From Blautia pseudococcoides (lineage in GTDB: Bacteria; Bacillota; Clostridia; Lachnospirales; Lachnospiraceae), in NCBI RefSeq assembly GCF_001689125.2, contig NZ_CP015405.2:959001-1023000 (forward strand): 64,000 nt of DNA, read 5' to 3'. Within the stretch, counting starts at the first letter, position 1; each line of letters starts with the position of its first letter. A program made the position numbers and the translations under genes. The notes beneath the pieces are model-generated. The model ran no database searches. It had not been told where the DNA came from and was given only the letters and a program-made list of their open reading frames with translations. Below, piece by piece: positions 1 through 64,000 of the stretch.

Positions 1-933
1 TACAACAATGTACGCCATGAGTGCAATCTGTATAATTTTTTCTTTGCACCAAGAGGGAACCGGAGAATGATGGAACTGGGAAGAAAAATCTCCCAGATGT
101 ATTTAAACCCGTTTGACCGTATCATCGGCATTATCGGTGCCAAGGACTCCGGAAAAAGTATGATGATCCAGGGGATGTTTCCGGGAATCCAGGTTGTGGA
201 CGGGGACGATGAATACGACATTACCAACATGCCCCTTCTGAATGCGGATGATGTGGGATTCTATACCCCCCGGACCTTCCATGTGGATGCCAGGGCAGCA
301 AGAAAATATGTGAAGCTGGAGACGATCGCTGAGGCGGTCATAAGAGTGACTTCTCAGCATAAGAGAGTGATCGTGGAGCATTTTGAGATCCTGTATCCGA
401 TCCTGAAAAGGAATGCAGATCTGATGATCGGAATCGGCGAGGAGGTCATTGTGACACGGCCCTCCCTGTTCGGCCCGCTGCCGCAGAATATTGCGGATAT
501 TGTGTTCAAATCCCTGATCTACAGGAAAATGGCACACAGTGCAGAGGATTTATTCGGCTATGTAGTGAGAGATATTGAGCGGCCAAGCTATGTCCGGGCT
601 GATATTCGCCATGGGTTTATGCTGGATTATTCGGAAAAACCGGAGAATTTTGACCTGGTGGAGATTGAGAAGAGGATGAAAGAGCTCATAGACCGGGATT
701 TGCCTATCACATATTATGACGAGGAGCATGTGAAGATCGGAGATGACGTCATTTCCTGTACAGGCCCCCTGATGCATGTGGAGAGCACAGGGAAGATTGA
801 GGGATTTTCATTGGTAAAAGAGTTTTTCTACGATTCCAAGTTCGGCTATTATATTGTTGCCGGAACGGTGGGGCATAAGGAAGAGGAAGCCAGTGACAAA
901 CTGAATACCATTGATATACTGGAAGAGGTATAA
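1..933 (+). CDS. Protein related to the alanyl-tRNA synthetase second additional domain, 5' end outside window
   Basis: The frame is open without a stop from base 1, and residues encoded before the first ATG at 67 (an FFAPRGNRR-like stretch) fit the family, so the true start is probably upstream of the window. A P-loop-like GAKDSGKS motif follows the DRIIGIIG segment. The rest resembles clostridial proteins labelled alanine-tRNA ligase second additional domain, with a typical VIVEHFEILYPIL stretch. The biochemical role of this family is not established to my knowledge; nucleotide binding is inferred from the P-loop. A strong hairpin follows the stop codon. The family call rests on remembered similarity, not a search. 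Confidence 0.7.
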   Translation, partial: YNNVRHECNLYNFFFAPRGNRRMMELGRKISQMYLNPFDRIIGIIGAKDSGKSMMIQGMFPGIQVVDGDDEYDITNMPLLNADDVGFYTPRTFHVDARAARKYVKLETIAEAVIRVTSQHKRVIVEHFEILYPILKRNADLMIGIGEEVIVTRPSLFGPLPQNIADIVFKSLIYRKMAHSAEDLFGYVVRDIERPSYVRADIRHGFMLDYSEKPENFDLVEIEKRMKELIDRDLPITYYDEEHVKIGDDVISCTGPLMHVESTGKIEGFSLVKEFFYDSKFGYYIVAGTVGHKEEEASDKLNTIDILEEV

Positions 934-934
934 G

Positions 935-981
935 AAAACAAGACCATCGAAAACCGGAAACGGGGCGGATGGTCTTGTTTT
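935..981 (+). terminator. Rho-independent terminator
   Basis: AAAACAAGACCATC and its exact complement GATGGTCTTGTTTT flank an approximately 19-base loop just after the stop codon of the preceding gene. The right arm ends in a short T run. Confidence 0.8.
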
Positions 982-1002
982 ATACACAGAGAAAGGTTTT
1001 GA

Positions 1003-1031
1003 TTGACAAGGCAGGAAAAATATAGTATTAT
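1003..1031 (+). promoter_or_regulatory. Sigma-A type promoter for the SPFH gene
   Basis: TTGACA at 1003-1008 and TATTAT at 1026-1031 are separated by exactly 17 bases. Just downstream, two GATATC palindromes (about 1035-1050) sit where a repressor could bind; the Arc-like protein encoded next is a candidate, but this is inference. Confidence 0.7.
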
Positions 1032-1098
1032 GATGATATCAAAAAGATATCAAATTAATTACTGCGGCAGGCAGTCTTTTCAAGAGGAGGAAATGATC

Positions 1099-2124
1099 AT
1101 GGAAGAAAAAGACGGAATCAGTCCAAGGAATAAGAATGTGGAGGAAAAAGTCCTGCACCCCAAGTCAGGTATGGGGATGCTGTTTCTTTTGATCCTGGCG
1201 CTTGTGGGAAGTGTTGCGCTGATGATCCTTTCAGGAGCGGTACTTTCTGAGGTCAGCGGCACGCTTACCGGTATCGGGATAACAGCGGCAATCCTGATTT
1301 TCTGTGCGGCCTGTGTGGGCTTTGCGGGCCTGAAGGTCATCAACCCCAATGAGGCGCTGGTTCTGGCACTGTTCGGTAAGTATTACGGAACCCTGAACCG
1401 GAATGGATTTTACTGGGTCAATCCTTTTGTGACAGGTATCAATCCAACCGTAAGAGCAGTGGGCAGCGCCAGTTCCACAGTTCTCAAAGGGATGGGCATT
1501 GAAGCGGAGCAGAAGAATACGGAAGCAAAAGCCAACAAAAAGGTTTCGCTGAAAACTATGACACTGGACAACAAAAAACAAAAGGTCAATGATGAACTGG
1601 GAAACCCCATTGAGATTGGCACGGTTGTTATTTGGAAAGTGGAAAATGCCACAAAGGCTGTATTTAATGTGGAGAATTACAAAGACTATCTGTCTATCCA
1701 GTGTGATGCCATCACAAGAAACGCAGCCAGAAGGTATCCTTATGACACCAGCGAAGGCGGAGATGAGCGCTCTCTCCGGGGCAGCAGCCAGGAAGTGGCA
1801 AGTATCATGCAGGAGGAACTGCAGCAGAAAGTGGTGGATGCGGGAATCGAGATCTTGGAAATGCGCATCACACATCTGGCATACGCTCCGGAAATCGCAT
1901 CAGCTATGCTGCAGAGACAGCAGGCAGCAGCCATCATTGATGCGCGGCAGAAGATTGTGGAAGGTGCTGTCAGCATGGTGGAGATGGCCCTTCAGAAATT
2001 AAACGATAAAGATATCGTGGATCTGGATGAAGAGCGCAAGGCAGCCATGGTCAGCAACCTGCTGGTTGTCCTCTGCGGCAATAAAGATGCCCAGCCCATT
2101 GTCAACAGCGGTTCCCTGTATTAG
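1099..2124 (+). CDS. SPFH (stomatin/prohibitin-like) domain membrane protein
   Basis: An N-terminal pair of hydrophobic segments (roughly residues 18-70) is followed by an SPFH/band-7 domain beginning near [21 protein letters not shown] and ending in an alanine/glutamine-rich helical region ([15 protein letters not shown]). Such proteins form oligomeric rings at the membrane and are linked to envelope stress or microdomain organisation. AGGAGG at 1085-1090 lies 8 bases before the ATG at 1099, which favours this start over an upstream TTG or the ATG at 1093. A small ribbon-helix-helix gene follows 35 bases downstream, an arrangement I recall from other Firmicutes. Confidence 0.88.
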
Positions 2125-2159
2125 GCGGGACTGTGAACAGTAACAGGAGTGATGCCTTC

Positions 2160-2357
2160 ATGGAAAACAAACCGAAGGAAAAACAAAAAAAACAGGTTCC
2201 CCTGCGGCTCTCCGCATCTCTTTACAATGACCTGGCCCAGTGGGCGGAGGATGACTTCCGCTCCGTCAACGGCCAGATCGAATATCTGCTGACCGAATGC
2301 GTGAAGCACAGAAAGCGGAGTCAGAAAAGCGCCACAGAGGAACCGGCGGCAGAATGA
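2160..2357 (+). CDS. Arc-like ribbon-helix-helix DNA-binding protein
   Basis: A 65-residue basic protein with a KQVPLRLSASLYNDLAQWAEDD core (first ribbon plus helix) and a second helix NGQIEYLLTECVKH, matching the Arc/MetJ fold. Such proteins bind palindromic DNA as dimers. It is probably cotranscribed with the SPFH gene and may regulate it, given the GATATC palindromes in that promoter. A GTG at 2133 in the same frame is an alternative start, but AGGAG at 2144-2148 sits better before the ATG at 2160. Target and function are inferred. Confidence 0.75.
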   Translation: MENKPKEKQKKQVPLRLSASLYNDLAQWAEDDFRSVNGQIEYLLTECVKHRKRSQKSATEEPAAE

Positions 2358-2359
2358 AG

Positions 2360-2407
2360 AAAATCCAGGCAGCGGCCAATTGATGAGCCGTGTATGCCTG
2401 GATTTTT
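2360..2407. terminator. Terminator hairpin between convergent genes
   Basis: AAAATCCAGGCA pairs with TGCCTGGATTTTTT across an approximately 22-base loop. The poly-T on the plus side terminates the SPFH/Arc operon; the A-rich left arm could also serve the convergent ABC genes. Confidence 0.75.
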
Positions 2408-2420
2408 TGCATGTGTTTTT

Positions 2421-3227
2421 TCAGAAATGTTTTCTGTATTTTTTTTCCGCTATGTTGATCAGGCTGTATAAAACAGCAGCGATGATACATAGAATAACAA
2501 TACTCATGATCATGGTATCCAGTTTGAATACCTGACTGGAATAAATGATCAGATACCCAAGTCCCCGTTTGCTTCCGATCATCTCTCCGATCACCACGCC
2601 GATCAGGCAGAGGCCGATATTGACTTTCATAATGCTGAGGATCAGTGGTACGGAGGAAGGAAGAACCACTTTAAAAAGGGCATCCTTTTTCGTGCCCCTC
2701 AGTGTGGAAATCAGTTTCAGTTTATCCGGGTCCGTGCCGCAGAAGCCAGTGTACAGATTCAAGATCGCCCCAAAGATGGCTACAGACAGACCGGCAACGA
2801 TGATGGTCTTGATGTTGCTGCCCAGCCACACGATCAAAAGCGGTGCCAGGGCTGATTTGGGCAGACTGTTCAGAACTACCAGATACGGCTCCAGAATCGA
2901 GGAAAGCTTCGGAAAACACCACAGAAGCACCGCAATGGCAATACCAAACACAGTGACCAGGGCGAAACTGGCAATGGTCTCCCAGAGTGTGACGCCCGTG
3001 TGTACGGCAAGTGTTCCATCCAGTATCATGTGGTACATGGCTAGGACCACCTGGGAAGGGCTGGAGAAGATGAAGGAATCAATAAGGCCCAGTCTTGCGC
3101 TGCCCTCCCAGAGCGCCAGAAAAGCCAGGAATATGAGGATGCGGATAAGCCGCACGATCTGGGAATCACGCCTTAATTTCCGCAGATAATTCCTCTGTCC
3201 TCTGGACATAGAAGTCATTTCAGCCAT
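2421..3227 (-). CDS. ABC transporter permease, SsuC/TauC type
   Basis: A 268-residue membrane protein with about six hydrophobic segments and a binding-protein-dependent permease core. The EAA-like loop around ISTLRGTKKDALFKVVLPSS is where the ATPase docks. Its closest families import nitrate, sulfonate, taurine or thiamine-precursor substrates. It overlaps the upstream ATPase gene by 8 bases, so the two are translationally coupled. No periplasmic-type binding protein gene accompanies them here, so the substrate cannot be assigned. Confidence 0.85.
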   Translation of the reverse strand: MAEMTSMSRGQRNYLRKLRRDSQIVRLIRILIFLAFLALWEGSARLGLIDSFIFSSPSQVVLAMYHMILDGTLAVHTGVTLWETIASFALVTVFGIAIAVLLWCFPKLSSILEPYLVVLNSLPKSALAPLLIVWLGSNIKTIIVAGLSVAIFGAILNLYTGFCGTDPDKLKLISTLRGTKKDALFKVVLPSSVPLILSIMKVNIGLCLIGVVIGEMIGSKRGLGYLIIYSSQVFKLDTMIMSIVILCIIAAVLYSLINIAEKKYRKHF

Positions 3228-3990
3228 TGTGGTTTAGCTCCTTCCATATTTCATTAAAATAATTCTTGAACTCCGGAGCGCTGCGGGAGGTGAAAGGCGT
3301 GCGGTTATCCATGGTGAGTACAATGGGGATGATTCTTTTAATGGCAGCAGGACGTTTGCCGAGGATGATGACCCGGTCTGCCATGCTTATGGCTTCCGAG
3401 ATATCATGAGTCACCAGAATAGCGGTTTTCTCCTCCCGCTTGATGATTTTTCCAATGTCGTCCCCCACAGAGAGACGTGTCTGATAATCCAGGGCGGAAA
3501 AGGGTTCATCCAGAAGCAGCAGATCAGGTTCCAAAGCCAGCGTGCGGATCAGCGCGGCACGCTGCCGCATACCACCGGAAAGCTGGGACGGGCGCGATTC
3601 TTTAAACTTATCCAGGCCGTAATCAGCCAGAAGATGATTGACTTTGTCTCTGGCATTTGGGGAGTTCTTTTTCTGGATCTCCAGTCCTAAAAGTACATTG
3701 CTGTAAATGGTGCGCCATTCAAAAAGGTGGTCTTTTTGCAGCATGTAACCGATATTTGTCACTGATTCACTGAGTGGTTTTTTGTTTAGAAGAATTTCAC
3801 CTTCTTCCGGGATGAGCAGACCGCAGAGCATATCCAGAAGCGTGGATTTTCCGCAGCCGGACGGACCTACGATCGCCAGGAATTCTCCTTTTTCCACAGA
3901 AAAAGATATATGGGACAGAGCGGGTGTTTCACCGGACTTTGTATGATAGGCATAACTGACATCTTTTACTTCTAAAAGAGGTGTATCCAT
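3220..3990 (-). CDS. ABC transporter ATP-binding protein, SsuB/TauB type
   Basis: A 256-residue ATPase with Walker A GPSGCGKST, Q-loop (MLQKDHL), signature LSGGMRQR, Walker B LLLLDEPFSALD and the switch histidine in VTHDISEA. It energises the permease encoded immediately downstream. The start codon is preceded on the minus strand by an AAAGGA ribosome site. About 250 bases upstream contain no binding-protein gene and no riboswitch that I could recognise. Confidence 0.88.
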   Translation of the reverse strand: MDTPLLEVKDVSYAYHTKSGETPALSHISFSVEKGEFLAIVGPSGCGKSTLLDMLCGLLIPEEGEILLNKKPLSESVTNIGYMLQKDHLFEWRTIYSNVLLGLEIQKKNSPNARDKVNHLLADYGLDKFKESRPSQLSGGMRQRAALIRTLALEPDLLLLDEPFSALDYQTRLSVGDDIGKIIKREEKTAILVTHDISEAISMADRVIILGKRPAAIKRIIPIVLTMDNRTPFTSRSAPEFKNYFNEIWKELNHNG

Positions 3991-4166
3991 AAGTTGTCAT
4001 TCCTTTCTTATTTCTATTGGCAGGCAGGTGTGAGACTGTCTGTTTTTGGGGATGGTAATTGGCAGTTACGGTCCACGGCACTGCATTTATTGCAGGGCTG
4101 TGAATTTGTAACATACAGTATCATATGATAAAAAGCCGGGGGTTGACATATGGGAAGGGGATGCAC

Positions 4167-4195
4167 TTGTGTTTTTCTTTGATTATTGATAAAAT
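4167..4195 (+). promoter_or_regulatory. Probable promoter for D-lactate dehydrogenase
   Basis: TTGTGT at 4167-4172 and TAAAAT at 4190-4195 are 17 bases apart, about 65 bases before the ldh start. A TTGACA at 4143 lacks a matching -10 at normal spacing. Confidence 0.45.
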
Positions 4196-4260
4196 AAGTA
4201 CGGATTGGGAAACCTATCCGGTAACGGAAACATGATTTGACAAGAACAGGAGGCAAAACT

Positions 4261-5259
4261 ATGAGAATTTTATTTTTTGACACCAAGAACTACGACAGGG
4301 CATCCTTTGATAAACAACTGGAAAATTATCCGGGAATAGAGATCGACTATCTGAAAACAGATCTGGCACCCAAGACGGCGCCGCTGGCAAAAGGGTTTGA
4401 CGCTGTGTGCGCCTTTGTAAGCTCCGACGTGGGGGCAGAGACTGTGACAGCGCTCCATGAGGCGGGGGTAAAACTGATCCTTATGCGCTGCGCGGGATTC
4501 AACAATGTGGACCTGGAAAAAGCGGGAGAGTACGGCATCCGGGTTATGCGCGTGCCGGGCTATTCCCCGGAAGCAGTAGCGGAACATGCCATGGCGCTGG
4601 CCCTTACAGCGAACCGCAGGATCCATAAGGCATATGTAAAAGTCCGGGAAAATGATTTCAGCTTAAGCGGCCTGATGGGATTTAACTTTTACCAAAAGAC
4701 AGCAGGTATTGTGGGAACCGGAAAGATCGGTGCGGCTATGGCGAAAATCTGCCGTGGTTTTGGTATGAAGGTCATTGCCTATGATGTATACCAGAATCCG
4801 GACCTGGATTTTGCCGAATATGTCTCTTTGGATGAACTGCTTAAAAGAAGTGACCTGATCTCCCTGCACTGCCCGCTGATGGACAGCACCTACCACCTGA
4901 TCAACAGGGAGACCATCGCAAAAATGAAGGACGGAGTGGTACTGGTCAACACGTCGAGAGGCGGACTTGTGAAGACAGAAGATTTGATCGAGGGAATCCG
5001 TGCCCGCAAGTTCTTCGGTGTGGGTCTGGATGTGTACGAGGAGGAGACAAAGAACGTATTTGAGGACCGTTCTGACGAAATTCTGGAGCATTCCACAACG
5101 GCAAGGCTCCTCTCTTTCCCAAATGTAATGATCACCTCCCATCAGGGATTCTTTACCCAGGAAGCCCTTGCAGCTATTTCCCAGACTACCCTGGACAATG
5201 CGTCTGCATTTGAAAAGGGGGAGACAAACAGTAATGAAGTTCTGAAAAGGGAATCATAA
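4261..5259 (+). CDS. ldhA: D-lactate dehydrogenase / D-2-hydroxyacid dehydrogenase
   Basis: The 332-residue protein would reduce pyruvate to D-lactate with NADH, regenerating NAD during fermentation. The Rossmann motif GTGKIG lies at residues 152-157, the substrate-binding arginine is R233 in NTSRGG, and the catalytic histidine is H294 in ITSHQGFF. AGGAGG at 4249-4254 precedes the ATG at 4261 by 6 bases, so an in-frame TTG at 4237 is rejected. The length and C-terminal EALAAISQTTLDNASAFEKG match fermentative ldhA. queH begins 1 base after the stop. Another 2-hydroxyacid substrate cannot be excluded. Confidence 0.85.
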   Translation: MRILFFDTKNYDRASFDKQLENYPGIEIDYLKTDLAPKTAPLAKGFDAVCAFVSSDVGAETVTALHEAGVKLILMRCAGFNNVDLEKAGEYGIRVMRVPGYSPEAVAEHAMALALTANRRIHKAYVKVRENDFSLSGLMGFNFYQKTAGIVGTGKIGAAMAKICRGFGMKVIAYDVYQNPDLDFAEYVSLDELLKRSDLISLHCPLMDSTYHLINRETIAKMKDGVVLVNTSRGGLVKTEDLIEGIRARKFFGVGLDVYEEETKNVFEDRSDEILEHSTTARLLSFPNVMITSHQGFFTQEALAAISQTTLDNASAFEKGETNSNEVLKRES

Positions 5260-5260
5260 A

Positions 5261-5941
5261 ATGGACCGGAAAAGAAACTACCAGAGAGAACTGGAAAAAG
5301 TCCTGGAACAGATAAAAAAGGAAGAAAGAGTTCCCACTTTGTTCCTGCACAGCTGCTGCGCTCCATGCAGCAGCTATGTGCTGGAATATCTGTCACAGTA
5401 TTTTGAGATAACCGATTTTTTCTTCAATCCCAATATTTCACCTGAAAAGGAATATGAGAAGCGGGAGGAAGAACTTGAGCGGCTCATAGGATCCATGCCT
5501 TTTGTACATAAGCCGAAGTTTTTAAAAGGGGAGTATTGCCCTGAGAAATTTTATGCCATGGCAGAAGGAATGGAAGATATCCCGGAGGGAGGCAGGCGCT
5601 GCTTTGCCTGTTATGAAATGCGCATGGAGGAGGCTGCAAGACTTGCGGCAGAGGGAGGATATGATTATTTCACCACAACCCTGTCCATCAGTCCCCTGAA
5701 AAATGCGGCAAAGATCAATGAGATAGGAGAAAAGCTGGAAGAGAAATATCATGTCCGGCATCTGCCGTCAGATTTCAAAAAGAAAAACGGGTATAAGCGT
5801 TCCACAGAGCTTTCCGGAGAATATGGCCTGTACCGGCAGGATTTCTGCGGCTGTGTATTCTCAAAAAGGGAACGTGACAAGAGAGAGGCGGAAAAGGGTA
5901 ACAGTTCAGACAAGCTGAACTGTTACCCATCCAGCCATTAA
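5261..5941 (+). CDS. queH: Epoxyqueuosine reductase QueH
   Basis: A 226-residue protein of the DUF208/QueH family, which carries out the last step of queuosine synthesis in tRNA with an Fe-S cluster. Visible family features are HSCCAPCSSYVLEYL near residue 30, the NPNI(S)PEKEYEKR segment, GGRRCFACYEMRMEEAA, and the C-terminal FCGCVFSKRER. It starts 1 base after ldhA. The last 14 or so residues (after KREAEKG) are encoded by the left arm of a palindromic repeat, so the native C terminus has been replaced or extended by a repeat insertion. Confidence 0.88.
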   Translation: MDRKRNYQRELEKVLEQIKKEERVPTLFLHSCCAPCSSYVLEYLSQYFEITDFFFNPNISPEKEYEKREEELERLIGSMPFVHKPKFLKGEYCPEKFYAMAEGMEDIPEGGRRCFACYEMRMEEAARLAAEGGYDYFTTTLSISPLKNAAKINEIGEKLEEKYHVRHLPSDFKKKNGYKRSTELSGEYGLYRQDFCGCVFSKRERDKREAEKGNSSDKLNCYPSSH

Positions 5942-6030
5942 AAATCGCTTCGCGATGGGCTGGATACCTGCTGGCACTACTTTTTCATACGGTCAGCGCA
6001 GTAAATGCGCAGACCTGTCTGAACTGTTAC
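5898..6030. repeat. Palindromic repeat element overlapping the end of queH
   Basis: GTAACAGTTCAG (5898-5909) pairs exactly with CTGAACTGTTAC (5915-5926), and the right-arm 12-mer recurs exactly at 6019-6030. Between them are two further hairpins, a CCATCCAGCC/GGGCTGG pair around ATCGCTTCGCGAT and a GGTCAGCGCA.../TGCGCAGACC pair. Related AACTGTTAC and GTAACTGTGA sequences occur elsewhere in the window. The remaining intergenic sequence up to argH (6031-6199) has one more AACTGTTAC (about 6091) and a GCCGGATAAGCGGC-like hairpin but no gene. Confidence 0.75.
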
Positions 6031-6199
6031 AGAAAAGGGGCAGCAGTGATATGGAAAAATTTCTTGCACGGTACCAAAGATAATGATAAACTGTTACCCA
6101 TAAGCCGGATAAGCGGCTTACGGCTGCAGCAGGTAGCAGAATCCTGGGATAGCCGGAACAATAAATAAATCAATTTGTAAAAAAGTGAGGTACATAAAG

Positions 6200-7579
6200 A
6201 TGGCTCAGTTATGGGGCGGACGTTTCACCAAGGAGACGGATCAGTTGGTATATAATTTCAATGCGTCGTTAAGTTTTGACAATAAGCTTTACAAACAGGA
6301 CATTACAGGAAGCATGGCACATGCCGCGATGCTTGCAAAACAGGGGATTATCACGGAGAAGGAGAAAGAGGCGATTCTGGAAGGCTTGAAAGGGATCCTG
6401 GCTGATATTGAAAGCGGAGCACTTGCCTTTTCCCCTGAGTATGAAGATATCCACAGTTTTGTGGAGGCGAATCTGATTGCCCGCTGCGGCGATGTGGGTA
6501 AAAAGCTGCACACAGGCAGAAGCCGCAACGACCAGGTGGCCCTTGATATGAAGATGTATGTGAGGGATGAGATCGGGGAGATTGACATCCTCTTAAAAGA
6601 ACTGCTGGAGTCCATTTATAAGGTTATGGATGAGAATGTACATACTTACATGCCGGGATTCACCCATCTGCAGAAAGCGCAGCCTTTGACACTGGCACAT
6701 CATTTCGGCGCGTATTTTGAGATGTTCAAGCGCGACAGGAGCCGTATGGCGGATGCAAAAAAACGTCTGAACCTCTGTCCTCTTGGAAGCGGAGCGCTGG
6801 CGGGTACCACCTATCCTCTTGACAGGGATTTTACAGCCAAAACCCTGGGATTTGACGGGCCAACCCTGAACAGCATGGATTCCGTGGCTGACAGGGATTA
6901 CCTGATCGAGCTTTTGTCAGGTCTTTCCACCATTATGATGCACTTGAGCCGTTTCTGTGAGGAGATTATTCTGTGGAACTCCAATGAATACCGTTTTGTG
7001 GAGATTGATGACGGGTACAGCACAGGCAGCAGTATCATGCCCCAGAAGAAAAATCCGGATATTGCCGAGCTGGTAAGAGGAAAGACAGGTCGTGTCTATG
7101 GCGCGCTCATGTCTATTCTGACTACCATGAAAGGCATTCCTCTTGCATACAATAAAGATATGCAGGAAGACAAAGAATTTACCTTTGATGCCATTGATAC
7201 CGTAAAAGGCTGCATCGCTTTATTTAACGGTATGATCGCCACCATGTCCTTCCGCAGGGAGAATATGGAAAAGAGCGCAAAGAACGGCTTTACCAATGCC
7301 ACAGACGCCGCAGACTACCTGGTGAACAATGGCGTTCCGTTTAGGGATGCCCACGGCATTGTAGGACGTCTGGTGCTTGCCTGCATTGAGAAAAATATCT
7401 CTCTGGATGAGATGAGCCTTCCGGAGTATCAGGAAATCAGTCCCGTGTTCAAAGAGGACATCTATGAGGCGATCAGCATGAAGAACTGTGTGGAGAAGAG
7501 AAATACCATCGGTGCTCCTGGTGAGGCTGCCATGAAGCAGGTTCTGACACTGCACAAAAAATATCTGGAAGAAAACTAA
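6200..7579 (+). CDS. argH: Argininosuccinate lyase
   Basis: The 459-residue enzyme cleaves argininosuccinate to arginine and fumarate, the last step of arginine synthesis. Family motifs visible are MAQLWGGRF at the N terminus, HTGRSRNDQVALDM, and the fumarase-superfamily signature GSSIMPQKKNPD (around 7030-7060) that carries the mobile catalytic serine loop. The ATG at 6200 follows GTGAGG by about 9 bases; the in-frame GTG at 6185 is within this ribosome site. argG is not in the neighbourhood, and the upstream 260 bases are occupied by palindromic repeats. Confidence 0.95.
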   Translation: MAQLWGGRFTKETDQLVYNFNASLSFDNKLYKQDITGSMAHAAMLAKQGIITEKEKEAILEGLKGILADIESGALAFSPEYEDIHSFVEANLIARCGDVGKKLHTGRSRNDQVALDMKMYVRDEIGEIDILLKELLESIYKVMDENVHTYMPGFTHLQKAQPLTLAHHFGAYFEMFKRDRSRMADAKKRLNLCPLGSGALAGTTYPLDRDFTAKTLGFDGPTLNSMDSVADRDYLIELLSGLSTIMMHLSRFCEEIILWNSNEYRFVEIDDGYSTGSSIMPQKKNPDIAELVRGKTGRVYGALMSILTTMKGIPLAYNKDMQEDKEFTFDAIDTVKGCIALFNGMIATMSFRRENMEKSAKNGFTNATDAADYLVNNGVPFRDAHGIVGRLVLACIEKNISLDEMSLPEYQEISPVFKEDIYEAISMKNCVEKRNTIGAPGEAAMKQVLTLHKKYLEEN

Positions 7580-7691
7580 AAAATGCTTGCTTTTTTCCTG
7601 GATTTGTTATAGTATTGTTTAGGAAAAACAAATGTGCGCACAGGAAGAACAATCCCTCCGCACAGAATACATAGACGAGGAGAATTGCCGT

Positions 7692-8777
7692 ATGAGTGAG
7701 AAATTAAGAGTGGGTATATTAGGCGCAACAGGAATGGTAGGACAGAGATTTATCTCTCTGCTTGAAGATCATCCCTGGTTTGAAGTGGTAACTGTGGCCG
7801 CCAGTGCAAGAAGTGCAGGCAGGACATATGAGGAGGCCGTAGGCGGACGCTGGAAAATGGATACTCCCATGCCGGAAGCCGTGAAAAAGCTGGAAGTCAT
7901 GAATGTATCTGAGGTGGAGAAAGTGGCATCCACCGTTGACTTTGTATTCTCTGCTGTTGATATGAGCAAAGAGGAGATCAAAGCCATTGAGGAGGCATAC
8001 GCAAAGACAGAGACACCGGTTGTGTCCAACAACAGCGCACACCGCTGGACACCGGACGTACCTATGGTAGTGCCGGAGATCAATCCGGAGCACTTTGATG
8101 TCATTGAATTCCAGAAAAAACGTCTGGGGACCACAAAAGGCTTCATTGCCGTAAAACCCAACTGTTCCATCCAGAGTTACGCACCGGTGCTCACAGCATG
8201 GAGAGAATTTGAGCCATACGAAGTAGTGGCAACCACTTACCAGGCAATCTCCGGAGCAGGCAAGACCTTCAAAGACTGGCCGGAAATGCAGGGAAATGTG
8301 ATCCCCTTCATCGGTGGTGAGGAAGAGAAAAGCGAGCAGGAACCTCTCCGTCTCTGGGGTGAGATAAGAGACGGCGTGATCGAGAAGGCAGCAGAGCCTG
8401 TTATCACCACCCAGTGTGTGCGTGTGCCGGTACTGAACGGACATACAGCAGCCGTATTTGTAAAATTCAGAAAGAACCCGGCCAAAGAGCAGTTGATCGA
8501 AAAGATGGTGAACTTTAAAGGGGCTCCCCAGGAGTTAGACCTGCCAAGCGCTCCCAAGCAGTTCATCCGCTATATGGAAGAAGACAACCGTCCGCAGGTT
8601 ACCCTGGATGTTGATTATGAAAATGGAATGGGTGTAACGGTAGGTCGTCTGAGAGAGGACAGTGTATATGATTACAAGTTCATCGGCCTTTCTCACAACA
8701 CCGTGCGCGGCGCTGCCGGCGGTGCTGTCCTTTGTGCAGAGACACTGAAAGCCAAAGGATTTATCACAAAAAAATAA
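7692..8777 (+). CDS. asd: Aspartate-semialdehyde dehydrogenase
   Basis: The 361-residue enzyme reduces aspartyl phosphate to aspartate semialdehyde for lysine, threonine, methionine and peptidoglycan precursors. GILGATGMVGQRF is the NADP-binding loop and C158 in VKPNCSIQSY is the catalytic cysteine. The sequence (SAGRTYEEAVGGRW, AISGAGKTFKDWPE) resembles the subfamily typical of archaea, fungi and many clostridia rather than the E. coli type. Start chosen at 7692 (MSEKLRV) because the longer frame extends into a region without family similarity. A possible promoter (TTGCTT 7587, TATAGT 7608) lies about 80 bases upstream. Confidence 0.92.
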   Translation: MSEKLRVGILGATGMVGQRFISLLEDHPWFEVVTVAASARSAGRTYEEAVGGRWKMDTPMPEAVKKLEVMNVSEVEKVASTVDFVFSAVDMSKEEIKAIEEAYAKTETPVVSNNSAHRWTPDVPMVVPEINPEHFDVIEFQKKRLGTTKGFIAVKPNCSIQSYAPVLTAWREFEPYEVVATTYQAISGAGKTFKDWPEMQGNVIPFIGGEEEKSEQEPLRLWGEIRDGVIEKAAEPVITTQCVRVPVLNGHTAAVFVKFRKNPAKEQLIEKMVNFKGAPQELDLPSAPKQFIRYMEEDNRPQVTLDVDYENGMGVTVGRLREDSVYDYKFIGLSHNTVRGAAGGAVLCAETLKAKGFITKK

Positions 8778-8786
8778 AACTTTAAG

Positions 8787-8814
8787 TCAGACCGGGGAGC
8801 TCCCTCCGGTCTGA
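8787..8814 (+). terminator. Hairpin after asd, weak terminator
   Basis: TCAGACCGG and CCGGTCTGA form a perfect 9-base stem around a 10-base loop. No good T run follows, so it may stabilise the mRNA end or only partly terminate. Confidence 0.4.
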
Positions 8815-8835
8815 TTGCATGGAAGAGGAGCTTTT

Positions 8836-10857
8836 ATGAATAAATCTTTATTTATCGCAGAAAAGCCCAGTGTGGCACAGGAATTTGCCAGGGCTCTCAA
8901 AGTCCAGACTGCCCGTCATGACGGATATCTGGAGTCAGAGAACACCATTGTCACCTGGTGCGTAGGTCATCTGGTCACCATGAGCTACCCGGAGAAATAT
9001 GACATGAAATATAAAAAATGGAGTCTGGAGACCCTGCCTTTTCTGCCTGAAGAATTTAAATACGAAGTCATACCGTCCGTATCCAAACAGTTTCAGATCG
9101 TGAGCGGACTACTTAACCGGGATGACGTTTCCACCATCTATGTCTGTACCGACTCCGGGCGGGAGGGAGAGTACATCTACCGCCTGGTTGCCATGATGGC
9201 AGATGTAAAAGACAAGGAACAGAAGAGGGTGTGGATTGACTCCCAGACAGAGGAAGAGATACTTAGGGGAATCCGGGAGGCAAAGGATTTAAGCGCCTAT
9301 GATAATTTATCTGCCTCCGCCTATCTGCGGGCCAAGGAAGATTATCTGATGGGTATTAATTTCTCCCGGCTTCTCTCTTTAAAATATGGCAATGCCATAT
9401 CTAATTACCTGGGCAGCAAATACCAGGCCATATCTGTGGGCCGTGTCATGACCTGTGTTATGGGCATGGTGGTGCGCCGGGAACGGGAAATCCGTGAATT
9501 TGTAAAAACACCCTTTTACCGTGTGCTGGGCAGCTTTTCGGCGGGCGGACACCCCTTCGACGGGGAGTGGCGTGGCGTGGAGGGCAGCCGGTATTTCCAG
9601 TCGCCTTATCTCTATAAGGAGAACGGATTCAAAGAGCGGAAACATGCGGAGGAATTAAAGGCCATTTTGTCGGCTGATCCTCCTTTTAAAGCTGTGGTGG
9701 AGAAGATCGAGAAGAAAAAGGAAAATAAAAATCCGCCTCTTCTTTTTAACCTGGCAGAGCTTCAGAATGAATGCTCCCGCTTATTTAAGATCAGCCCGGA
9801 TGAGACTTTGAAAATTGTCCAGGAGCTGTATGAGAAAAAACTGGTCACTTACCCCAGAACAGATGCCCGTGTGCTCTCCACCGCGGTGGCAAAAGAGATA
9901 CAGAAAAACATTGGCGGTCTGCGTGGGTATGTGCACGGAAAGCCGTTTGCAGAGGAGATCCTGGCAGAGGGCAGTTATAAGGATCTGGCGAAGACAAGAT
10001 ATGTCAATGACAAGCAGATCACAGACCACTATGCTATTATCCCTACGGGACAGGGAATGGGTGCTTTGGGCAGCCTCCATCCCTCTGCGGCGAAGGTTTA
10101 TGAGACTGTGGTGCGCAGGTTTCTGAGTATTTTTTATCCCCCTGCTGTTTACCAGAAGGTGAGTATTGTGTCGGTGATTGAAAAGGAAAGACTGTTTTCC
10201 TCATTTAAGATCCTGGTCTCCGAGGGATACTTGAAGGTGGTGCAGAACTCTTTTGCAAAAAAGAAGGAGGAGAGTGCCCAGGAGGAAGGGGAGCAGACAG
10301 AAGATACCAGCTTCTTGGAAATACTGCAGACCATCAAAAAGGGCAGTGAGCTGGATATCACGGATTTCCAGATAAAAGAGGGGGAGACATCCCCGCCGAA
10401 ACGTTACACCTCAGGTTCCATGATCCTGGCTATGGAAAATGCCGGGCAGCTCATCGAGGACGAGGAGCTGAGAGCACAGATAAAGGGAAGCGGAATCGGC
10501 ACCAGTGCCACCAGGGCGGAAATTTTGAAAAAGCTTATGACCATCAAATATCTGGCCCTGAATAAGAAGACACAGGTCATCACCCCCACTTTGCTGGGAG
10601 AGATGATCTTTGACGTGGTCAATGCCTCCATCCGTTCCCTGCTGAACCCGGAGCTTACGGCAAGCTGGGAGAAAGGACTTACTTATGTGGCTGAGGGGGA
10701 GATCACCCCGGACGAATACATGGAAAAGCTGGAGAATTTTGTCAGAAGCAGAACCCAGGGCGTGCTGGGACTGAGAAATCAACTGGCGCTGAAGCAATTT
10801 TTTGACGCGGCGGCCGTATATTACAAAAAAGCCGGAAAATCCGGCGGAAAGAGGTAA
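8836..10857 (+). CDS. topB: DNA topoisomerase III
   Basis: A 673-residue type IA topoisomerase. The N-terminal TOPRIM domain begins FIAEKPSVAQEFARAL and contains DSGREGEYIYR (acidic metal-binding residues); Y339 in TYPRTDAR is the predicted strand-cleaving tyrosine. The C-terminal part carries GIGTSATRAEILKKL. It relaxes negative supercoils and resolves single-strand junctions. AGAGGAG at 8824-8830 precedes the ATG by 5 bases. A charged insert around 10260-10310 (KKKEESAQEEGEQTED) looks like a flexible loop. The next gene begins 5 bases downstream. Single chromosomal copies and mobile-element copies occur in this family; the location beside housekeeping genes suggests chromosomal. Confidence 0.92.
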   Translation: MNKSLFIAEKPSVAQEFARALKVQTARHDGYLESENTIVTWCVGHLVTMSYPEKYDMKYKKWSLETLPFLPEEFKYEVIPSVSKQFQIVSGLLNRDDVSTIYVCTDSGREGEYIYRLVAMMADVKDKEQKRVWIDSQTEEEILRGIREAKDLSAYDNLSASAYLRAKEDYLMGINFSRLLSLKYGNAISNYLGSKYQAISVGRVMTCVMGMVVRREREIREFVKTPFYRVLGSFSAGGHPFDGEWRGVEGSRYFQSPYLYKENGFKERKHAEELKAILSADPPFKAVVEKIEKKKENKNPPLLFNLAELQNECSRLFKISPDETLKIVQELYEKKLVTYPRTDARVLSTAVAKEIQKNIGGLRGYVHGKPFAEEILAEGSYKDLAKTRYVNDKQITDHYAIIPTGQGMGALGSLHPSAAKVYETVVRRFLSIFYPPAVYQKVSIVSVIEKERLFSSFKILVSEGYLKVVQNSFAKKKEESAQEEGEQTEDTSFLEILQTIKKGSELDITDFQIKEGETSPPKRYTSGSMILAMENAGQLIEDEELRAQIKGSGIGTSATRAEILKKLMTIKYLALNKKTQVITPTLLGEMIFDVVNASIRSLLNPELTASWEKGLTYVAEGEITPDEYMEKLENFVRSRTQGVLGLRNQLALKQFFDAAAVYYKKAGKSGGKR

Positions 10858-10862
10858 AGAGA

Positions 10863-11537
10863 ATGGAACAGTTAAAAATCAGTGAATTATACAGTGATTT
10901 AAACCAGACAATGGCAAAAGAACTTCTGGAAAGCAAGACCTATCCCTGGGAAGCGCTTCCCTTCATCAGTGGATTTATCGTTAAACTGGGCAGCACGCTC
11001 AGTGAGGAAGAGTATGAGAAAAGAGGGGAGAATGTGTGGATCGCCAAGTCCGCAAAGGTTGCACCCACGGCATTCATCAATGGTCCTGCGATCATCGGCA
11101 AAGACGCGGAAGTACGCCACTGCGCATTTATCCGCGGGAATGCGCTGGTTGGGGAAGGGGCTGTTGTGGGGAATTCCACAGAGCTTAAAAATGTGATCCT
11201 GTTCAATAAAGTACAGGTTCCCCACTACAATTACGTGGGGGATTCTATTCTGGGATTTAAGTCTCATATGGGGGCAGGCTCCATCACCTCCAATGTAAAG
11301 TCTGATAAAAAGCTGGTGGTGGTAAAAGGCGCGTCAGAAAAGATTGAGACAGGACTGAAAAAATTCGGTGCCATGCTGGGGGATGAAGTGGAAGTGGGAT
11401 GCGGTTCTGTACTGAATCCGGGAACTGTGATCGGAAGCCACAGCAACATTTATCCTCTGTCCTCAGTGCGCGGAGTGGTTCCGGCTGACAGTATCTATAA
11501 GAATAAGAACGAAGTGGTGGAGAAGATAGAAGAATAA
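10863..11537 (+). CDS. Left-handed beta-helix (LbetaH) acyltransferase-like protein
   Basis: A 224-residue protein with hexapeptide-repeat sequence from about residue 58 (VWIAKSAKVAPTAFINGPAIIGKDAEVRHCAFIRGNALVGEGAVVGNSTELKN), which folds as a parallel left-handed helix. It resembles the C-terminal half of GlmU and is often annotated as a UDP-GlcNAc pyrophosphorylase or sugar acyltransferase, but no nucleotidyltransferase domain is present. Substrate is therefore unknown. It probably forms an operon with topB (5-base gap). Confidence 0.75.
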   Translation: MEQLKISELYSDLNQTMAKELLESKTYPWEALPFISGFIVKLGSTLSEEEYEKRGENVWIAKSAKVAPTAFINGPAIIGKDAEVRHCAFIRGNALVGEGAVVGNSTELKNVILFNKVQVPHYNYVGDSILGFKSHMGAGSITSNVKSDKKLVVVKGASEKIETGLKKFGAMLGDEVEVGCGSVLNPGTVIGSHSNIYPLSSVRGVVPADSIYKNKNEVVEKIEE

Positions 11538-11913
11538 AGGCGATCCCATTTTAATAGGCGAGTCTGTATGGAATTGTGCCTGTAACTGTGAGGATACGGA
11601 ACCGTTACGAATAAAGTGTAATGAATCCGGTCTGCCGGATTTTCGTGCTGGAGCGTGGTCTTTTGGGACCACGCTCCTCTTGGTAAAGCCATGCAGCATT
11701 TGGAGGCCCTTCATATGATATGGGAAAGGAGTTCCTTGCCGTGATCTGTCAGCAGGGGATGCAGAAGATTCCAGGCCTGCTTTTGATAAGGTGGCCGTCT
11801 CCCCGGATTTCAGCCGGGAAAATGGTTTCCAGTAAATGCAGGGCAGCAGTAGCGCATCAATGCCGTCAAAAACCAGTGAAAGCTGCCGCTGCTGAGAGGA
11901 GGCTCTCATGCGG
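11538..11913. other. Non-coding gap between convergent genes, with hairpins
   Basis: No convincing gene. It holds one GTAACTGTGA...CCGTTAC repeat-like segment (about 11582-11608), a small terminator-type hairpin AATCCGG-TCTG-CCGGATT followed by TT (11624-11643) that probably ends the upstream operon, and a perfect 11-base stem GGAGCGTGGTC/GACCACGCTCC (11650-11677). The rest (11690-11913) shows nothing recognisable. Confidence 0.6.
11624..11643 (+). terminator. Small terminator hairpin
   Basis: AATCCGG, loop TCTG, CCGGATT then further T. Located about 90 bases after the LbetaH stop codon. Confidence 0.45.
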
Positions 11914-12525
11914 TCAGATAAAATAAATCCGGTATAAAAGAAACAAGAGCATAACAGAAAGAACTGACAGACCTGCATAGAACAAAGCTCGGCTTACCGG
12001 TCCGTTGGCATGGCACAGGTCCAGGCTGATGCCGAATTTAAGTGGGTATAAAATACGCACATTTTTGTAGTTGAGCATATCAATCAGCATGTGAGAGAGC
12101 ATGGCGACAAAAAAATAAGGGGTAAGGTCCGGGAAAATTCCATACACAATACCGTTTAGGATCACCAGTGCGGGCAGAGAATGCATGAAGGACCTGTGCG
12201 GCTGGTTCTTTCCAAAGGTGCACACTCCAAGGAATAGCAGAAAACTTACGGCGAGTCTGTATATGCTGCTCTCTTTTTGAAAACGGTATCGGATTCCCAC
12301 ATTCCATTTCCACTCGGCAAAGAGCAGTGCAGCGATGACCAATAAGGTGAGTATGGAGATTTTGTTTAGCTGTTCCCTGGAATCCGAGGTGGTTACGTCA
12401 ATATCGCTGATGACTGAGCCGATGGCGGCTGTACCCAGACATAATAATAAACTGCTTAAGGTTTGAGGCTGCGTTACGCAGACGGCAGCCGCAGTACCTA
12501 CAGATAGATGTGTTTTTCCTGTCAT
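11914..12525 (-). CDS. Membrane-bound metal-dependent hydrolase, YdjM/DUF457 type
   Basis: A 203-residue integral membrane protein. It begins MTGKTHLSVGTAAA, has ISDIDVTTSD near residue 40, KNQPHRSFMHSLPA near 107 and MLSHMLIDMLN near 145; the spaced His and Asp residues are the family's presumed metal site. Four to five hydrophobic segments are visible. The exact reaction of this family is poorly known; the nearest characterised relatives are linked to LexA-regulated YdjM. It is followed 93 bases upstream (minus-strand sense) by the TraX-like gene. Confidence 0.75.
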   Translation of the reverse strand: MTGKTHLSVGTAAAVCVTQPQTLSSLLLCLGTAAIGSVISDIDVTTSDSREQLNKISILTLLVIAALLFAEWKWNVGIRYRFQKESSIYRLAVSFLLFLGVCTFGKNQPHRSFMHSLPALVILNGIVYGIFPDLTPYFFVAMLSHMLIDMLNYKNVRILYPLKFGISLDLCHANGPVSRALFYAGLSVLSVMLLFLLYRIYFI

Positions 12526-12618
12526 ATGTACTCCAATTCTTGTTTGTATTATTTAAGTTTTGTATTCCATCTCTTTCCGCAGTCCGGAAGTTTTTTGGAT
12601 AGCGGAAAGAGACAGAGA

Positions 12619-13377
12619 TCAGTATTTCAGAAGGGCATAGCGTATGAGGAAGAGCAGCATCAAATGTACCGGGTAAAAGAGGTAGAAAAAGTATTTGATC
12701 TTCCGGCCCCTCTGTCCGTTATACATGTTGATAGGGATAAAAGCCAGGCAGGCGGGTGCTTCCCACAGCAGAGAGAGGCAGCCTGCAATGGTCCTTTCCA
12801 GGGGATAGCTCTGGAACAAGTACAGTATGATAATGAGAATGACACCTTTATAACTGTAATCTGTTTTTAAAAGATATCCCAGAAGAAGACCGGCCCCGGC
12901 GGCCACAAGTGCCAGTGCGGGCATTTTTTTGCGGGCTTCATCCATAGCCATGAGTGTAAGAAATCCGATCAGCAGGGTGATCATTACATTTTGATAAGAA
13001 AACTCCAGGACGCTGCCGTTAAAGCATAAATCAAAGGGAATCTCCGAGAGAAGGGCAAACAGGGCGAGCCGCAGTGCGTATTTCTTTCTGTCTGAGGTGT
13101 GGATAAACCCTTCAACAAGAAGAAAACAGAATATGGGAAAGGCAATGCGGCCTGTTTTTCTGAGTGCCCAGTCAATGTTCCATATAAGAAGTGTATTTTC
13201 GTAGGAAAGGGCCTGGGGCAGATTCATCTGATAGGCCTGCATGTATCCGTTTTCCAGGATGACGGCACCGATATGGTCGATCAGCATGGTGACTATGGCA
13301 ATGATTTTCAGTGTAGATCCCGGAAAAACAGGGGGCAGAAGCTGCCAGCGGGATGGGCGGAATGAATTTTTTGGCAT
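12619..13377 (-). CDS. TraX family membrane protein
   Basis: A 252-residue protein with about seven transmembrane helices. STLKIIAIVTMLIDHIGAV near the N terminus, RKTGRIAFPIFCFLLVEGF and YALRLALFALLSEIPFDLCFN match TraX, the F-pilin N-acetyltransferase family, which is widespread on firmicute chromosomes away from conjugation genes. An acyltransferase role acting on a cell-surface molecule is likely by family but the substrate here is unknown. Same strand as the YdjM-like gene and possibly cotranscribed. Confidence 0.8.
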   Translation of the reverse strand: MPKNSFRPSRWQLLPPVFPGSTLKIIAIVTMLIDHIGAVILENGYMQAYQMNLPQALSYENTLLIWNIDWALRKTGRIAFPIFCFLLVEGFIHTSDRKKYALRLALFALLSEIPFDLCFNGSVLEFSYQNVMITLLIGFLTLMAMDEARKKMPALALVAAGAGLLLGYLLKTDYSYKGVILIIILYLFQSYPLERTIAGCLSLLWEAPACLAFIPINMYNGQRGRKIKYFFYLFYPVHLMLLFLIRYALLKY

Positions 13378-13639
13378 ATAGTGTCTCCTTTATGTGATAT
13401 TTCCTACCTATCATATATCTGAATCAGGTAATTTGGCAAGATATGTTTCACATTTATAGATACTGCTTTTGAGAGGGCACTGCATTTCGGCGCAGCCTGA
13501 CTTGGGAGGCTTGTGCATGGCGCGGCATTCCCTTGGGGAAATCACCTTTCTGAGGTTCCTGATTCGATGACATTTTTTTTATTTTTATACTTCCATTTTT
13601 AATAACTATATGCTATAATAACATCGTTATAAATCTTTA

Positions 13640-13712
13640 GGGGCATTAGCGCAGCTGGGAGCGCGCCACAATGGCATTGTGGAGGTCACGGGTTCGAATC
13701 CCGTATGCTCCA
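13640..13712 (+). tRNA. tRNA-Ala, anticodon GGC
   Basis: A complete 73-base cloverleaf: acceptor GGGGCAT/ATGCTCC, D arm GCGC/GCGC, anticodon stem CCACA/TGTGG with loop ATGGCAT (anticodon GGC, positions 34-36), T arm ACGGG-TTCGAAT-CCCGT, discriminator A. CCA is not encoded. A TATAAT box (about 13613) lies upstream and a terminator downstream. The following 2.3 kb contain mobile-element debris, so the 3' end may once have been an attachment site, although no duplicated tRNA end is visible. Confidence 0.95.
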
Positions 13713-13724
13713 TGCCTGATTTGG

Positions 13725-13751
13725 AACCCGCTGTTTAGCGGGCTTTTTTTT
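13725..13751 (+). terminator. Terminator of the tRNA-Ala transcript
   Basis: AACCCGCT, loop GTTT, AGCGGG then CTTTTTTTT; a compact stem with eight T residues 13 bases after the tRNA. Confidence 0.9.
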
Positions 13752-14158
13752 AATGTCAATTAAAAACCAAAAGTCGATTATCTGCATAAACACTGGATTT
13801 ATTAATACTTATAAACGGATTGCTTGTGTGTTTTACTATTCATTTACCACATATGATTGAGCTTTGATATGACTTAATTTTAATAACTATGATAGGCACT
13901 TTTATTGAAGTGCCGTTTCTATGTAACAGAAAAGCAGTCATATCAACTGCTCTATAAACCTATATTTACCAAGTATATTGCTTTATTGCTCGTATTGTAT
14001 TAAAATCCCTGCACAAATTACTGCTGATTTATTAAACAATGAAACAAATCCACCTGCCATTGAAGATATTGCAATTACTCTTTCTTTTCTTCCTTGCCAT
14101 AAACTGGAAGTCGCCGTTCTTAAAAAAATTAGTGCATAAGTATTAAACCAATTGTTTG
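13752..14158. other. AT-rich non-coding debris after tRNA-Ala
   Basis: About 400 bases much richer in A and T than the flanking chromosome. A plus-strand open stretch ending at 14139 (…CHKLEVAVLKKISA) looks like the tail of a former gene but has no start codon or ribosome site. Otherwise nothing is recognisable. Confidence 0.5.
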
Positions 14159-14566
14159 TTATAGCACCTCAATAACCTCAAAGCGTTCAAATGTGACAGG
14201 GGTTTGAGTGGTAAATGTATAACCACGTTTCGCTGAGTCACGTGTCCAATAGCGTATATTACCTGATTTCCATTGTTCAAAGTTTTCGTCCTCCCCCTCA
14301 AGTTTTACCATGTCCCAAGTTAAGTCGCAAAATTTGACAGTTTTAAGATACACTGTCTTTATCACGCAGGCTGGATTGCCATGTCCATCCAATACGAGGG
14401 ATAAATCACCAACGCTGGGTGTCTGCTCATCCTCCAATAGAATTGAGACAGTTGCCGTTTTCTTTCCTGTAAGCACCAAATTCAAAAGCTCATCTGCCAT
14501 TTCAGGACTATCACCAAAAGCAAAACACTCATAATATTTTTTGTTCTCATTTTCTATAGAATTCAT
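14159..14566 (-). CDS. ASCH domain protein
   Basis: A 135-residue protein with the ASCH fold signature: ADELLNLVLTGKKTATVS near residue 24, PSVGDLSLVLDGHGNPACVIKT, and TWDMVKLEGEDENFEQW. ASCH proteins are related to PUA RNA-binding domains; some members hydrolyse N4-acetylcytidine. It is AT-rich like its surroundings, which suggests acquisition with the island, and it appears intact. AAAGGA on the minus strand precedes the start. Confidence 0.8.
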   Translation of the reverse strand: MNSIENENKKYYECFAFGDSPEMADELLNLVLTGKKTATVSILLEDEQTPSVGDLSLVLDGHGNPACVIKTVYLKTVKFCDLTWDMVKLEGEDENFEQWKSGNIRYWTRDSAKRGYTFTTQTPVTFERFEVIEVL

Positions 14567-14602
14567 TTTTTATCATATCCTTTCAAATTCCAATTTGTTT
14601 CT

Positions 14603-15030
14603 CTAAAGTATAAGCATATCATTATCGTCAAATTCATCGCGAGGCCCCCAAGCAACTTCCCAGTAATATCCCAAGTCACTAAAATGAGCATGATATCCAC
14701 CCCAAAATACATCTTGCGGTTCTTTCACAATCGTTGCACCTACATTACGTGCAAGCTCTATAATTTCTCTTACCTCTGCTTTTGATTTCGCATTATAGGC
14801 AAGTGTTATACCACAAAACCATTTCCTATCTTTAATGGATTTTCTTAATTTATATCTTTTGCTAAAAGCTCTAAAGGATAAAGTTCTAATTTTGTTCCTG
14901 AAGCATCAAAGAAAATCACATCTGGATTATCTTCTTTTTCTTCTGTCTTAAATCCTAATCCATCACGATAAAAGCGAATAGCTTTTGCCATATCTCTTGC
15001 ACCTAAACAAACAATATTCATTCTATTCAT
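14603..15030 (-). pseudogene. VOC (glyoxalase/bleomycin-resistance) family gene, frameshifted
   Basis: The first 61 residues (MNRMNIVCLGARDMAKAIRF…) are the N-terminal half of a vicinal-oxygen-chelate domain and end at a stop at 14845. The next frame then encodes the missing half (FCGITLAYNAKSK…, ending HFSDLGYYWEVAWGPRDEF) down to a TAG at 14603. One frameshift near 14848-14860 therefore splits a gene of normal length of about 135 residues. Function lost unless corrected by sequencing. Confidence 0.8.
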
Positions 15031-15040
15031 AAAGTTTCTC

Positions 15041-15430
15041 TTATTCTAATTTTATAAATCAATTATACTATTTTCTAACACTACTAGCAACGCTAAAAAA
15101 GGAAATCTATTCCACTCTGTCTAAATCGTCAAATCCCTCAATCGTAGGGACTTTTGACAAAATCTTTCTGTCTTCATCAACATGGTTATTAACTATGTGT
15201 TTGCTTCTTGATAATCATAAAGGTTGATACTTTTATGACCCTCAATGGTTTCCCCAAACAAATCAAGGCTGTATAAATCATCATAGATATTCATCATTTC
15301 TTGAAACTTCTGTTGCTGTACCATTTTCTTTATTGGGTACAAATCAGAAGCTTTTCTGCAAGCCATTCTTCCTCGCTGTCAAAGTAATTATCGTAATGCC
15401 CATTGTCATACGGCATATCTTACAGTTACC
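15041..15430 (-). other. Debris of conjugative-element small genes
   Basis: On the minus strand a 28-codon open frame starts at about 15417 (MPYDNGHYDNYFDSEEEWLA) and, after a stop and frame change, continues with MNIYDDLYSLDLFGETIEGHK down to about 15200. The acidic composition and the neighbouring replication initiator resemble small accessory genes of Tn916/Tn1549-type elements. No intact gene remains. Confidence 0.45.
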
Positions 15431-15431
15431 T

Positions 15432-15917
15432 GTTGATATCTTTACGGTCTTTCCTGCTCATGTTAAGTACAAGTCCTATAGGAGCAAGTACGAGATAGGA
15501 AGTATCACTGTCAATGGCAATGAGAAACCAACAGAGGACAATCCGCAAGGTCTTGGCAGTTACTTGGAATTAAGCGGAATGGGTTGTGATGAAATCTTTC
15601 GCATACTGGATATGCACAACGAAACCTTTGGCGATTTGTTTAAACGGTGTGAACGGTGGTTCAGTACGGACTTCCACTTTACACGATTGGATGTAGCCAT
15701 TGACGATAAGAACGAAACACCCTACTTCACGATTGAACAAATTAAGCGTAAAACTGAAAAAGAGGAATACATAGCCAACAGCAATACGCACCGTTTTAAT
15801 TCCAGCAAGTGTCAAAAATTGGATTTGGCAAATACGATTTATATCAGTGCTGGGAAATCGGATATGATTTATCGTTTGTTCAAAAATGAAAATAGTTTCC
15901 GGCCGCAACCCCCTTGA
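15432..15917 (+). pseudogene. Truncated Tn916-type replication initiation factor
   Basis: From about 15450 the frame encodes YKSYRSKYEIGSITV, GLGSYLELSGMGCDEIFRIL, RWFSTDFHFTRLDVAIDD and IKRKTEKEEYIANSNTHRF, matching the Rep_trans/Orf20 rolling-circle initiator family of integrative conjugative elements. The N terminus is fused to unrelated sequence and the C-terminal half, including the tyrosine motif, is missing after GKSDMIYRLF. It is a relic of an integrated element. Confidence 0.8.
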
Positions 15918-16057
15918 ACAGATGTCTTTTACCGAAACACAGTGAATTCTTCCGACTTTCTTTAGAAAACTTTTAAAAATCCGCCGACCATTTCTTTAAG
16001 TCTTCCGTTTAAGATAAATATAACCTAAGACAAGGAGAAAACAAAGGGGGACTTTTG

Positions 16058-17320
16058 ATGAAGATATTAATTACTACAGACTGGTACAAACCTATTGTCA
16101 ACGGAGTAGTCACCTCTGTTCTCAATCTGAAGAGAGAATTAGAAGAGCGCGGACACGAGGTGAGAGTTCTGACACTCTCCGAGACCGGAGCTTCTTATAA
16201 AGATAATGAAGTATATTATGTGAAATCCATAGATCTGGGAAGCATATATCCCAACGCCAGAGCGGTTCTTCCGTACAGCAATCCTTATATCAGTGAGCTG
16301 ATCGACTGGGAGCCGGATGTGGTTCATTCCCAGTGTGAATTTATGACATTCCAGTATGCCTCCAAGATCAGCAGAAAATGCGGATGCCCGCTTCTTCACA
16401 CCTACCACACCATTTATGCGGACTATATGCATTATCTTCCGGGTGTTCTGGGCAGATATACAGCGGGGCGGAAGGCAGGCAAAAAAGCGGCAGCTGAATT
16501 TTCCAGAACCATTCTGAACCGGACGGACCGTGTGATCGCTCCAACCGGGAAAGTGAAGGATATCCTCTCCATTTATCAGGTAAAGCCGGCCATTGATGTG
16601 ATCCCAAGCGGCATAGACTTAAGAAAATTCAGCGAGACACTGAGCCCCCGGGAAAAGGATGCAAGAAAAGAGGCTTTGGGTATTCCGAAACAGAACAAGG
16701 TTCTTGTCAGTGTGGGAAGGCTGGCAAAAGAGAAAAATCTGGAAGAGATCCTGGAATACTTTGCAAGACTATTAGCGGAAGGCAGAGAAAACCTTACACT
16801 TCTGATCGCAGGGGACGGGCCTGACAGAGAGAATCTGGAACATCAGTCAAAGCAGCTGGGCATAGAAGCGTATGTTTGTTTTACCGGGATGGTTGCTCCG
16901 GAGGAAGTGTGGGCTTACTATCAGTTGGGAGACATCTTTGTATGTGCCTCCAAAAGTGAGACACAGGGGATTACTTATATTGAGGCTCTTGCAAGCGGTG
17001 TCCCCGCACTGTGCAGAAAAGATAAATGTCTGGACAGAGTTATAGCGGACGGATGCAATGGCTTTCAGTATGAGGCGTATGAGTATTTCCGCATGCATCT
17101 TTTATATCTTCTGGAAAATGAAGAGAGAAGACAGGAGATGGCAAAAATGGCAAAAGAGATGGCGGAAGAATTTTCAACCTGGAACTTCTGTACCATGGTA
17201 GAACGTGCTTACAGGGCTGCCTGCGAGGAAAAAGAGCAGATTCCTGTTTTTCACAGAGATACGGAACATGCTGCCTGGGGACGGACAATGATGAAACGTA
17301 TGATGAGGAGGGTTTCTTGA
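16058..17320 (+). CDS. GT4 glycosyltransferase, diacylglycerol glucosyltransferase-like
   Basis: A 420-residue GT-B enzyme beginning MKILITTDWYKPIVNGVVTSV with the N-terminal acceptor domain (HTYHTIYADYMHYLPG) and the C-terminal nucleotide-sugar domain (VSVGRLAKEKNLEEIL, FVCASKSETQGITYIEALASG, the family's E-x7-E region). The closest types transfer glucose to diacylglycerol to make membrane glycolipids. ATG at 16058 is chosen over TTG at 16055; a GGGGGA ribosome site lies upstream. It is followed 1 base later by a second glycosyltransferase and then a VTT membrane protein, consistent with a glycolipid/envelope operon. Confidence 0.85.
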   Translation: MKILITTDWYKPIVNGVVTSVLNLKRELEERGHEVRVLTLSETGASYKDNEVYYVKSIDLGSIYPNARAVLPYSNPYISELIDWEPDVVHSQCEFMTFQYASKISRKCGCPLLHTYHTIYADYMHYLPGVLGRYTAGRKAGKKAAAEFSRTILNRTDRVIAPTGKVKDILSIYQVKPAIDVIPSGIDLRKFSETLSPREKDARKEALGIPKQNKVLVSVGRLAKEKNLEEILEYFARLLAEGRENLTLLIAGDGPDRENLEHQSKQLGIEAYVCFTGMVAPEEVWAYYQLGDIFVCASKSETQGITYIEALASGVPALCRKDKCLDRVIADGCNGFQYEAYEYFRMHLLYLLENEERRQEMAKMAKEMAEEFSTWNFCTMVERAYRAACEEKEQIPVFHRDTEHAAWGRTMMKRMMRRVS

Positions 17321-17321
17321 T

Positions 17322-18413
17322 ATGATGAAAATAAATATGATGTCAAAAGCAGATATGGTAAAAGGGCAGGGTGTTCTTTCCGCCCATGATGAGCAGGTGG
17401 CGCTGGCGGCACAGGTGTTAAAAGGAAAGTTTGAAGTGCTGCACAACGCAAAGGAGTCCTGTGAGATCACACACTATCATTCTATCAACCCGGAATTTTA
17501 TCTGGGCATAGGGCGCAGAAAACGGCAGGGAAAAACGGTGGGTTATGTACATTTTCTTCCTGAGACCGTGGAGAACAGCATCCATCTCCCCCAATTTATG
17601 AAAAAGATTTTCTACCGCTATATGCTTTCTTTCTACAAAAGAATGGATAAGCTGGTGACTGTCAATCCCTATTTTATTGAACGTCTGGAGCATTACGGAA
17701 TACCGAGAGAGCGGGTGACGTATATTCCCAATGTGGTGTCAGAGGAGGATTTTTATCCCCTTCCCCGTGAGGAGAGAGCCCGTATACGCAGAGAATACCG
17801 TATCAGCAAAGATGCGTTTACCGTGTTGTGCGTGGGGCAGCTCCAAAAGCGGAAAGGTGTGGTTGACTTTGTGGAGGCAGCTAAAAAAATGCCGGACTGC
17901 ATGTTTGTCTGGGCAGGGGGATTTTCCTTTGGCCGGATTTCCGACGGGTATGAGGAGATTAGGAAAATGATGAAGCATCTTCCGCCGAATGTGCGTTTTT
18001 TGGGTATTGTGGACAGGGAGAAAATGAACGAAATCTACAATATGGCAGATGTGATGTTCCTGCCCTCCTTCGAGGAGCTCTTTCCCATGACCATACTGGA
18101 ATCCATGAATTGTGCAATCCCGGTTCTGGTGCGGAATCTTCCGATCTATGATCCGATACTGTTTGATTACGCACTCAGAGGGGACGGTATGGAAGCTTTT
18201 GTGAGCACGTTAAAACAGCTCAGGGAGGACCCGGATTTTTATCAGAGAAGTGCCCATGCCTCCTTTGCGGGACATGAATTCTACAGCAGGGAGCATGTTG
18301 GGCAGATGTGGAAAGAATACTATGAAAAAACGGCAGCGGAGGTAAAGCGTCCTGTCCCTGTGCGGCAGAGAGGAGGAAAAGTATGGAGACAAAAAGAACA
18401 GCAGTTCTCTTGA
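17322..18413 (+). CDS. GT4-family glycosyltransferase
   Basis: A 363-residue glycosyltransferase with GYVHFLPETVENSI near residue 70, VTVNPYFIERLEHYGIP (end of the N-terminal domain), LCVGQLQKRKGVVDF and MFLPSFEELFPMTILESMNC in the C-terminal domain. Probably adds a second sugar to the product of the preceding enzyme. It begins 1 base after that gene and overlaps the next by 31 bases. Either of two adjacent ATG codons (17322, 17325) could start it. Confidence 0.82.
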   Translation: MMKINMMSKADMVKGQGVLSAHDEQVALAAQVLKGKFEVLHNAKESCEITHYHSINPEFYLGIGRRKRQGKTVGYVHFLPETVENSIHLPQFMKKIFYRYMLSFYKRMDKLVTVNPYFIERLEHYGIPRERVTYIPNVVSEEDFYPLPREERARIRREYRISKDAFTVLCVGQLQKRKGVVDFVEAAKKMPDCMFVWAGGFSFGRISDGYEEIRKMMKHLPPNVRFLGIVDREKMNEIYNMADVMFLPSFEELFPMTILESMNCAIPVLVRNLPIYDPILFDYALRGDGMEAFVSTLKQLREDPDFYQRSAHASFAGHEFYSREHVGQMWKEYYEKTAAEVKRPVPVRQRGGKVWRQKEQQFS

Positions 18414-18976
18414 ACCTCTGTACCGCCGCAGGACTGATCGGAATGGGATTTTTCATTTTCTATGGGGTGCAGAACCGGATTTTTGTATCAAAAGATGCGT
18501 TGGAACTTTTTCTTCATGACTGCGGTATGTGGGCTCCGGTCCTGTTTGTTCTGATCCAGATCATCCAGGTAGTGATCCCCATCCTGCCAGGCGCCATAGG
18601 ATGTCTTGGCGGGGTGCTGATATTTGGCCCTGTATGGGGATTTGTATATAATTACATCGGCATCAGCATTGGCTCTGTATTGGCTTTCCTGCTCTCCAGA
18701 CAGTACGGCAGGCCTTTCGTACGGAATATGATTGGTGAGAAGAATTATGACAAATACATCGGATGGCTGAGTAAGGGGAATGGGTTTGACAAGGCGTTTG
18801 CAGTGGCAATCTTTCTTCCCGTGGCCCCTGACGACCTGTTGTGTTATATTGCAGGACTGACCAGAATGACGTTAAAGAAATTTACAGCCATTATCATTCT
18901 GGGGAAGCCCGGGTCAATTCTCTTATACAGCCTGGGCCTTACAGGTATCATGGAAGTCTTAAAAATGATTTTCTGA
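18383..18976 (+). CDS. TVP38/TMEM64 (VTT domain) membrane protein
   Basis: A 197-residue protein with about six hydrophobic segments and the DedA/VTT core: VIPILPGAIGCLGGVLIFGPVWGF, GSVLAFLLSRQYGR, and FLPVAPDDLLCYIAGLTRM. VTT proteins are linked to lipid scrambling or transport. An AGAGGAGG site directly before 18383 supports this start although it lies within the preceding gene. Its place after two glycosyltransferases suggests that it helps move or use the glycolipid product, which is inference. Confidence 0.85.
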   Translation: METKRTAVLLNLCTAAGLIGMGFFIFYGVQNRIFVSKDALELFLHDCGMWAPVLFVLIQIIQVVIPILPGAIGCLGGVLIFGPVWGFVYNYIGISIGSVLAFLLSRQYGRPFVRNMIGEKNYDKYIGWLSKGNGFDKAFAVAIFLPVAPDDLLCYIAGLTRMTLKKFTAIIILGKPGSILLYSLGLTGIMEVLKMIF

Positions 18977-18983
18977 TAAGAAT

Positions 18984-19030
18984 AACGTCCCTTTTGCGGA
19001 GCATAAAGCTGCGGCAAAAGGGGCGTTTTT
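18984..19030 (+). terminator. Terminator of the glycolipid operon
   Basis: AACGTCCCTTTTGC pairs with GCAAAAGGGGCGTT, followed by T residues, 8 bases after the stop codon. Confidence 0.88.
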
Positions 19031-19232
19031 CCCTGTATAATAGGTAGAGTCAGAGCAGCTACAAAGATACAGTATGCATGAGGGGGTGTCATTTATTGTG
19101 GTAAAATTACAAATAAAAAGAAAAATTGAGGAATGAATATTGTATAAATCCAATGATTCATGTATAATGAAATAGATAATTCTAAGCAATATTAACAATC
19201 TGTATCATACTGTGCGGACGGAAAAGGAAATT

Positions 19233-20232
19233 ATGCGGATTCTCAAATTTAAACAGGTACACTGTAAAAATTGTTATAAGTGTGTACGCCATTGTCCGGT
19301 GAAGGCGATCGGGATCAGGGACCTTGCTCAGACACGGTACTGGTTCTCTCAGACGGCCTGGGCAGCGGGATGAAAGCCAATATTATGGCAACACTCACAG
19401 CAAAAATGCTCTGCACTATGATGATCAAGAAACTGCCTCTTGACGATGACGTGGAGGCTATTGCCAAAACTCTTCCCGTGTGTCATGTGAGGAATATGGC
19501 GTACTCTATCACCGCCCTGAAGATCAGCGGCAGAGAGGCATACCTGGCCCAGAATGACAACCCGGGCCCCTCCTTTTAAGAGATGGAAAGTCCGTGGCAT
19601 ATCCGGAAACCGCGCATAATATCGGGGAAAAAGAAATCCGGGAGGCAGAACTTACCCTGGAAAAAGACGATGTGCTCATTCTCATGTCAGACGGCGTCAC
19701 CAATGCCGGAATGGGAAAGACAACAGATGGAGGGTGGGGGCGGGATGACGTAGTCCGTTTTTGTGAACAAAAATATAAAAAAGATATGTCAGCCCAAGAG
19801 CTGGCAGCCCATATCGCCAGTGCCTGTGTAGACCTGAATTCAGATGAGACAGATGATGATATCACAGTTCTGGTGATTAAATTATGTGAGCGGGCAGTTA
19901 CCAATAAAAGATGAAGCTTTTTTAAAATTATTTTTTGGATCACCCGGAAAGCACATTGTGTGCGGAGGGACCACAGCAGCATTTGTGGCAGATTATCTGG
20001 GTGAGAGTTTAACAGCGCTTGAAGACACCAGATGCGATGATATTCCGGCCATGTCCGCCCTAAAAGGCGTGGATCTGGTGACAGAGGGACTTCTGACCAT
20101 CCGGCGTTTGAATATATATGCCAGGCAAACACGGAACTTCACATAGACGCAGGAGAAAAGCTGCGGCTGACCTATCACCTGAAGGATTGTCTGGAAAAAG
20201 CAGGCAGACATGTGAAGATGAAGATTTGGTAA
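19233..20232 (+). pseudogene. Collapsed ferredoxin-sensor / SpoIIE-type phosphatase genes
   Basis: The first ATG (19233) encodes a 4Fe-4S ferredoxin start, CKNCYKCVRHCPVKAIGIR, typical of the N terminus of hydrogenase-like sensor proteins. After about 19320 the sequence jumps to a PP2C/SpoIIE phosphatase (VLVLSDGLGSGMKA), which continues in three frames: to 19579, 19594-19914 (VLILMSDGVTNAG, DDDITVLVIKL) and 19920-20232 (GKHIVCGGTTA, VDLVTEG, ending VKMKIW). So one internal deletion and at least two frameshifts destroyed a sensor-phosphatase pair that usually sits upstream of the NADH-linked hydrogenase/dehydrogenase genes which follow here intact. Confidence 0.8.
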
Positions 20233-20383
20233 CGGCTCCGTTCCTTGAAAGGATGGGACCGGGCCGAAATATTCGGTAGTCATTTGGCACTTTGGAAGGC
20301 GGACATTCAGCATTTGAATAAAAATGTGGGGGTCTTTCTTCCAGGGTGTCAGAGGTAATATATTATATATAGGAGGGTAATAT

Positions 20384-20863
20384 ATGTTAGACCAATCTTA
20401 CTACGAAAAGGCAGATGAAATCATTGGGCGGTACGGAAAGAAACCGTCATCCCTGATTCCGATCATGCAGGACATTCAGGGTGAATACCGCTATCTGCCG
20501 GGAGAACTGCTCACTTACACTGCACAGCAGATCGGAGTGACAGAAGCAAAAGCTTACAGTGTTGCGACTTTTTATGAAAACTTCTCTTTTGAGCCAAAGG
20601 GAAAATATGTCATCAAGGTCTGCGATGGTACGGCATGTCATGTGAGAAAATCCATGCCTATTCTGGAAGCACTCTACAAAGAACTGGGACTGAGCAAAAA
20701 GAAACACACCACAGAGGATATGATATTTACAGTAGAAACCGTATCCTGTCTGGGAGCATGTGGACTGGCTCCCACCCTTATGGTCAATGAGGAAGTGCAT
20801 CCCAAGATGTCACCGGAAAAAGTAGTTGCGTTAGTGCAGGAATTGAGAGGTGAAGGCGCATGA
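20384..20863 (+). CDS. NuoE-like thioredoxin-fold [2Fe-2S] subunit (HndA/HylA type)
   Basis: A 159-residue subunit of an NAD-linked electron complex. CDGTACHVR (residues around 85) and SCLGACGLAP (around 125) supply the four cysteines of a [2Fe-2S] cluster. It would pass electrons between the flavin subunit encoded next and other clusters. A GGAGGG ribosome site precedes the ATG. The stop overlaps the next start (ATGA). The trio with the formate dehydrogenase suggests the HylABC-Fdh type complex rather than respiratory complex I. Confidence 0.9.
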   Translation: MLDQSYYEKADEIIGRYGKKPSSLIPIMQDIQGEYRYLPGELLTYTAQQIGVTEAKAYSVATFYENFSFEPKGKYVIKVCDGTACHVRKSMPILEALYKELGLSKKKHTTEDMIFTVETVSCLGACGLAPTLMVNEEVHPKMSPEKVVALVQELRGEGA

Positions 20864-22740
20864 TGATTTCAAACAAAGCAGAACTTGACAAGTGCAGGGA
20901 AGCGGCAGAGCAGGAGCTTCAGTCTTATGGATGCAGGATCCTTGTCTGTTCCGGTACAGGATGTATTGCTACGGGTTCCGAGAAAATCTATCGGAAGATG
21001 ATGGAGATTGTTGGTAATACTCCCAATGTCACCATTGAATTTGCACCCCATGATGAAAAAGAGCATGTGGGCGTCAAGAGGACAGGATGCCAGGGATTCT
21101 GTGAATTTGGTCCCCTGGTGCGTATCCAGAAGGGTGACAAAGTGGTGCAGTACATAAAGGTTCAGCCGGATGACTGCCAGGAGATTTTTGACCATACAGT
21201 TATGAGCGACGGCCTTGTGGACAGACTGCTCTACAAGAAAGCGGATAAGACCTATGTACAGCCTGATGAGATTCCGTTTATTGCCAAACAGACACGTGTT
21301 GTTTTGGAAAACTGCGGCAGATTTGATGCGGAGTCTATGGATGAATATATTGCGGCGGGCGGGTTTAAAGCTCTGGAAAAAGTGCTGTTTGACATGAAAC
21401 CTGAGGAGGTTGTGGAGGAAGTAGATCTGTCCGGCCTGCGCGGAAGAGGCGGCGGCGGATTCCCCACCGGAAGGAAATGGAAACAGGTTGCTGCTCAGGA
21501 AGAAAAAGAGCGCTATGTAGTCTGCAACGGTGACGAGGGTGACCCGGGCGCATTCATGGACGGTTCCGTTATGGAAGGTGATCCTTTTAAGCTTATTGAA
21601 GGTATGATGATCGCCGGATATGCAGTAGGTTCCGCTGAGGGATATATTTATGTGCGTGCTGAGTACCCCAACTCTGTGGCAAGACTGAAACATGCCATTG
21701 CAGTGATGGAGGAGAGAAATCTTCTGGGGGACAACATTCTGGGAACAGATTTTGCTTTCCATATGCATATTAACCGGGGCGCCGGTGCCTTTGTCTGCGG
21801 CGAGGGTTCGGCTCTGACTGCTTCCATAGAAGGCAACAGAGGATTCCCGCGTACCAAACCGCCAAGAACGGTTGACCATGGTCTGTGGGCAAAACCAACG
21901 GTTCTGAATAATGTGGAGACCTATGCCAATGTTCCTAAGATCATCTTAAAGGGTCATGAGTGGTTCCGTACTATCGGAACGGAGGGAAGCCCGGGAACCA
22001 AGACCTTCTCCCTTACGGGTTCCATTGAGAATACCGGCCTGATCGAAGTTCCCATGGGAACCACCCTGCGGGAGATCGTTTATGAGATCGGCGGAGGGCT
22101 TCAGGAAGGCTCTGAATTCAAAGCAGTTCAGATTGGCGGACCATCCGGCGGATGTCTGACCACGCAGCATTTGGATGAGCCTCTTGATTTTGACTCCGTT
22201 AAGAAATTTGGCGCCATTGTTGGTTCCGGCGGACTTGTTGTTATGAACACCGACACCTGTATGGTGGAAGTGGCAAGATTTTTCATGAGCTTTACCCAGA
22301 GGGAATCCTGTGGAAAATGTGTTCCCTGCCGTATCGGTACCAAGAGAATGCTGGAGATCCTTGAAAAGATCGTAGCAGGAAAAGGCGAGCCGGAAGACCT
22401 TGACAAGCTGGAAGAAATTGCAAAGAGTGTAAAAGACTTGTCTCTGTGCGGTCTTGGCAAGAGTGCACCCCTTCCTGTACTGAGTACGATCCGTATGTTC
22501 CGCGATGAATATATGGAGCATATTGTGGATAAGAAATGTGCTTCCCATACCTGTACAGCGCTTCGGAACTACTATATCGATCCGGAAAAATGTAAGGGAT
22601 GTACCAAGTGTGCAAGAAATTGCCCGGTTGGCGCCATCACTGGCGAGAAGAAAGAACCGCATACCATCGATACCGCAAAATGTATCAAATGCGGAGCATG
22701 TATAGAGAACTGCAGTTTCGATGCAATTGAGGTAAGATAG
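20860..22740 (+). CDS. NuoF-like NAD/FMN subunit with C-terminal ferredoxin (HndC/HylB type)
   Basis: A 626-residue flavoprotein. The N-terminal thioredoxin-like domain (CSGTGCIATG, TGCQGFCEFG) may hold a [2Fe-2S] cluster; LRGRGGGGFPTGRKW and CNGDEGDPGAFMD form the NAD/FMN site; ESCGKCVPCRIGTKR plus a later cysteine bind a [4Fe-4S] cluster; two CxxCxxCxxxC motifs at the C terminus (CKGCTKCARNC, CIKCGACIENC) bind two more. It would oxidise or reduce NAD(H) and exchange electrons with ferredoxin, possibly by flavin-based bifurcation. ATG at 20860 overlaps the preceding stop; 20863 is also possible. Confidence 0.93.
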   Translation: MMISNKAELDKCREAAEQELQSYGCRILVCSGTGCIATGSEKIYRKMMEIVGNTPNVTIEFAPHDEKEHVGVKRTGCQGFCEFGPLVRIQKGDKVVQYIKVQPDDCQEIFDHTVMSDGLVDRLLYKKADKTYVQPDEIPFIAKQTRVVLENCGRFDAESMDEYIAAGGFKALEKVLFDMKPEEVVEEVDLSGLRGRGGGGFPTGRKWKQVAAQEEKERYVVCNGDEGDPGAFMDGSVMEGDPFKLIEGMMIAGYAVGSAEGYIYVRAEYPNSVARLKHAIAVMEERNLLGDNILGTDFAFHMHINRGAGAFVCGEGSALTASIEGNRGFPRTKPPRTVDHGLWAKPTVLNNVETYANVPKIILKGHEWFRTIGTEGSPGTKTFSLTGSIENTGLIEVPMGTTLREIVYEIGGGLQEGSEFKAVQIGGPSGGCLTTQHLDEPLDFDSVKKFGAIVGSGGLVVMNTDTCMVEVARFFMSFTQRESCGKCVPCRIGTKRMLEILEKIVAGKGEPEDLDKLEEIAKSVKDLSLCGLGKSAPLPVLSTIRMFRDEYMEHIVDKKCASHTCTALRNYYIDPEKCKGCTKCARNCPVGAITGEKKEPHTIDTAKCIKCGACIENCSFDAIEVR

Positions 22741-22751
22741 GAGGAGAGAGA

Positions 22752-25448
22752 ATGATTCATGTTACGATAGACGGAATTCCTGTAGAAGTCGAGAAGGGTA
22801 CTACCATCTTACAGGCTGCAGAGAAAGCCGGTGTGAAAATCCCTACATTATGTTATATCAAAGACCTGCTTCCTGACGGTTCCTGCCGTATGTGTATGGT
22901 GGAGATCGAGAACAGAGGAAGAAAGAAAATGGATACCGCATGTTCCTGCCACGTAAGTGAGGGCGATGTGATTGAGACCATGAGTGAGAAAGTGGTGGAG
23001 TCCAGAAGGACGATCCTGAACCTGCTTTTGTCCAATCACAAGACAGACTGCTTCTCCTGTGCTCAGAACGGCAGATGTAAGCTGCAGGATTACTGTGTGG
23101 AATACGGCGTAGAGAAAACCACCTTTGCGGGAGAGATGACAGAGTTCCCGGTGGATGACTCCAATCCGTTCTTTACTTATGATCCCAATCTGTGTATCCT
23201 CTGCCACAGATGTGTGAATACCTGTAATAAAGTGGTAGGACGCGGAGCCATTGACACCATGGAACGAGGATTTGAGTCCTCAGTGGGAACACCGTTCGGT
23301 GTGCCGATCAGAAAGAGTACCTGCGAGTCCTGCGGAAACTGTGTGGAGGCATGTCCTACCGGAGCACTTTCCTCCAAGAGAAGAAAATCCTTCCGTCCGT
23401 GGCAGATTGACAAGAAGGTCCTTACCACCTGCCCGCACTGCGGTACCGGATGCCAGTTCTATCTGGTGGTAAAAGACAACAAGGTAGTGGACGTGGAACC
23501 AGCCAACGGACCGTCCAATAAAAATCTGCTCTGCGTAAAAGGACGCAGCGGTTCCTTTGACTTTGTACATTCTGCTGACCGAGTGAAATATCCGCTCATC
23601 AAGAACAAAGAGACCGGAGAATTTGAGCGGGCAAGCTGGGACGAGGCACTGGATCTGGTGGCTTCCAAATTCATGGAGATCAAGAGACAGTATGGCTCAG
23701 AATCCCTGGCAGGCTTTGCATGTTCCCGTTCCCCTAACGAGGATATCTACATGGTCCAGAAGATGGTGAGAACCTGCTTTGGAACCAATAATACAGATAA
23801 CTGTGCACGTGTATGCCATTCTGCATCTGTTGCAGGCCTTGCTATGACACTGGGTTCAGGCGCTATGACTAACCCGGTTGCGGATATCACCCAGAAACCG
23901 GATCTGATCATGATGGTAGGCTCCAACCCGGAGGAAGCACATCCGGTTATTGGTATGCAGATTCGTCAGGCTGTGCAGAGGGGCTGTAAATTGATCGTGG
24001 TTGACCCCCGTGACATTGACCTGTCCAAGAAAGCAGACATCCATCTGAAATTAAGACCAGGTACCAATGTTGCATTTGCCAACGGTATTATGCATGTGAT
24101 CATCGAGGAAGGCCTTCAGGATATGAAGTTCATCGAAGAGAGAACAGAAGGCTATGAGAAGATCAAAGAAATTGTAAAAGATTATACCCCGGAAAGAGTT
24201 GGGGAAATCTGCCATATAGACCCTGATGATCTGAGACGAGCTGCCATCATGTACGCGAAAGCGGACAAAGCTCCGATCATCTACTGTCTGGGTGTTACGG
24301 AGCACTCCACCGGTACGGAGGGCGTTATGTCCATGTCCAACATGGCTCTGCTGGCAGGCAAGCTTGGACGTGAGGGATGCGGCGTCAACCCGATCCGCGG
24401 ACAGAACAATGTACAGGGAGCCTGCGACATGGGAGCAGGCCCGAAAGATTATCCGGGATATCAGAAAGTGGAAAATCCGGAAGTACGGGAGAAATTCGAG
24501 AAGGCATGGGGTGTGAAGCTGAATCCAAACAATGGCCTTCACTCCACAGAAGTATTCCCGGCTGCTATTGAAGGAAAAGTGAAAGGCCTGTACATTTACG
24601 GTGAAGATCCCATTGTCACAGACCCGGATACCCACCACATTATCAAAGCGCTGGAAAACCTTGATTTCTTTGTGATCCAGGAGCTGTTCATGACAGAGAC
24701 CGCGCAGTATGCGGACGTTATCCTTCCCGGTGTCAGCTATGCAGAGAAAGAGGGTACCTTTACCAATACAGAGCGCCGTGTGCAGAGAGTGCGCCCGGCA
24801 GTGAAGCTGGATGGTGAAATGAGACTGGATACAGATATCATCATTGACCTGATGAACCGTATGGGCTATGAGCAGCCGCATCTGACCTCCGCTGAGATCA
24901 TGGATGAGATCGCATCCGTGACTCCAAGCTACGGTGGAATCAGTCATGCAAGGCTGGATGCAGGTGAGAGTCTGCAGTGGCCGTGTCCGACCAAGGACCA
25001 TCCTGGAACCCCGATCCTGCATGTGGGCAAATTCTCAAGAGGACTTGCCATGTTTTATCCTGCAGAGTATGTTCCGTCCGCAGAGCTTCCGGATGAGGAA
25101 TATCCGATCATCATGATGACAGGCCGTATGCTGTATCACTATACCACAAGAGCCATGACCGGAAGAACACCGGGCCTGATGGAAATCCAGGGCACCTCTT
25201 ATATTGAGATGAACTACAAAGATGCGGATGCACTGGGAATCAGAAATGGTGACAAGGTAAAAGTATCTTCCAGGCGTGGTCAGATTGAATCCACTGCCAG
25301 AGTCGGACGCAAGGTTTCTCAGGGTGAGTCCTGGATGCCGTTCCACTTCCCGGATGGAAATGCAAACTGGCTGACCAATGCGGCACTGGACAAATATGCG
25401 AGAATACCGGAATACAAGGTATGCGCGATCAAAATTGAAAAGGCATAA
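22752..25448 (+). CDS. fdhA: Formate dehydrogenase catalytic subunit (cysteine type)
   Basis: An 898-residue molybdo/tungsto enzyme converting formate and CO2. Residues 1-80 are a [2Fe-2S] ferredoxin (C34, C45, C48, C64); H96-C100-C103-C109 is the His-Cys3 [4Fe-4S] site; C148-C158 and C191-C201 are two more clusters; C227, C230, C234 and C261 bind the proximal cluster. The molybdopterin domain has C355-H356 in DNCARVCHS, so the metal ligand is cysteine, not selenocysteine. The C-terminal dinucleotide-binding domain includes MTGRMLYHYTTRAMTGR. Eleven bases separate it from the NuoF-like gene. Likely forms an NAD/ferredoxin-linked formate dehydrogenase as in acetogens. Confidence 0.93.
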   Translation: MIHVTIDGIPVEVEKGTTILQAAEKAGVKIPTLCYIKDLLPDGSCRMCMVEIENRGRKKMDTACSCHVSEGDVIETMSEKVVESRRTILNLLLSNHKTDCFSCAQNGRCKLQDYCVEYGVEKTTFAGEMTEFPVDDSNPFFTYDPNLCILCHRCVNTCNKVVGRGAIDTMERGFESSVGTPFGVPIRKSTCESCGNCVEACPTGALSSKRRKSFRPWQIDKKVLTTCPHCGTGCQFYLVVKDNKVVDVEPANGPSNKNLLCVKGRSGSFDFVHSADRVKYPLIKNKETGEFERASWDEALDLVASKFMEIKRQYGSESLAGFACSRSPNEDIYMVQKMVRTCFGTNNTDNCARVCHSASVAGLAMTLGSGAMTNPVADITQKPDLIMMVGSNPEEAHPVIGMQIRQAVQRGCKLIVVDPRDIDLSKKADIHLKLRPGTNVAFANGIMHVIIEEGLQDMKFIEERTEGYEKIKEIVKDYTPERVGEICHIDPDDLRRAAIMYAKADKAPIIYCLGVTEHSTGTEGVMSMSNMALLAGKLGREGCGVNPIRGQNNVQGACDMGAGPKDYPGYQKVENPEVREKFEKAWGVKLNPNNGLHSTEVFPAAIEGKVKGLYIYGEDPIVTDPDTHHIIKALENLDFFVIQELFMTETAQYADVILPGVSYAEKEGTFTNTERRVQRVRPAVKLDGEMRLDTDIIIDLMNRMGYEQPHLTSAEIMDEIASVTPSYGGISHARLDAGESLQWPCPTKDHPGTPILHVGKFSRGLAMFYPAEYVPSAELPDEEYPIIMMTGRMLYHYTTRAMTGRTPGLMEIQGTSYIEMNYKDADALGIRNGDKVKVSSRRGQIESTARVGRKVSQGESWMPFHFPDGNANWLTNAALDKYARIPEYKVCAIKIEKA

Positions 25449-25476
25449 GTAACGATCCGGTTGACGGAATCGTTAC
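25449..25476. repeat. GTAACGAT hairpin between fdhA and moeA
   Basis: GTAACGAT and ATCGTTAC are exact complements around a CCGG-TTGA-CGGA segment that continues the stem with one mismatch. It resembles the GTAAC-type palindromes seen elsewhere in this window. Confidence 0.55.
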
Positions 25477-25498
25477 AGGCTTAACGGAGACAACAGAT

Positions 25499-26734
25499 AT
25501 GGCACAGAACTATCCAAAGAGAATTGAAATGCAGGAAGGCATAGACCTGCTCCTCTCTCATACAGAGAGGATGGGACGGGAAAAGGTGGCAGTCAATGAG
25601 GCCTACGGCAGGATTTTAGCCTGCCGGATACGGGCAAAAGAAAATATCCCTCCCTTTGACCGCTCTCCCTATGACGGCTATGCCATCCGCTCTGCGGATG
25701 TTGCAGGTGCAGGACATGACACGCCGGTGACTCTGAGAATTATCGAGGAGGTACCGGCGGGGCATGCCCCCGAAAAAGTGTTAGGGCCTATGGAGGCAGT
25801 AAAAATACTGACCGGAGCGCCTATCCCTCAGGGAGCCGATGCTGTGGAAAAATATGAAGACACTTCCTTTACTGAAAAGGAAGTGTGTTTCTTTTCCCCC
25901 ATTGCTTCAGGGAGCAACATCGTAAAAGCAGGGGAAGATGTAAAAAAAGGCGAGATTGTCATGGAGGAAGGCGAGTATCTAAGCCCGGCATCTGTGGGAC
26001 TTCTTGCAGGACTTGGGTATGGAGAGGCGGAAGTCTTCAAAAAACCTACAGTCCGGATCATCAGTACCGGGGACGAGCTTCTGCAGGTATCGGAGGAGCT
26101 GAAACCAGGTAAAATAAGAAACAGCAGTGCCTATATGCTGCAGGGATTTCTGCGGCAGTGGGGAATTACAGCGGATATTTACGGAATTGTCAGGGACGAC
26201 CAGGCAGCGATCGAGGAGGCACTGACAACATGTCTTCAGGATGCGGACTGTGTTATCACAACCGGAGGTGCATCTGTGGGGGACTATGATCTGGCCCTTG
26301 CCTCCATGGAGGGGATAGGAGCAGAGGTGCTTTTCTGGCAGGTGAAGATGAAACCGGGAATGGCAACTTTGGCGTCTGTGAAGGACGGAAAACTACTTTT
26401 AGGGCTTTCCGGCAACCCTTCCGCGGCGGCGGCGGCGCTGTTTTTGCTGGGGCTTCCCGCATTCCGCAAAATGTGCGGCAAAAAGGAATACAAAGTGCCC
26501 TGCATTCCCGTATGTCTTCCGGATGGATTTCCGAAGAAGAGTCCCGGAGGAAGGATCATTCCGGGTATTCTGGAATTTGATCGGGGCAGGGTATGTTTAA
26601 ACACCAGGAAGAATCAGGCAAACGGTATGGTCAGTCCATGGGGCGGCTGTAATCTGATCGGTATGATCCCCAAAGGTTCCGGCGTGCTTTTGCCGGGGAC
26701 GACCATTGATGCGCTGTATCTGGGAGAGAACTAG
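25499..26734 (+). CDS. moeA: Molybdopterin molybdenumtransferase MoeA
   Basis: A 411-residue enzyme inserting molybdenum (or tungsten) into adenylylated molybdopterin. Family motifs: PPFDRSPYDGYAI near residue 53, VKILTGAPIPQGADAVEKYED, ISTGDEL, TTGGASVGDYD and GLSGNPSAA. Located 50 bases after the molybdoenzyme gene and followed by MobA and MobB functions, it supplies cofactor to the formate dehydrogenase. Length is normal for MoeA. Confidence 0.93.
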   Translation: MAQNYPKRIEMQEGIDLLLSHTERMGREKVAVNEAYGRILACRIRAKENIPPFDRSPYDGYAIRSADVAGAGHDTPVTLRIIEEVPAGHAPEKVLGPMEAVKILTGAPIPQGADAVEKYEDTSFTEKEVCFFSPIASGSNIVKAGEDVKKGEIVMEEGEYLSPASVGLLAGLGYGEAEVFKKPTVRIISTGDELLQVSEELKPGKIRNSSAYMLQGFLRQWGITADIYGIVRDDQAAIEEALTTCLQDADCVITTGGASVGDYDLALASMEGIGAEVLFWQVKMKPGMATLASVKDGKLLLGLSGNPSAAAAALFLLGLPAFRKMCGKKEYKVPCIPVCLPDGFPKKSPGGRIIPGILEFDRGRVCLNTRKNQANGMVSPWGGCNLIGMIPKGSGVLLPGTTIDALYLGEN

Positions 26735-26831
26735 ATGAGAGCAGGTTTAAACGGATGTTCCGGCAGTGTGAAAAGGGCGTTTGCAGCAGCAGCTATGGTG
26801 TCAGCTTAGGATATGAGCGAGGTTTAGGTGT

Positions 26832-28130
26832 ATGATAAAGACAGCAGCAGGGATTCTGGTTGGAGGAAAGAGCAGCAGAATGGGAAGAAATAAGGCGTCC
26901 CTTACATGGAACGGGAACACATTTCTGCACACTCTTATAGATGTCTGCCGGGATTTCCCCGAAATCTATGTTTCGGTGGATGATAGGAGTAAATATCAGG
27001 ATTTATCCTGCACGGTTGTGGAGGATGAGGAGAGAGAATACGGCCCCTTAGAGGGGATTTACCAGATATTAAAGCAAATGGATGCACCGTATGCTGTGAT
27101 GCTTGCCACTGACATGCCCATGATAAGCCCGGAATTTCTGCAGGCGCTGGTGTCACGTCTTACCGGTGAGGAAGACTGCCTGGTGCTCAGAAAAGAAGGA
27201 AGGCCTCAGCCTCTGTGCAGTGTGTACGCGAAACGGGTTCTTCCCACGGTGGAAAAAATGCGCAGAAACCGGGAACACAAGCCCGGACTTCTGTTCCAAC
27301 GGGTGAATACCAGGTATGTGGATCTGGAAGAATTGGGATTTGGAGAGGCAGTCATTGCCAATGTGAACACACCTGAAGAATATGAACAGCTCTGTTTTCG
27401 TTATGGCAGACGACTTCAGGAATTTGCCCCTTTTGTCAGGAAAAAATTAAGCCATGGAAAAGTACTGGTATGTTATCTGGACGGAGTGGGGTACCGGATG
27501 TATAAAAGTGCAGTGGACAAAGGCAGTGTGCCCTTTATGAGCCGCAGTTTTTCCGTGATTCCGGTGAGGACCGTGGAGCCGCCGGTGACCAATCCTGCCA
27601 TGGCAACCATGATAACAGGGGAACTGCCTGTTGTGCACGGCGTATATTCCAGAAAAGACAGGGAACTGCGGGTTCCCACTTTGTTTTCAAAAAGGAGCAG
27701 GGAGGATACTGCCTTTTTGGAGGGAGATACCAGAATTTTAAAGACAGAACTGCCGCCAAGACTCCATGTGGCGGCAAAAGGAAAAGGATGCGATCATTGG
27801 ATTTACCAGGCTGCATGCAGAGCAGCCAAAGAAGGAAAATCGTTTATTTTTGCCCATTTCCATGAGATTGATGACGCGGCCCATGCGTTTGGTCCGTACA
27901 GTTCTGCGTGTATGGAAAAACTGGAAGAGGCGGACAGATATATAGAGGGACTTTCTAAAATTTTTTCCGGAGAGATCCTGCTGATCAGCGACCATGGAAT
28001 GCATGAGACCCGGGACGGAGGCAATCACGGGGAAAGCGTCCTCCCGTGTGCCGTTAAAGATAAGCATGAGAGATCATCCTGTCTGTATGCCATGGAGGAC
28101 ATGCTTGCAATCTGGGGTGAGCGGATATGA
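26832..28130 (+). CDS. MobA guanylyltransferase fused to a phosphodiesterase/nucleotide pyrophosphatase domain
   Basis: Residues 1-185 are MobA-like: ILVGGKSSRMGRNK (8-21) binds GTP and LATDMPM (91-97) holds the metal aspartate; MobA attaches GMP to molybdopterin. Residues 205-432 match the alkaline-phosphatase superfamily (type I phosphodiesterase/NPP): D217 in LDGVG, candidate nucleophile T253 in PPVTNPAMATM, D347 and H351 in HEIDDAAHAFGP, D387-H388 in ISDHGM, and H399 in NHGE. All expected metal ligands are present, so both halves look active. Standard MobA is about 190 residues; the extra domain is unusual. Sits between moeA and mobB functions; the next start overlaps its stop. Confidence 0.87.
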   Translation: MIKTAAGILVGGKSSRMGRNKASLTWNGNTFLHTLIDVCRDFPEIYVSVDDRSKYQDLSCTVVEDEEREYGPLEGIYQILKQMDAPYAVMLATDMPMISPEFLQALVSRLTGEEDCLVLRKEGRPQPLCSVYAKRVLPTVEKMRRNREHKPGLLFQRVNTRYVDLEELGFGEAVIANVNTPEEYEQLCFRYGRRLQEFAPFVRKKLSHGKVLVCYLDGVGYRMYKSAVDKGSVPFMSRSFSVIPVRTVEPPVTNPAMATMITGELPVVHGVYSRKDRELRVPTLFSKRSREDTAFLEGDTRILKTELPPRLHVAAKGKGCDHWIYQAACRAAKEGKSFIFAHFHEIDDAAHAFGPYSSACMEKLEEADRYIEGLSKIFSGEILLISDHGMHETRDGGNHGESVLPCAVKDKHERSSCLYAMEDMLAIWGERI

Positions 28131-28441
28131 AAGTAAACAGTGATTTGTTTGAGGGCATTTTTCCTGTGAGGCTGGAGGGGAAGAATGCAGATGGAGAGGA
28201 ATATTCATACCGGGCTTTTTCGGTGAGAGAGGTGCTGGACAGCTTGTCTGGAGATATGCTTGTGGAATTCATAAGCCGGGACGGCGGAGGTGCTGCCGTA
28301 TCCGGTGAAGAGATCCTTACAGGGCAGGTGTACCTGGCTGAGGATGGGGATGCGTACCGTCTGATCCTTCCAAAAGACAGGCACCGAAGACGCTGGTGTA
28401 AACATATAATAGAAATAATACAAGAGGAGGGTGACAGTTGA
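28127..28441 (+). CDS. Uncharacterised small protein in the molybdenum-cofactor operon
   Basis: I do not recognise this 104-residue protein. It starts within the stop of the MobA fusion (ATGA overlap) and ends 1 codon into the next start, so it is translationally coupled on both sides. It has an acidic N-terminal half (GIFPVRLEGKNADGEEYSYRAFSVREVL), GGGAAVSGEEILTGQVYLAEDGDAYRLIL in the middle and a basic tail KDRHRRRWCKHIIEII. No signal peptide or membrane segment. Its position argues for a part in cofactor synthesis or delivery, but no activity can be assigned. Confidence 0.75.
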   Translation: MKVNSDLFEGIFPVRLEGKNADGEEYSYRAFSVREVLDSLSGDMLVEFISRDGGGAAVSGEEILTGQVYLAEDGDAYRLILPKDRHRRRWCKHIIEIIQEEGDS

Positions 28442-29568
28442 AAATCTGTACAATTGTTGGTGTGAGAAAATCCGGTAAGACCACAACAGTCACCGGACTT
28501 ATAAAAGAACTGAAAAAGCGGGGATACCGGGTGGGAACCGTAAAAAGTGTATTCTGCCCCGAATTTTCCCTGGACATATCTGACAGTAATACATGGAGAC
28601 ACAGGGAGGCGGGCGCTGACCTGGTCTGCGTGAAAGGAAAAAAGGAGACAGACATTCTCCTTCCGGCGGACAGCAGCGGGGATTTCTATGAAAAGCTGCC
28701 TGTGGATTTTCTACTACTGGAGGGCGAGTATGAACTCTGCGTGCCCAGGATTATCTGCGCACACAAGGATGCGGAGGTTCAGGAGCGTCTGACAGAGGAG
28801 ACGATTGCCGCAGCAGGCAGGCTGGCAGTAGAAAAGAAGACATACGGCGGTCTCAGGGTCTATCATTCTGTGGAGGAAATCCATGAGCTGGCAGATTTAC
28901 TGGAAACACTTCCGGAGGCAGGATTTCCACTGAGAAAGCGTCCCATGTTCCAAAAGGCTGCAGCTTTTTGTCAGTGCGGCTGTCACAAGGCTGAGAAAAA
29001 GCTGGCCCATAAGAAAAAACTCACGGCTCATCCGGCCGGGACGGATAGAAAGCATATTTTCCTGACAGGGGAAAAAGGAGTTGGCAAGAGTACACTTTTG
29101 AACCGCATAGTGGAAAAACTGGGAATTGTGCCTGTGGGATACCAAACACTGCCTTATGAAATCGGCGGTGTCCAGAAGGGATTTTATCTGCACAGTCTTA
29201 TGCCTATGGGAGAATATGAGAATGACAGCCCAATTCTTATACGCACCGGTAAAGGCAGGAAGACAGCCATCCCGGAAACCTTTGAGACACTGGGCACTGC
29301 GGTGATGGGAAAGGTGAAGGACATGCCGGAGAAAACAGTGCTGATAGATGAACTGGGGAAAGCGGAGGCGGATGCGCCTGGGTTCCAGGAAGCATTGTTT
29401 TCCTGTCTGGATACCCAGAGTCTTGTCCTGGGAGTCCTGCAGAAAAAGACAGGCGCTTTTACGCAGGCAGTGGCAGAGAGGCAGGATGTGGAGGTCTATG
29501 AAGTTACAGAAAAGAACAGAGAACTGCTGTTGGACCAAATCTGTAAAAAAATTAAGGGATTCCTTTAA
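28438..29568 (+). CDS. MobB-like GTPase fused to THEP1-type NTPase
   Basis: Residues 1-165 resemble MobB, the GTP-binding adapter for molybdenum cofactor, with P-loop GVRKSGKTT (8-16) and NTWRHREAGADLV (51-63). A basic linker holds a C178-x-C180-x-C182-H183 cluster. Residues 205-376 match THEP1/NTPase-1: Walker A GEKGVGKST (211-219), Walker B VLIDELGKAE (301-310), GVLQKKT sensor region. The predicted start is TTG at 28438, 6 bases after an AGGAGGG site. The fusion couples a cofactor-adapter GTPase to a second NTPase; the combined role is unknown. Terminal gene of the operon. Confidence 0.85.
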   Translation: MKICTIVGVRKSGKTTTVTGLIKELKKRGYRVGTVKSVFCPEFSLDISDSNTWRHREAGADLVCVKGKKETDILLPADSSGDFYEKLPVDFLLLEGEYELCVPRIICAHKDAEVQERLTEETIAAAGRLAVEKKTYGGLRVYHSVEEIHELADLLETLPEAGFPLRKRPMFQKAAAFCQCGCHKAEKKLAHKKKLTAHPAGTDRKHIFLTGEKGVGKSTLLNRIVEKLGIVPVGYQTLPYEIGGVQKGFYLHSLMPMGEYENDSPILIRTGKGRKTAIPETFETLGTAVMGKVKDMPEKTVLIDELGKAEADAPGFQEALFSCLDTQSLVLGVLQKKTGAFTQAVAERQDVEVYEVTEKNRELLLDQICKKIKGFL

Positions 29569-29574
29569 AAATGC

Positions 29575-29603
29575 TTGACTAGAATTGTCAAATTAGGTAT
29601 TCT
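29575..29603 (+). promoter_or_regulatory. Promoter of the riboswitch-controlled surface operon
   Basis: TTGACT at 29575-29580 and TATTCT at 29598-29603 with 17-base spacing, 40-50 bases before the riboswitch aptamer. A second, weaker TTGATA at about 29621 is possible. Confidence 0.55.
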
Positions 29604-29639
29604 TATACACGTGATACTGATTGATAAAGTATTATAAAA

Positions 29640-29720
29640 AATAAAGGGGCAAAACTGTCGTAAGGCGGTGACGCAAAGCCACGGGTCCCAAGGGAGGGAC
29701 AGCCGGGCTGCAGACATGGA
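29640..29720 (+). promoter_or_regulatory. Cyclic di-GMP-I (GEMM-I) riboswitch aptamer
   Basis: Conserved elements appear in order: GGGGCAAA, then a stem ACTGTC-GTAA-GGCGGT with a GNRA loop (P2), GACGCAAAGCCACGGG, a GTCCC/GGGAC stem (P3), and AGCCGGGCTGC. This is the class I c-di-GMP aptamer pattern. It lies about 95 bases before the start of the M60-type surface protein, with a terminator between. Class I switches often, but not always, turn expression off when c-di-GMP is high. Confidence 0.9.
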
Positions 29721-29756
29721 TGGACAGGTGTATTCTGACCGTCTGTTGTCTTTATG

Positions 29757-29786
29757 AAAAAACGATATCCCTGGATATCGTTTTTT
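29757..29786 (+). terminator. Terminator in the riboswitch leader (expression platform)
   Basis: AAAAAACGATATCC, loop CTG-type, GGATATCGTTTTTT: a perfect stem ending in six T residues, 29 bases before the start codon of the surface protein. Its place after the aptamer and before the gene suggests regulated transcription termination. Confidence 0.85.
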
Positions 29787-29814
29787 GGCCCTGAAAAGGG
29801 AAGGAGAATAAAAA

Positions 29815-32800
29815 TTGAAAATGAAAAAGTTATGTGCCTGGCTGCTTGTATCAGGTATGCTTTTGCAGACACCCGGAACCACCGTATTTGCCGCTGGGCC
29901 GGGGCAGAGCGGGAGATTTTTAGACGCTGGCGGACAGGCCCGGAGGGAAGAGGCAGGCATCAGCCTGCTGACGGAGAAGCAGGAAAAACAGGCGGAGGTA
30001 CCGAAGAATGGTGAGATGCCGGGAGAGCAGATAGAAGCGCCGATAACAGGTGAGGGATCAGGAGCGCCGGCCACAGGTGAGACGCCGGGAGGCCAGACGG
30101 GAACGCCGGCCACAGGTGAGACGCCGGGAGGCCAGACGGGAGCGCCGGCCACAGGTGAGACGCCGGGAGACCAGACGGGAGCGCCGGCCACAGGTGAGAC
30201 GTCAGGAGACCAGGCAGAAGCACCGAAGAAAGAAGAGACACCGGGCAGCCAGGAGGAGTCAGGGAAACAGTCCGGTGCGCAGGAGGAGCAGAATGGGGAA
30301 ACAACACCCGGAGCGGAAGCAGGGAATGGGACGCTGCAAGGCCAGCTCCATCTGAGTCTGATCTACACGCTTCCTTACAGTGACCTGGAGACTTTGAACA
30401 GTGGATTGCAGGCGGTTCTTACAAGGGAAGGCCAGCAGTTTGACGCGGCTTTTTCCATGCAGGAAGGGGAGAGCGTTTCTAAAAAGGCGGAGGCTTCTTT
30501 TGTGGATCTGGAACCCGGAGAATATCATCTTCATATAAGCGGAGGCAGTTTTGCCGCATATGACCAGGACGTGGTAATACAGGCCATGGATCAAAAGATG
30601 CAGTTTCTGGATGTCTATACAGGAATGGATTTATCTGACATGGAGAAACATCCCGGTGTGGTAGGATACGGAGATGTGGATCATGACGGCGTCATAGATG
30701 AAAACGATAAGACCCAGTTAATTCAGGCCATACATCAGGAAAATACGGAATCCGCATATGACTTAAATCAGGACCAGAAAGTGGATTTAGTGGATTTACA
30801 ATGGTTTTCTTACAGCTATGGCTATGAGAAAACAGAAGCTTATGTGACAAGAAGCTATCTTCTGGATGAAATAGCGGCTAACGTAGGCGCTTCCACCCAG
30901 GTGGCAGAGGGAAGTGTTGAGAGCATTTTAGGTGATGGCGGAAGTGTTTCCCTGAAGCCTGCAAACGATGAAGAAATCTCAGCAGAAAATCCTGTGGAAT
31001 TACAGCTTGATCTGGAAAAACGTTCTGATATACTGGCAGGCGCTCTGGTGCTGACTCCGCCAAGAGATTCCGCCAATATCATCCAGGCAGGAACAGTGAC
31101 GGTGGAGTATGAAGACGAGAACGGGCAGCCTCAAACCATTGAAGTTCCCATAAGCAGCGCAGCTATGTTTGCCCTCACGGCGGCACAGGCAGTCATGGAA
31201 CCGGACGGCACCATTATCGTCAATCTGGGAAAACAGGTTGCTGTTAAAAAGGTAGTCATCAAGGTGACAGATACCGGAGGGAGCAAGCTGGCGGATATCT
31301 CCAAAGTTGAATTCCTCAACGGAATGGAGGACAGGATTCCTGCTCCGGTCATGAATATTCCTGACCAGGTAAAAGCAGAGCCGGGGGATAAGAAATTCAC
31401 TGTGACCTGGAACGCACAGACCAATGTGGCGGGATATGAAGTTATGGTGAAAAAGGACGGGAAAAGCAAGGTCTACCCCACAGCAGAGAACAGTATCCTT
31501 ATCACAAGCTTTGGCACAGAAAAAATGAAAAACAATGAGGAATACACCGTTCAGGTCCGCTCCGTGAACGGGGACTGGAGCAGTGCGTATTCAGAAGCAG
31601 TGACTGTGATCCCGAAACCTTCAAAAGCTCCTGACGCGCCGGAAAATGTGAATATTGCCGGAGGCTACAGAAAGCTGGATATCACCTGGAAGCAGATGGA
31701 AGATACAGATTCCTACACACTCTACTACAGGGAAAAAGGGACAGAAGCGTTTGAAAAGAAAGAAGAGATCAAGCAGAATAAATATCAGCTTACTGATTTA
31801 AAAGACAGCACCACATATGAGATTTGTCTTACGGGAACAAATGAAATGGGAACCAGCGGCAAGTCAAAGATCTATGCAGGTGAGACAACGGATATTAATC
31901 CTGCGGTTACCTCCAATTACAAACTGATCAATACGCCTTTGGAGGGCGGGGGACTCACCGCGCATATTACATCCATTGACTATCCTTCGGCAAAGCCTGA
32001 GACAGATGCAGCGGTTGCAGATAATGATTACACCACTTCCTGGAGTCTGAACTCCTGGGATGCGGGCGGTTTTAATGCAGGAAAGCCGTCCCCCATCATT
32101 ACCTTTGACCAGAGCTATGAGATGGACAGGCTGGTGGTAGTGCCGGATGAAAAACAGCAGTATGCCTATGGCTATGCGAAGACAAAATATTGGGATGAAA
32201 ACGGCACTGAGAAAATGATCGACGGCCATTTCACCCAGAAAAAGAGCGTGAACGGAAAAGTATATTATGAATTTAATTATTCCCAGCCATTTAAGGCAAA
32301 ACGAATCCAGATAAACTTTGCCATGGCATGGGCGCCCTCAGACGGAAGGGTTTCCATAGCGGAGATGAAGTTCTACTATTATGACAGTCTGGAAAAAGAG
32401 GTGGACGGTTTGTTTGCGGACACCATGCACGTGGAACTCCGGGAGGATGTAACGGCCGCTGTCATTGAGGAATTGGAAAAAAGAGCGGACACGCCGGATG
32501 AAGTAACGGGTGATCATCATCCGAAACGAGAGCTTCTGCTTTCTGATCTGGCCTATGCAAAAGAACTTCTCAACGACAAAAATGCCGGAAGGGTTATGAA
32601 AGTAGATACCTCCGTGACCAAGAAAAAAGACGGCGCTCTGGGATTTTCCGGCGGTCTGAATGCATGGCAGCCTCTTGGCATCAGCGCCCATGCAGGGGAA
32701 GAACTGGCAGTGTATGTGGGAAGAGATGACGCGGATCTGGGTGCCAATACAAACCTGAACCTGGTTGCCACACAGTACCATGCGGAGTCAGGAAACTGGA

Positions 32801-35277
32801 GCAAGGTGGTCGTGCAGAATCTAAAGAACGGCAAAAATGAAGTGACGATCCCTCAGATAGGAAGCTTAAACACAGAACACGGCGGCAGTCTCTATGTGGA
32901 ATTTACAGGAAATAATGACGCGCTGAATATGAGCGTGCGTGTAAGCGGAGGACAGGAGATACCCAAGCTTGACCTGTCAGGCGCAGCAGATGAGACGGAG
33001 GCCAAGGACGCTGTAAGGGCTTATGTGGAAAAACTCAATACATATGTTCCTGAGATCGCAGAGCTGCACAAGAAACTGCACGAAGGCAAGAAAGAGAGCG
33101 GCTGTGACTACAGCTATGACAAACAGAACTGTATTCTGGGGGCAACGGACATTGTGCTGAACCAGATGATGTATTCCGTTTCAGCGGAACAGATACTGAA
33201 CGGTATTAACAGCAGACTGAAAAGCCAGGGAAAAGACATCACCCCGGATAATCAGACAGAAGTATTATACGAATCCTGCCAGGCCATGGAACAGATGGTG
33301 ACACTGTTTTATCAGCATAAAGGCCTGGGAGATTATCATGGCGACAAGACACTGACCGCACAGTATGGCAGCAAAAACAGCCTGCCGTCCAGCCGTCTGA
33401 ATATACGATATATGAGAATGTTTTCCGGTGCCTTTATGTATGCCGGCGGACTTCATATCGGGATCGAGTGGGGCAGTATTGCCGGGCTTGCGCGCAGCGT
33501 GCCGGTGCAGAGTGACAACGGCAGGTATGTGAGCGGACAGTTGTTTGGATGGGGAATCGCCCATGAAATAGGCCATATTATCAATCAGCCTTCTTATGCC
33601 ATTGCTGAGATAACCAATAACTATTATTCCATTCTGGCGCAGGCAAAGGAAACAAATGATTCTGTGCGGTATAAATATGAGGATGTATATAAAAAAGTCA
33701 CCTCAGGTACAAAAGGCCGCGCGGAAAATGTATTCACAAGCCTTGCAATGTACTGGCAGCTCCATTTGGCATATGATGACGGATATAATTATAAGACCTA
33801 TGAAAATTATGAGGAACAGTTTAACAGCCTTTTCTTCGCAAGAGTGGATGCTTATGCAAGGAATACAGCCATTGCGCCGGCTCCGGACGGAATCGCGCTG
33901 ACGATTCCGAAAGATACAGACAATACCCTGATACGTCTTTCCTGTGCAGCTGCCGAAAAAAACTTACTGGAGTTCTTTGAACAGTGGGGCATGACACCGG
34001 ATGAGGATACCATTGCTTACGCATCGCAGTTTGAAGCAGAGACAAGAAGGATCAGCTATATTACAGATGAAGCGAGAGCGTACCGCATTGAGGGCGGAGA
34101 AAGTACAGCAGCCCAGGCAGCGGTGAGTGCCGCCCTGGCATATGTGCCGAATTCCAATCAGGTAACCATCACCCTAGCCAATGATGCGGCTGATCAAAAT
34201 TCCATGCTGGGGTATGAAATATACAGAAACGGCCAGGTGATCGGATTTGCGGAGGCGAATGACGGTATTGTGACATATACGGACACCATCGCATCTATGA
34301 ACAACAGAGTATTTACTTATGAAGTGGTGGGGTATGATAAACTGCTGCAGCAGACAGAGAAGGTTACGGCAGATACTGTGAAAATTTCCAATGACGGAAG
34401 TGTGGCAAAGGATGGATGGAAGATTACCACAAATATGACATCCTCCAGTGACCAGCATGAGGAAGGAAATGAAGATAACCCTGAGGGAAGCACCGTGTCG
34501 GGAATCGGCAGCATTTGCAACAATGACTACACAGATGTGTATACCGGAGAGGCGAAATCACCGGAACTTGTCATCAGCTTTGGCAGAACCCTTCAGGCTG
34601 CCGCATTCAAGATCACAGCCGCTGACACGAAAACCGCTGTCAAAAATTTTGACGCCTATATCAGCCAGGATGGAAAACAGTGGACACCTGTAAAAACAGG
34701 AAGCTTGGCATATTCGGAAAATACGGCTGTCTCCTATTTTAACAAAGAAGGGGATTCCTGGATGTATACCTATGACGCGGCGTATTTGAAGCTGAAGATC
34801 AAGGGGCAGAGCACAGTATCTTTGTCTGAGATAGATATTTTAGGACCTACGGGAGATAATGTGGAGCTGCTTGAAAATGGTATGGGCATTCTGGATGAAG
34901 ATTACAGCTATGATGAAAACGGAGGCAGGATACCTGCAGGTTCCCTGATCTTCACAGGGGAATATAAAGGAAATCCGTCCTACAATGTAGTGAAACTGTA
35001 TGACCAGGACGGAAATATCCTGGATGGTTCCCAGTTGATCTTCGCGGAGGTTCCGGCTGAAGGAGAATTAGGAGAAGTTTCATCCGGTACATGGATTTAC
35101 TATATGGAGCCGGATCAGATTCCAGCCGGCGTGACCAGTGTCAGGGCGGAATTATATCGGGTGGATGATGCCCATACAAATGAAGGGGAGCGTCTCGTAA
35201 GTGACACGCTTCCAATGGATGTGCCGAATCCGCTGCCGCCGATCCATTTGACAGACAACCATGAGGAGGGGAACTGA
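29815..35277 (+). CDS. Secreted M60-type zinc metallopeptidase with dockerin-like module
   Basis: An 1,820-residue secreted protein. AAGGAG at 29801-29806 lies 8 bases before TTG 29815, favouring this start over ATG 29821. Order of parts: signal peptide to about residue 26; four 13-residue Pro/Thr/Gly repeats (83-134); dockerin-like module (285-337) with two Ca loops D287-D289-D291-D298 and D316-N318-D320-D327; two FN3 domains (about 510-690); F5/8C-like binding domain (about 700-860); M60/enhancin-type peptidase with H1250-E-I-G-H1254 preceded by LFGWGIA; second discoidin-like region (about 1525-1680). M60 enzymes cut mucin glycoproteins. There is no wall-sorting signal, so the dockerin may anchor it to the next protein. 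Controlled by the c-di-GMP leader. Confidence 0.87.
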   Translation: MKMKKLCAWLLVSGMLLQTPGTTVFAAGPGQSGRFLDAGGQARREEAGISLLTEKQEKQAEVPKNGEMPGEQIEAPITGEGSGAPATGETPGGQTGTPATGETPGGQTGAPATGETPGDQTGAPATGETSGDQAEAPKKEETPGSQEESGKQSGAQEEQNGETTPGAEAGNGTLQGQLHLSLIYTLPYSDLETLNSGLQAVLTREGQQFDAAFSMQEGESVSKKAEASFVDLEPGEYHLHISGGSFAAYDQDVVIQAMDQKMQFLDVYTGMDLSDMEKHPGVVGYGDVDHDGVIDENDKTQLIQAIHQENTESAYDLNQDQKVDLVDLQWFSYSYGYEKTEAYVTRSYLLDEIAANVGASTQVAEGSVESILGDGGSVSLKPANDEEISAENPVELQLDLEKRSDILAGALVLTPPRDSANIIQAGTVTVEYEDENGQPQTIEVPISSAAMFALTAAQAVMEPDGTIIVNLGKQVAVKKVVIKVTDTGGSKLADISKVEFLNGMEDRIPAPVMNIPDQVKAEPGDKKFTVTWNAQTNVAGYEVMVKKDGKSKVYPTAENSILITSFGTEKMKNNEEYTVQVRSVNGDWSSAYSEAVTVIPKPSKAPDAPENVNIAGGYRKLDITWKQMEDTDSYTLYYREKGTEAFEKKEEIKQNKYQLTDLKDSTTYEICLTGTNEMGTSGKSKIYAGETTDINPAVTSNYKLINTPLEGGGLTAHITSIDYPSAKPETDAAVADNDYTTSWSLNSWDAGGFNAGKPSPIITFDQSYEMDRLVVVPDEKQQYAYGYAKTKYWDENGTEKMIDGHFTQKKSVNGKVYYEFNYSQPFKAKRIQINFAMAWAPSDGRVSIAEMKFYYYDSLEKEVDGLFADTMHVELREDVTAAVIEELEKRADTPDEVTGDHHPKRELLLSDLAYAKELLNDKNAGRVMKVDTSVTKKKDGALGFSGGLNAWQPLGISAHAGEELAVYVGRDDADLGANTNLNLVATQYHAESGNWSKVVVQNLKNGKNEVTIPQIGSLNTEHGGSLYVEFTGNNDALNMSVRVSGGQEIPKLDLSGAADETEAKDAVRAYVEKLNTYVPEIAELHKKLHEGKKESGCDYSYDKQNCILGATDIVLNQMMYSVSAEQILNGINSRLKSQGKDITPDNQTEVLYESCQAMEQMVTLFYQHKGLGDYHGDKTLTAQYGSKNSLPSSRLNIRYMRMFSGAFMYAGGLHIGIEWGSIAGLARSVPVQSDNGRYVSGQLFGWGIAHEIGHIINQPSYAIAEITNNYYSILAQAKETNDSVRYKYEDVYKKVTSGTKGRAENVFTSLAMYWQLHLAYDDGYNYKTYENYEEQFNSLFFARVDAYARNTAIAPAPDGIALTIPKDTDNTLIRLSCAAAEKNLLEFFEQWGMTPDEDTIAYASQFEAETRRISYITDEARAYRIEGGESTAAQAAVSAALAYVPNSNQVTITLANDAADQNSMLGYEIYRNGQVIGFAEANDGIVTYTDTIASMNNRVFTYEVVGYDKLLQQTEKVTADTVKISNDGSVAKDGWKITTNMTSSSDQHEEGNEDNPEGSTVSGIGSICNNDYTDVYTGEAKSPELVISFGRTLQAAAFKITAADTKTAVKNFDAYISQDGKQWTPVKTGSLAYSENTAVSYFNKEGDSWMYTYDAAYLKLKIKGQSTVSLSEIDILGPTGDNVELLENGMGILDEDYSYDENGGRIPAGSLIFTGEYKGNPSYNVVKLYDQDGNILDGSQLIFAEVPAEGELGEVSSGTWIYYMEPDQIPAGVTSVRAELYRVDDAHTNEGERLVSDTLPMDVPNPLPPIHLTDNHEEGN
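30061..30216 (+). repeat. Four 39-base tandem repeats in the M60 protein gene
   Basis: Four in-phase 39-base units encode G-A/T-P-A-T-G-E-T-P/S-G-G/D-Q-T/A. The units are nearly identical at DNA level, which predicts length variation between strains. The encoded stretch is probably a flexible, exposed linker. Confidence 0.9.
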
Positions 35278-36620
35278 TGAAAAGAATTAAGAGTTTATGC
35301 ATTGCTTTGGTTTTGGCATTGTTGGTGACTTATGTTCCCGTATCTGCCGCAGTGCAGGATGATACCATGATCAAAATGCAGCAGAAGGATACGAGCCAGG
35401 TAGAACTGGCTCTCTATCCCAATGGGGATATGATAAAGAACCACTCGACAACATTTCGGATCCAAATGCGGATAACAGAGGAGGAAAGTGGAAGTATCGG
35501 TGAGATTCATTTTGCTTTCTCGGAAGATATACAGAACAGGTGTAAAATCCGGGAGTATTTTTATGAAAACGGTATTCTGGATATCTATTTTTCATCCGCA
35601 GGGACTGTCTTTGAACAGGCTCAGGATGTGGTGATCGGCACGATCTCAGGTATACCCAGCGGCGAAATGTTCCAGGCATCCATTGCTCCGGAAAGTATTA
35701 TGTATGTTGACCAGAGCCATCAAATGAAACAGGTGGATGAAGGGGTGCTGCAGGGAATATCTTACCAGTGGGCAGTAGGGGAGAAAGTGCCAGACCCGGA
35801 TGATCCAAATCCGGATAATCCAAACCCGGACAACCCAGATAAGCCAGATCCAGACAAGCCAAATCCGGACGACAACCCGGAGTATCCGGATGGGGTATGT
35901 ACAGCTTTCACTTACGAGGAACTGGAAAAGGGTTTGGCAGATTCCAGCGTGACGAGTCTGATCTATAAAAGCAAAGATGGAAATGGTTTGACAAAAGAAC
36001 AGCAGAAGACATTATTTAAGAGCCTGAAAGGCACAGAAAGAACACTGACCATCATGGCGGAGGAAAAAGGACAGCTTTTGTATTCCTGGAAATTCACAGG
36101 AACAGGGATAGCAAACATAGATACTGCCATAGATTTTGGAATTGCCAAGAGCAAAGAGAACAAGAATGCTGGCAGCCTGATGGCAAAGGATGCAGAGAAT
36201 TTGTATCTGGAATTTGCCCATGAGGGAGAACTTCCGGGATTGGCGGAAATTGAACTATATGCAGGGGACAGCTTTAAAGACGGGCAGAACCTTTACCTGT
36301 ATTATTACAATACCAAGAAGAACGCAGTGGAACCAATCCAGAAAAGTATCAAGGTTGTGGACGGATATGTGACCATTCAGATTGAACACTGTTCCACATA
36401 CATTCTTACCACAAAGACGGTACGCAAAGATGAACGGTTTCCTGCTGTATCGGTGAATAAAACAGACAGTACAAAAAAGACACCGGTAAAACCCACAACA
36501 AAAACAACAGCTAAGACGGCGAAAACAGGAGATAACACACCAGTGGAAGGACTGCTCCTGCTGGCAGGGCTTTCTGCAGCCGCCATGATCCTGATCGGGA
36601 AAAGCAGAAAGAAAATTTAA
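35277..36620 (+). CDS. Sortase-anchored surface protein, possible cohesin-like partner
   Basis: A 447-residue wall protein whose ATG overlaps the stop of the M60 gene by 1 base, behind an AGGAGGGG site. Signal peptide to about residue 26; a beta-rich domain at 30-165 (GSIGEIHFAFSEDI, VVIGTISGIPSGEMF) of about cohesin size; a Pro/Asp/Asn-rich spacer (about 172-206); a second beta domain to about 395; a Thr/Lys-rich stretch; then a C-terminal sorting signal with AKTGD (415-419), a hydrophobic segment and RKKI. AKTGD replaces classical LPXTG. The pairing with a dockerin-bearing, unanchored enzyme suggests that it docks that enzyme; the cohesin assignment is inference from layout and composition. 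Confidence 0.8.
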   Translation: MKRIKSLCIALVLALLVTYVPVSAAVQDDTMIKMQQKDTSQVELALYPNGDMIKNHSTTFRIQMRITEEESGSIGEIHFAFSEDIQNRCKIREYFYENGILDIYFSSAGTVFEQAQDVVIGTISGIPSGEMFQASIAPESIMYVDQSHQMKQVDEGVLQGISYQWAVGEKVPDPDDPNPDNPNPDNPDKPDPDKPNPDDNPEYPDGVCTAFTYEELEKGLADSSVTSLIYKSKDGNGLTKEQQKTLFKSLKGTERTLTIMAEEKGQLLYSWKFTGTGIANIDTAIDFGIAKSKENKNAGSLMAKDAENLYLEFAHEGELPGLAEIELYAGDSFKDGQNLYLYYYNTKKNAVEPIQKSIKVVDGYVTIQIEHCSTYILTTKTVRKDERFPAVSVNKTDSTKKTPVKPTTKTTAKTAKTGDNTPVEGLLLLAGLSAAAMILIGKSRKKI

Positions 36621-36624
36621 CAGA

Positions 36625-36661
36625 AAACAGCATTGGTGCTCATTGCCAATGCTGTTTTTTT
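36625..36661 (+). terminator. Terminator of the surface operon
   Basis: AACAGCATTGG pairs with CCAATGCTGTT, then seven T residues. The group II intron begins 3 bases after the T run. Confidence 0.9.
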
Positions 36662-37052
36662 GGGTATGACGGGCATGCGGTCAGTCTGTGGTGAAAGTCC
36701 GCAAGGGGCGTAGTTGCCGACGGCGGATAAGCTGGCCCAAGACAGCGAAGTCCTAAAGGCAACCGTAACCCATGTGCGTAAATCGGGCAGGTAGACGAGG
36801 AAAGACTGGCAGGCTTATCCCGTGAGGTCTCACAGGCGGTGAAACTCACCGTAGTAACAACGAGCTGTGAGAAGTCAGCAGAAGCCGTAGTATGCAAGGT
36901 TCTGAAATGGATGTTGCCAAAGGGCTGAACAATGTAACCGTGAAATCAAATGTATGCTTAATGGAATACCTGACAGCAGGAATGGCAAAACGTAAATAGC
37001 AGGTACTGCACAACTTAGGGCGAACCCATGGGAACGGAAAGGAGAAAGCACA

Positions 37053-37377
37053 CAAGGCAATTGTCAGAACTGTTAGAAAAGATACTGTCCAAAGACAACA
37101 TGAATGCCGCATACAAAAGAGTCTGTGCCAATAAAGGTGCAGGAGGAAAGATAGAGGGAAACAGTGGAAAGTGCCGAAGAAACGGCCATGGGGATTGCAG
37201 AAGCTAGGGATAGGAAAAGACCTTGCAAGGCTGACAGCATACTGTGGAGAACGCTAGTATTGGTTCGCCACCAAAACGTGTGTCAGCAGAGCAATCTCCA
37301 AAGACGTACTAGGTAAAGCAGGACTTATAAGCTGTCTTGACTATTATAATGAGCGCCATGCTTTAAAGTTATGTTGA
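37053..37377 (+). pseudogene. Deleted reverse transcriptase/maturase of the outer intron
   Basis: The frame starts near 37053 with LSELLEKILSKDNMNAAYKRV and CANKGAGG, the N terminus of a group II intron reverse transcriptase, then skips directly to C-terminal sequence (KLGIGKDLARLTAYCGER, then YYNERHALKLC before a TGA at 37377) in a different frame. Roughly 300 residues, including the YADD site, are absent. The intron would need a maturase from elsewhere. Confidence 0.78.
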
Positions 37378-37410
37378 ACAGCCGTATGCCCAACGGCATG
37401 TACGGTGGTG

Positions 37411-39243
37411 GTGTGCCATGCAAGGCATACAGAAGATGAAGGTAGGTCCTTCGACAGGAATTGAACAGGCAAGCCTGTCAAATCACTCTAATGCTGCTGT
37501 GATTCAGGTCATGGTAGTGAGCGATTAGAGAAAAGGTTGTACAAACAATCAGATATGATACATGAAGATGAATGAAAATGAACCATTGAAGAAGTGTCGA
37601 AAGCGTAAGATTTCTGCAAAACTTACTTTTCACCACTGAGTAAGGATGAGGATGGAGGAAACCTGTAAAGCTGACCATCCGTGGAACGGCATTAAGATGG
37701 CATGAGCATGTATCAGGCTTCTGTGTGAAACATGGGAACCTGTAGAATAATGAAAATCGAAAAGATTCAAGTCACAGAAAGATAAGGTCGAAAGTAGAGA
37801 CGTATTCTACAGGGGCGGAGTTACTCGTAGTAGTGTTGAAGTTGTTGTAATGACAATGGAGCAAAGGGGTAACATCATTCTGCTTGATACTGAAAACAAC
37901 TAGGAAACTAGGAGGATTTGATGAGCGAGAGCAAACAATACGAAATACCAAAGAAAGTGGTTATTGAAGCTTATAAGAGAGTAAAAGCAAACAAAGGAAG
38001 TGCGGGAATTGATGGTATAGATTTTGAACAGTTTGAAAAGAAACTGAATAATAATCTATATAAGATATGGAATCGAATGAGTTCAGGAAGTTATTTTCCA
38101 TCTCCGGTATTAGCGGTAGAAATACCAAAGAAAACTGGTGGAACCAGGAGATTGGGCATACCAACTATTACAGATAGAATTGCACAGATGGCTGCAAGAA
38201 TGTATGTAGAACCTGTGGTAGAGCCCATGTTTTGCGATGACTCATATGGGTACAGACCAAACAAGTCTGCAATTGATGCAATAGCAACAGCAAGAAAGCG
38301 ATGTTGGAGATATGATTATGTCATTGAATTAGATGTAAAAGGATTGTTCGATAACATCGATCATGAACTTCTAATGAAGGTTGTAGCAAGGCATGTAAAA
38401 GAAGAATGGATATGTCTCTATATAAAACGATGGCTAGAAATTCCGTTTGTAACAAGAGAGGGGCATGTAATTGAGAGATTGTCTGGGACACCACAAGGAG
38501 GAGTAATAAGTCCAGTTTTAGCAAACATGTTTTTGCATTATGTATTCGATATGTGGATGGAAAGAAATTTCCCACAAGCACCATTTGAAAGATATGCGGA
38601 TGATGGATTAATACATTGCCGTACAAAAGAGGAAGCTATCTTCATAAAAGAAAAGTTAGCAAATAGACTTGAGGAATGTAAGCTAGAACTGCATCCTATT
38701 AAAACAAGAATAGTGTATTGTAAGGATAAGGACAGAACCAGGGAGGAAGAACTTACAGAGTTCGATTTTCTTGGTTATACATTCAAAGCAGTATACATCA
38801 TGTGTAAAGATGGAAAAATCAGACATAACTTTATTGCATCTGTAAGCAACTCTTCATCTAAAAGCTTTCGAGAAAAAATAAAGGCTATGGAAGTTCATAA
38901 GAGGACAGGGTGCAAAATAGACATCATAGCAGAAATGCTGAATCCCTTAATTCGTGGTTGGATGAACTATTTTGGTAAGTTCAATCCATCGGCAATGAAG
39001 GGAACGTTACAATGTATTGAAAGAAGACTTGTGAAATGGGCTATGTGTAAGTACAAGAACTTTCGAGGTAGACGACGTAGAGCAGAGAAATGGCTCTACA
39101 CCGTGAGACAGCGAGAGCCAAAACTGTTTGCTCACTGGAGCAATTTATATTCGTATTGTTGAATGATAAGAGCCGTATGAAAGGAGACTTTCACGTACGG
39201 TTCCGGGAGAAGTTTGAGGTGAAAGTCCTCTTACTTACTCGAC
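37411..39243 (+). mobile_element. Inner group II intron nested in the outer intron
   Basis: Begins GTGTGCCATGC at 37411, matching the GTGYG 5' consensus, directly after domain V of the outer intron. The body includes the typical CTACAGGGGCGGAGTTACTC segment (about 37810), the intact reverse transcriptase gene, domain V at 39170-39203 (GAGCCGTATGAAAGG...CACGTACGGTTC) and a domain VI ending CTTACTTACTCGAC at 39243. The 3' end AC fits the AY rule. Confidence 0.82.
37921..39162 (+). CDS. ltrA: Group II intron reverse transcriptase/maturase
   Basis: A 413-residue intron-encoded protein with reverse transcriptase blocks (GSAGIDGIDFEQFEKKL, IPKKTGGTRRLGIPTITDR, GYRPNKSAIDA, ELDVKGLFDNIDH, GTPQGGVISPVLANM), the catalytic Y225-A-D-D228 and a maturase domain X (LNPLIRGWMNYFGKF). 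No C-terminal HNH endonuclease domain is visible, so mobility probably uses target nicks from replication. GGAGG at 37911 supports ATG 37921 over TTG 37918. All motifs appear intact, so the inner intron may be active and could also splice or mobilise the deleted outer one. Confidence 0.93.
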   Translation: MSESKQYEIPKKVVIEAYKRVKANKGSAGIDGIDFEQFEKKLNNNLYKIWNRMSSGSYFPSPVLAVEIPKKTGGTRRLGIPTITDRIAQMAARMYVEPVVEPMFCDDSYGYRPNKSAIDAIATARKRCWRYDYVIELDVKGLFDNIDHELLMKVVARHVKEEWICLYIKRWLEIPFVTREGHVIERLSGTPQGGVISPVLANMFLHYVFDMWMERNFPQAPFERYADDGLIHCRTKEEAIFIKEKLANRLEECKLELHPIKTRIVYCKDKDRTREEELTEFDFLGYTFKAVYIMCKDGKIRHNFIASVSNSSSKSFREKIKAMEVHKRTGCKIDIIAEMLNPLIRGWMNYFGKFNPSAMKGTLQCIERRLVKWAMCKYKNFRGRRRRAEKWLYTVRQREPKLFAHWSNLYSYC

Positions 39244-39333
39244 TTAGAGGGGAGAGAAAATCTCCCCTACTCGATTGGAATGAAATATAGTATGGTCAAT
39301 TTGGAAAGCCAAACATTATTTGTATCTTTTATA

Positions 39334-39362
39334 TTGACAAGTGTGTATCTAATGTATATAAT
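39334..39362 (+). promoter_or_regulatory. Consensus promoter of the GntR-ABC operon
   Basis: TTGACA (39334-39339) and TATAAT (39357-39362), both perfect, 17 bases apart. Immediately downstream TGTACAATAAATGGTATATATACA has an imperfect inverted repeat that could be the operator for the GntR protein encoded next. Confidence 0.85.
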
Positions 39363-39419
39363 GAGTATGTACAATAAATGGTATATATACACGTGCGCAC
39401 AGAAAGTTGAGAAGTGAAA

Positions 39420-39794
39420 ATGAATATTCTAATCAGCAATACAAGCGGGAAACCTATCTATGAACAGATTACGGAGCAGATAAAACAAGCAATTATGAGA
39501 GGCCAGTTAAACCCCGGGGAGTCCCTTCCTTCCATGCGTCTTCTGGCAAAAGAACTCCGTATCAGCGTCATCACCACAAAGAGAGCATATGAAGAATTGG
39601 AGAGAGATGGATTTATTTGTTCTCAAGTTGGCAAGGGCAGTTTTGTAGCAGATACAAACCATGAGCTTGTGAGAGAGGAGCAGTTAAAGGAAATAGAAGG
39701 TTTATTGGAAAAGGCTGTGGGAAAAAGCAAAATCAGCGGAGTAGAATTGGATGAATTGACAGAGATGCTTAAAATGCTCTACGAGGAGGAATAA
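39420..39794 (+). CDS. GntR-family regulator, YtrA subfamily
   Basis: About 124 residues: a winged helix-turn-helix (KPIYEQITEQIKQAIMRGQLNPGESLPSMRLLAKELRISVITTKRAYEELERDGFI) and a short C-terminal dimerisation tail, the YtrA pattern. Such regulators usually repress the ABC genes directly downstream and respond to cell-wall or other stress. Start could be ATG 39420 or the GTG 39414 two codons earlier; no clear ribosome site separates them. Confidence 0.88.
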   Translation: MNILISNTSGKPIYEQITEQIKQAIMRGQLNPGESLPSMRLLAKELRISVITTKRAYEELERDGFICSQVGKGSFVADTNHELVREEQLKEIEGLLEKAVGKSKISGVELDELTEMLKMLYEEE

Positions 39795-39796
39795 AA

Positions 39797-40660
39797 ATGG
39801 AAGCAGCGATCAAAATTGAGGGTCTGGTGAAAAGTTATGAAAAATTCTCATTGGACCACATTACTATGGAAGTTCCAAAAGGCAGTATCGTTGGATTGGT
39901 AGGGGCCAATGGGGCAGGAAAGACTACTTTGATCAAGTGTATTCTCGGTATTGTAAAAAAAGATTCCGGTGAAATCTATGTGGACGGAGAAAAACTGGAG
40001 GATAAAGACCATAACTGGAAGAACCAGGTGGGCATGGTACTGGCGGAATCCAATTTTCATGAGACCATGAACGCTTTACAGATAGGCAGGATCATGGAGA
40101 ATATTTTTGGCCAATGGGACGCCGGACTCTATGAAAAGTACCTTGAAGAATTTAAACTGGAACCTAAAAAGCTGATAAAAGATTACTCCAGGGGAATGAA
40201 AATGAAGCTGCAGATAGCAGTGGCGCTCTCCCACAAAGCGAAAATACTTATTTTTGATGAGGCGACCAGCGGACTTGATCCTCTGGTGCGTGATGATTTG
40301 CTGGATATTCTGCTGGAATATATTCAGGATGAGGAACACACTGTGCTTTTATCTTCACACATCATCAGTGATTTGGAAAAAGTCTCAGATTATATTGCGT
40401 TTATTCAGAACGGAAAACTGCTTTTTGTAGAAAATAAGGACGATATTCTTTACAGATATGGTGTAGGGAAATGTTCAAAAGAAGATTACAGCACACTGGA
40501 TAAGGAGGGGATCATGCGTCTGAGAAGAGGGGCTTTGGGTTACGAATTTCTGATACGTGACAGGCAGGAATTTATGCGCAGTTACCCGGATCTGGTAGTA
40601 GATGCACCGAATCTTGAAGAAGTTCTGCTGTTGTTGGAGAAAGGGGAGGTGGTATCATGA
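39797..40660 (+). CDS. ABC transporter ATP-binding protein (YtrB-like)
   Basis: A 287-residue ATPase with Walker A GANGAGKTT, signature YSRGMKMKLQ, Walker B ILIFDEATSGLDP and switch histidine SSHIISDLEK. It starts 2 bases after the regulator gene, and its stop overlaps the permease start by 4 bases. The partner permease is encoded next. Likely an exporter or sensing module for an antimicrobial or lipid; substrate unknown. Confidence 0.88.
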   Translation: MEAAIKIEGLVKSYEKFSLDHITMEVPKGSIVGLVGANGAGKTTLIKCILGIVKKDSGEIYVDGEKLEDKDHNWKNQVGMVLAESNFHETMNALQIGRIMENIFGQWDAGLYEKYLEEFKLEPKKLIKDYSRGMKMKLQIAVALSHKAKILIFDEATSGLDPLVRDDLLDILLEYIQDEEHTVLLSSHIISDLEKVSDYIAFIQNGKLLFVENKDDILYRYGVGKCSKEDYSTLDKEGIMRLRRGALGYEFLIRDRQEFMRSYPDLVVDAPNLEEVLLLLEKGEVVS

Positions 40661-41307
40661 AGGGACTGATGTTAAAGGATTTATATAGTATTAGGATCAC
40701 CCAGAAGACATATATTATATTCTTTTTGTTTTTATGTGTGTTCGGTTATATGATGAAGAGTCCCACTTATGTGGGAACGATGTGTATTGTAGTATTTGCA
40801 ACATGTGTACTCAGCCTGTTCAATGCGGATCAGTATTACCACTGGGACACCTATGCGGCGGCGCTTCCGTTGAGTAAAAAGATGGTTGTTCAGGCAAGGT
40901 ATCTGCTTATCATTGTCATGACTTTGGTCCTTGCCTTGTTCACAGCCGTAATGACTGGCGCAACAGCAGTACTTCTGGGAATGCCTGTTGCAGAGCAGGT
41001 GATCGGTTCGGTTTCCACTTGTATGATAATTCCTATTTATTCAGGAATTATTATCCCGGTGATCTATAAGCTGGGAGTTGAAAGAGGAAGAGTGATTTTC
41101 ATGATGTTGTTTTTGATCCCATTTTTAGTGATCATGCTTTCTAAGGATTTCATACGAGGGACTGTTGCGGAGTCAGAACTTATCTTGCTTTTGCAGACAT
41201 CAAACGGACAGCTGATTGCAGCGGGCGCCATATTTGCAGTAAGTATTCTGGTTTTAGCAGTATCTTACCTGATTTCTATTAAGATATACAGTAATAAGGA
41301 ATTCTGA
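40657..41307 (+). CDS. ABC-2 type transporter permease
   Basis: A 216-residue protein with about six hydrophobic segments beginning MKGLMLKDLYSI, typical of ABC-2 permeases paired with YtrB-like ATPases. FNADQYYHWDTYAAALPLSKKMVVQARYL is the characteristic cytoplasmic segment of this family. Last gene of the operon. Confidence 0.82.
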   Translation: MKGLMLKDLYSIRITQKTYIIFFLFLCVFGYMMKSPTYVGTMCIVVFATCVLSLFNADQYYHWDTYAAALPLSKKMVVQARYLLIIVMTLVLALFTAVMTGATAVLLGMPVAEQVIGSVSTCMIIPIYSGIIIPVIYKLGVERGRVIFMMLFLIPFLVIMLSKDFIRGTVAESELILLLQTSNGQLIAAGAIFAVSILVLAVSYLISIKIYSNKEF

Positions 41308-41442
41308 TTCAGAAAAGAATTGGCTTTGCTCTGCATTGTCATACAGATGTGATAATTGTTTTCTTGACTTTAAAATTGTACAGTGATACATTATTCTTAG
41401 TTCCAAGATTTGGATCATGAAGAGTACGGAGGAGTTGGGAAA

Positions 41443-42180
41443 ATGTCACAGGAAGAGAAGCTGCTGCGGGCAAAAGCGATCATTGAAAACAGCAGGTATC
41501 TGGTATGTCTGCTGGGAATGCGGGTGAGCAGCCAGTGCGGGTGCACGAACTGGCGTTCAGACCAGGACGCATACGATATTGAAACCAGATATGGTTGTTC
41601 CCCGGAGGAGATGTTCAGCGCTGAGTTCTATAATACGAGGGTAACGCAGTTTTATGACTTTTATAAAAGAGAGATATTGAGCAAGAGGGGAAGGATCAAT
41701 GATGGCATGAAGTCTTTAAAGCACCTGGAAGACAGAGGAATCCTGCAGTCTATCATCACCCGTGATATCTACTCTCTGCCGAAAAGGGCAGGTTGTAAAA
41801 AGGTGCTGGAGATCCATGGGAGCATCTACCGGAATGTATGTCCAAAGTGCAGGGCAAAATACCCCATGAAAGCGGTGGCGGAATCTGTGGGTACTCCAAA
41901 ATGCACCAAGTGTGGCACGACTATCCGTCCGGAAATCTGTCTGCGCGGAGAAATGGTAGATAATTCCCTTTTGACACGTGCAGTTGACGAGGTGGGAATG
42001 GCAGACACACTGCTTATATTGGGAAGCAGGATGCATTCACAATTGGCGAAGACATACGTTAAGTATTTTGAAGGGGATAAAATCATACTCATCAATGATC
42101 AGGACCATTATGCTGACGAGGCCGCAGACCTTGTGATCGACGGCAAAGCCATGGAGATTCTGAGTAAACTAGAATTATAA
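41443..42180 (+). CDS. Sir2-family-like protein with altered NAD-binding loop
   Basis: A 245-residue Sir2-fold protein. The catalytic histidine region EIHGS, two zinc CxxC pairs (CPKC, CTKC) and PEICLRGEMVDN are recognisable. The canonical GAGxSxxSGIPDFR loop is instead GMRVSSQCGCTNWRS, and the TQNIDGL motif is TRDIYSL. These changes recur, as I remember, in a lachnospiral subgroup whose activity is unproven. GGAGGAG at 41428-41434 sets the start at 41443. It stands alone, next to the decayed recombinase. Confidence 0.8.
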   Translation: MSQEEKLLRAKAIIENSRYLVCLLGMRVSSQCGCTNWRSDQDAYDIETRYGCSPEEMFSAEFYNTRVTQFYDFYKREILSKRGRINDGMKSLKHLEDRGILQSIITRDIYSLPKRAGCKKVLEIHGSIYRNVCPKCRAKYPMKAVAESVGTPKCTKCGTTIRPEICLRGEMVDNSLLTRAVDEVGMADTLLILGSRMHSQLAKTYVKYFEGDKIILINDQDHYADEAADLVIDGKAMEILSKLEL

Positions 42181-42254
42181 CAAAAAAAGGCTTGCATAGG
42201 GGCGGCACTCATAAAACAGCATAAGAATGTTTTCGGGAAACGGCGTAGCTTTGG

Positions 42255-43621
42255 CTATGCCGTTTCGACCTTTTGCAGGTCATTCAGCATAGCGGCGGGA
42301 AGTATTCCCACAAGGTCATAGGAAATATCAATCTGCTGCTCTCTATATCCCTTTGACTTATCCGGCGCGTGAACATACACCGCCTTTACCATATCGTTTA
42401 AGACGGTAGGTGTCAGCTCGTCCAAATCAAGATACTTTTGCACCTTGCCGATAAACCGGTCAATGTTTTCTGCCTGTTCTTCTTCCTGTACAATTTCTTC
42501 CTTCAGTTGCAACAGCTTTTCCCGCAGTTCTTCCTGCTCCTGTTCGTAATCATCAGAAAGCATTTGAAAATCTGCTGTCAGATAGTTTCCCGTTGGCGTT
42601 ATCCTCGTAAATACGTTTGAAAAGTCGGTCAAGTTCTTCAATACGCCGTTCCGCTCGTGTTGCTTGTGGCCGCTTTGTCGCAAGTTCTTTCTTGGCTTCG
42701 GTTTTCTGCTTTGCACCCATAGCTTTCCTAAACTGTTCTTCATGGTTGGCTACACAGGAAATCACAAGCCGCAGATGTGCAAGCACACCCTGTTCCAGTA
42801 CCACAGCACGGATAAAATGCGTTGGGCAGATTTCTTTCCCTTTCAATCTTGAAGTGGAACACACGAAATGGTCTTGCCTTGCTTCAAAATTCCTGCTTGT
42901 GCAGTAATACAGCTTTTCCCCACAGTCCGCACAGCGGACAATGCCGGAGAACATATTTGTCTTTCCCGTCCTCGTTGGGCGGCGTTTGTTCTTCCGCAAT
43001 TCCTGTACACGTTCCCATGTGTCAGCGTCAATAATCGCTTCGTGGGTATTCTCAAACACAAGCCATTTTTCCTTTGGATTGTAACAGGTCTTTTTGCTCT
43101 TGTAGGACTGCTTATAGGTTTTGAAGTTTACCGTATGCCCTTGATATTCTGGTCGTTCCAAAATATCCGCTATGGTATCTCCCGTCCTTGTAGGGATTGT
43201 CCGGCGGCGCGTTCCTTGTTGTCCGTCCTGTCTGCATGAAATGGATTGTCGGCGTAATGACCTGTTCTTTTAGAATACGGGCAATTTGTGTTGGACCGTA
43301 ACCCCCTAAGCAGAGTGCAAAAATCCGTTTGACTACCTCGGCAGCTTCCGCGTCCACAATCCAATGCTTTTTATTGTCGGGGGGCTTTTTGATAACCGTA
43401 AGGCGGATTAGTGCAGAGATGTTCGCCCGCTTCGCCTTTGGATTTCATCACAGCACGGATTTTTTTGCTTGTGTCTTTTGCGTACCACTCGTTGATGATA
43501 TTGAGAAACGGGGTAAAATCCCTGTCCTGTTGGTTTGCGCTGTCTATGCCGTTGTTGATAGCGATAAACCGCACGCCTTTCTCCACAAATAGGACTTCCG
43601 TATAGAAGCCAACTTGGCATT
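42255..43621 (-). pseudogene. Large serine recombinase (Tn5397/Tn1549 type), multiply frameshifted
   Basis: Reading on the minus strand from 43621: VGFYTEVLFVEKGVRFIAI and WYAKDTSKKIRAVMKSKGEA (end of the resolvase domain), then GYGPTQIARILKEQ, then the recombinase and zinc-ribbon part (CADCGEKLYYC, AVVLEQGVLAHLR), then coiled coil and LNDMVKAVYVHAPDKSKGYREQQI. The parts lie in at least three frames, and the first 70 or so residues, with the catalytic serine, are missing. It marks the end of a former integrative element. A hairpin AACGGCGTAGC-TTTG-GCTATGCCGTT overlaps its 3' end (about 42240). Confidence 0.88.
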
Positions 43622-43659
43622 TCTGAAATTTTCCCGTAGTAGGAGATAAGAAAAACTTT

Positions 43660-43764
43660 TTAAGAAATCCCTCTCAAAACTTCGGCAAAATCGCCCTGTA
43701 GTTCCTGATACAGGGGATTTTTCACGACAATTTGACCGTCTTTGATAATTCGTTTCCTTTCCAT
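43660..43764 (-). CDS. Small conjugative-element protein or remnant
   Basis: A 34-codon frame (MERKRIIKDGQIVVKNPLYQ…) just upstream of the ruined recombinase on the same strand, preceded by GGGAAAGGA. Its sequence recalls small proteins next to recombinases in Tn1549-type elements. It may be truncated; function unknown. Sequence from 43765 to 44008 holds no gene. Confidence 0.45.
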   Translation of the reverse strand: MERKRIIKDGQIVVKNPLYQELQGDFAEVLRGIS

Positions 43765-44008
43765 TCCTTTCCCGTCCTTTCGTAGTTTGATAGAAGAAAA
43801 GTTTCTTAGCAAGCATAGGAAGTGAGTACCCACTTCCGTAATTTTGCCCGTCCATGCCTTACGGCTTGTTGGTCAAAATTGCTTGTACCCTCACAGGGTT
43901 TGCCTGTTGGGGCAGACCCTTGGGAAGTTTCCCAAACCCTCTGATTTCCCTCTCACTGCCTACAACACCGAAATAGGAACAAAAGAAAAACGCCATAAAA
44001 ACAGCGTT

Positions 44009-44950
44009 TCACATTTCAGAGTAGTATTTTGTAAGAGAACCTAACTTTTCGGCAATTAGCGTCTTTAGTGATTGCGGTTTTACAGAGAGAATATGATTCC
44101 CATAATTTATAAAGTAATTCGTAATAAAGGTTTCTTCGCTTTTGTTAAAAAATCCTCGAATAAAATATTTGCCGTTTTCTAAGCAAAGATTCATTGACGG
44201 ATAATGCTCTTTGTAAAATAAGTCAACACTTTTAGGGGATATTTCAACCTCAAAATCAATAGCACCCTGTGCTTTATATAACTCATCAGCAGGTCTCCTA
44301 AATTCAGAAAGTAATTTTGCGCTATACTCATTGCTTTCTTCAATACCTAAAATTCTATCACACCGAAATACTTGGGGATATTTTGTTTCAAAATTGTACC
44401 CTGTTGCATACCATTGTCCGTAGGCTGATGAAATATCGAAAAACTGAATGTTATACTTTCGCTCTGCATCTCTTTTTTGATATGTTACATTGCAAACTTT
44501 TTCTTCTATGGCATACCGTAAAATATCACTTAAAAATGGACATTCATTGTTATGTTGAATGGACGCTAAACGAAATACTTTTTCCACTTTACGAAGCAAT
44601 TCTATTTTTTCCGCAGATAAGCAGTTTTCAAATTTTTTCTTTAATTTTTCTACGCTTAGATGAAAGGGAGTAGTTTCATAAGCGCGTAATGTAAGCATAG
44701 AAAAATATAATGCGAATACTTCATCAATATTGAATACAATAGGCGACAAAAGTCTATTGTGAAGTATGCCGTAATACCCATTTCTACCATGTTGAGCATA
44801 AATCGGCATACCGATTCTTTCTAAAGCTTCTATATCTCTGAGTGCTGTACTTTTTGATATGTGATACTTATCCATTAAATCCCTTAAATTAAATGAATTT
44901 TTATCATTTAGGAATAACATCATATCATTTATTCTTTCGGATTTATTCAC
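44009..44950 (-). CDS. WYL-domain transcriptional regulator
   Basis: A 313-residue regulator with an N-terminal DeoR/HTH_11 winged helix (LRDLMDKYHISKSTALRDIEALERIGMPIYAQHGRNGYYGI) and a C-terminal WYL-type ligand domain (ISSAYGQWYATGYN, VFRCDRILGIEES). AGGAGG (44959-44964) lies 8 bases before the GTG at 44950, so the longer frame to 44986 is rejected. It is transcribed divergently from the peptidase E-like gene, which it probably controls. AT-rich, within the island. Confidence 0.87.
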   Translation of the reverse strand: MNKSERINDMMLFLNDKNSFNLRDLMDKYHISKSTALRDIEALERIGMPIYAQHGRNGYYGILHNRLLSPIVFNIDEVFALYFSMLTLRAYETTPFHLSVEKLKKKFENCLSAEKIELLRKVEKVFRLASIQHNNECPFLSDILRYAIEEKVCNVTYQKRDAERKYNIQFFDISSAYGQWYATGYNFETKYPQVFRCDRILGIEESNEYSAKLLSEFRRPADELYKAQGAIDFEVEISPKSVDLFYKEHYPSMNLCLENGKYFIRGFFNKSEETFITNYFINYGNHILSVKPQSLKTLIAEKLGSLTKYYSEM

Positions 44951-45049
44951 GGGCTTATCCTCCTTTTTGTGAAATAAAGGTGTCACAATATGATATCTTT
45001 TTACATTATACTATAATTGGAGAAAACAGAAAAGGAGCATACACAAGAT

Positions 45050-45664
45050 ATGAAAAAATTATTTTTAGCTTCATCTTTCAAAGATGTAGCCTGTATATTT
45101 GCAAACTTTGAAGAAAATTTAAGTGGTAAAACCGTAACATTTATCCCCACTGCAAGTGTAGTAGAAAAGGTTGTCTTTTATGTAAATTCGGGAAAAAAGG
45201 CTCTTGAAAAATTAGGTCTGATTGTTGATGTTTTAGAAATATCAACAGCAACATCTGACGAAATAAACACCAAATTAAAGGGCAATGATTTTATATATGT
45301 GACAGGCGGAAATACATTTTTCCTGCTGCAAGAACTACAAAGAACAGGGGCAGATAAAATAATTATCCAGGAAGTCAATGCAGGAAAATTGTACATAGGA
45401 GAGTCAGCGGGGGCAATGATTACAGCACCCAATATTGAATATGCAGCAGCAATGGACAGCGTGAAAAAAGCCCCTGCGCTGACGAGCTTTGATGCTTTGA
45501 ATCTGGTAGAGTTCTATACTGTCCCACATTATACCAATGCACCTTTCAAAAAAATAGCACATAAAATAGTGGACAGCTATTCTTCTACATTGGCTTTATC
45601 TGCTATTAGCAATAACGAAGCAATACTCATTGAAAACGACAATGTGAAAATCGAAAAGAACTAA
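45050..45664 (+). CDS. Peptidase E-like (S51) protein
   Basis: About 204 residues; class-I glutamine-amidotransferase-like fold. FIPTASVVEKVVFY, DFIYVTGGNTFFLLQEL and the nucleophile elbow GESAGA with S119 are visible, matching family S51, which cleaves after N-terminal aspartate or has related activities. AAGGAG upstream supports ATG 45050. Divergent from the WYL regulator with about 100 bases between. AT-rich like its neighbour, consistent with joint acquisition. Confidence 0.85.
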   Translation: MKKLFLASSFKDVACIFANFEENLSGKTVTFIPTASVVEKVVFYVNSGKKALEKLGLIVDVLEISTATSDEINTKLKGNDFIYVTGGNTFFLLQELQRTGADKIIIQEVNAGKLYIGESAGAMITAPNIEYAAAMDSVKKAPALTSFDALNLVEFYTVPHYTNAPFKKIAHKIVDSYSSTLALSAISNNEAILIENDNVKIEKN

Positions 45665-46091
45665 GGAATAGGTTTGTGAGCCCTGATTTAAGCGGCTTAC
45701 AGACACGAAAACATCAAGGGTAAAGAATTTATACCTTTTCCCTCAAAAATGGGGTTTTACTGCGTAACAAAATGAAAAAAGCAAGTGATAGGCAATCAGC
45801 TGGCAGCTACCTTAATGCAGTTTGTTGGTTGATACTGTTTTATGCGTAGTTGCCTTAGGTAGGCCTTTTTTTGTGTAAAATTCTTTGTCATATGCATTTT
45901 TCATGTTTACGAAGTAATATACCTGCTGTGTCATGCAGCTGGGCAGCAGTGCGGAGATAGGAATACTCTCTATGCAGCACGACCTGAACGGCTAGTACTG
46001 CTGCTCCGCGATAATAAACAGGACAAATCATTTATCATATCATCACCTTGTTAGTATGTTGTACAAAGAGTCCAATTCGTATGCGTGGGAT
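45665..46091. other. Non-coding AT-rich end of the island
   Basis: No gene visible. A GCCTTAGGTAGGC hairpin followed by TTTTTTT (about 45854-45873) could terminate the peptidase transcript. This stretch probably contains the right end of the former element, but I could not identify an attachment repeat. Confidence 0.45.
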
Positions 46092-46250
46092 GTATAAAAA
46101 GGAGGGCCGGGTCAGCAGGCCCGGCAAAAGAAAAAGAAAAGTTTATATGAAAAAGGTTATTACCTTTGTTGAATATTAATATACAGGGAAAATGTGTTGA
46201 AATTGTGGCGAAAAGATAAAATGATTCTAAAGGGTCTTTGAAAAAAATAG
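46092..46250 (+). repeat. Structured repeat element, copy 1
   Basis: Starts TATAAAAAGGAGGGCCGGGTCA with a GGGCCGGGTC...GGCCCGGC hairpin, then AAAGAAAAAGAAAAGTTTATATGAAAAAGGTT and a diverged tail. It contains a 10-codon frame ATG…TAA (MKKVITFVEY). A strong terminator follows directly. Copy 2 lies 110 bases downstream. Confidence 0.7.
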
Positions 46251-46286
46251 AAAAATCCCCGGAGAAAACGGTTCTCCGGGGATTTT
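46251..46286 (+). terminator. Terminator after repeat copy 1
   Basis: AAAAATCCCCGGAGAA, loop AACGG, TTCTCCGGGGATTTT: a perfect 15-base stem, U-rich 3' side. Confidence 0.9.
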
Positions 46287-46357
46287 CTGCAAGATATCCT
46301 TTGATCTCATGATGCTTTAATGATGCGGGGGAAACCGAATGAACGTGAAATTTAGCC

Positions 46358-46515
46358 TATAAAGAAGGAGGGCCGGGTCATAAGGCCCGGCAGTATGAAA
46401 AAGAAAAGTTTATATGAAAAAGGTTGTTGTCCTTTGTTAAGTATTACTATACCCGGAAAATGTGATGAAACTGTGGTGAAAAAATAAAAGAATTGTGAAT
46501 GGTTTTTGAAAGATT
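46358..46515 (+). repeat. Structured repeat element, copy 2
   Basis: TATAAAGAAGGAGGGCCGGGTCA, hairpin with loop TCATAA, then the same AAAAAGAAAAGTTTATATGAAAAAGG core as copy 1 and a tail with about three-quarters identity. The short frame here is MKKVVVLC. It leads straight into the start of a 46-codon frame. Confidence 0.7.
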
Positions 46516-46516
46516 T

Positions 46517-46657
46517 ATGAAAGGGAACATTAACGGTGGTGACTCCCCAAACATCAATGATATTGATGGACCACAAATACATGTAACGTGCCCACATTGT
46601 GGAAAAGAATTTACGAAGACGATTAACTTTTTTGGAAGAACTGCTTCCGCAGGATAA
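46517..46657 (+). CDS. Possible 46-residue CPHC-motif peptide
   Basis: The frame ATG 46517 to TAA 46655 encodes MKGNINGGDSPNINDIDGPQ followed by IHVTCPHCGKEFTKTINFFG. One CxxC pair suggests a zinc ribbon half-site. No strong ribosome site is visible, so it may be a truncated gene. A hairpin AGCCCCGG-TGATGA-GCCGGGG(TT) follows at about 46674-46696. Not recognised. Confidence 0.35.
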   Translation: MKGNINGGDSPNINDIDGPQIHVTCPHCGKEFTKTINFFGRTASAG

Positions 46658-46749
46658 TAGCAGCATGAACATAGCCCCGGTGATGAGCCGGGGTTATGAT
46701 CGTGCACTGTATAAAATAAGCAGAGATGCAATTACAGGCATATGGCAGT

Positions 46750-46941
46750 TTAATCTTCGTCATCTTCTTCCACAAGTAAGCCGCGTTTGTGAGCTTTTTT
46801 AAGGATGCGCTCATACAATTCCTGGGATGCTACAAATTTGTCCAGCTTCGGATCTCTCTCCATGTCTTTTATCATTTCCGCAGTTTCTTCCAGTACACAC
46901 CGGCTTATCCATTCTTCAAAAGCGTTGTCTTCACTATCCAT
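46750..46941 (-). CDS. Uncharacterised small acidic protein
   Basis: A 63-residue, highly charged, probably helical protein (MDSEDNAFEEWISRCVLEET…, ending HKRGLLVEEDDED). AGGGGTGAG on the minus strand lies just before the ATG at 46941; a GTG 9 bases earlier overlaps that site. No domain recognised; no signal or membrane segment. Confidence 0.6.
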   Translation of the reverse strand: MDSEDNAFEEWISRCVLEETAEMIKDMERDPKLDKFVASQELYERILKKAHKRGLLVEEDDED

Positions 46942-47084
46942 TAAACTCACCCCTGCTATAATTGTAATCCTCTGTCAAGGGAAATTCCACTGGTAGATAT
47001 TGGAAACAAAGCCGTGTGAGTCTTTGGTATATGTAGAATGCAAAGTTTAATCATGAAAATAATGAAATGTTTTGTGACTAAAAC

Positions 47085-47106
47085 ACCCCGGCTTTTAGGC
47101 CGGGGT
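47085..47106 (-). terminator. Terminator of the GGGtGRT operon
   Basis: ACCCCGGC and GCCGGGGT form a perfect stem; on the minus strand it is followed by GTTTTAG. Located 30 bases after the GGGtGRT stop codon. Confidence 0.8.
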
Positions 47107-47135
47107 AAGTGTAGGAACGCAGGTATATGAATTTC

Positions 47136-48146
47136 TTAGAATTTACCTTCTTTTGCAGCCTCTTCAACCGCAACCGCAACCGCAACGGTCATACCAACCA
47201 TCGGGTTATTGCCTGCGCCGATCAAGCCCATCATCTCAACGTGAGCCGGAACGGAAGAGGAGCCAGCGAACTGTGCGTCAGAGTGCATACGTCCCATAGT
47301 ATCTGTCATACCGTAGGAAGCAGGACCTGCTGCCATGTTATCCGGGTGAAGGGTACGTCCTGTACCGCCGCCGGAAGCAACGGAGAAGTATTTTTTACCC
47401 TGTTCGATACATTCTTTTTTGTAAGTACCTGCAACCGGATGCTGGAATCTTGTGGGGTTGGTGGAGTTTCCTGTGATGGAAACATCAACGCCTTCTTTGT
47501 GCATGATAGCAACACCTTCTGTTACATCGTTGGCACCGTAGCAGTTTACTTTGGCACGAAGTCCCTCAGAGTATGCTTTTCTGAATACTTCTTTCACTTC
47601 GCCAGTGTAATAATCCATCTCTGTTTCTACATATGTAAATCCATTGATACGGGCAATGATCTGAGCGGCATCTTTTCCAAGACCGTTTAAGATAACGCGC
47701 AGAGGCTCTTTGCGGACTTTGTTTGCTTTCTCTGCAATACCGATGGCACCCTCAGCAGCAGCGAAGGACTCATGGCCTGCCAGGAATGCAAAACATTTTG
47801 TGTCTTCTTCCAGAAGCATTTTTCCTAAATTACCATGTCCAAGACCTACTTTACGCTGGTCAGCAACAGAACCCGGGATACAGAAGGACTGAAGTCCCTC
47901 GCCGATAGCAGCAGCAGCGTCAGCAGCTTTTTTGCAGCCTTTTTTGATCGCAATGGCAGCACCAACAGTGTATGCCCATTTTGCGTTTTCAAAGCAGATT
48001 GGCTGAATACCTTCTACCATGTTATATACATCTAATCCCGCTGCCTTTGTCACCTCAGCAGCTTCTTCGATAGAGTTCATTCCGTACTCTTTTAAAACAG
48101 CAAGAATCTGTTTCTCTCTTCTTTCATATGATTCAAATAAAGCCAT
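47136..48146 (-). CDS. GGGtGRT protein
   Basis: A 336-residue protein named for its motif, seen here as SGGGTGRTLHPDNMAAGPASYGMTDTMGRMH (split over residues 268-300). Alanine/glycine-rich and probably cytoplasmic; the family lacks an assigned activity. It is encoded 47 bases downstream of an IscU/NifU-like gene, the usual partnership for the family, which implies an Fe-S-related role. AGGAGG precedes the start on the minus strand. Confidence 0.9.
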   Translation of the reverse strand: MALFESYERREKQILAVLKEYGMNSIEEAAEVTKAAGLDVYNMVEGIQPICFENAKWAYTVGAAIAIKKGCKKAADAAAAIGEGLQSFCIPGSVADQRKVGLGHGNLGKMLLEEDTKCFAFLAGHESFAAAEGAIGIAEKANKVRKEPLRVILNGLGKDAAQIIARINGFTYVETEMDYYTGEVKEVFRKAYSEGLRAKVNCYGANDVTEGVAIMHKEGVDVSITGNSTNPTRFQHPVAGTYKKECIEQGKKYFSVASGGGTGRTLHPDNMAAGPASYGMTDTMGRMHSDAQFAGSSSVPAHVEMMGLIGAGNNPMVGMTVAVAVAVEEAAKEGKF

Positions 48147-48193
48147 TAATTTATCCTCCTATTCTTTCTACGCCAGACTTATGTAAGAGACAA

Positions 48194-48886
48194 TTACTCT
48201 TTTCTCGGGTCAACGATCTTCACTGCATCGTTTACGCGGCCATACTGTCCCTGCGCTTTTTCAAAAGCAGTGTTAGCGTCATCGCCGGCTTTGATGAAGT
48301 CCATCATTTTGCCGAAGCTTACGAATTTGTATCCGATGATTTCATCTTCTTCGTTTAAAGCGATTCCGGTAACATATCCGTCTGTCATTTCCAGATAACG
48401 AGGTCCTTTTGCGAGGGTTCCGTACATGGTACCAACCTGAGATCTCAGTCCTTTTCCTAAATCCTCCAGGCCTGCACCTACAGGAAGTCCGTCTTCTGAG
48501 AAAGCACTCTGTGTTCTTCCGTATACAATCTGCAGGAATAATTCTCTCATTGCAGTATTGATGGCATCGCAGACAAGGTCTGTATTAAGAGCTTCCAAAA
48601 TGGTTCTTCCCGGTAAAATTTCAGATGCCATAGCTGCAGAATGGGTCATACCTGAACATCCGATCGTCTCCACCAAAGCTTCCTGAATCACACCTTCTTT
48701 AACATTTAAGGTTAATTTGCAGGTACCCTGCTGTGGTGCACACCAGCCTACACCGTGTGTTAAACCGGAGATATCCTTTATTTCTTTTGCTTTTACCCAT
48801 TTTGCTTCTTCCGGAATGGGAGCAGCGCCGTGGTTAACACCCTGAGCTACCGGACACATTGTTTCTACTTCATGTGAATAAATCAT
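48194..48886 (-). CDS. IscU/NifU-like iron-sulfur scaffold-type protein
   Basis: A 230-residue protein. GVGWCAPQQGTCKLTLNVKEGVIQEALVETIGCSGMTHSAAMASEILPGRTILEAL matches the core of IscU-like scaffolds, with three cysteines (about 49, 56 and 78) positioned to hold a cluster. It is longer than IscU by a C-terminal region (DGYVTGIALNEEDEIIGYKFVSFG). First gene of the pair with GGGtGRT; AAAGGAG precedes the start. Confidence 0.85.
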   Translation of the reverse strand: MIYSHEVETMCPVAQGVNHGAAPIPEEAKWVKAKEIKDISGLTHGVGWCAPQQGTCKLTLNVKEGVIQEALVETIGCSGMTHSAAMASEILPGRTILEALNTDLVCDAINTAMRELFLQIVYGRTQSAFSEDGLPVGAGLEDLGKGLRSQVGTMYGTLAKGPRYLEMTDGYVTGIALNEEDEIIGYKFVSFGKMMDFIKAGDDANTAFEKAQGQYGRVNDAVKIVDPRKE

Positions 48887-49033
48887 TTTAAAACTCCTTT
48901 CAAGAATGTATTGACATTAAGTGCGTTAGAAATTTAACGTCCTATTCAATGACATTTTCTCACAAAGTAACAAAAAAATCCAGAGTTATTTTTGAAAAAA
49001 GTAAAATTGTAAGGGGTCTTATAGCAGAAAGGA

Positions 49034-49287
49034 ATGAAAAAAACAAAAAAGCATAGGACCTTTCTCACCATGCTTGGGATCATTATCGGTGTCATTGCCC
49101 TGGTGGTACTGGTTTCTATTGCGGACGGCTAAAGGTGAGCCAGGATGCCATGAGTTTTTCCATGGCCCCGGAGGTGGTCTGGGCGGCTGTGGGATTTTCC
49201 GGATTGATCGGTGTGCGCTTTGGCCTGTACCAGGCTAATAAGGCGGCAAAAAAACGCCCCATTGATGCCCTGCGATACTCAGGGTGA
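49034..49287 (+). pseudogene. Remnant of a MacB/FtsX-type ABC permease
   Basis: The first frame, KKHRTFLTMLGIIIGVIALVV to a TAA at about 49131, is the N-terminal membrane segment of a MacB-family permease. The sequence then jumps to the extreme C terminus, VGFSGLIGVRFGLYQANKAA ending LRYSG at 49287. About 300 residues are deleted. No partner ATPase is nearby. Confidence 0.78.
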
Positions 49288-49311
49288 GAGGGAAAGCTGC
49301 AAAGATTCCAG

Positions 49312-49366
49312 TTGACAAACAGAAATCCTCCTGATAATATAGTTAAGTGAATTTAATTAAATCCAC
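49312..49366 (+). promoter_or_regulatory. Promoter and probable MarR operator
   Basis: TTGACA (49312-49317) and TAATAT (49335-49340) at 17-base spacing. Just downstream GTGAATTTAATTAAATCCAC (49347-49366) is a 20-base palindrome with one mismatched pair, a typical size and AT-rich core for MarR sites, placed to block transcription starting near 49347. Confidence 0.8.
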
Positions 49367-49392
49367 AAAACTAAATACTTGGGAGGATATAC

Positions 49393-49830
49393 ATGGGAAT
49401 TGTAAAAGAAATCAATAATTTCTATTATCATATGGCGCTCTATGAGCTGCAGGTGATGAACGGAAATGATTATTATAACGGGCTTTCCTACAACAGCCTT
49501 TTATACATCAATGTGATCGAACAGATGAAAGAGTGCACGGTCAGCAAGATGGCCGATGTGCTGAAGATCACCAAGTCCGCCGTGACCCTGAAGATCAATG
49601 AGCTGGTAAAGCAGGGCGTGGTGGTAAAAAAGCAGAGCGAAAAAGACAAGCGGGTTTATTATCTGGAGCTGAGTCCGCATATCACCCAGGTTTTGGGGGT
49701 ATACGACCAGGTGTTTTACAAAATAGAGAGGGAATTAAAGGGCAAATACTCCCAGGAACAGTTAGAGCTGTTTGGAGATGTGCTGAAAACCATCAGCGGG
49801 TATGAATGGAGGAACATGCAGGATGATTGA
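49393..49830 (+). CDS. MarR-family transcriptional regulator
   Basis: A 145-residue winged-helix regulator (MKECTVSKMADVLKITKSAVTLKINELVKQGVVVKKQSEKDKRVYYLELS). It likely binds the palindrome in its own promoter and represses itself and the MATE pump gene, which starts within its last codons. Inducer unknown. Confidence 0.9.
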   Translation: MGIVKEINNFYYHMALYELQVMNGNDYYNGLSYNSLLYINVIEQMKECTVSKMADVLKITKSAVTLKINELVKQGVVVKKQSEKDKRVYYLELSPHITQVLGVYDQVFYKIERELKGKYSQEQLELFGDVLKTISGYEWRNMQDD

Positions 49831-51160
49831 TCAGGGCCTGGAAAGAAAAATAACGGTTCCCTCGATTCTGAAATTCGCTCTTCCCTCTATGGTCATGATG
49901 GTTGTCATGTCCCTTTATACCGTGGTGGACGGTATGTTTGTGTCAAGGCTTGTGGGCACAGACGCTTTCTCCGCCGTTAATATTGTTTACCCGCTTCTCA
50001 GCTTTGTCATTGCGCTGGGAACCATGTTCGGAACCGGCATCACTGCCATTGTTTCAAGAAAACTGGGCGAGGGAAAACAGCAGGAGGCTTGCGAGAACGT
50101 GACGTTTATCACACTGTTCGCTGTAGGGCTGGGCATTGTGATCACGGTTCTCTCTTTTGTCTTCCTGGAAAAGATCATTTACATGCTGGGGGCAAATGAA
50201 GATATCTACGCATATTGTTATGCCTATGCGTTCCCTCTGCTTTTCTTCCAGCCGGCAAATATTCTGCAGTTGGAATTCCAGAGCCTCTTTGTGGCAAACG
50301 GAAAGCCCCACATTGGCCTAACTGTTACCGTGGCAGGGGGGCTGGCCAACGTGATACTGGATTATGTGTTCATTGGGGTTTTGAATATGGGGATTGCCGG
50401 CGCGGCGGTAGCAACGGGAATCGGCTACTGTATCCCTGCGTTTTTCAGTGTTTTTTATTTTACTTTTAACCGGAAGGCAGAGCTTCATTTTGTAAAGCCT
50501 AAAATGGACTGGAAGGTGCTGCTTAATTCCATGACAAATGGTTCTTCCGAGATGGTCAGTAACTTGTCAGGAAGTATCACCACCTTTTTGTTCAACATTA
50601 TAATGATGCGCCTGGTGGGCAATGAAGGGGTTGCGGCGATCTCTATCCTGCTCTACCTGGATTTTGTGCTGATTGCCATCAGCCTCGGATATTCCATGGG
50701 CGTGGCTCCACTGTTCAGCTATAATTACGGAGGAGGAAATGTGTCAAAGCTTCGGAAACTGTATAAGATCAGCATTGGTTTTTGTATGGGCGTGGGTGCG
50801 GTGATGACAGTGGGAACCTTGTTGTTCTCAGGAAATCTGGCCTCTGTTTTTGCTGAGCGCGGGAGCCGGGTCTATGAACTTGCCACGACAGGTCTCATGG
50901 TTTATGCTTTTGGGTATCTGTTCAAGGGATATAATATTTTCAGTTCTGCCATGTTTACCGCTTTTGGGGATGGAAAGGTTTCGGCAATCCTGTCCTTTAT
51001 GCGGACGCTGTTATTTCTGGTCCTGTTTTTGATCGGTTTTTCCGTTTTGTTTGGTGTAAACGGCGTCTGGAGCGCGTCCGTGGCGGCGGAGCTGATGGCT
51101 TTTGCCCTGGCTGTGTTCTACACCATTAAGAAAAGAACAGCATATCACTATCTTCCCTGA
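49823..51160 (+). CDS. MATE-family multidrug/sodium antiporter
   Basis: About 445 residues and 12 hydrophobic segments; FALPSMVMMVVMSLYTVVDGMFVSRLVG and QPANILQLEFQSLFVANGKPHIG are typical MATE stretches. The ATG at 49823, behind GGAGG at 49808, overlaps the MarR stop; an upstream in-frame ATG at 49802 lies inside MarR. A drug or metabolite exporter controlled by MarR is the straightforward reading. Confidence 0.9.
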   Translation: MIDQGLERKITVPSILKFALPSMVMMVVMSLYTVVDGMFVSRLVGTDAFSAVNIVYPLLSFVIALGTMFGTGITAIVSRKLGEGKQQEACENVTFITLFAVGLGIVITVLSFVFLEKIIYMLGANEDIYAYCYAYAFPLLFFQPANILQLEFQSLFVANGKPHIGLTVTVAGGLANVILDYVFIGVLNMGIAGAAVATGIGYCIPAFFSVFYFTFNRKAELHFVKPKMDWKVLLNSMTNGSSEMVSNLSGSITTFLFNIIMMRLVGNEGVAAISILLYLDFVLIAISLGYSMGVAPLFSYNYGGGNVSKLRKLYKISIGFCMGVGAVMTVGTLLFSGNLASVFAERGSRVYELATTGLMVYAFGYLFKGYNIFSSAMFTAFGDGKVSAILSFMRTLLFLVLFLIGFSVLFGVNGVWSASVAAELMAFALAVFYTIKKRTAYHYLP

Positions 51161-51254
51161 GCATGAAATATAGACGCGGATGGACGAATATAGTATACTG
51201 AAGATAAAGGTTCAGTGTCTTATTTTGCCTGGCTGCTGAACCGGGGGAAGGGGG

Positions 51255-51917
51255 ATGTGCTTGAAAGGTTGGGAAATATTTTTTCTGTCAGCAGCAGCGG
51301 TGCTGATGGTTTTTCTGGGAACCACGTATGTGAGGAAAAAACATAAAACCGGCAGAAAAGAAATCGTATATAAAGTTTCTGCCACTTTGATGGCAGTGCT
51401 GCCGGCTCTATATCTGGCACTTAGGGAGCAGAGCCGTGTCTCCTGGTTTATAGCAGTGGGAACCATTTTCTGTATGGCAGCAGATGCGCTGCTGGAAGTG
51501 CATTTTGTGACAGGAGCCGCAGTGTTTGCCGCAGCCCATGTATGTTTTATAGCAGGTTTGCTGGGTCTGGCGTCACCTGCCTGGTATACAGCAGTTCTGC
51601 TGTGCTGTGTGTATGCTGTGCTCTTTGCCATACTCAGGCCTTATATGAGGAAATTGGGAAAGCTGGCGGTGTTGGGGGCACTCTACGTGGCCTTTCTCTG
51701 TGCCATGTTTTCCATGGCAGGGACGGTGTTTCTGGAGTCCCCGGGACCGTCCGGGGCCGCGGCGGCCCTTGGAGGGGCAGCATTTTTGGCATCTGATACC
51801 ATACTGGCGGTAAACCTGCTGGGTGAGAATAACAGCAGGAAATTAGATAAAATACTTCTGGTTCTGTACTATGGGGCGGTTTACCTGCTGGCTGTGTGCA
51901 GATATCTGCCGGGATAA
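51255..51917 (+). CDS. YhhN/lysoplasmalogenase-like membrane protein
   Basis: A 220-residue protein with about seven transmembrane helices. Acidic residues in CMAADALLEV and LASDTILAVN match the conserved positions of the YhhN/TMEM86 family, which hydrolyses the vinyl-ether bond of lysoplasmalogens. Many anaerobic clostridia make plasmalogens, so the role fits. A purine-rich GGGGAAGGGGG stretch precedes the start. Confidence 0.8.
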   Translation: MCLKGWEIFFLSAAAVLMVFLGTTYVRKKHKTGRKEIVYKVSATLMAVLPALYLALREQSRVSWFIAVGTIFCMAADALLEVHFVTGAAVFAAAHVCFIAGLLGLASPAWYTAVLLCCVYAVLFAILRPYMRKLGKLAVLGALYVAFLCAMFSMAGTVFLESPGPSGAAAALGGAAFLASDTILAVNLLGENNSRKLDKILLVLYYGAVYLLAVCRYLPG

Positions 51918-51955
51918 AAAAGAGGAAAGCTGTGCGCGCAGCTTTCCTCTTTTTT
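51916..51955. terminator. Bidirectional terminator
   Basis: AAAAAAGAGGAAAGCTG and CAGCTTTCCTCTTTTTT form a perfect 17-base stem with poly-A/poly-T flanks, shared by two convergent genes. Confidence 0.92.
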
Positions 51956-53120
51956 AAGCGAAACTGTGGTCTACCTGGATGACAGCGTAGTAACAACCCT
52001 GCAGAGTCCGGATCTGCTCCTTGACCCGGTTTACGACATCCACCTCTGTCATGGGAAAATCGTGGGGGATGACCAGGTCAAAGATCAGATTGGAATGGGT
52101 CGGACCCTCCACCACACGGAAATCGTGCATAGTGAGCCGGGGTGAAATTTCGCTGATGATACGGTCCGCCTCCGCTTTGAGATGGTTGATATGGACATTG
52201 TCGGTAACGATAGGGTCCATATGTATGGTAGCGGAACAGTGCAGTTTTTCCTGAAGTTCTTTTTCTATATTGTCTATCTCGTCATGGATCTGCAGAATAT
52301 TGCCGCTTGCGGGCACCTCAGCGTGGAGGGAGATCATCAGCCTGCCGGGACCGTAGTCATGGACGATCAGGTCATGAATGCCCTGGACTGTAGGGTGGGC
52401 GGTGACAAGGGACTCAATCTTCTTCACAAAGTCCTCCTTGGGAGGCTGCCCAAGCAGAGGATTCATGGTTTCTCTTAAGGCCTGGATACCAGTATAAAAG
52501 ATGAACAATCCTACCAGGATACCGCACCACCCGTCAATGAGGATACCGGTATAACGTCCGATCAAAGTGGCAGCCAGTACAACGGCTGTGGACACGGTAT
52601 CACTGAGAGAATCAGCGGCCGTGGCGGACATGGCTGCGCTGTCCAGCTTCCGGCTGAGGGATTTGTTATAATAAGCCATATACATTTTTACCAGGATAGA
52701 GACACACAGGATGACAAGGATCAGAGGGCTGCTGTCCACCGGGGCAGGGCTGCGCAGTTTTTCTATGGACGACTTTACCAGCTCAAATGCCATGATCAAT
52801 ACGGCTACCGATACAAACAGACCGGATATATACTCAATTCGGCCATGACCGAAGGGGTGTTCCGGGTCCGGCTTCTGACCAGACATCTTAAATCCGATCA
52901 GGGTGATCACAGAGGAACCGGCATCAGAAAGGTTATTGAAGGCATCTGCCGTGATAGCAATGGAACCGCTCAGCATTCCCGCAGCGAATTTCCCGGCAAA
53001 CAACAGGATATTGAGAAAAATCCCTACGGCACCACTTAAAATGCCATAGGCCTGACGTACCTTTGGCGCAGCTGTGTTTTTGTGATCTTTGATAAAAAGA
53101 CGCGCTAATAATTGAATCAT
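51954..53120 (-). CDS. Cation diffusion facilitator (CDF) metal transporter
   Basis: A 388-residue metal exporter. Six transmembrane helices with metal-site motifs ITADAFNNLSDAGSS (helix 2) and a matching site in helix 5 (SATAADSLSDTV), plus HPFGHGRIEYISGL. The cytoplasmic ZT_dimer domain (about residues 210-295) is followed by an additional domain of about 90 residues that ordinary FieF lacks. Likely exports Zn, Fe or Mn using the proton gradient. Confidence 0.9.
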   Translation of the reverse strand: MIQLLARLFIKDHKNTAAPKVRQAYGILSGAVGIFLNILLFAGKFAAGMLSGSIAITADAFNNLSDAGSSVITLIGFKMSGQKPDPEHPFGHGRIEYISGLFVSVAVLIMAFELVKSSIEKLRSPAPVDSSPLILVILCVSILVKMYMAYYNKSLSRKLDSAAMSATAADSLSDTVSTAVVLAATLIGRYTGILIDGWCGILVGLFIFYTGIQALRETMNPLLGQPPKEDFVKKIESLVTAHPTVQGIHDLIVHDYGPGRLMISLHAEVPASGNILQIHDEIDNIEKELQEKLHCSATIHMDPIVTDNVHINHLKAEADRIISEISPRLTMHDFRVVEGPTHSNLIFDLVIPHDFPMTEVDVVNRVKEQIRTLQGCYYAVIQVDHSFA

Positions 53121-53275
53121 ATATCTTCCTCCAAATACAGATTTTGTGAAATCCCCTGTTTATTTTATACGAAAGTTTGGAAAGACGCAAGCAAGCAGGA
53201 AAAAGATTTACATTCCCGTATGCGAATGATATGATTATAGGAAATGAAATATAGATAACAGAGGGGTAATTACAT

Positions 53276-54817
53276 ATGAAAAAGAGGATGAAATCTATCT
53301 GCTGCCTGATGCTGGCCGCGTCACTGACTGCCGGGCTTCTTGCCGGATGCGGCAGTGACAGTACAAAGGCCGGGAATGAGGAGCAGAATAAGCAGGAGGA
53401 AGAAGCGGAAGGGAAGGACGAGAATGACCAGTCTGCTGTGAAACTCGATCCGGACAAACCAATCTCCATCACAGTCTGGCATTACTATAATGGTGCCCAG
53501 CAGGTGGCTTTTGATGAACTTGTCAATGAGTTCAATGAGACTGTGGGAAAAGAAAAAGGCATCTTTGTAAAAGGGTACAGCCAGGGAAATGTAAATGAAC
53601 TGGAGGACACTGTGATGGCCTCCCTGAATGAGGAAGTGGGGGCTCAGGAAATGCCCAATATTTTCTCAGCTTACGCAGACGCGGCCTACACGGTGGACAG
53701 CAGAGGGAAGCTGGCAGATATCTCTGCCTATATGTCCCAGGAGGAACTGGATGAATACGTGGATTCCTATATAGAGGAGGGAAGGATCGGTGAAGGCAAT
53801 ACGCTCCGTATTTTCCCCACAGCAAAGTCCAGTGAGATCTTTATGATGAATAAAACAGACTGGGATAAATTCGCGGAGGCAGCCGGTGCGACACTGGAAG
53901 ATCTCTCCACCTTGGAGGGCGTAACGGAAACCGCACAAAAGTATTACGAGTGGACAGACTCTCTGACCCCGGATGTGCCGGAGGACGGAAAAGCTTTTTA
54001 TGGAAGAGATTCGGTTGCGAACCTTTTTGTCATAGGCTCCAAACAACAGGGCCAGGATATTTTCCAGGTGGAGAACGGCAAAGCATCCGTTGCAGCAGAC
54101 CAAGAGATCATGAAGAAAATATGGGATAATTTCTATGTGCCCTTTGTGAAGGGATACTTTACAGCATATGGAAAATTCCGCTCAGATGATGTGAAAATAG
54201 GAGAGATCCTGGCATTTACAGGTTCCTCCACAGCATCCATGTATTTCCCGGATGAGGTGGAACAGGAGGACAATGTTTACCCCATCGACTATATGGTCCT
54301 GCCCGCGCCCTCTTTTGCGGACGGAGGTGATTATATTGTGCAGCAGGGAGCCGGAATGGTTGTCACAGAGACAACCAAGGAGGAGGAATACGCCTCGGTA
54401 CTATTTTTGAAGTGGTTCACAGAGACAGAGAACAATATCCGTTTTAGCTGCGCATCAGGATATCTTCCGGTGAAGAAGGCGGCAAATTCCCTGGAGGCTG
54501 TTGACAAGGTGGTTGCCGGGCAGGGACTGGAGATCCCGGACAAGACTTATGATGTTTTAGACAGCCTGTTCGGTACTCTGGAAGATGCAACGCCATATAC
54601 CACCAAGGCTTTTGAGAACGGAACAGAGGCCAGGAAAGTTCTGGAGTATAATATGGCAGATAAGGCAGCGGAGGACAGAATGGCTGTACAGGAGCTGATC
54701 GCCCAGGGACAGACCCTGGAGGAGGCATGTGCATCTTATGTGTCTGAGGAGTCCTTCCAGAGCTGGTATAATGACTTTGTTGCGGCTTTGCAGAATATCT
54801 TGAATAAAGTAGAATAA
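53276..54817 (+). CDS. Extracellular solute-binding lipoprotein (family 1)
   Basis: A 513-residue lipoprotein with lipobox LLAGC (C25) and a family-1 sugar-binding fold (ITVWHYYNGAQQVAFDELVNEFNETV). The acidic linker after the lipobox is typical of surface attachment. It has no permease or ATPase neighbours; instead a hybrid histidine kinase gene follows 14 bases downstream. This suggests a sensory binding protein that presents its ligand to the kinase's Cache domain. Ligand class (oligosaccharide) is by family only. Confidence 0.85.
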   Translation: MKKRMKSICCLMLAASLTAGLLAGCGSDSTKAGNEEQNKQEEEAEGKDENDQSAVKLDPDKPISITVWHYYNGAQQVAFDELVNEFNETVGKEKGIFVKGYSQGNVNELEDTVMASLNEEVGAQEMPNIFSAYADAAYTVDSRGKLADISAYMSQEELDEYVDSYIEEGRIGEGNTLRIFPTAKSSEIFMMNKTDWDKFAEAAGATLEDLSTLEGVTETAQKYYEWTDSLTPDVPEDGKAFYGRDSVANLFVIGSKQQGQDIFQVENGKASVAADQEIMKKIWDNFYVPFVKGYFTAYGKFRSDDVKIGEILAFTGSSTASMYFPDEVEQEDNVYPIDYMVLPAPSFADGGDYIVQQGAGMVVTETTKEEEYASVLFLKWFTETENNIRFSCASGYLPVKKAANSLEAVDKVVAGQGLEIPDKTYDVLDSLFGTLEDATPYTTKAFENGTEARKVLEYNMADKAAEDRMAVQELIAQGQTLEEACASYVSEESFQSWYNDFVAALQNILNKVE

Positions 54818-54830
54818 GGCGGAATAAAAA

Positions 54831-57800
54831 ATGAGGAAAAGAAAGTGGACTATATTGGCGCTGTTTTGCATCCCTCTCATTGGGGTGCTTGTGATACAAA
54901 GCCTTCTTTCATACGGAACCGTCCTGATCGGCGGCACAATGCGGCTGCTGGACTCCTATGCTGTGGGAATTATGGAACAGACAGTGGAGAACAGGAAAAT
55001 TACGTTGGAAAACAATATGGTCCAGCACTGGATGGAAGTCAGTGAAAATGAGGAGAAAATCAGCAGGGAGCTGGATTCCCTTCTGTCATTTAACCGGATA
55101 ACAGTGGAGGAGTTTCTGGATGACAGCGGGCTCCAGAAACAGCTCCTGCAGAATACAGCGCTGTCCAGCCTGTATCAGCTCAGAAAAAATGAGGTGACAG
55201 GCAGTTTCCTGGTTTTGGCCAATCAAGACGAGGAGAATGAAGAGGGCAGCATGACATGCAGAGGATATTATTTCAGAGATGCTGACCCATCCGCAAATTC
55301 ACTGGATTACTCTGATGTGCTCATGGAGCGCGGAGGCAGGGATATTGTCCATCAGACAGGGGTTGCCCTGGACAGCTACTGGACTACGGATTTTACGTTT
55401 GAGCCTTCCGGGAAGAATTCCAGGGATAACTTCTTTTACAAACCTTATGAAGCGGCACTGGAAACCCCAAATGCCAGCTATACAAACCTTGGATACTGGA
55501 GCAGTCCCTTCTCCCTGAACGAAGGTAAGAGCGGCGGGGAATATCCTGCGCTTACCTACTCGGTCCCTCTGATCAGCAACGGGGTGGTGTACGGGGTTAT
55601 GGGCGTGGAGGTGTCCAGCAGCCATATTGTGGATATGCTTCCAGCCGGTGAACTGAATAAAAATGAACAGAGCGGGTATCTTCTGGTTAAGAGTACGGAG
55701 AAGAACAAGTGGGCTCCTCTTGTGGCCTCCGGAGTCCTGGGAGAACGGCTCCGGGCGCTGGGGCCGTTTCTGAATGTCCAGGAGAGCAAATTTGACCAGG
55801 TCTATACTCTGGATGAGGATGAAGATGACGGAAAGCTTTACGCATCGGCGAAAAAGCTGCATCTCTATAATACCAATACGCCTTTTGAGGATGAGGAATG
55901 GCTCCTTGTGGGGATTCAGAAGGACGATGCCATTTTCGGGATCGGACAGCAGATTTTGTGGAAGGTATTGGCAGCGATCCTGGCAGCCCTTGTATTTGGG
56001 ATTATCTGTACCTACCTGGTGGCGAACCATGTGACCGATCCCATCCGGCGTCTGGCAGAATGTATACGCAGCAGTACCGGCAAGAGTCTGGAACGTTTTA
56101 AAGCCTCCGGTGTGTCGGAGGTGGATGAGCTGTATGATGTGGTGAAAAATCTGACCAGACGGCAGGAAATGGCTGAGAGGGGACTGACAGAGGAAAAGGA
56201 AAGGTACCGGATCGCGCTGCAGAGCAGTGACGATATTTTCTTTACATATGATTTAGGCAAAGAGGAAATTGAATTGTTCAACTATCCTCAGCGTGACGGA
56301 CAGGCAGTCAGATATAAAATCACGGAGAACCTGGAGCTCTTAAGCAGCCGGACTTTTATGGAGGATATCAGTAAGTTAAAAAGAGCATTCTACGGGGATG
56401 AAGATGAGATCCATATAGAATTCCGCGGAAAAAGAGGGGGCACTGAGGAATTCCGCTGGAGGCTGTTAAAGGGTGAGGTGATCCGGGATGAGAACGGCGG
56501 GAAAAGCAAGATCATCGGCAGCATACGGGATATCCATGAGCAGAAGATGCAGGAACTCAGGGAGATTGAATCCGCAAAGCGGGACCCTATCACAAAACTG
56601 CATACACAGAGAGAGGGACGGCGGTATCTGACAGAGGTGCTTGCCCGGGGGGACAGTGGATGCATGGCGCTACTGGATCTGGATGAATTTCGGATACTGA
56701 ATGAAACCTATGGCCTTATCTTCGGGGATGTGATCCTGGAAGAGATCGGAAGTCTGCTCCTTACAAAAAAAGAACAGCTAAAGCGGACAGAGGCAAGAGA
56801 GATCATATTGGTGCGCCAGGGCGGAGATGAAATCCTTATCTGGCTTGCAGGGTTTACCAGGGAGGAGACAGAGCAGTTTTTAGATGAGGTGCGAAGAGAG
56901 ATCGCCCAGCTTTACCAGGGAGCAGAATTCAGCATTCACTTATCCGCAGGAGCCTGTATGAGGAATAACACTAACCTGGGATATGTCCAGCTTTTGCGCC
57001 GGGTGCGATGCGCCCTGACTTTTGCAAAGCAGAAAAAGGACGGCAGGGTGTATTTCTACCGGGAGATCCCAAGCCAGACAAAGGAAAATATCCTGACGGA
57101 GATCAATGATATAGCCAGCATCACCAGCGGTCCCCAGCTTAATATGGTATCCCTCACCCTGAACTTCTTTGACAAGGGCGGGGATATGGCTTCCATTCTG
57201 GCAGTGCTCTTTGTCAAGATGGGACATTATTACGGGGCGACGGACATCCTGATGACTTCCGTGGACCGGGATTTCCATACGGCTTATATTTCCCATCAGT
57301 GGCATAAGAATCCTGCAGATTATCAGGGGAAGGATATGAAGCGCTTTACCGCAGAGGAATTCAAAGCGCTTGCAGAGCAGTACAGAGGTGAGCCTTTCCT
57401 GCTTGACGGGAAACAGATGACAGAGCAGCAGCGGAAGTTTCTCATGCTGCCTGAGAGAAAAAGGGGCTTCAGTGTCCCCATGACAGATGGTGGAAAATAC
57501 ATAGGCTCCATAACGCTGTTGGCAGAAGAAGGGGCGGTTCTGTGGGATAAAAAGGAGCAGAGCAACATCCAGGAGGCTGCCAAGATCATAGAGAATAACT
57601 TAAACAAAGTCCATTATGACCAGGCCAGCAAGGCAAAAAGTGAATTCCTCTCCAGAATGTCCCATGAGATCCGAACACCTATGAATGCTATTATAGGTAT
57701 GACGGAAATTGCCATGCAGGATAGGGAGGTACCGCCAAAGGTGCAGACATATCTGGAAAAAATCAGTACCTCTTCGGACTATCTTCTTTCGCTGATTAAT

Positions 57801-58763
57801 GATATACTGGATATGTCCAAGATTGAAAGCGGCAAGATGAAACTGGAACTGCTGGATTTTGATCTGGAGCAGTGGGTGAGGGATATGGATGATTTGATTA
57901 GGCCTCAGGCTGTCCAGAAGGGGATCATCTATACAACGGAAACACATTTTGTGCAGAAATGGGTGGTGGGAGACGCCATGCACCTGAAACAGGTGATGAT
58001 CAATCTTCTGGGAAATGCGCTGAAATTTACCGGCAAAGACGGACATATCCTGTTTGCTGTGAACCAGCGCCGGACTGCACCGGATCAGACGGAAATTTCC
58101 TTCTCTGTGGAAGACACAGGCATCGGAATCGAGGCAGAGGACCAGAAGCGGATCTTCCATTCTTTTGAACAAGCAGGCGAGAGTACCGCACGCAGGTTTG
58201 GAGGAACAGGCCTGGGGCTTGCCATCAGCAGCCAGTTAGTGCAGATGATGGATGGGGAGATCAACCTGGAGAGCGAGCCTGACAAAGGCAGCACATTCTC
58301 CTTTGCCATTACCCTGGAAGACGGCACAAAGCAGGAAGAGGAAGAGAATGTTTCAAAAGAGACAGATTCACTGCGGGGCAAAAGAGTTCTGGTGGTGGAG
58401 GACAACGAACTGAATGCGGAGATCGCAGGCTCGATCCTGAACCTTCATGGAATTCAGGCGGAGCGGGCTGACAACGGGTTTCAGGGCGTGAAAGCATTCT
58501 CTGAAAAAGAACCGGGATATTATGACGCTGTCCTTATGGATATCCGTATGCCGGTTATGGATGGCCTGGAGGCCACCAAGGAGATACGGAAGCTGCCCAG
58601 GGAAGACGCAAGGACCATACCAATTATTGCCATGACGGCCAATGCTTTTGACGAGGATATGAAAAAGTCTATTGAGAGCGGCATGAACGGCCATCTGGCA
58701 AAGCCCATAGACTTTAAGGAACTGCTGCAGATGCTGTTAAAGGTCACAGGCAGCAGAAAATAG
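54831..58763 (+). CDS. Hybrid sensor histidine kinase with internal GGDEF domain
   Basis: A 1,310-residue membrane sensor. Order: TM1 (about 5-30); extracellular dCache-like domain (about 35-370); TM2 (about 376-398); HAMP; PAS (about 460-580); GGDEF (about 585-745) with R662-Q-G-G-D666-E-I, an intact acidic core apart from F to I; a GAF-like region (about 750-925); HisKA with H945 in SHEIRTPMNA; HATPase; receiver domain with D1237 in MDIRMPVMDG. It can phosphorylate itself and its own receiver, and might make c-di-GMP. Placed between a binding lipoprotein and a hemerythrin. No separate output protein is nearby. Confidence 0.9.
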   Translation: MRKRKWTILALFCIPLIGVLVIQSLLSYGTVLIGGTMRLLDSYAVGIMEQTVENRKITLENNMVQHWMEVSENEEKISRELDSLLSFNRITVEEFLDDSGLQKQLLQNTALSSLYQLRKNEVTGSFLVLANQDEENEEGSMTCRGYYFRDADPSANSLDYSDVLMERGGRDIVHQTGVALDSYWTTDFTFEPSGKNSRDNFFYKPYEAALETPNASYTNLGYWSSPFSLNEGKSGGEYPALTYSVPLISNGVVYGVMGVEVSSSHIVDMLPAGELNKNEQSGYLLVKSTEKNKWAPLVASGVLGERLRALGPFLNVQESKFDQVYTLDEDEDDGKLYASAKKLHLYNTNTPFEDEEWLLVGIQKDDAIFGIGQQILWKVLAAILAALVFGIICTYLVANHVTDPIRRLAECIRSSTGKSLERFKASGVSEVDELYDVVKNLTRRQEMAERGLTEEKERYRIALQSSDDIFFTYDLGKEEIELFNYPQRDGQAVRYKITENLELLSSRTFMEDISKLKRAFYGDEDEIHIEFRGKRGGTEEFRWRLLKGEVIRDENGGKSKIIGSIRDIHEQKMQELREIESAKRDPITKLHTQREGRRYLTEVLARGDSGCMALLDLDEFRILNETYGLIFGDVILEEIGSLLLTKKEQLKRTEAREIILVRQGGDEILIWLAGFTREETEQFLDEVRREIAQLYQGAEFSIHLSAGACMRNNTNLGYVQLLRRVRCALTFAKQKKDGRVYFYREIPSQTKENILTEINDIASITSGPQLNMVSLTLNFFDKGGDMASILAVLFVKMGHYYGATDILMTSVDRDFHTAYISHQWHKNPADYQGKDMKRFTAEEFKALAEQYRGEPFLLDGKQMTEQQRKFLMLPERKRGFSVPMTDGGKYIGSITLLAEEGAVLWDKKEQSNIQEAAKIIENNLNKVHYDQASKAKSEFLSRMSHEIRTPMNAIIGMTEIAMQDREVPPKVQTYLEKISTSSDYLLSLINDILDMSKIESGKMKLELLDFDLEQWVRDMDDLIRPQAVQKGIIYTTETHFVQKWVVGDAMHLKQVMINLLGNALKFTGKDGHILFAVNQRRTAPDQTEISFSVEDTGIGIEAEDQKRIFHSFEQAGESTARRFGGTGLGLAISSQLVQMMDGEINLESEPDKGSTFSFAITLEDGTKQEEEENVSKETDSLRGKRVLVVEDNELNAEIAGSILNLHGIQAERADNGFQGVKAFSEKEPGYYDAVLMDIRMPVMDGLEATKEIRKLPREDARTIPIIAMTANAFDEDMKKSIESGMNGHLAKPIDFKELLQMLLKVTGSRK

Positions 58764-58833
58764 TAACTGATTGTGGTAACTCTTATCTGTATTGCAGATA
58801 ATGGTTAATAGAATGTACAGGAGGTATTGATTT

Positions 58834-59256
58834 ATGAGAGCAGAATTTGATGAATCTCTGGTAACCGGTAATGACATGATCGATTCCCAGCACAAGGAGC
58901 TGATTGGCAAGATCAACCAGCTTTTGGAGAGCTGTGAGGATGGACAGGGCAAGGTAAAGGCAGTTAAAATGCTGGATTACCTGCTTGACTACACAGAATT
59001 TCATTTCAGTGCAGAGGAAAAGCTCCAGGAGGAGATCGAATATCCGGGACTGGAAAAGCACAGGGAAAAACATAACGAATTCCGCCAGGCAGTGAAAGAG
59101 CTTCAGGAGATGCTGGAGGAAGAGGAAGGCCCCACCGAAAACTTTGTAAAACAGGTGGAAAAAAATGTTGTGGACTGGTTATATGACCATATCAAAGGAT
59201 TTGACCGTTCCGTAGCTGAGTACAAATTTATGCGCTCCAATCCGGAGAGACTGTAA
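58834..59256 (+). CDS. Bacteriohemerythrin
   Basis: A 140-residue four-helix protein with the full di-iron ligand set: H20 (DSQHKEL), H57 and E61 (EFHFSAEE), H76 and H80 (KHREKH), H119 and D124 (YDHIKGFD). It would bind O2 reversibly. AGGAGG precedes the ATG. It lies 71 bases after the hybrid kinase, so it may report oxygen to that pathway or protect the cell from oxygen; the link is inference. Confidence 0.93.
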   Translation: MRAEFDESLVTGNDMIDSQHKELIGKINQLLESCEDGQGKVKAVKMLDYLLDYTEFHFSAEEKLQEEIEYPGLEKHREKHNEFRQAVKELQEMLEEEEGPTENFVKQVEKNVVDWLYDHIKGFDRSVAEYKFMRSNPERL

Positions 59257-59324
59257 GATCATAAGAGGGCGGGTGCTTAGGTGCCCCGCCTCCTTTCATT
59301 CATGACAATAGAAAGGCTGATATT

Positions 59325-59627
59325 ATGAGCAAGGAAAAATACTGGGAGGGCAAACAGTACGCCTTTTTCAGCCATAAGGACTGTGAATACTTTCCCTGTC
59401 ACAAAACAAATGACACGGAAAATTTTAACTGCCTGTTCTGCTACTGTCCTTTGTACGCTCTGGGCGACCAGTGCGGAGGAAATTTTCACTATACCAAAGA
59501 AGGCATCAAGGACTGCAGCAAATGCGGCCTTCCCCATAAAAGGGATAATTTCGGGTACATTACAGGCAAATATAACGAGATCATGGAGATTGCAAAAAAG
59601 AACCGCAGGAATCCAGATAAGGAATAA
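59325..59627 (+). CDS. Cysteine-rich small domain protein (PF04071 type)
   Basis: A 100-residue protein with at least nine cysteines in a CEYFPCHKT, CLFCYCPLY and CSKCGLPHKRDNFGYI pattern. This small metal-binding domain is also seen next to cobalamin synthesis genes, but none lie here. Probably binds zinc or an Fe-S cluster; function unknown. Its 3' end overlaps the convergent HAD gene by 47 bases. Confidence 0.8.
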   Translation: MSKEKYWEGKQYAFFSHKDCEYFPCHKTNDTENFNCLFCYCPLYALGDQCGGNFHYTKEGIKDCSKCGLPHKRDNFGYITGKYNEIMEIAKKNRRNPDKE

Positions 59628-60255
59628 CCTGGGACAAATCTTCACATATGATGTCACAGAATGGGCGGATCTCATCCACTGCAGGGGTCAGGTCCGGCAC
59701 CATACAGGACCGGGCGCCTGCGGCTTTGGCAGCGCGGATGCCGTTTAAGCTGTCCTCCAATATCAGGCACTGCTTCGGCGGTGTCTGTAATTTTTCCGCG
59801 GCAGTCAGAAAGATTTCCGGGTCCGGTTTACCATTCTGTACCTCGTCCCCGCACACCGAGGCGGCGATATACGTTGTAACACCTGCCATGTCCCAGTAAC
59901 GGGAAGCATCACATCTGGGGGTGGAGGTGGCAACCGCAGCCGGAATCTCATGTTCCTTTAAGTATGTAAAGAGTTCCATCAGTCCCTTCTTCACAGGCAC
60001 ACCGTGTTTTTCAATATATTCTTTTTGATATCGGGTCCGTATGGCGCGGCCCTGGTCATAGTCCACGGTTCCCTGGAACCATTCCTCAAAAAGTTTACTG
60101 CTCCGTTCCCTTGTTCCCCCGCGCATCTGGCTTAAATGATATTCTGTCAGGGTAAATCCCATCTCACGGCTGGCTTCCTCCCATCCTGCCTTCATCAGGC
60201 GTTCCGTATCAAACATCAGCCCGTCCATATCAAAAATCACTGCTTTTATATTCAT
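59581..60255 (-). CDS. HAD-superfamily phosphatase (beta-phosphoglucomutase-like)
   Basis: A 224-residue phosphatase with all four HAD motifs: DMDGLMFDTE (I), AVATSTP (II), GKPDPEIF (III) and ILEDSLNG (IV), plus a helical cap. Substrate could be a sugar phosphate. It overlaps the convergent cysteine-rich gene at its 3' end. Confidence 0.88.
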   Translation of the reverse strand: MNIKAVIFDMDGLMFDTERLMKAGWEEASREMGFTLTEYHLSQMRGGTRERSSKLFEEWFQGTVDYDQGRAIRTRYQKEYIEKHGVPVKKGLMELFTYLKEHEIPAAVATSTPRCDASRYWDMAGVTTYIAASVCGDEVQNGKPDPEIFLTAAEKLQTPPKQCLILEDSLNGIRAAKAAGARSCMVPDLTPAVDEIRPFCDIICEDLSQVIPYLDSCGSFLQSP

Positions 60256-60417
60256 TTTTTTATCTCCTGTAAAATTTTCTCAGACAAAAAAGCAAATCTA
60301 TTATAGCATAGAATCGGCGATTGTGCTAAACTTTTTGGAGGAAGAGAAAGGAGCAGGTAACTGTGAGTGTTAAGATCCGTAACATTGTGATGGCATAAGA
60401 CAGTTACAGAATTACAA

Positions 60418-61158
60418 ATGAAGATTATTATTTCACCGGCGAAGAAGATGAATATAAATACAGATGAACCTTTTGAGACAACCATGCCTGTTTTTATAGA
60501 GGAGGCAAAGCTTTTGAGAGGCAGACTCAAAGGGATGGAATATGGGGAATTGAAACAGCTGTGGCAGTGTAATGACAGGATTGCCGAAGAAAATTATCTG
60601 AGGCTGAAGGAGCTGGAGCCGGATAAAAATATGACACCTGCGGTTCTGTCCTATGAGGGGATCCAGTACCAGTATATGGCGCCCCAGGTGTTCTCAAAGA
60701 AGCAGTGGGTGTATGTGAGGGAGCACCTGCGGATCCTGTCAGGACTTTACGGTGTGCTGAAACCTACGGACGGAGTGATCCCTTACCGCCTGGAGATGCA
60801 GGCAAAATTGGGGATGGACCAGACAAAAGACTTATATGCCTTCTGGGGGGACAGGATTTACAGAGAACTGGCAGAAGGCGAAGAGTTTATACTGAATCTG
60901 GCATCAAAAGAATACAGCAGGGCAGCAGAAAAATATGCGGACCGGGAAATGCGTTTTGTCACCTGCGTTTTCGGGGAGCTTTTGGATGGAAAAGTAAAGG
61001 TAAAGGGGACCATGGCGAAGATGGCAAGAGGCGAGATGGTGCGGTGGCTTTCTGAGAAGAATTTTACGGAGCCGGAAGAGATAAAAGAGTTTTCCGGTCT
61101 TGCCTATGGATTCGATCCCAGCCGTTCTACGGAGAAGGAGCTGGTTTTTCTGAAATAG
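60418..61158 (+). CDS. yaaA: Peroxide-stress protein YaaA
   Basis: A 246-residue protein of the DUF328/YaaA family: MKIIISPAKKMN at the start, FDPSRSTEKELVF at the end, and YGVLKPTDGVIPYRLEM in the middle. In E. coli YaaA lowers free iron during peroxide stress. The gene stands alone; a GTAACTGT...ACAGTTAC palindromic segment lies just upstream (about 60359-60411). Confidence 0.92.
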   Translation: MKIIISPAKKMNINTDEPFETTMPVFIEEAKLLRGRLKGMEYGELKQLWQCNDRIAEENYLRLKELEPDKNMTPAVLSYEGIQYQYMAPQVFSKKQWVYVREHLRILSGLYGVLKPTDGVIPYRLEMQAKLGMDQTKDLYAFWGDRIYRELAEGEEFILNLASKEYSRAAEKYADREMRFVTCVFGELLDGKVKVKGTMAKMARGEMVRWLSEKNFTEPEEIKEFSGLAYGFDPSRSTEKELVFLK

Positions 61159-61223
61159 CAGTAAGAGACTGCCTTCCCGGGATATCAGCAAAGATACCCG
61201 GGGAGGCTTTGTTGTATAGAAGG

Positions 61224-62582
61224 TCAGAAATCCCTGGTGATATTCTGCAGCCATTTGTAACTCTTGTAATGCCGGTAGATAAAGGGCATTTTTACAAATT
61301 CGTCCAGACAGATAAGGAAATAAACCCACATAGGCGGAAGCTTCAGTAAAAAGGCGCTGATAAAGCCCAATGGAACTGCGAACAGCCACATATCAATAAA
61401 GTCACAGAGAAATCCCCATCGGGAATCACCGCCGGAGCGGAAGATACCGCAGATAACCGTGGTATTCATGGCCTGTCCCAGTACATAGTACATATTGATA
61501 TAGAGCATGGTGCTCAGATATTCCTGCGCAGTGGGAGTCAGGTCAGCCATGTTCATAAACAGGGGCCGCAGAAGGAAAATAATGATTCCCCCTACGATTC
61601 CGCTGATAAACGTGATCTTGCAGAACCTTGTGGAATCCTCCTTCACAGTATCCATAAATCCTGCGCCTATGGATTTGCCAAGCAGGATAGCACCGGCATT
61701 CGCAAGGCCAAAGCAGACCACAGTACCCAGATTTCTGGCTACAATAACCACGGCGTTGGCAGCCACCATGTCACTGCCCAGATGTCCCATGATCACAGAG
61801 TACATGGAAAACGCCACACCCCAGGAAACTTCATTGCCAAAGGCCGGAAGAGAATAGCGGATAAAATCTTTAAAGAGCAGTTTATGGCGTTCTATGATCG
61901 TTTTGGGCCGGAAACGTATGGTTTTAAAACGGCAGGCATCTAAAAGACAGATGGCAAGCTCCACACCTCTTGCTATGGTGGTGGCCATGGCGACACCCAC
62001 GATCCCCATTCTGGGAAGCCCGAACAGCCCGAAAATAAATACTGCGTTCAATATAATATTCAGCCCCAAAGCGGACGCGTTGGTGGCAGTGGCAAAGATC
62101 ACCCTCTCAATGGAGCGCATGGTGCACAGGTAAACCTGCGAAATGCTCATGAACAGGTAAGAGATGCCCACAATCCTCAGATAAGGAATGCCGGCAGCGA
62201 TAAGGTCCTGGTCTGAGGTGAAGATCACCATGAGCAGTCTGGGGAAGAAACAGGCCAGCACGAAAAACAGGGAGGATATGAGGATGGATAACCGCATACC
62301 GATTCCCATGATCCGCTCAATGGTTTCCGTATCCTGTTTGCCCCAATACTGTGCTGCCAGCATAATGACTCCGGAAGCGATACCGGAGTAGACCAGATTC
62401 AGGATAAACATGATCTGGCTTGCCAGGGAGCCGGCTGCCAGGGCAGTCTGGCTGACCCAGCCCAGCATGATCACATCGGCAGAGCTGACCGCTGTGGTGA
62501 TCAGGTTCTGGATGACAATGGGCAGTGCCAGCCGGAACATGTCTTTATAGAAGGTTGATTGTCTTGTTGCTGCAATTTCCAT
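61224..62582 (-). CDS. MATE-family efflux protein
   Basis: A 452-residue 12-helix transporter, distinct from the MATE at 49.8 kb. LALPIVIQNLITTAVSSADVIMLG and VVIVARNLGTVVCFGLANAGAILLG are typical. GGAGAGG (62592-62598 on the minus strand) is 9 bases before the ATG at 62582, so an upstream TTG at 62600 is rejected. No regulator adjoins it. Confidence 0.88.
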   Translation of the reverse strand: MEIAATRQSTFYKDMFRLALPIVIQNLITTAVSSADVIMLGWVSQTALAAGSLASQIMFILNLVYSGIASGVIMLAAQYWGKQDTETIERIMGIGMRLSILISSLFFVLACFFPRLLMVIFTSDQDLIAAGIPYLRIVGISYLFMSISQVYLCTMRSIERVIFATATNASALGLNIILNAVFIFGLFGLPRMGIVGVAMATTIARGVELAICLLDACRFKTIRFRPKTIIERHKLLFKDFIRYSLPAFGNEVSWGVAFSMYSVIMGHLGSDMVAANAVVIVARNLGTVVCFGLANAGAILLGKSIGAGFMDTVKEDSTRFCKITFISGIVGGIIIFLLRPLFMNMADLTPTAQEYLSTMLYINMYYVLGQAMNTTVICGIFRSGGDSRWGFLCDFIDMWLFAVPLGFISAFLLKLPPMWVYFLICLDEFVKMPFIYRHYKSYKWLQNITRDF

Positions 62583-62808
62583 TATGTAAAACCTCTCCAA
62601 ATTTATATTGTATTTTTTTGTATGCTAACCTTCAGTATAAAGGATTTTTATAAAAATGTCATACAATAATTGGAGAAAAATCTATAATATTTTGACTTGT
62701 TCTTGTTTTTAAGTGGGTTTTTGTCTATAATGAAAAAATGACGCGTTCCGTATACGGTGAATCGTAACTGTGAACAGCAACTTATGACTGCCTAGGGAGA
62801 GAGAAAAT

Positions 62809-63465
62809 ATGTATCAAGTATTGTTATTTGACCTGGATGGCACTTTGACTGCATCCGGAGAGGGAATCACAAAATCAGTCCAGTATGCGCTGCGTAAGCT
62901 GGGAAGAGAGGCTGAGGATCTGAAGGCTCTGGAGGTGTTTGTAGGCCCGCCTCTGCTGGAACAATTTGTGCGCTACTGCGGTATGTCTGAGGAGGAGGCG
63001 GTTAAGGGCGTCCATTATTACAGGGAACGGTATAATGTGACAGGACTTTTTGAGAACCGCCCCTATGAAGGCATCAGGGAAATGCTGGAGACCCTGAACG
63101 GGAAGGGATATACACTGGGAGTGGCTTCCTCTAAGCCGGACGGATTGGTGAAACGGATCCTGGAACATTTCGGACTGACAGGATACTTTCAGGAAATCGT
63201 TGGCAGTGACCCGGATAAGATGAAGATGTCCAAGGCAGATGTTATTGAGATCGTCCTTGACAGACTGGGATACCAGGACAGAAGAGAGGCCGCTGTCATG
63301 ATCGGGGACAGGAACCAGGATGTAAACGGTGCAAGACAGGCTGGGATTTCCTGCATTGGAGTTACATACGGATACGGCAGTTATGAGGAGCTGTCAGAAG
63401 CCGGTGCGGACAAGATCGTGAAAAGTGTGAAAGAACTGGAAGAATACCTGCTGAAAGGTCAGTGA
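62809..63465 (+). CDS. HAD hydrolase, phosphoglycolate phosphatase-like
   Basis: A 218-residue HAD protein: DLDGTLTASGEG (motif I), VASSKPDG (II), a lysine in KMSKADVI (III) and MIGDRNQDVNGA (IV). PGP/Gph-like enzymes repair or recycle small phosphates; pyrophosphatase activity is also possible in this group. The upstream region contains another GTAACTGTGA element (62765). Confidence 0.87.
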   Translation: MYQVLLFDLDGTLTASGEGITKSVQYALRKLGREAEDLKALEVFVGPPLLEQFVRYCGMSEEEAVKGVHYYRERYNVTGLFENRPYEGIREMLETLNGKGYTLGVASSKPDGLVKRILEHFGLTGYFQEIVGSDPDKMKMSKADVIEIVLDRLGYQDRREAAVMIGDRNQDVNGARQAGISCIGVTYGYGSYEELSEAGADKIVKSVKELEEYLLKGQ

Positions 63466-63520
63466 AAGGCAGGGAATAGCACAGAAGCCTGAAACGGATA
63501 CAGGGAAAGAGGAATTACAC

Positions 63521-64000
63521 ATGAAAGTAAAGAAAATGTATGATATAGGAAAAGAGCTGTTTTCAACCCCGGCGTATCCGGGAGACCCGGTGCCGGGAAA
63601 AACACCTTACTATGAGATAGAAAGAGGAGATGCCTGTAATCTCACAGTGCTCACCATGGGAAGCCATAACGGTACACATTTAGACGCGCCAAAGCACTTT
63701 TGCGCAGGAAAGCACGGAGTGGACAGGATCCCCCTGGAAAAATGTATGGGAACATGCAAAGTTGCAGATTTTACAGGTACAATACAGGCAGAAGATATGG
63801 AGCGGATGCTTGCGGACGGCACGAAAAAGCTGCTTTTAAAAGGCCATATTCTGCTGACACCCCAAGCTGCATGTGTTTGTGCGGGGGCAGAACTGGATCT
63901 GATCGGTGTGGAGGACCAGACGGTAGGAGATCAGGATACCCAGAAGGAGATACATCAGATCCTTTTGGGGGCGGAGATTGTCATTGTAGAGGGGCTTGTA
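63521..64000 (+). CDS. Cyclase / kynurenine formamidase-like metal hydrolase, 3' end outside window
   Basis: 160 codons are visible before the window ends. SHNGTHLDAPKHFC is the metal-binding HxGTHxDxPxHF motif of the cyclase family (PF04199), and LIGVEDQTV fits the later conserved segment. A GGGAAAGAGG site precedes the ATG at 63521. Substrate (amide or lactone) is not predictable. Confidence 0.85.
   Translation, partial: MKVKKMYDIGKELFSTPAYPGDPVPGKTPYYEIERGDACNLTVLTMGSHNGTHLDAPKHFCAGKHGVDRIPLEKCMGTCKVADFTGTIQAEDMERMLADGTKKLLLKGHILLTPQAACVCAGAELDLIGVEDQTVGDQDTQKEIHQILLGAEIVIVEGLV

Follow-up and report, generated by a model that had tools for sequence, protein, structure and literature searches.

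A dockerin-bearing M60 protease and its putative wall-held cohesin-like receptor, encoded behind a c-di-GMP-I aptamer in Blautia pseudococcoides

Two overlapping genes of Blautia pseudococcoides probably encode a dedicated, one-enzyme cohesin-dockerin tether, that is, an M60 protease together with its own wall-held receptor. The genes lie in a 64,000-nt stretch of genomic DNA, bases 959001-1023000 of a single 5.13-Mb contig (the window, to which coordinates refer unless another locus is named; Table 1), and our reading builds on their order and overlap, the dockerin and M60 domain of the protease, the predicted cohesin fold of the partner, the linkage of the two across the family, and fusions between them. 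We propose that the unit makes a secreted M60 protease of the O-glycopeptidase type and, from the overlapping next gene, a receptor whose sortase-type tail would be sorted to the wall. The internal dockerin of the protease would bind the N-terminal cohesin-like module of the receptor, probably with calcium, with one protease shown per receptor at the cell surface. Mucin would be the substrate of the displayed enzyme, and c-di-GMP acting through the leader could set the amount of the pair, in either direction.

Table 1. Features of the aptamer, protease and partner locus (window positions).
Feature	Position	Strand	Basis or remark
c-di-GMP class I aptamer	29639-29716	+	RF03167 and RF01051 matches
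Terminator-like hairpin and U run (13-bp stem, CCUG loop)	29757-29786	+	sequence, predicted fold
ORF 1, secreted dockerin/fn3/M60 peptidase, 1820 aa	29815-35277	+	TTG start; ATG at 29821 also possible
Type I dockerin, residues 285-330, two calcium-loop repeats	30667-30804	+	PF00404, E 1.9e-6
Peptidase_M60 catalytic region, residues 1244-1392	33544-33990	+	PF13402, 43.1 bits (cut-off 25.8)
ORF 2, surface partner protein, 447 aa	35277-36620	+	AGGAGG upstream of start; starts on ORF 1 stop
Cohesin-like module, residues 31-168	35367-35780	+	AlphaFold2, fold searches, family profile
Second domain, about residues 206-384	35892-36428	+	without Pfam name; common to Bacilli proteins
Sortase-type tail (KTGD, hydrophobic stretch, basic end)	36522-36617	+	motif reading

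Aptamer, hairpin, M60 peptidase and partner follow one another in this order on the plus strand, and the start of ORF 2 overlaps the stop of ORF 1 by one base (TGATG), in agreement with the two-gene unit of a preliminary description of this DNA. The class I c-di-GMP aptamer proposed there was also borne out, with a score of 66.1 bits against RF01051 (c-di-GMP-I; gathering cut-off 35). The match kept by cmscan, however, was that to RF03167 (c-di-GMP-I-GGC; 63.2 bits, cut-off 59), as it would be if the aptamer belonged to the GGC variant class, sensed another ligand and left the pair outside c-di-GMP control. The window and the RF03167 consensus differ at a position within the binding core, which is A in the former (GACGCAAA; aligned window sequence, GACGCAAAG) and G in the latter (GACGCGAA). 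We take G29648, A29675 and C29711 to be the counterparts of the Vc2 contacts G20, A47 and C92, by our own mapping of the numbering, under which all three contacts, as read from the RF03167 alignment, are conserved in the window aptamer. G20, A47 and C92 are the ligand contacts of c-di-GMP-I riboswitches given in the available part of PMC4744006, and the A of the window resembles the canonical A47 described there. The window aptamer thus lacks the G that the RF03167 consensus has at the A47 equivalent, a position to which, with the other two ligand contacts, the "GGC" in the family name would refer. Since the window carries the canonical A and not the RF03167 consensus G, c-di-GMP would be the expected ligand; with the RF01051 score also speaking against it, control of the pair by a different ligand appears very improbable.

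The terminator placed in the leader by the preliminary description is supported by sequence and predicted fold, which reveal the hairpin, but not by a consensus terminator scan of the leader, which returned no terminator at all. The leaders of Blautia parvula and Faecalicatena orotica likewise carry hairpins with U runs. Predicted RNA folds of four leaders favoured neither ON nor OFF control by c-di-GMP.

ORF 1 encodes, as had been proposed, a giant secreted M60 peptidase with a two-loop dockerin. The PF00404 match scores 28.4 bits (cut-off 22.9), with calcium loops from residue 287, and the HEXXH motif of the M60 domain reads HEIGH at residue 1250. Two fn3 stretches were found by Pfam, and an F5/8-type region lies below the Pfam cut-off. 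Inspection by eye, by which the signal peptides of both ORFs were also assessed, revealed no wall anchor in the protease. Short near-perfect repeats of the ATGETPG type follow its signal region in the translation (30040-30230, plus strand). Relatives of the protease among PDB sequences are 5kdn/5kdu, 5kdj, 6xsz (ZmpC), 6xsx (ZmpA) and 7jfs. The likeness to the O-glycopeptidases ZmpA, ZmpB, ZmpC and BT4244 covers the catalytic region and its flanks, to which the comparison with the Zmp enzymes applies; the window protease differs in its internal dockerin and in the putative receptor gene behind it. BT4244 and ZmpB (5KDU) are reported to cleave O-glycopeptides in the available part of PMC7518263, and we infer mucin to be the substrate of the window protease.

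The partner largely escapes profile annotation: no Pfam match reached its cut-off, NCBIfam gave nothing useful, and neither PF00746 (LPXTG anchor) nor PF00963 (cohesin) matched it at E 10. Its earlier designation as a sortase-anchored protein is therefore upheld by the motif tail but not by the PF00746 profile. Named close relatives come from Blautia hominis and Blautia marasmi, and numerous uncultured Bacilli have proteins with the second domain (L010-L041). Downstream of the partner lies a group II intron (36850-39243, plus strand, outer bounds approximate) with a reverse transcriptase ORF at 37918-39162; in Blautia parvula no reverse transcriptase ORF was seen between the partner and the next gene among ORFs of at least 200 aa.

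Residues 31-168 of the partner, previously noted as a beta domain of cohesin size, take a cohesin fold in an AlphaFold2 model, with one such module seen in the partner model, and so does a modelled remote relative; the cohesin jelly roll is thus found in predicted models. At E ≤0.001 Foldseek gave 24 matches for the window model, 15 of them cohesins, with a collagen-binding domain, 7lgr, at rank 1 (E 1.7e-5, compared with 2.2e-5 for the cohesin 2vo8). When the matches were re-aligned with VIA, which handles Foldseek's own matches only, the top 25 rows for the window model were all cohesins and none of the 50 rows shown was a collagen-binding domain; for the remote relative the top 33 rows were cohesins. 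Sequence comparison gave a different picture. None of 26 members of the module family, the window partner included, matched PF00963 at E 1, no cohesin was among the matches of phmmer and family-profile searches of PDB sequences, and an HMM of Lachnospiraceae cohesins matched no window-type partner convincingly. An HHalign comparison of 26 modules with 24 Pfam cohesins (P 0.04-0.046) was rejected as evidence because a control region reached 0.0024. We judge the module to be a probable cohesin clade not previously described and undetected by the Pfam cohesin profile.

The collagen-binding domains among the structural matches (Foldseek ranks 1, 6, 12 and 20 for the window model; 7lgr at rank 3 for the second model) would also suit a partner that is an adhesin, using a collagen-adhesin-like jelly roll to hold host material, with the protease shaving or releasing it or acting beside it and the dockerin binding elsewhere. 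A precedent comes from Clostridium difficile, where c-di-GMP riboswitches likewise act on a secreted metalloprotease and on wall-anchored proteins: in the available part of PMC6200980, two sortase-dependent proteins increase with c-di-GMP and ZmpI, the protease that cleaves them, decreases. There, however, protease and anchored proteins are oppositely controlled, whereas both window genes form one operon behind one leader. The predominance of cohesins in the fold searches also argues against an adhesin, as does the fusion of module and protease at three loci, which would be expected of a docking part more than of a substrate, and we consider the adhesin explanation unlikely.

The pairing of protease and module recurs across the family. 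A search of 397 Lachnospiraceae genomes found the protease in 37 (39 matches, 34 genera), and a profile of the module matched 35 of these 37. In 36 of the 39 protease matches the module follows on the same strand, 2-559 nt past the end of the protease match, a count that includes the three fusions. Of these 39, 30 were examined as loci, with two further ones added later; a contig-edge locus (L124) was left out of the 30-locus partner reading. A partner carrying the module lies downstream in 25 of the 30 loci by script and in one more (L098) by eye. Three loci, L118, L119 and L121, have no partner gene, and the module is instead fused to the C-terminus of the protease (profile E-values 6.3e-28, 3.8e-22 and 1.6e-23, respectively). 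The fused module is followed by a further dockerin, detected by Pfam in L119 and by eye in L118 and L121. These chains, which in L118 and L119 also contain the internal dockerin, could close on themselves or polymerise.

The module also appears to be largely confined to genomes with the protease. Among 299 family genomes, including 29 protease genomes as judged by genome labels, the module profile matched 31 at E 0.001. All 27 strong matches (E <1e-17) fell in protease-bearing genomes; the other four, left out of the strong count, were weak (E 2.9e-5 to 7.9e-4) and came from genomes without a protease match. Since most of the sequences behind the profile came from neighbours of the protease, it could miss remote members elsewhere, and a Fisher test on the association takes no account of shared ancestry. 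In two protease genomes, G179 and G242, the module profile gave no match. Their proteases are the most divergent of the set; dockerin-like loops can be made out by eye, and each is followed by an overlapping gene whose product begins like a signal peptide. A two-sequence profile test of the downstream proteins was weak (E 0.0046 for G179 and 0.073 for G242), and neither was counted.

The dockerin, too, is conserved, its loop positions being nearly invariant in a 30-row protease alignment (row L121 is truncated before the dockerin), although at E 0.001 PF00404 recognised only 17 of the 30 proteases. Within Blautia, only 3 of 20 genomes searched have the full partner, and the gene order is the same in Blautia parvula. 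Faecalicatena orotica has aptamer, protease and partner, the aptamer being kept despite a partner of only 34% identity; the recurrence of all three elements argues that the unit is not a product of chance. Dockerin-specific co-evolution, which we looked for with distance matrices, was not supported: a partial Mantel test of dockerin against cohesin-like module over 27 loci gave r 0.22 given the catalytic domain, and other parts of the protease gave r 0.25-0.39.

While the module stays, its attachment to the wall changes. The C-terminus is complete in 24 of the downstream proteins, those of G179 and G242 among them. A hydrophobic stretch followed by a basic tail closes 12 of the 24, and 10 of these 12 have a TGD/TED-type motif; 6 have choline-binding-type repeats, and the remaining 6 have neither by the pattern used. 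FIVAR matches, one of them just below the cut-off, were found in 3 of 10 partners scanned. A constant module with a changing attachment is what would be expected of a receptor. The aptamer is much rarer, with a single c-di-GMP-I match (L103) in 29 other protease loci scanned, 27 of which have at least 600 nt upstream. Since it occurs at only 4 of 32 protease loci (the window, Blautia parvula L008, Faecalicatena orotica L009 and L103), the riboswitch is a lineage-restricted addition outside the core device. On balance, we lean towards a broader scenario in which the N-terminal module represents a new cohesin clade that evolved to serve a single protease family as its own receptor, in 35 of the 37 protease-bearing Lachnospiraceae genomes found, and exchanged its means of attachment. 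The pair would have gained a riboswitch in Blautia, in Faecalicatena and in a third genome, which would tie the proteolysis of mucus to signalling of the sessile state.

The docking system had been described as self-contained; however, the same genome encodes a second dockerin protein and cohesin anchor. PF00404 identified two dockerin proteins in the whole genome, the window protease and a 2182-aa protein with FIVAR, F5/8, malectin and Big_3 domains (locus L006). The gene for a 267-aa LPXTG-type anchor with a cohesin lies 39 nt behind the latter, and the pair occupies L006 3496-10887 (plus strand). This cohesin is borderline for PF00963 (29.3 bits in one scan, no match in other scans, in some of which it was removed by the filters of hmmscan) and reaches only E 0.022 with the PDB cohesin 2xdh in phmmer, but it matches the HMM of Lachnospiraceae cohesins (E 9.5e-17). 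The plan of a dockerin giant with a cohesin anchor is therefore used twice in this genome, with two kinds of cohesin, and because of the L006 pair the exclusivity of the window pair is a matter of inference. The dockerin of the window protease might dock on the L006 anchor, or on a foreign scaffold, considering that PF00963 cohesins occur in 83 of 200 Lachnospiraceae genomes; its neighbour would then be a separate surface protein. Yet the L006 cohesin comes after its own dockerin gene and the module accompanies 36 of the 39 protease matches, and we regard docking elsewhere as quite unlikely. With two dockerin proteins and one cohesin-like module in the window partner, the several cohesins and several dockerin enzymes of a mucinolysome or cellulosome are not found here.

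The suggestion that such a system had not been described was too strong, as publications already describe cohesin-dockerin systems in Limousia, where they form a mucinolysome, and in Clostridium perfringens, where they involve glycosidases (PMC12997984, in the part available). Limousia shares with the window cohesin-dockerin mucin degradation, dockerin peptidases and a sortase-motif scaffoldin, but has numerous dockerin enzymes and several scaffoldins bearing as many as 12 cohesins, compared with one enzyme and one cohesin-like module; the window further differs in its adjacent overlapping genes, its Pfam-undetected clade and its c-di-GMP aptamer, and neither M60 nor c-di-GMP occurs in the available text of that paper. 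The C. perfringens X82 cohesin/dockerin glycosidases (PDB 2vo8, 2jh2, 2w1n) rank high among the structural matches of the window model and come first for the model of the remote relative, and the FIVAR domains of some partners are a further likeness. All five cohesin proteins of C. perfringens ATCC 13124 carry a GH domain, according to the same partial source, whereas the window module sits on a non-enzymatic-looking surface protein beside a protease. Among the matches listed from titles and beginnings of abstracts in the CC-licensed PMC literature, nothing concerned this pair, and the Limousia mucinolysome came nearest. Cohesin-dockerin assembly of mucin-active enzymes is thus already known; what is new is the putative cohesin clade, its one-to-one association with the protease in the family, and the connection to a riboswitch.

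Lachnospiraceae are a family common in the gut. If our reading is correct, a set of them would hold a mucin-type protease on the surface via a cohesin missed by profile annotation, and surveys demanding a Pfam cohesin would undercount docking systems. The window would also offer a compact pair of dockerin and cohesin whose sequence type is new, and in Blautia c-di-GMP would be tied directly to the attack on mucus.

The genome contains 25 GGDEF and 9 EAL matches above the cut-off, and only one other c-di-GMP-I match, which precedes an exopolysaccharide locus (L007, 1043-7021, minus strand: the aptamer, then Polysacc_synt_2, Wzz and ATPase genes). Within the window, a hybrid histidine kinase with a GGDEF domain (54831-58763, plus strand) lies beside a gene for a solute-binding protein (53276-54817), and is a possible local c-di-GMP input.
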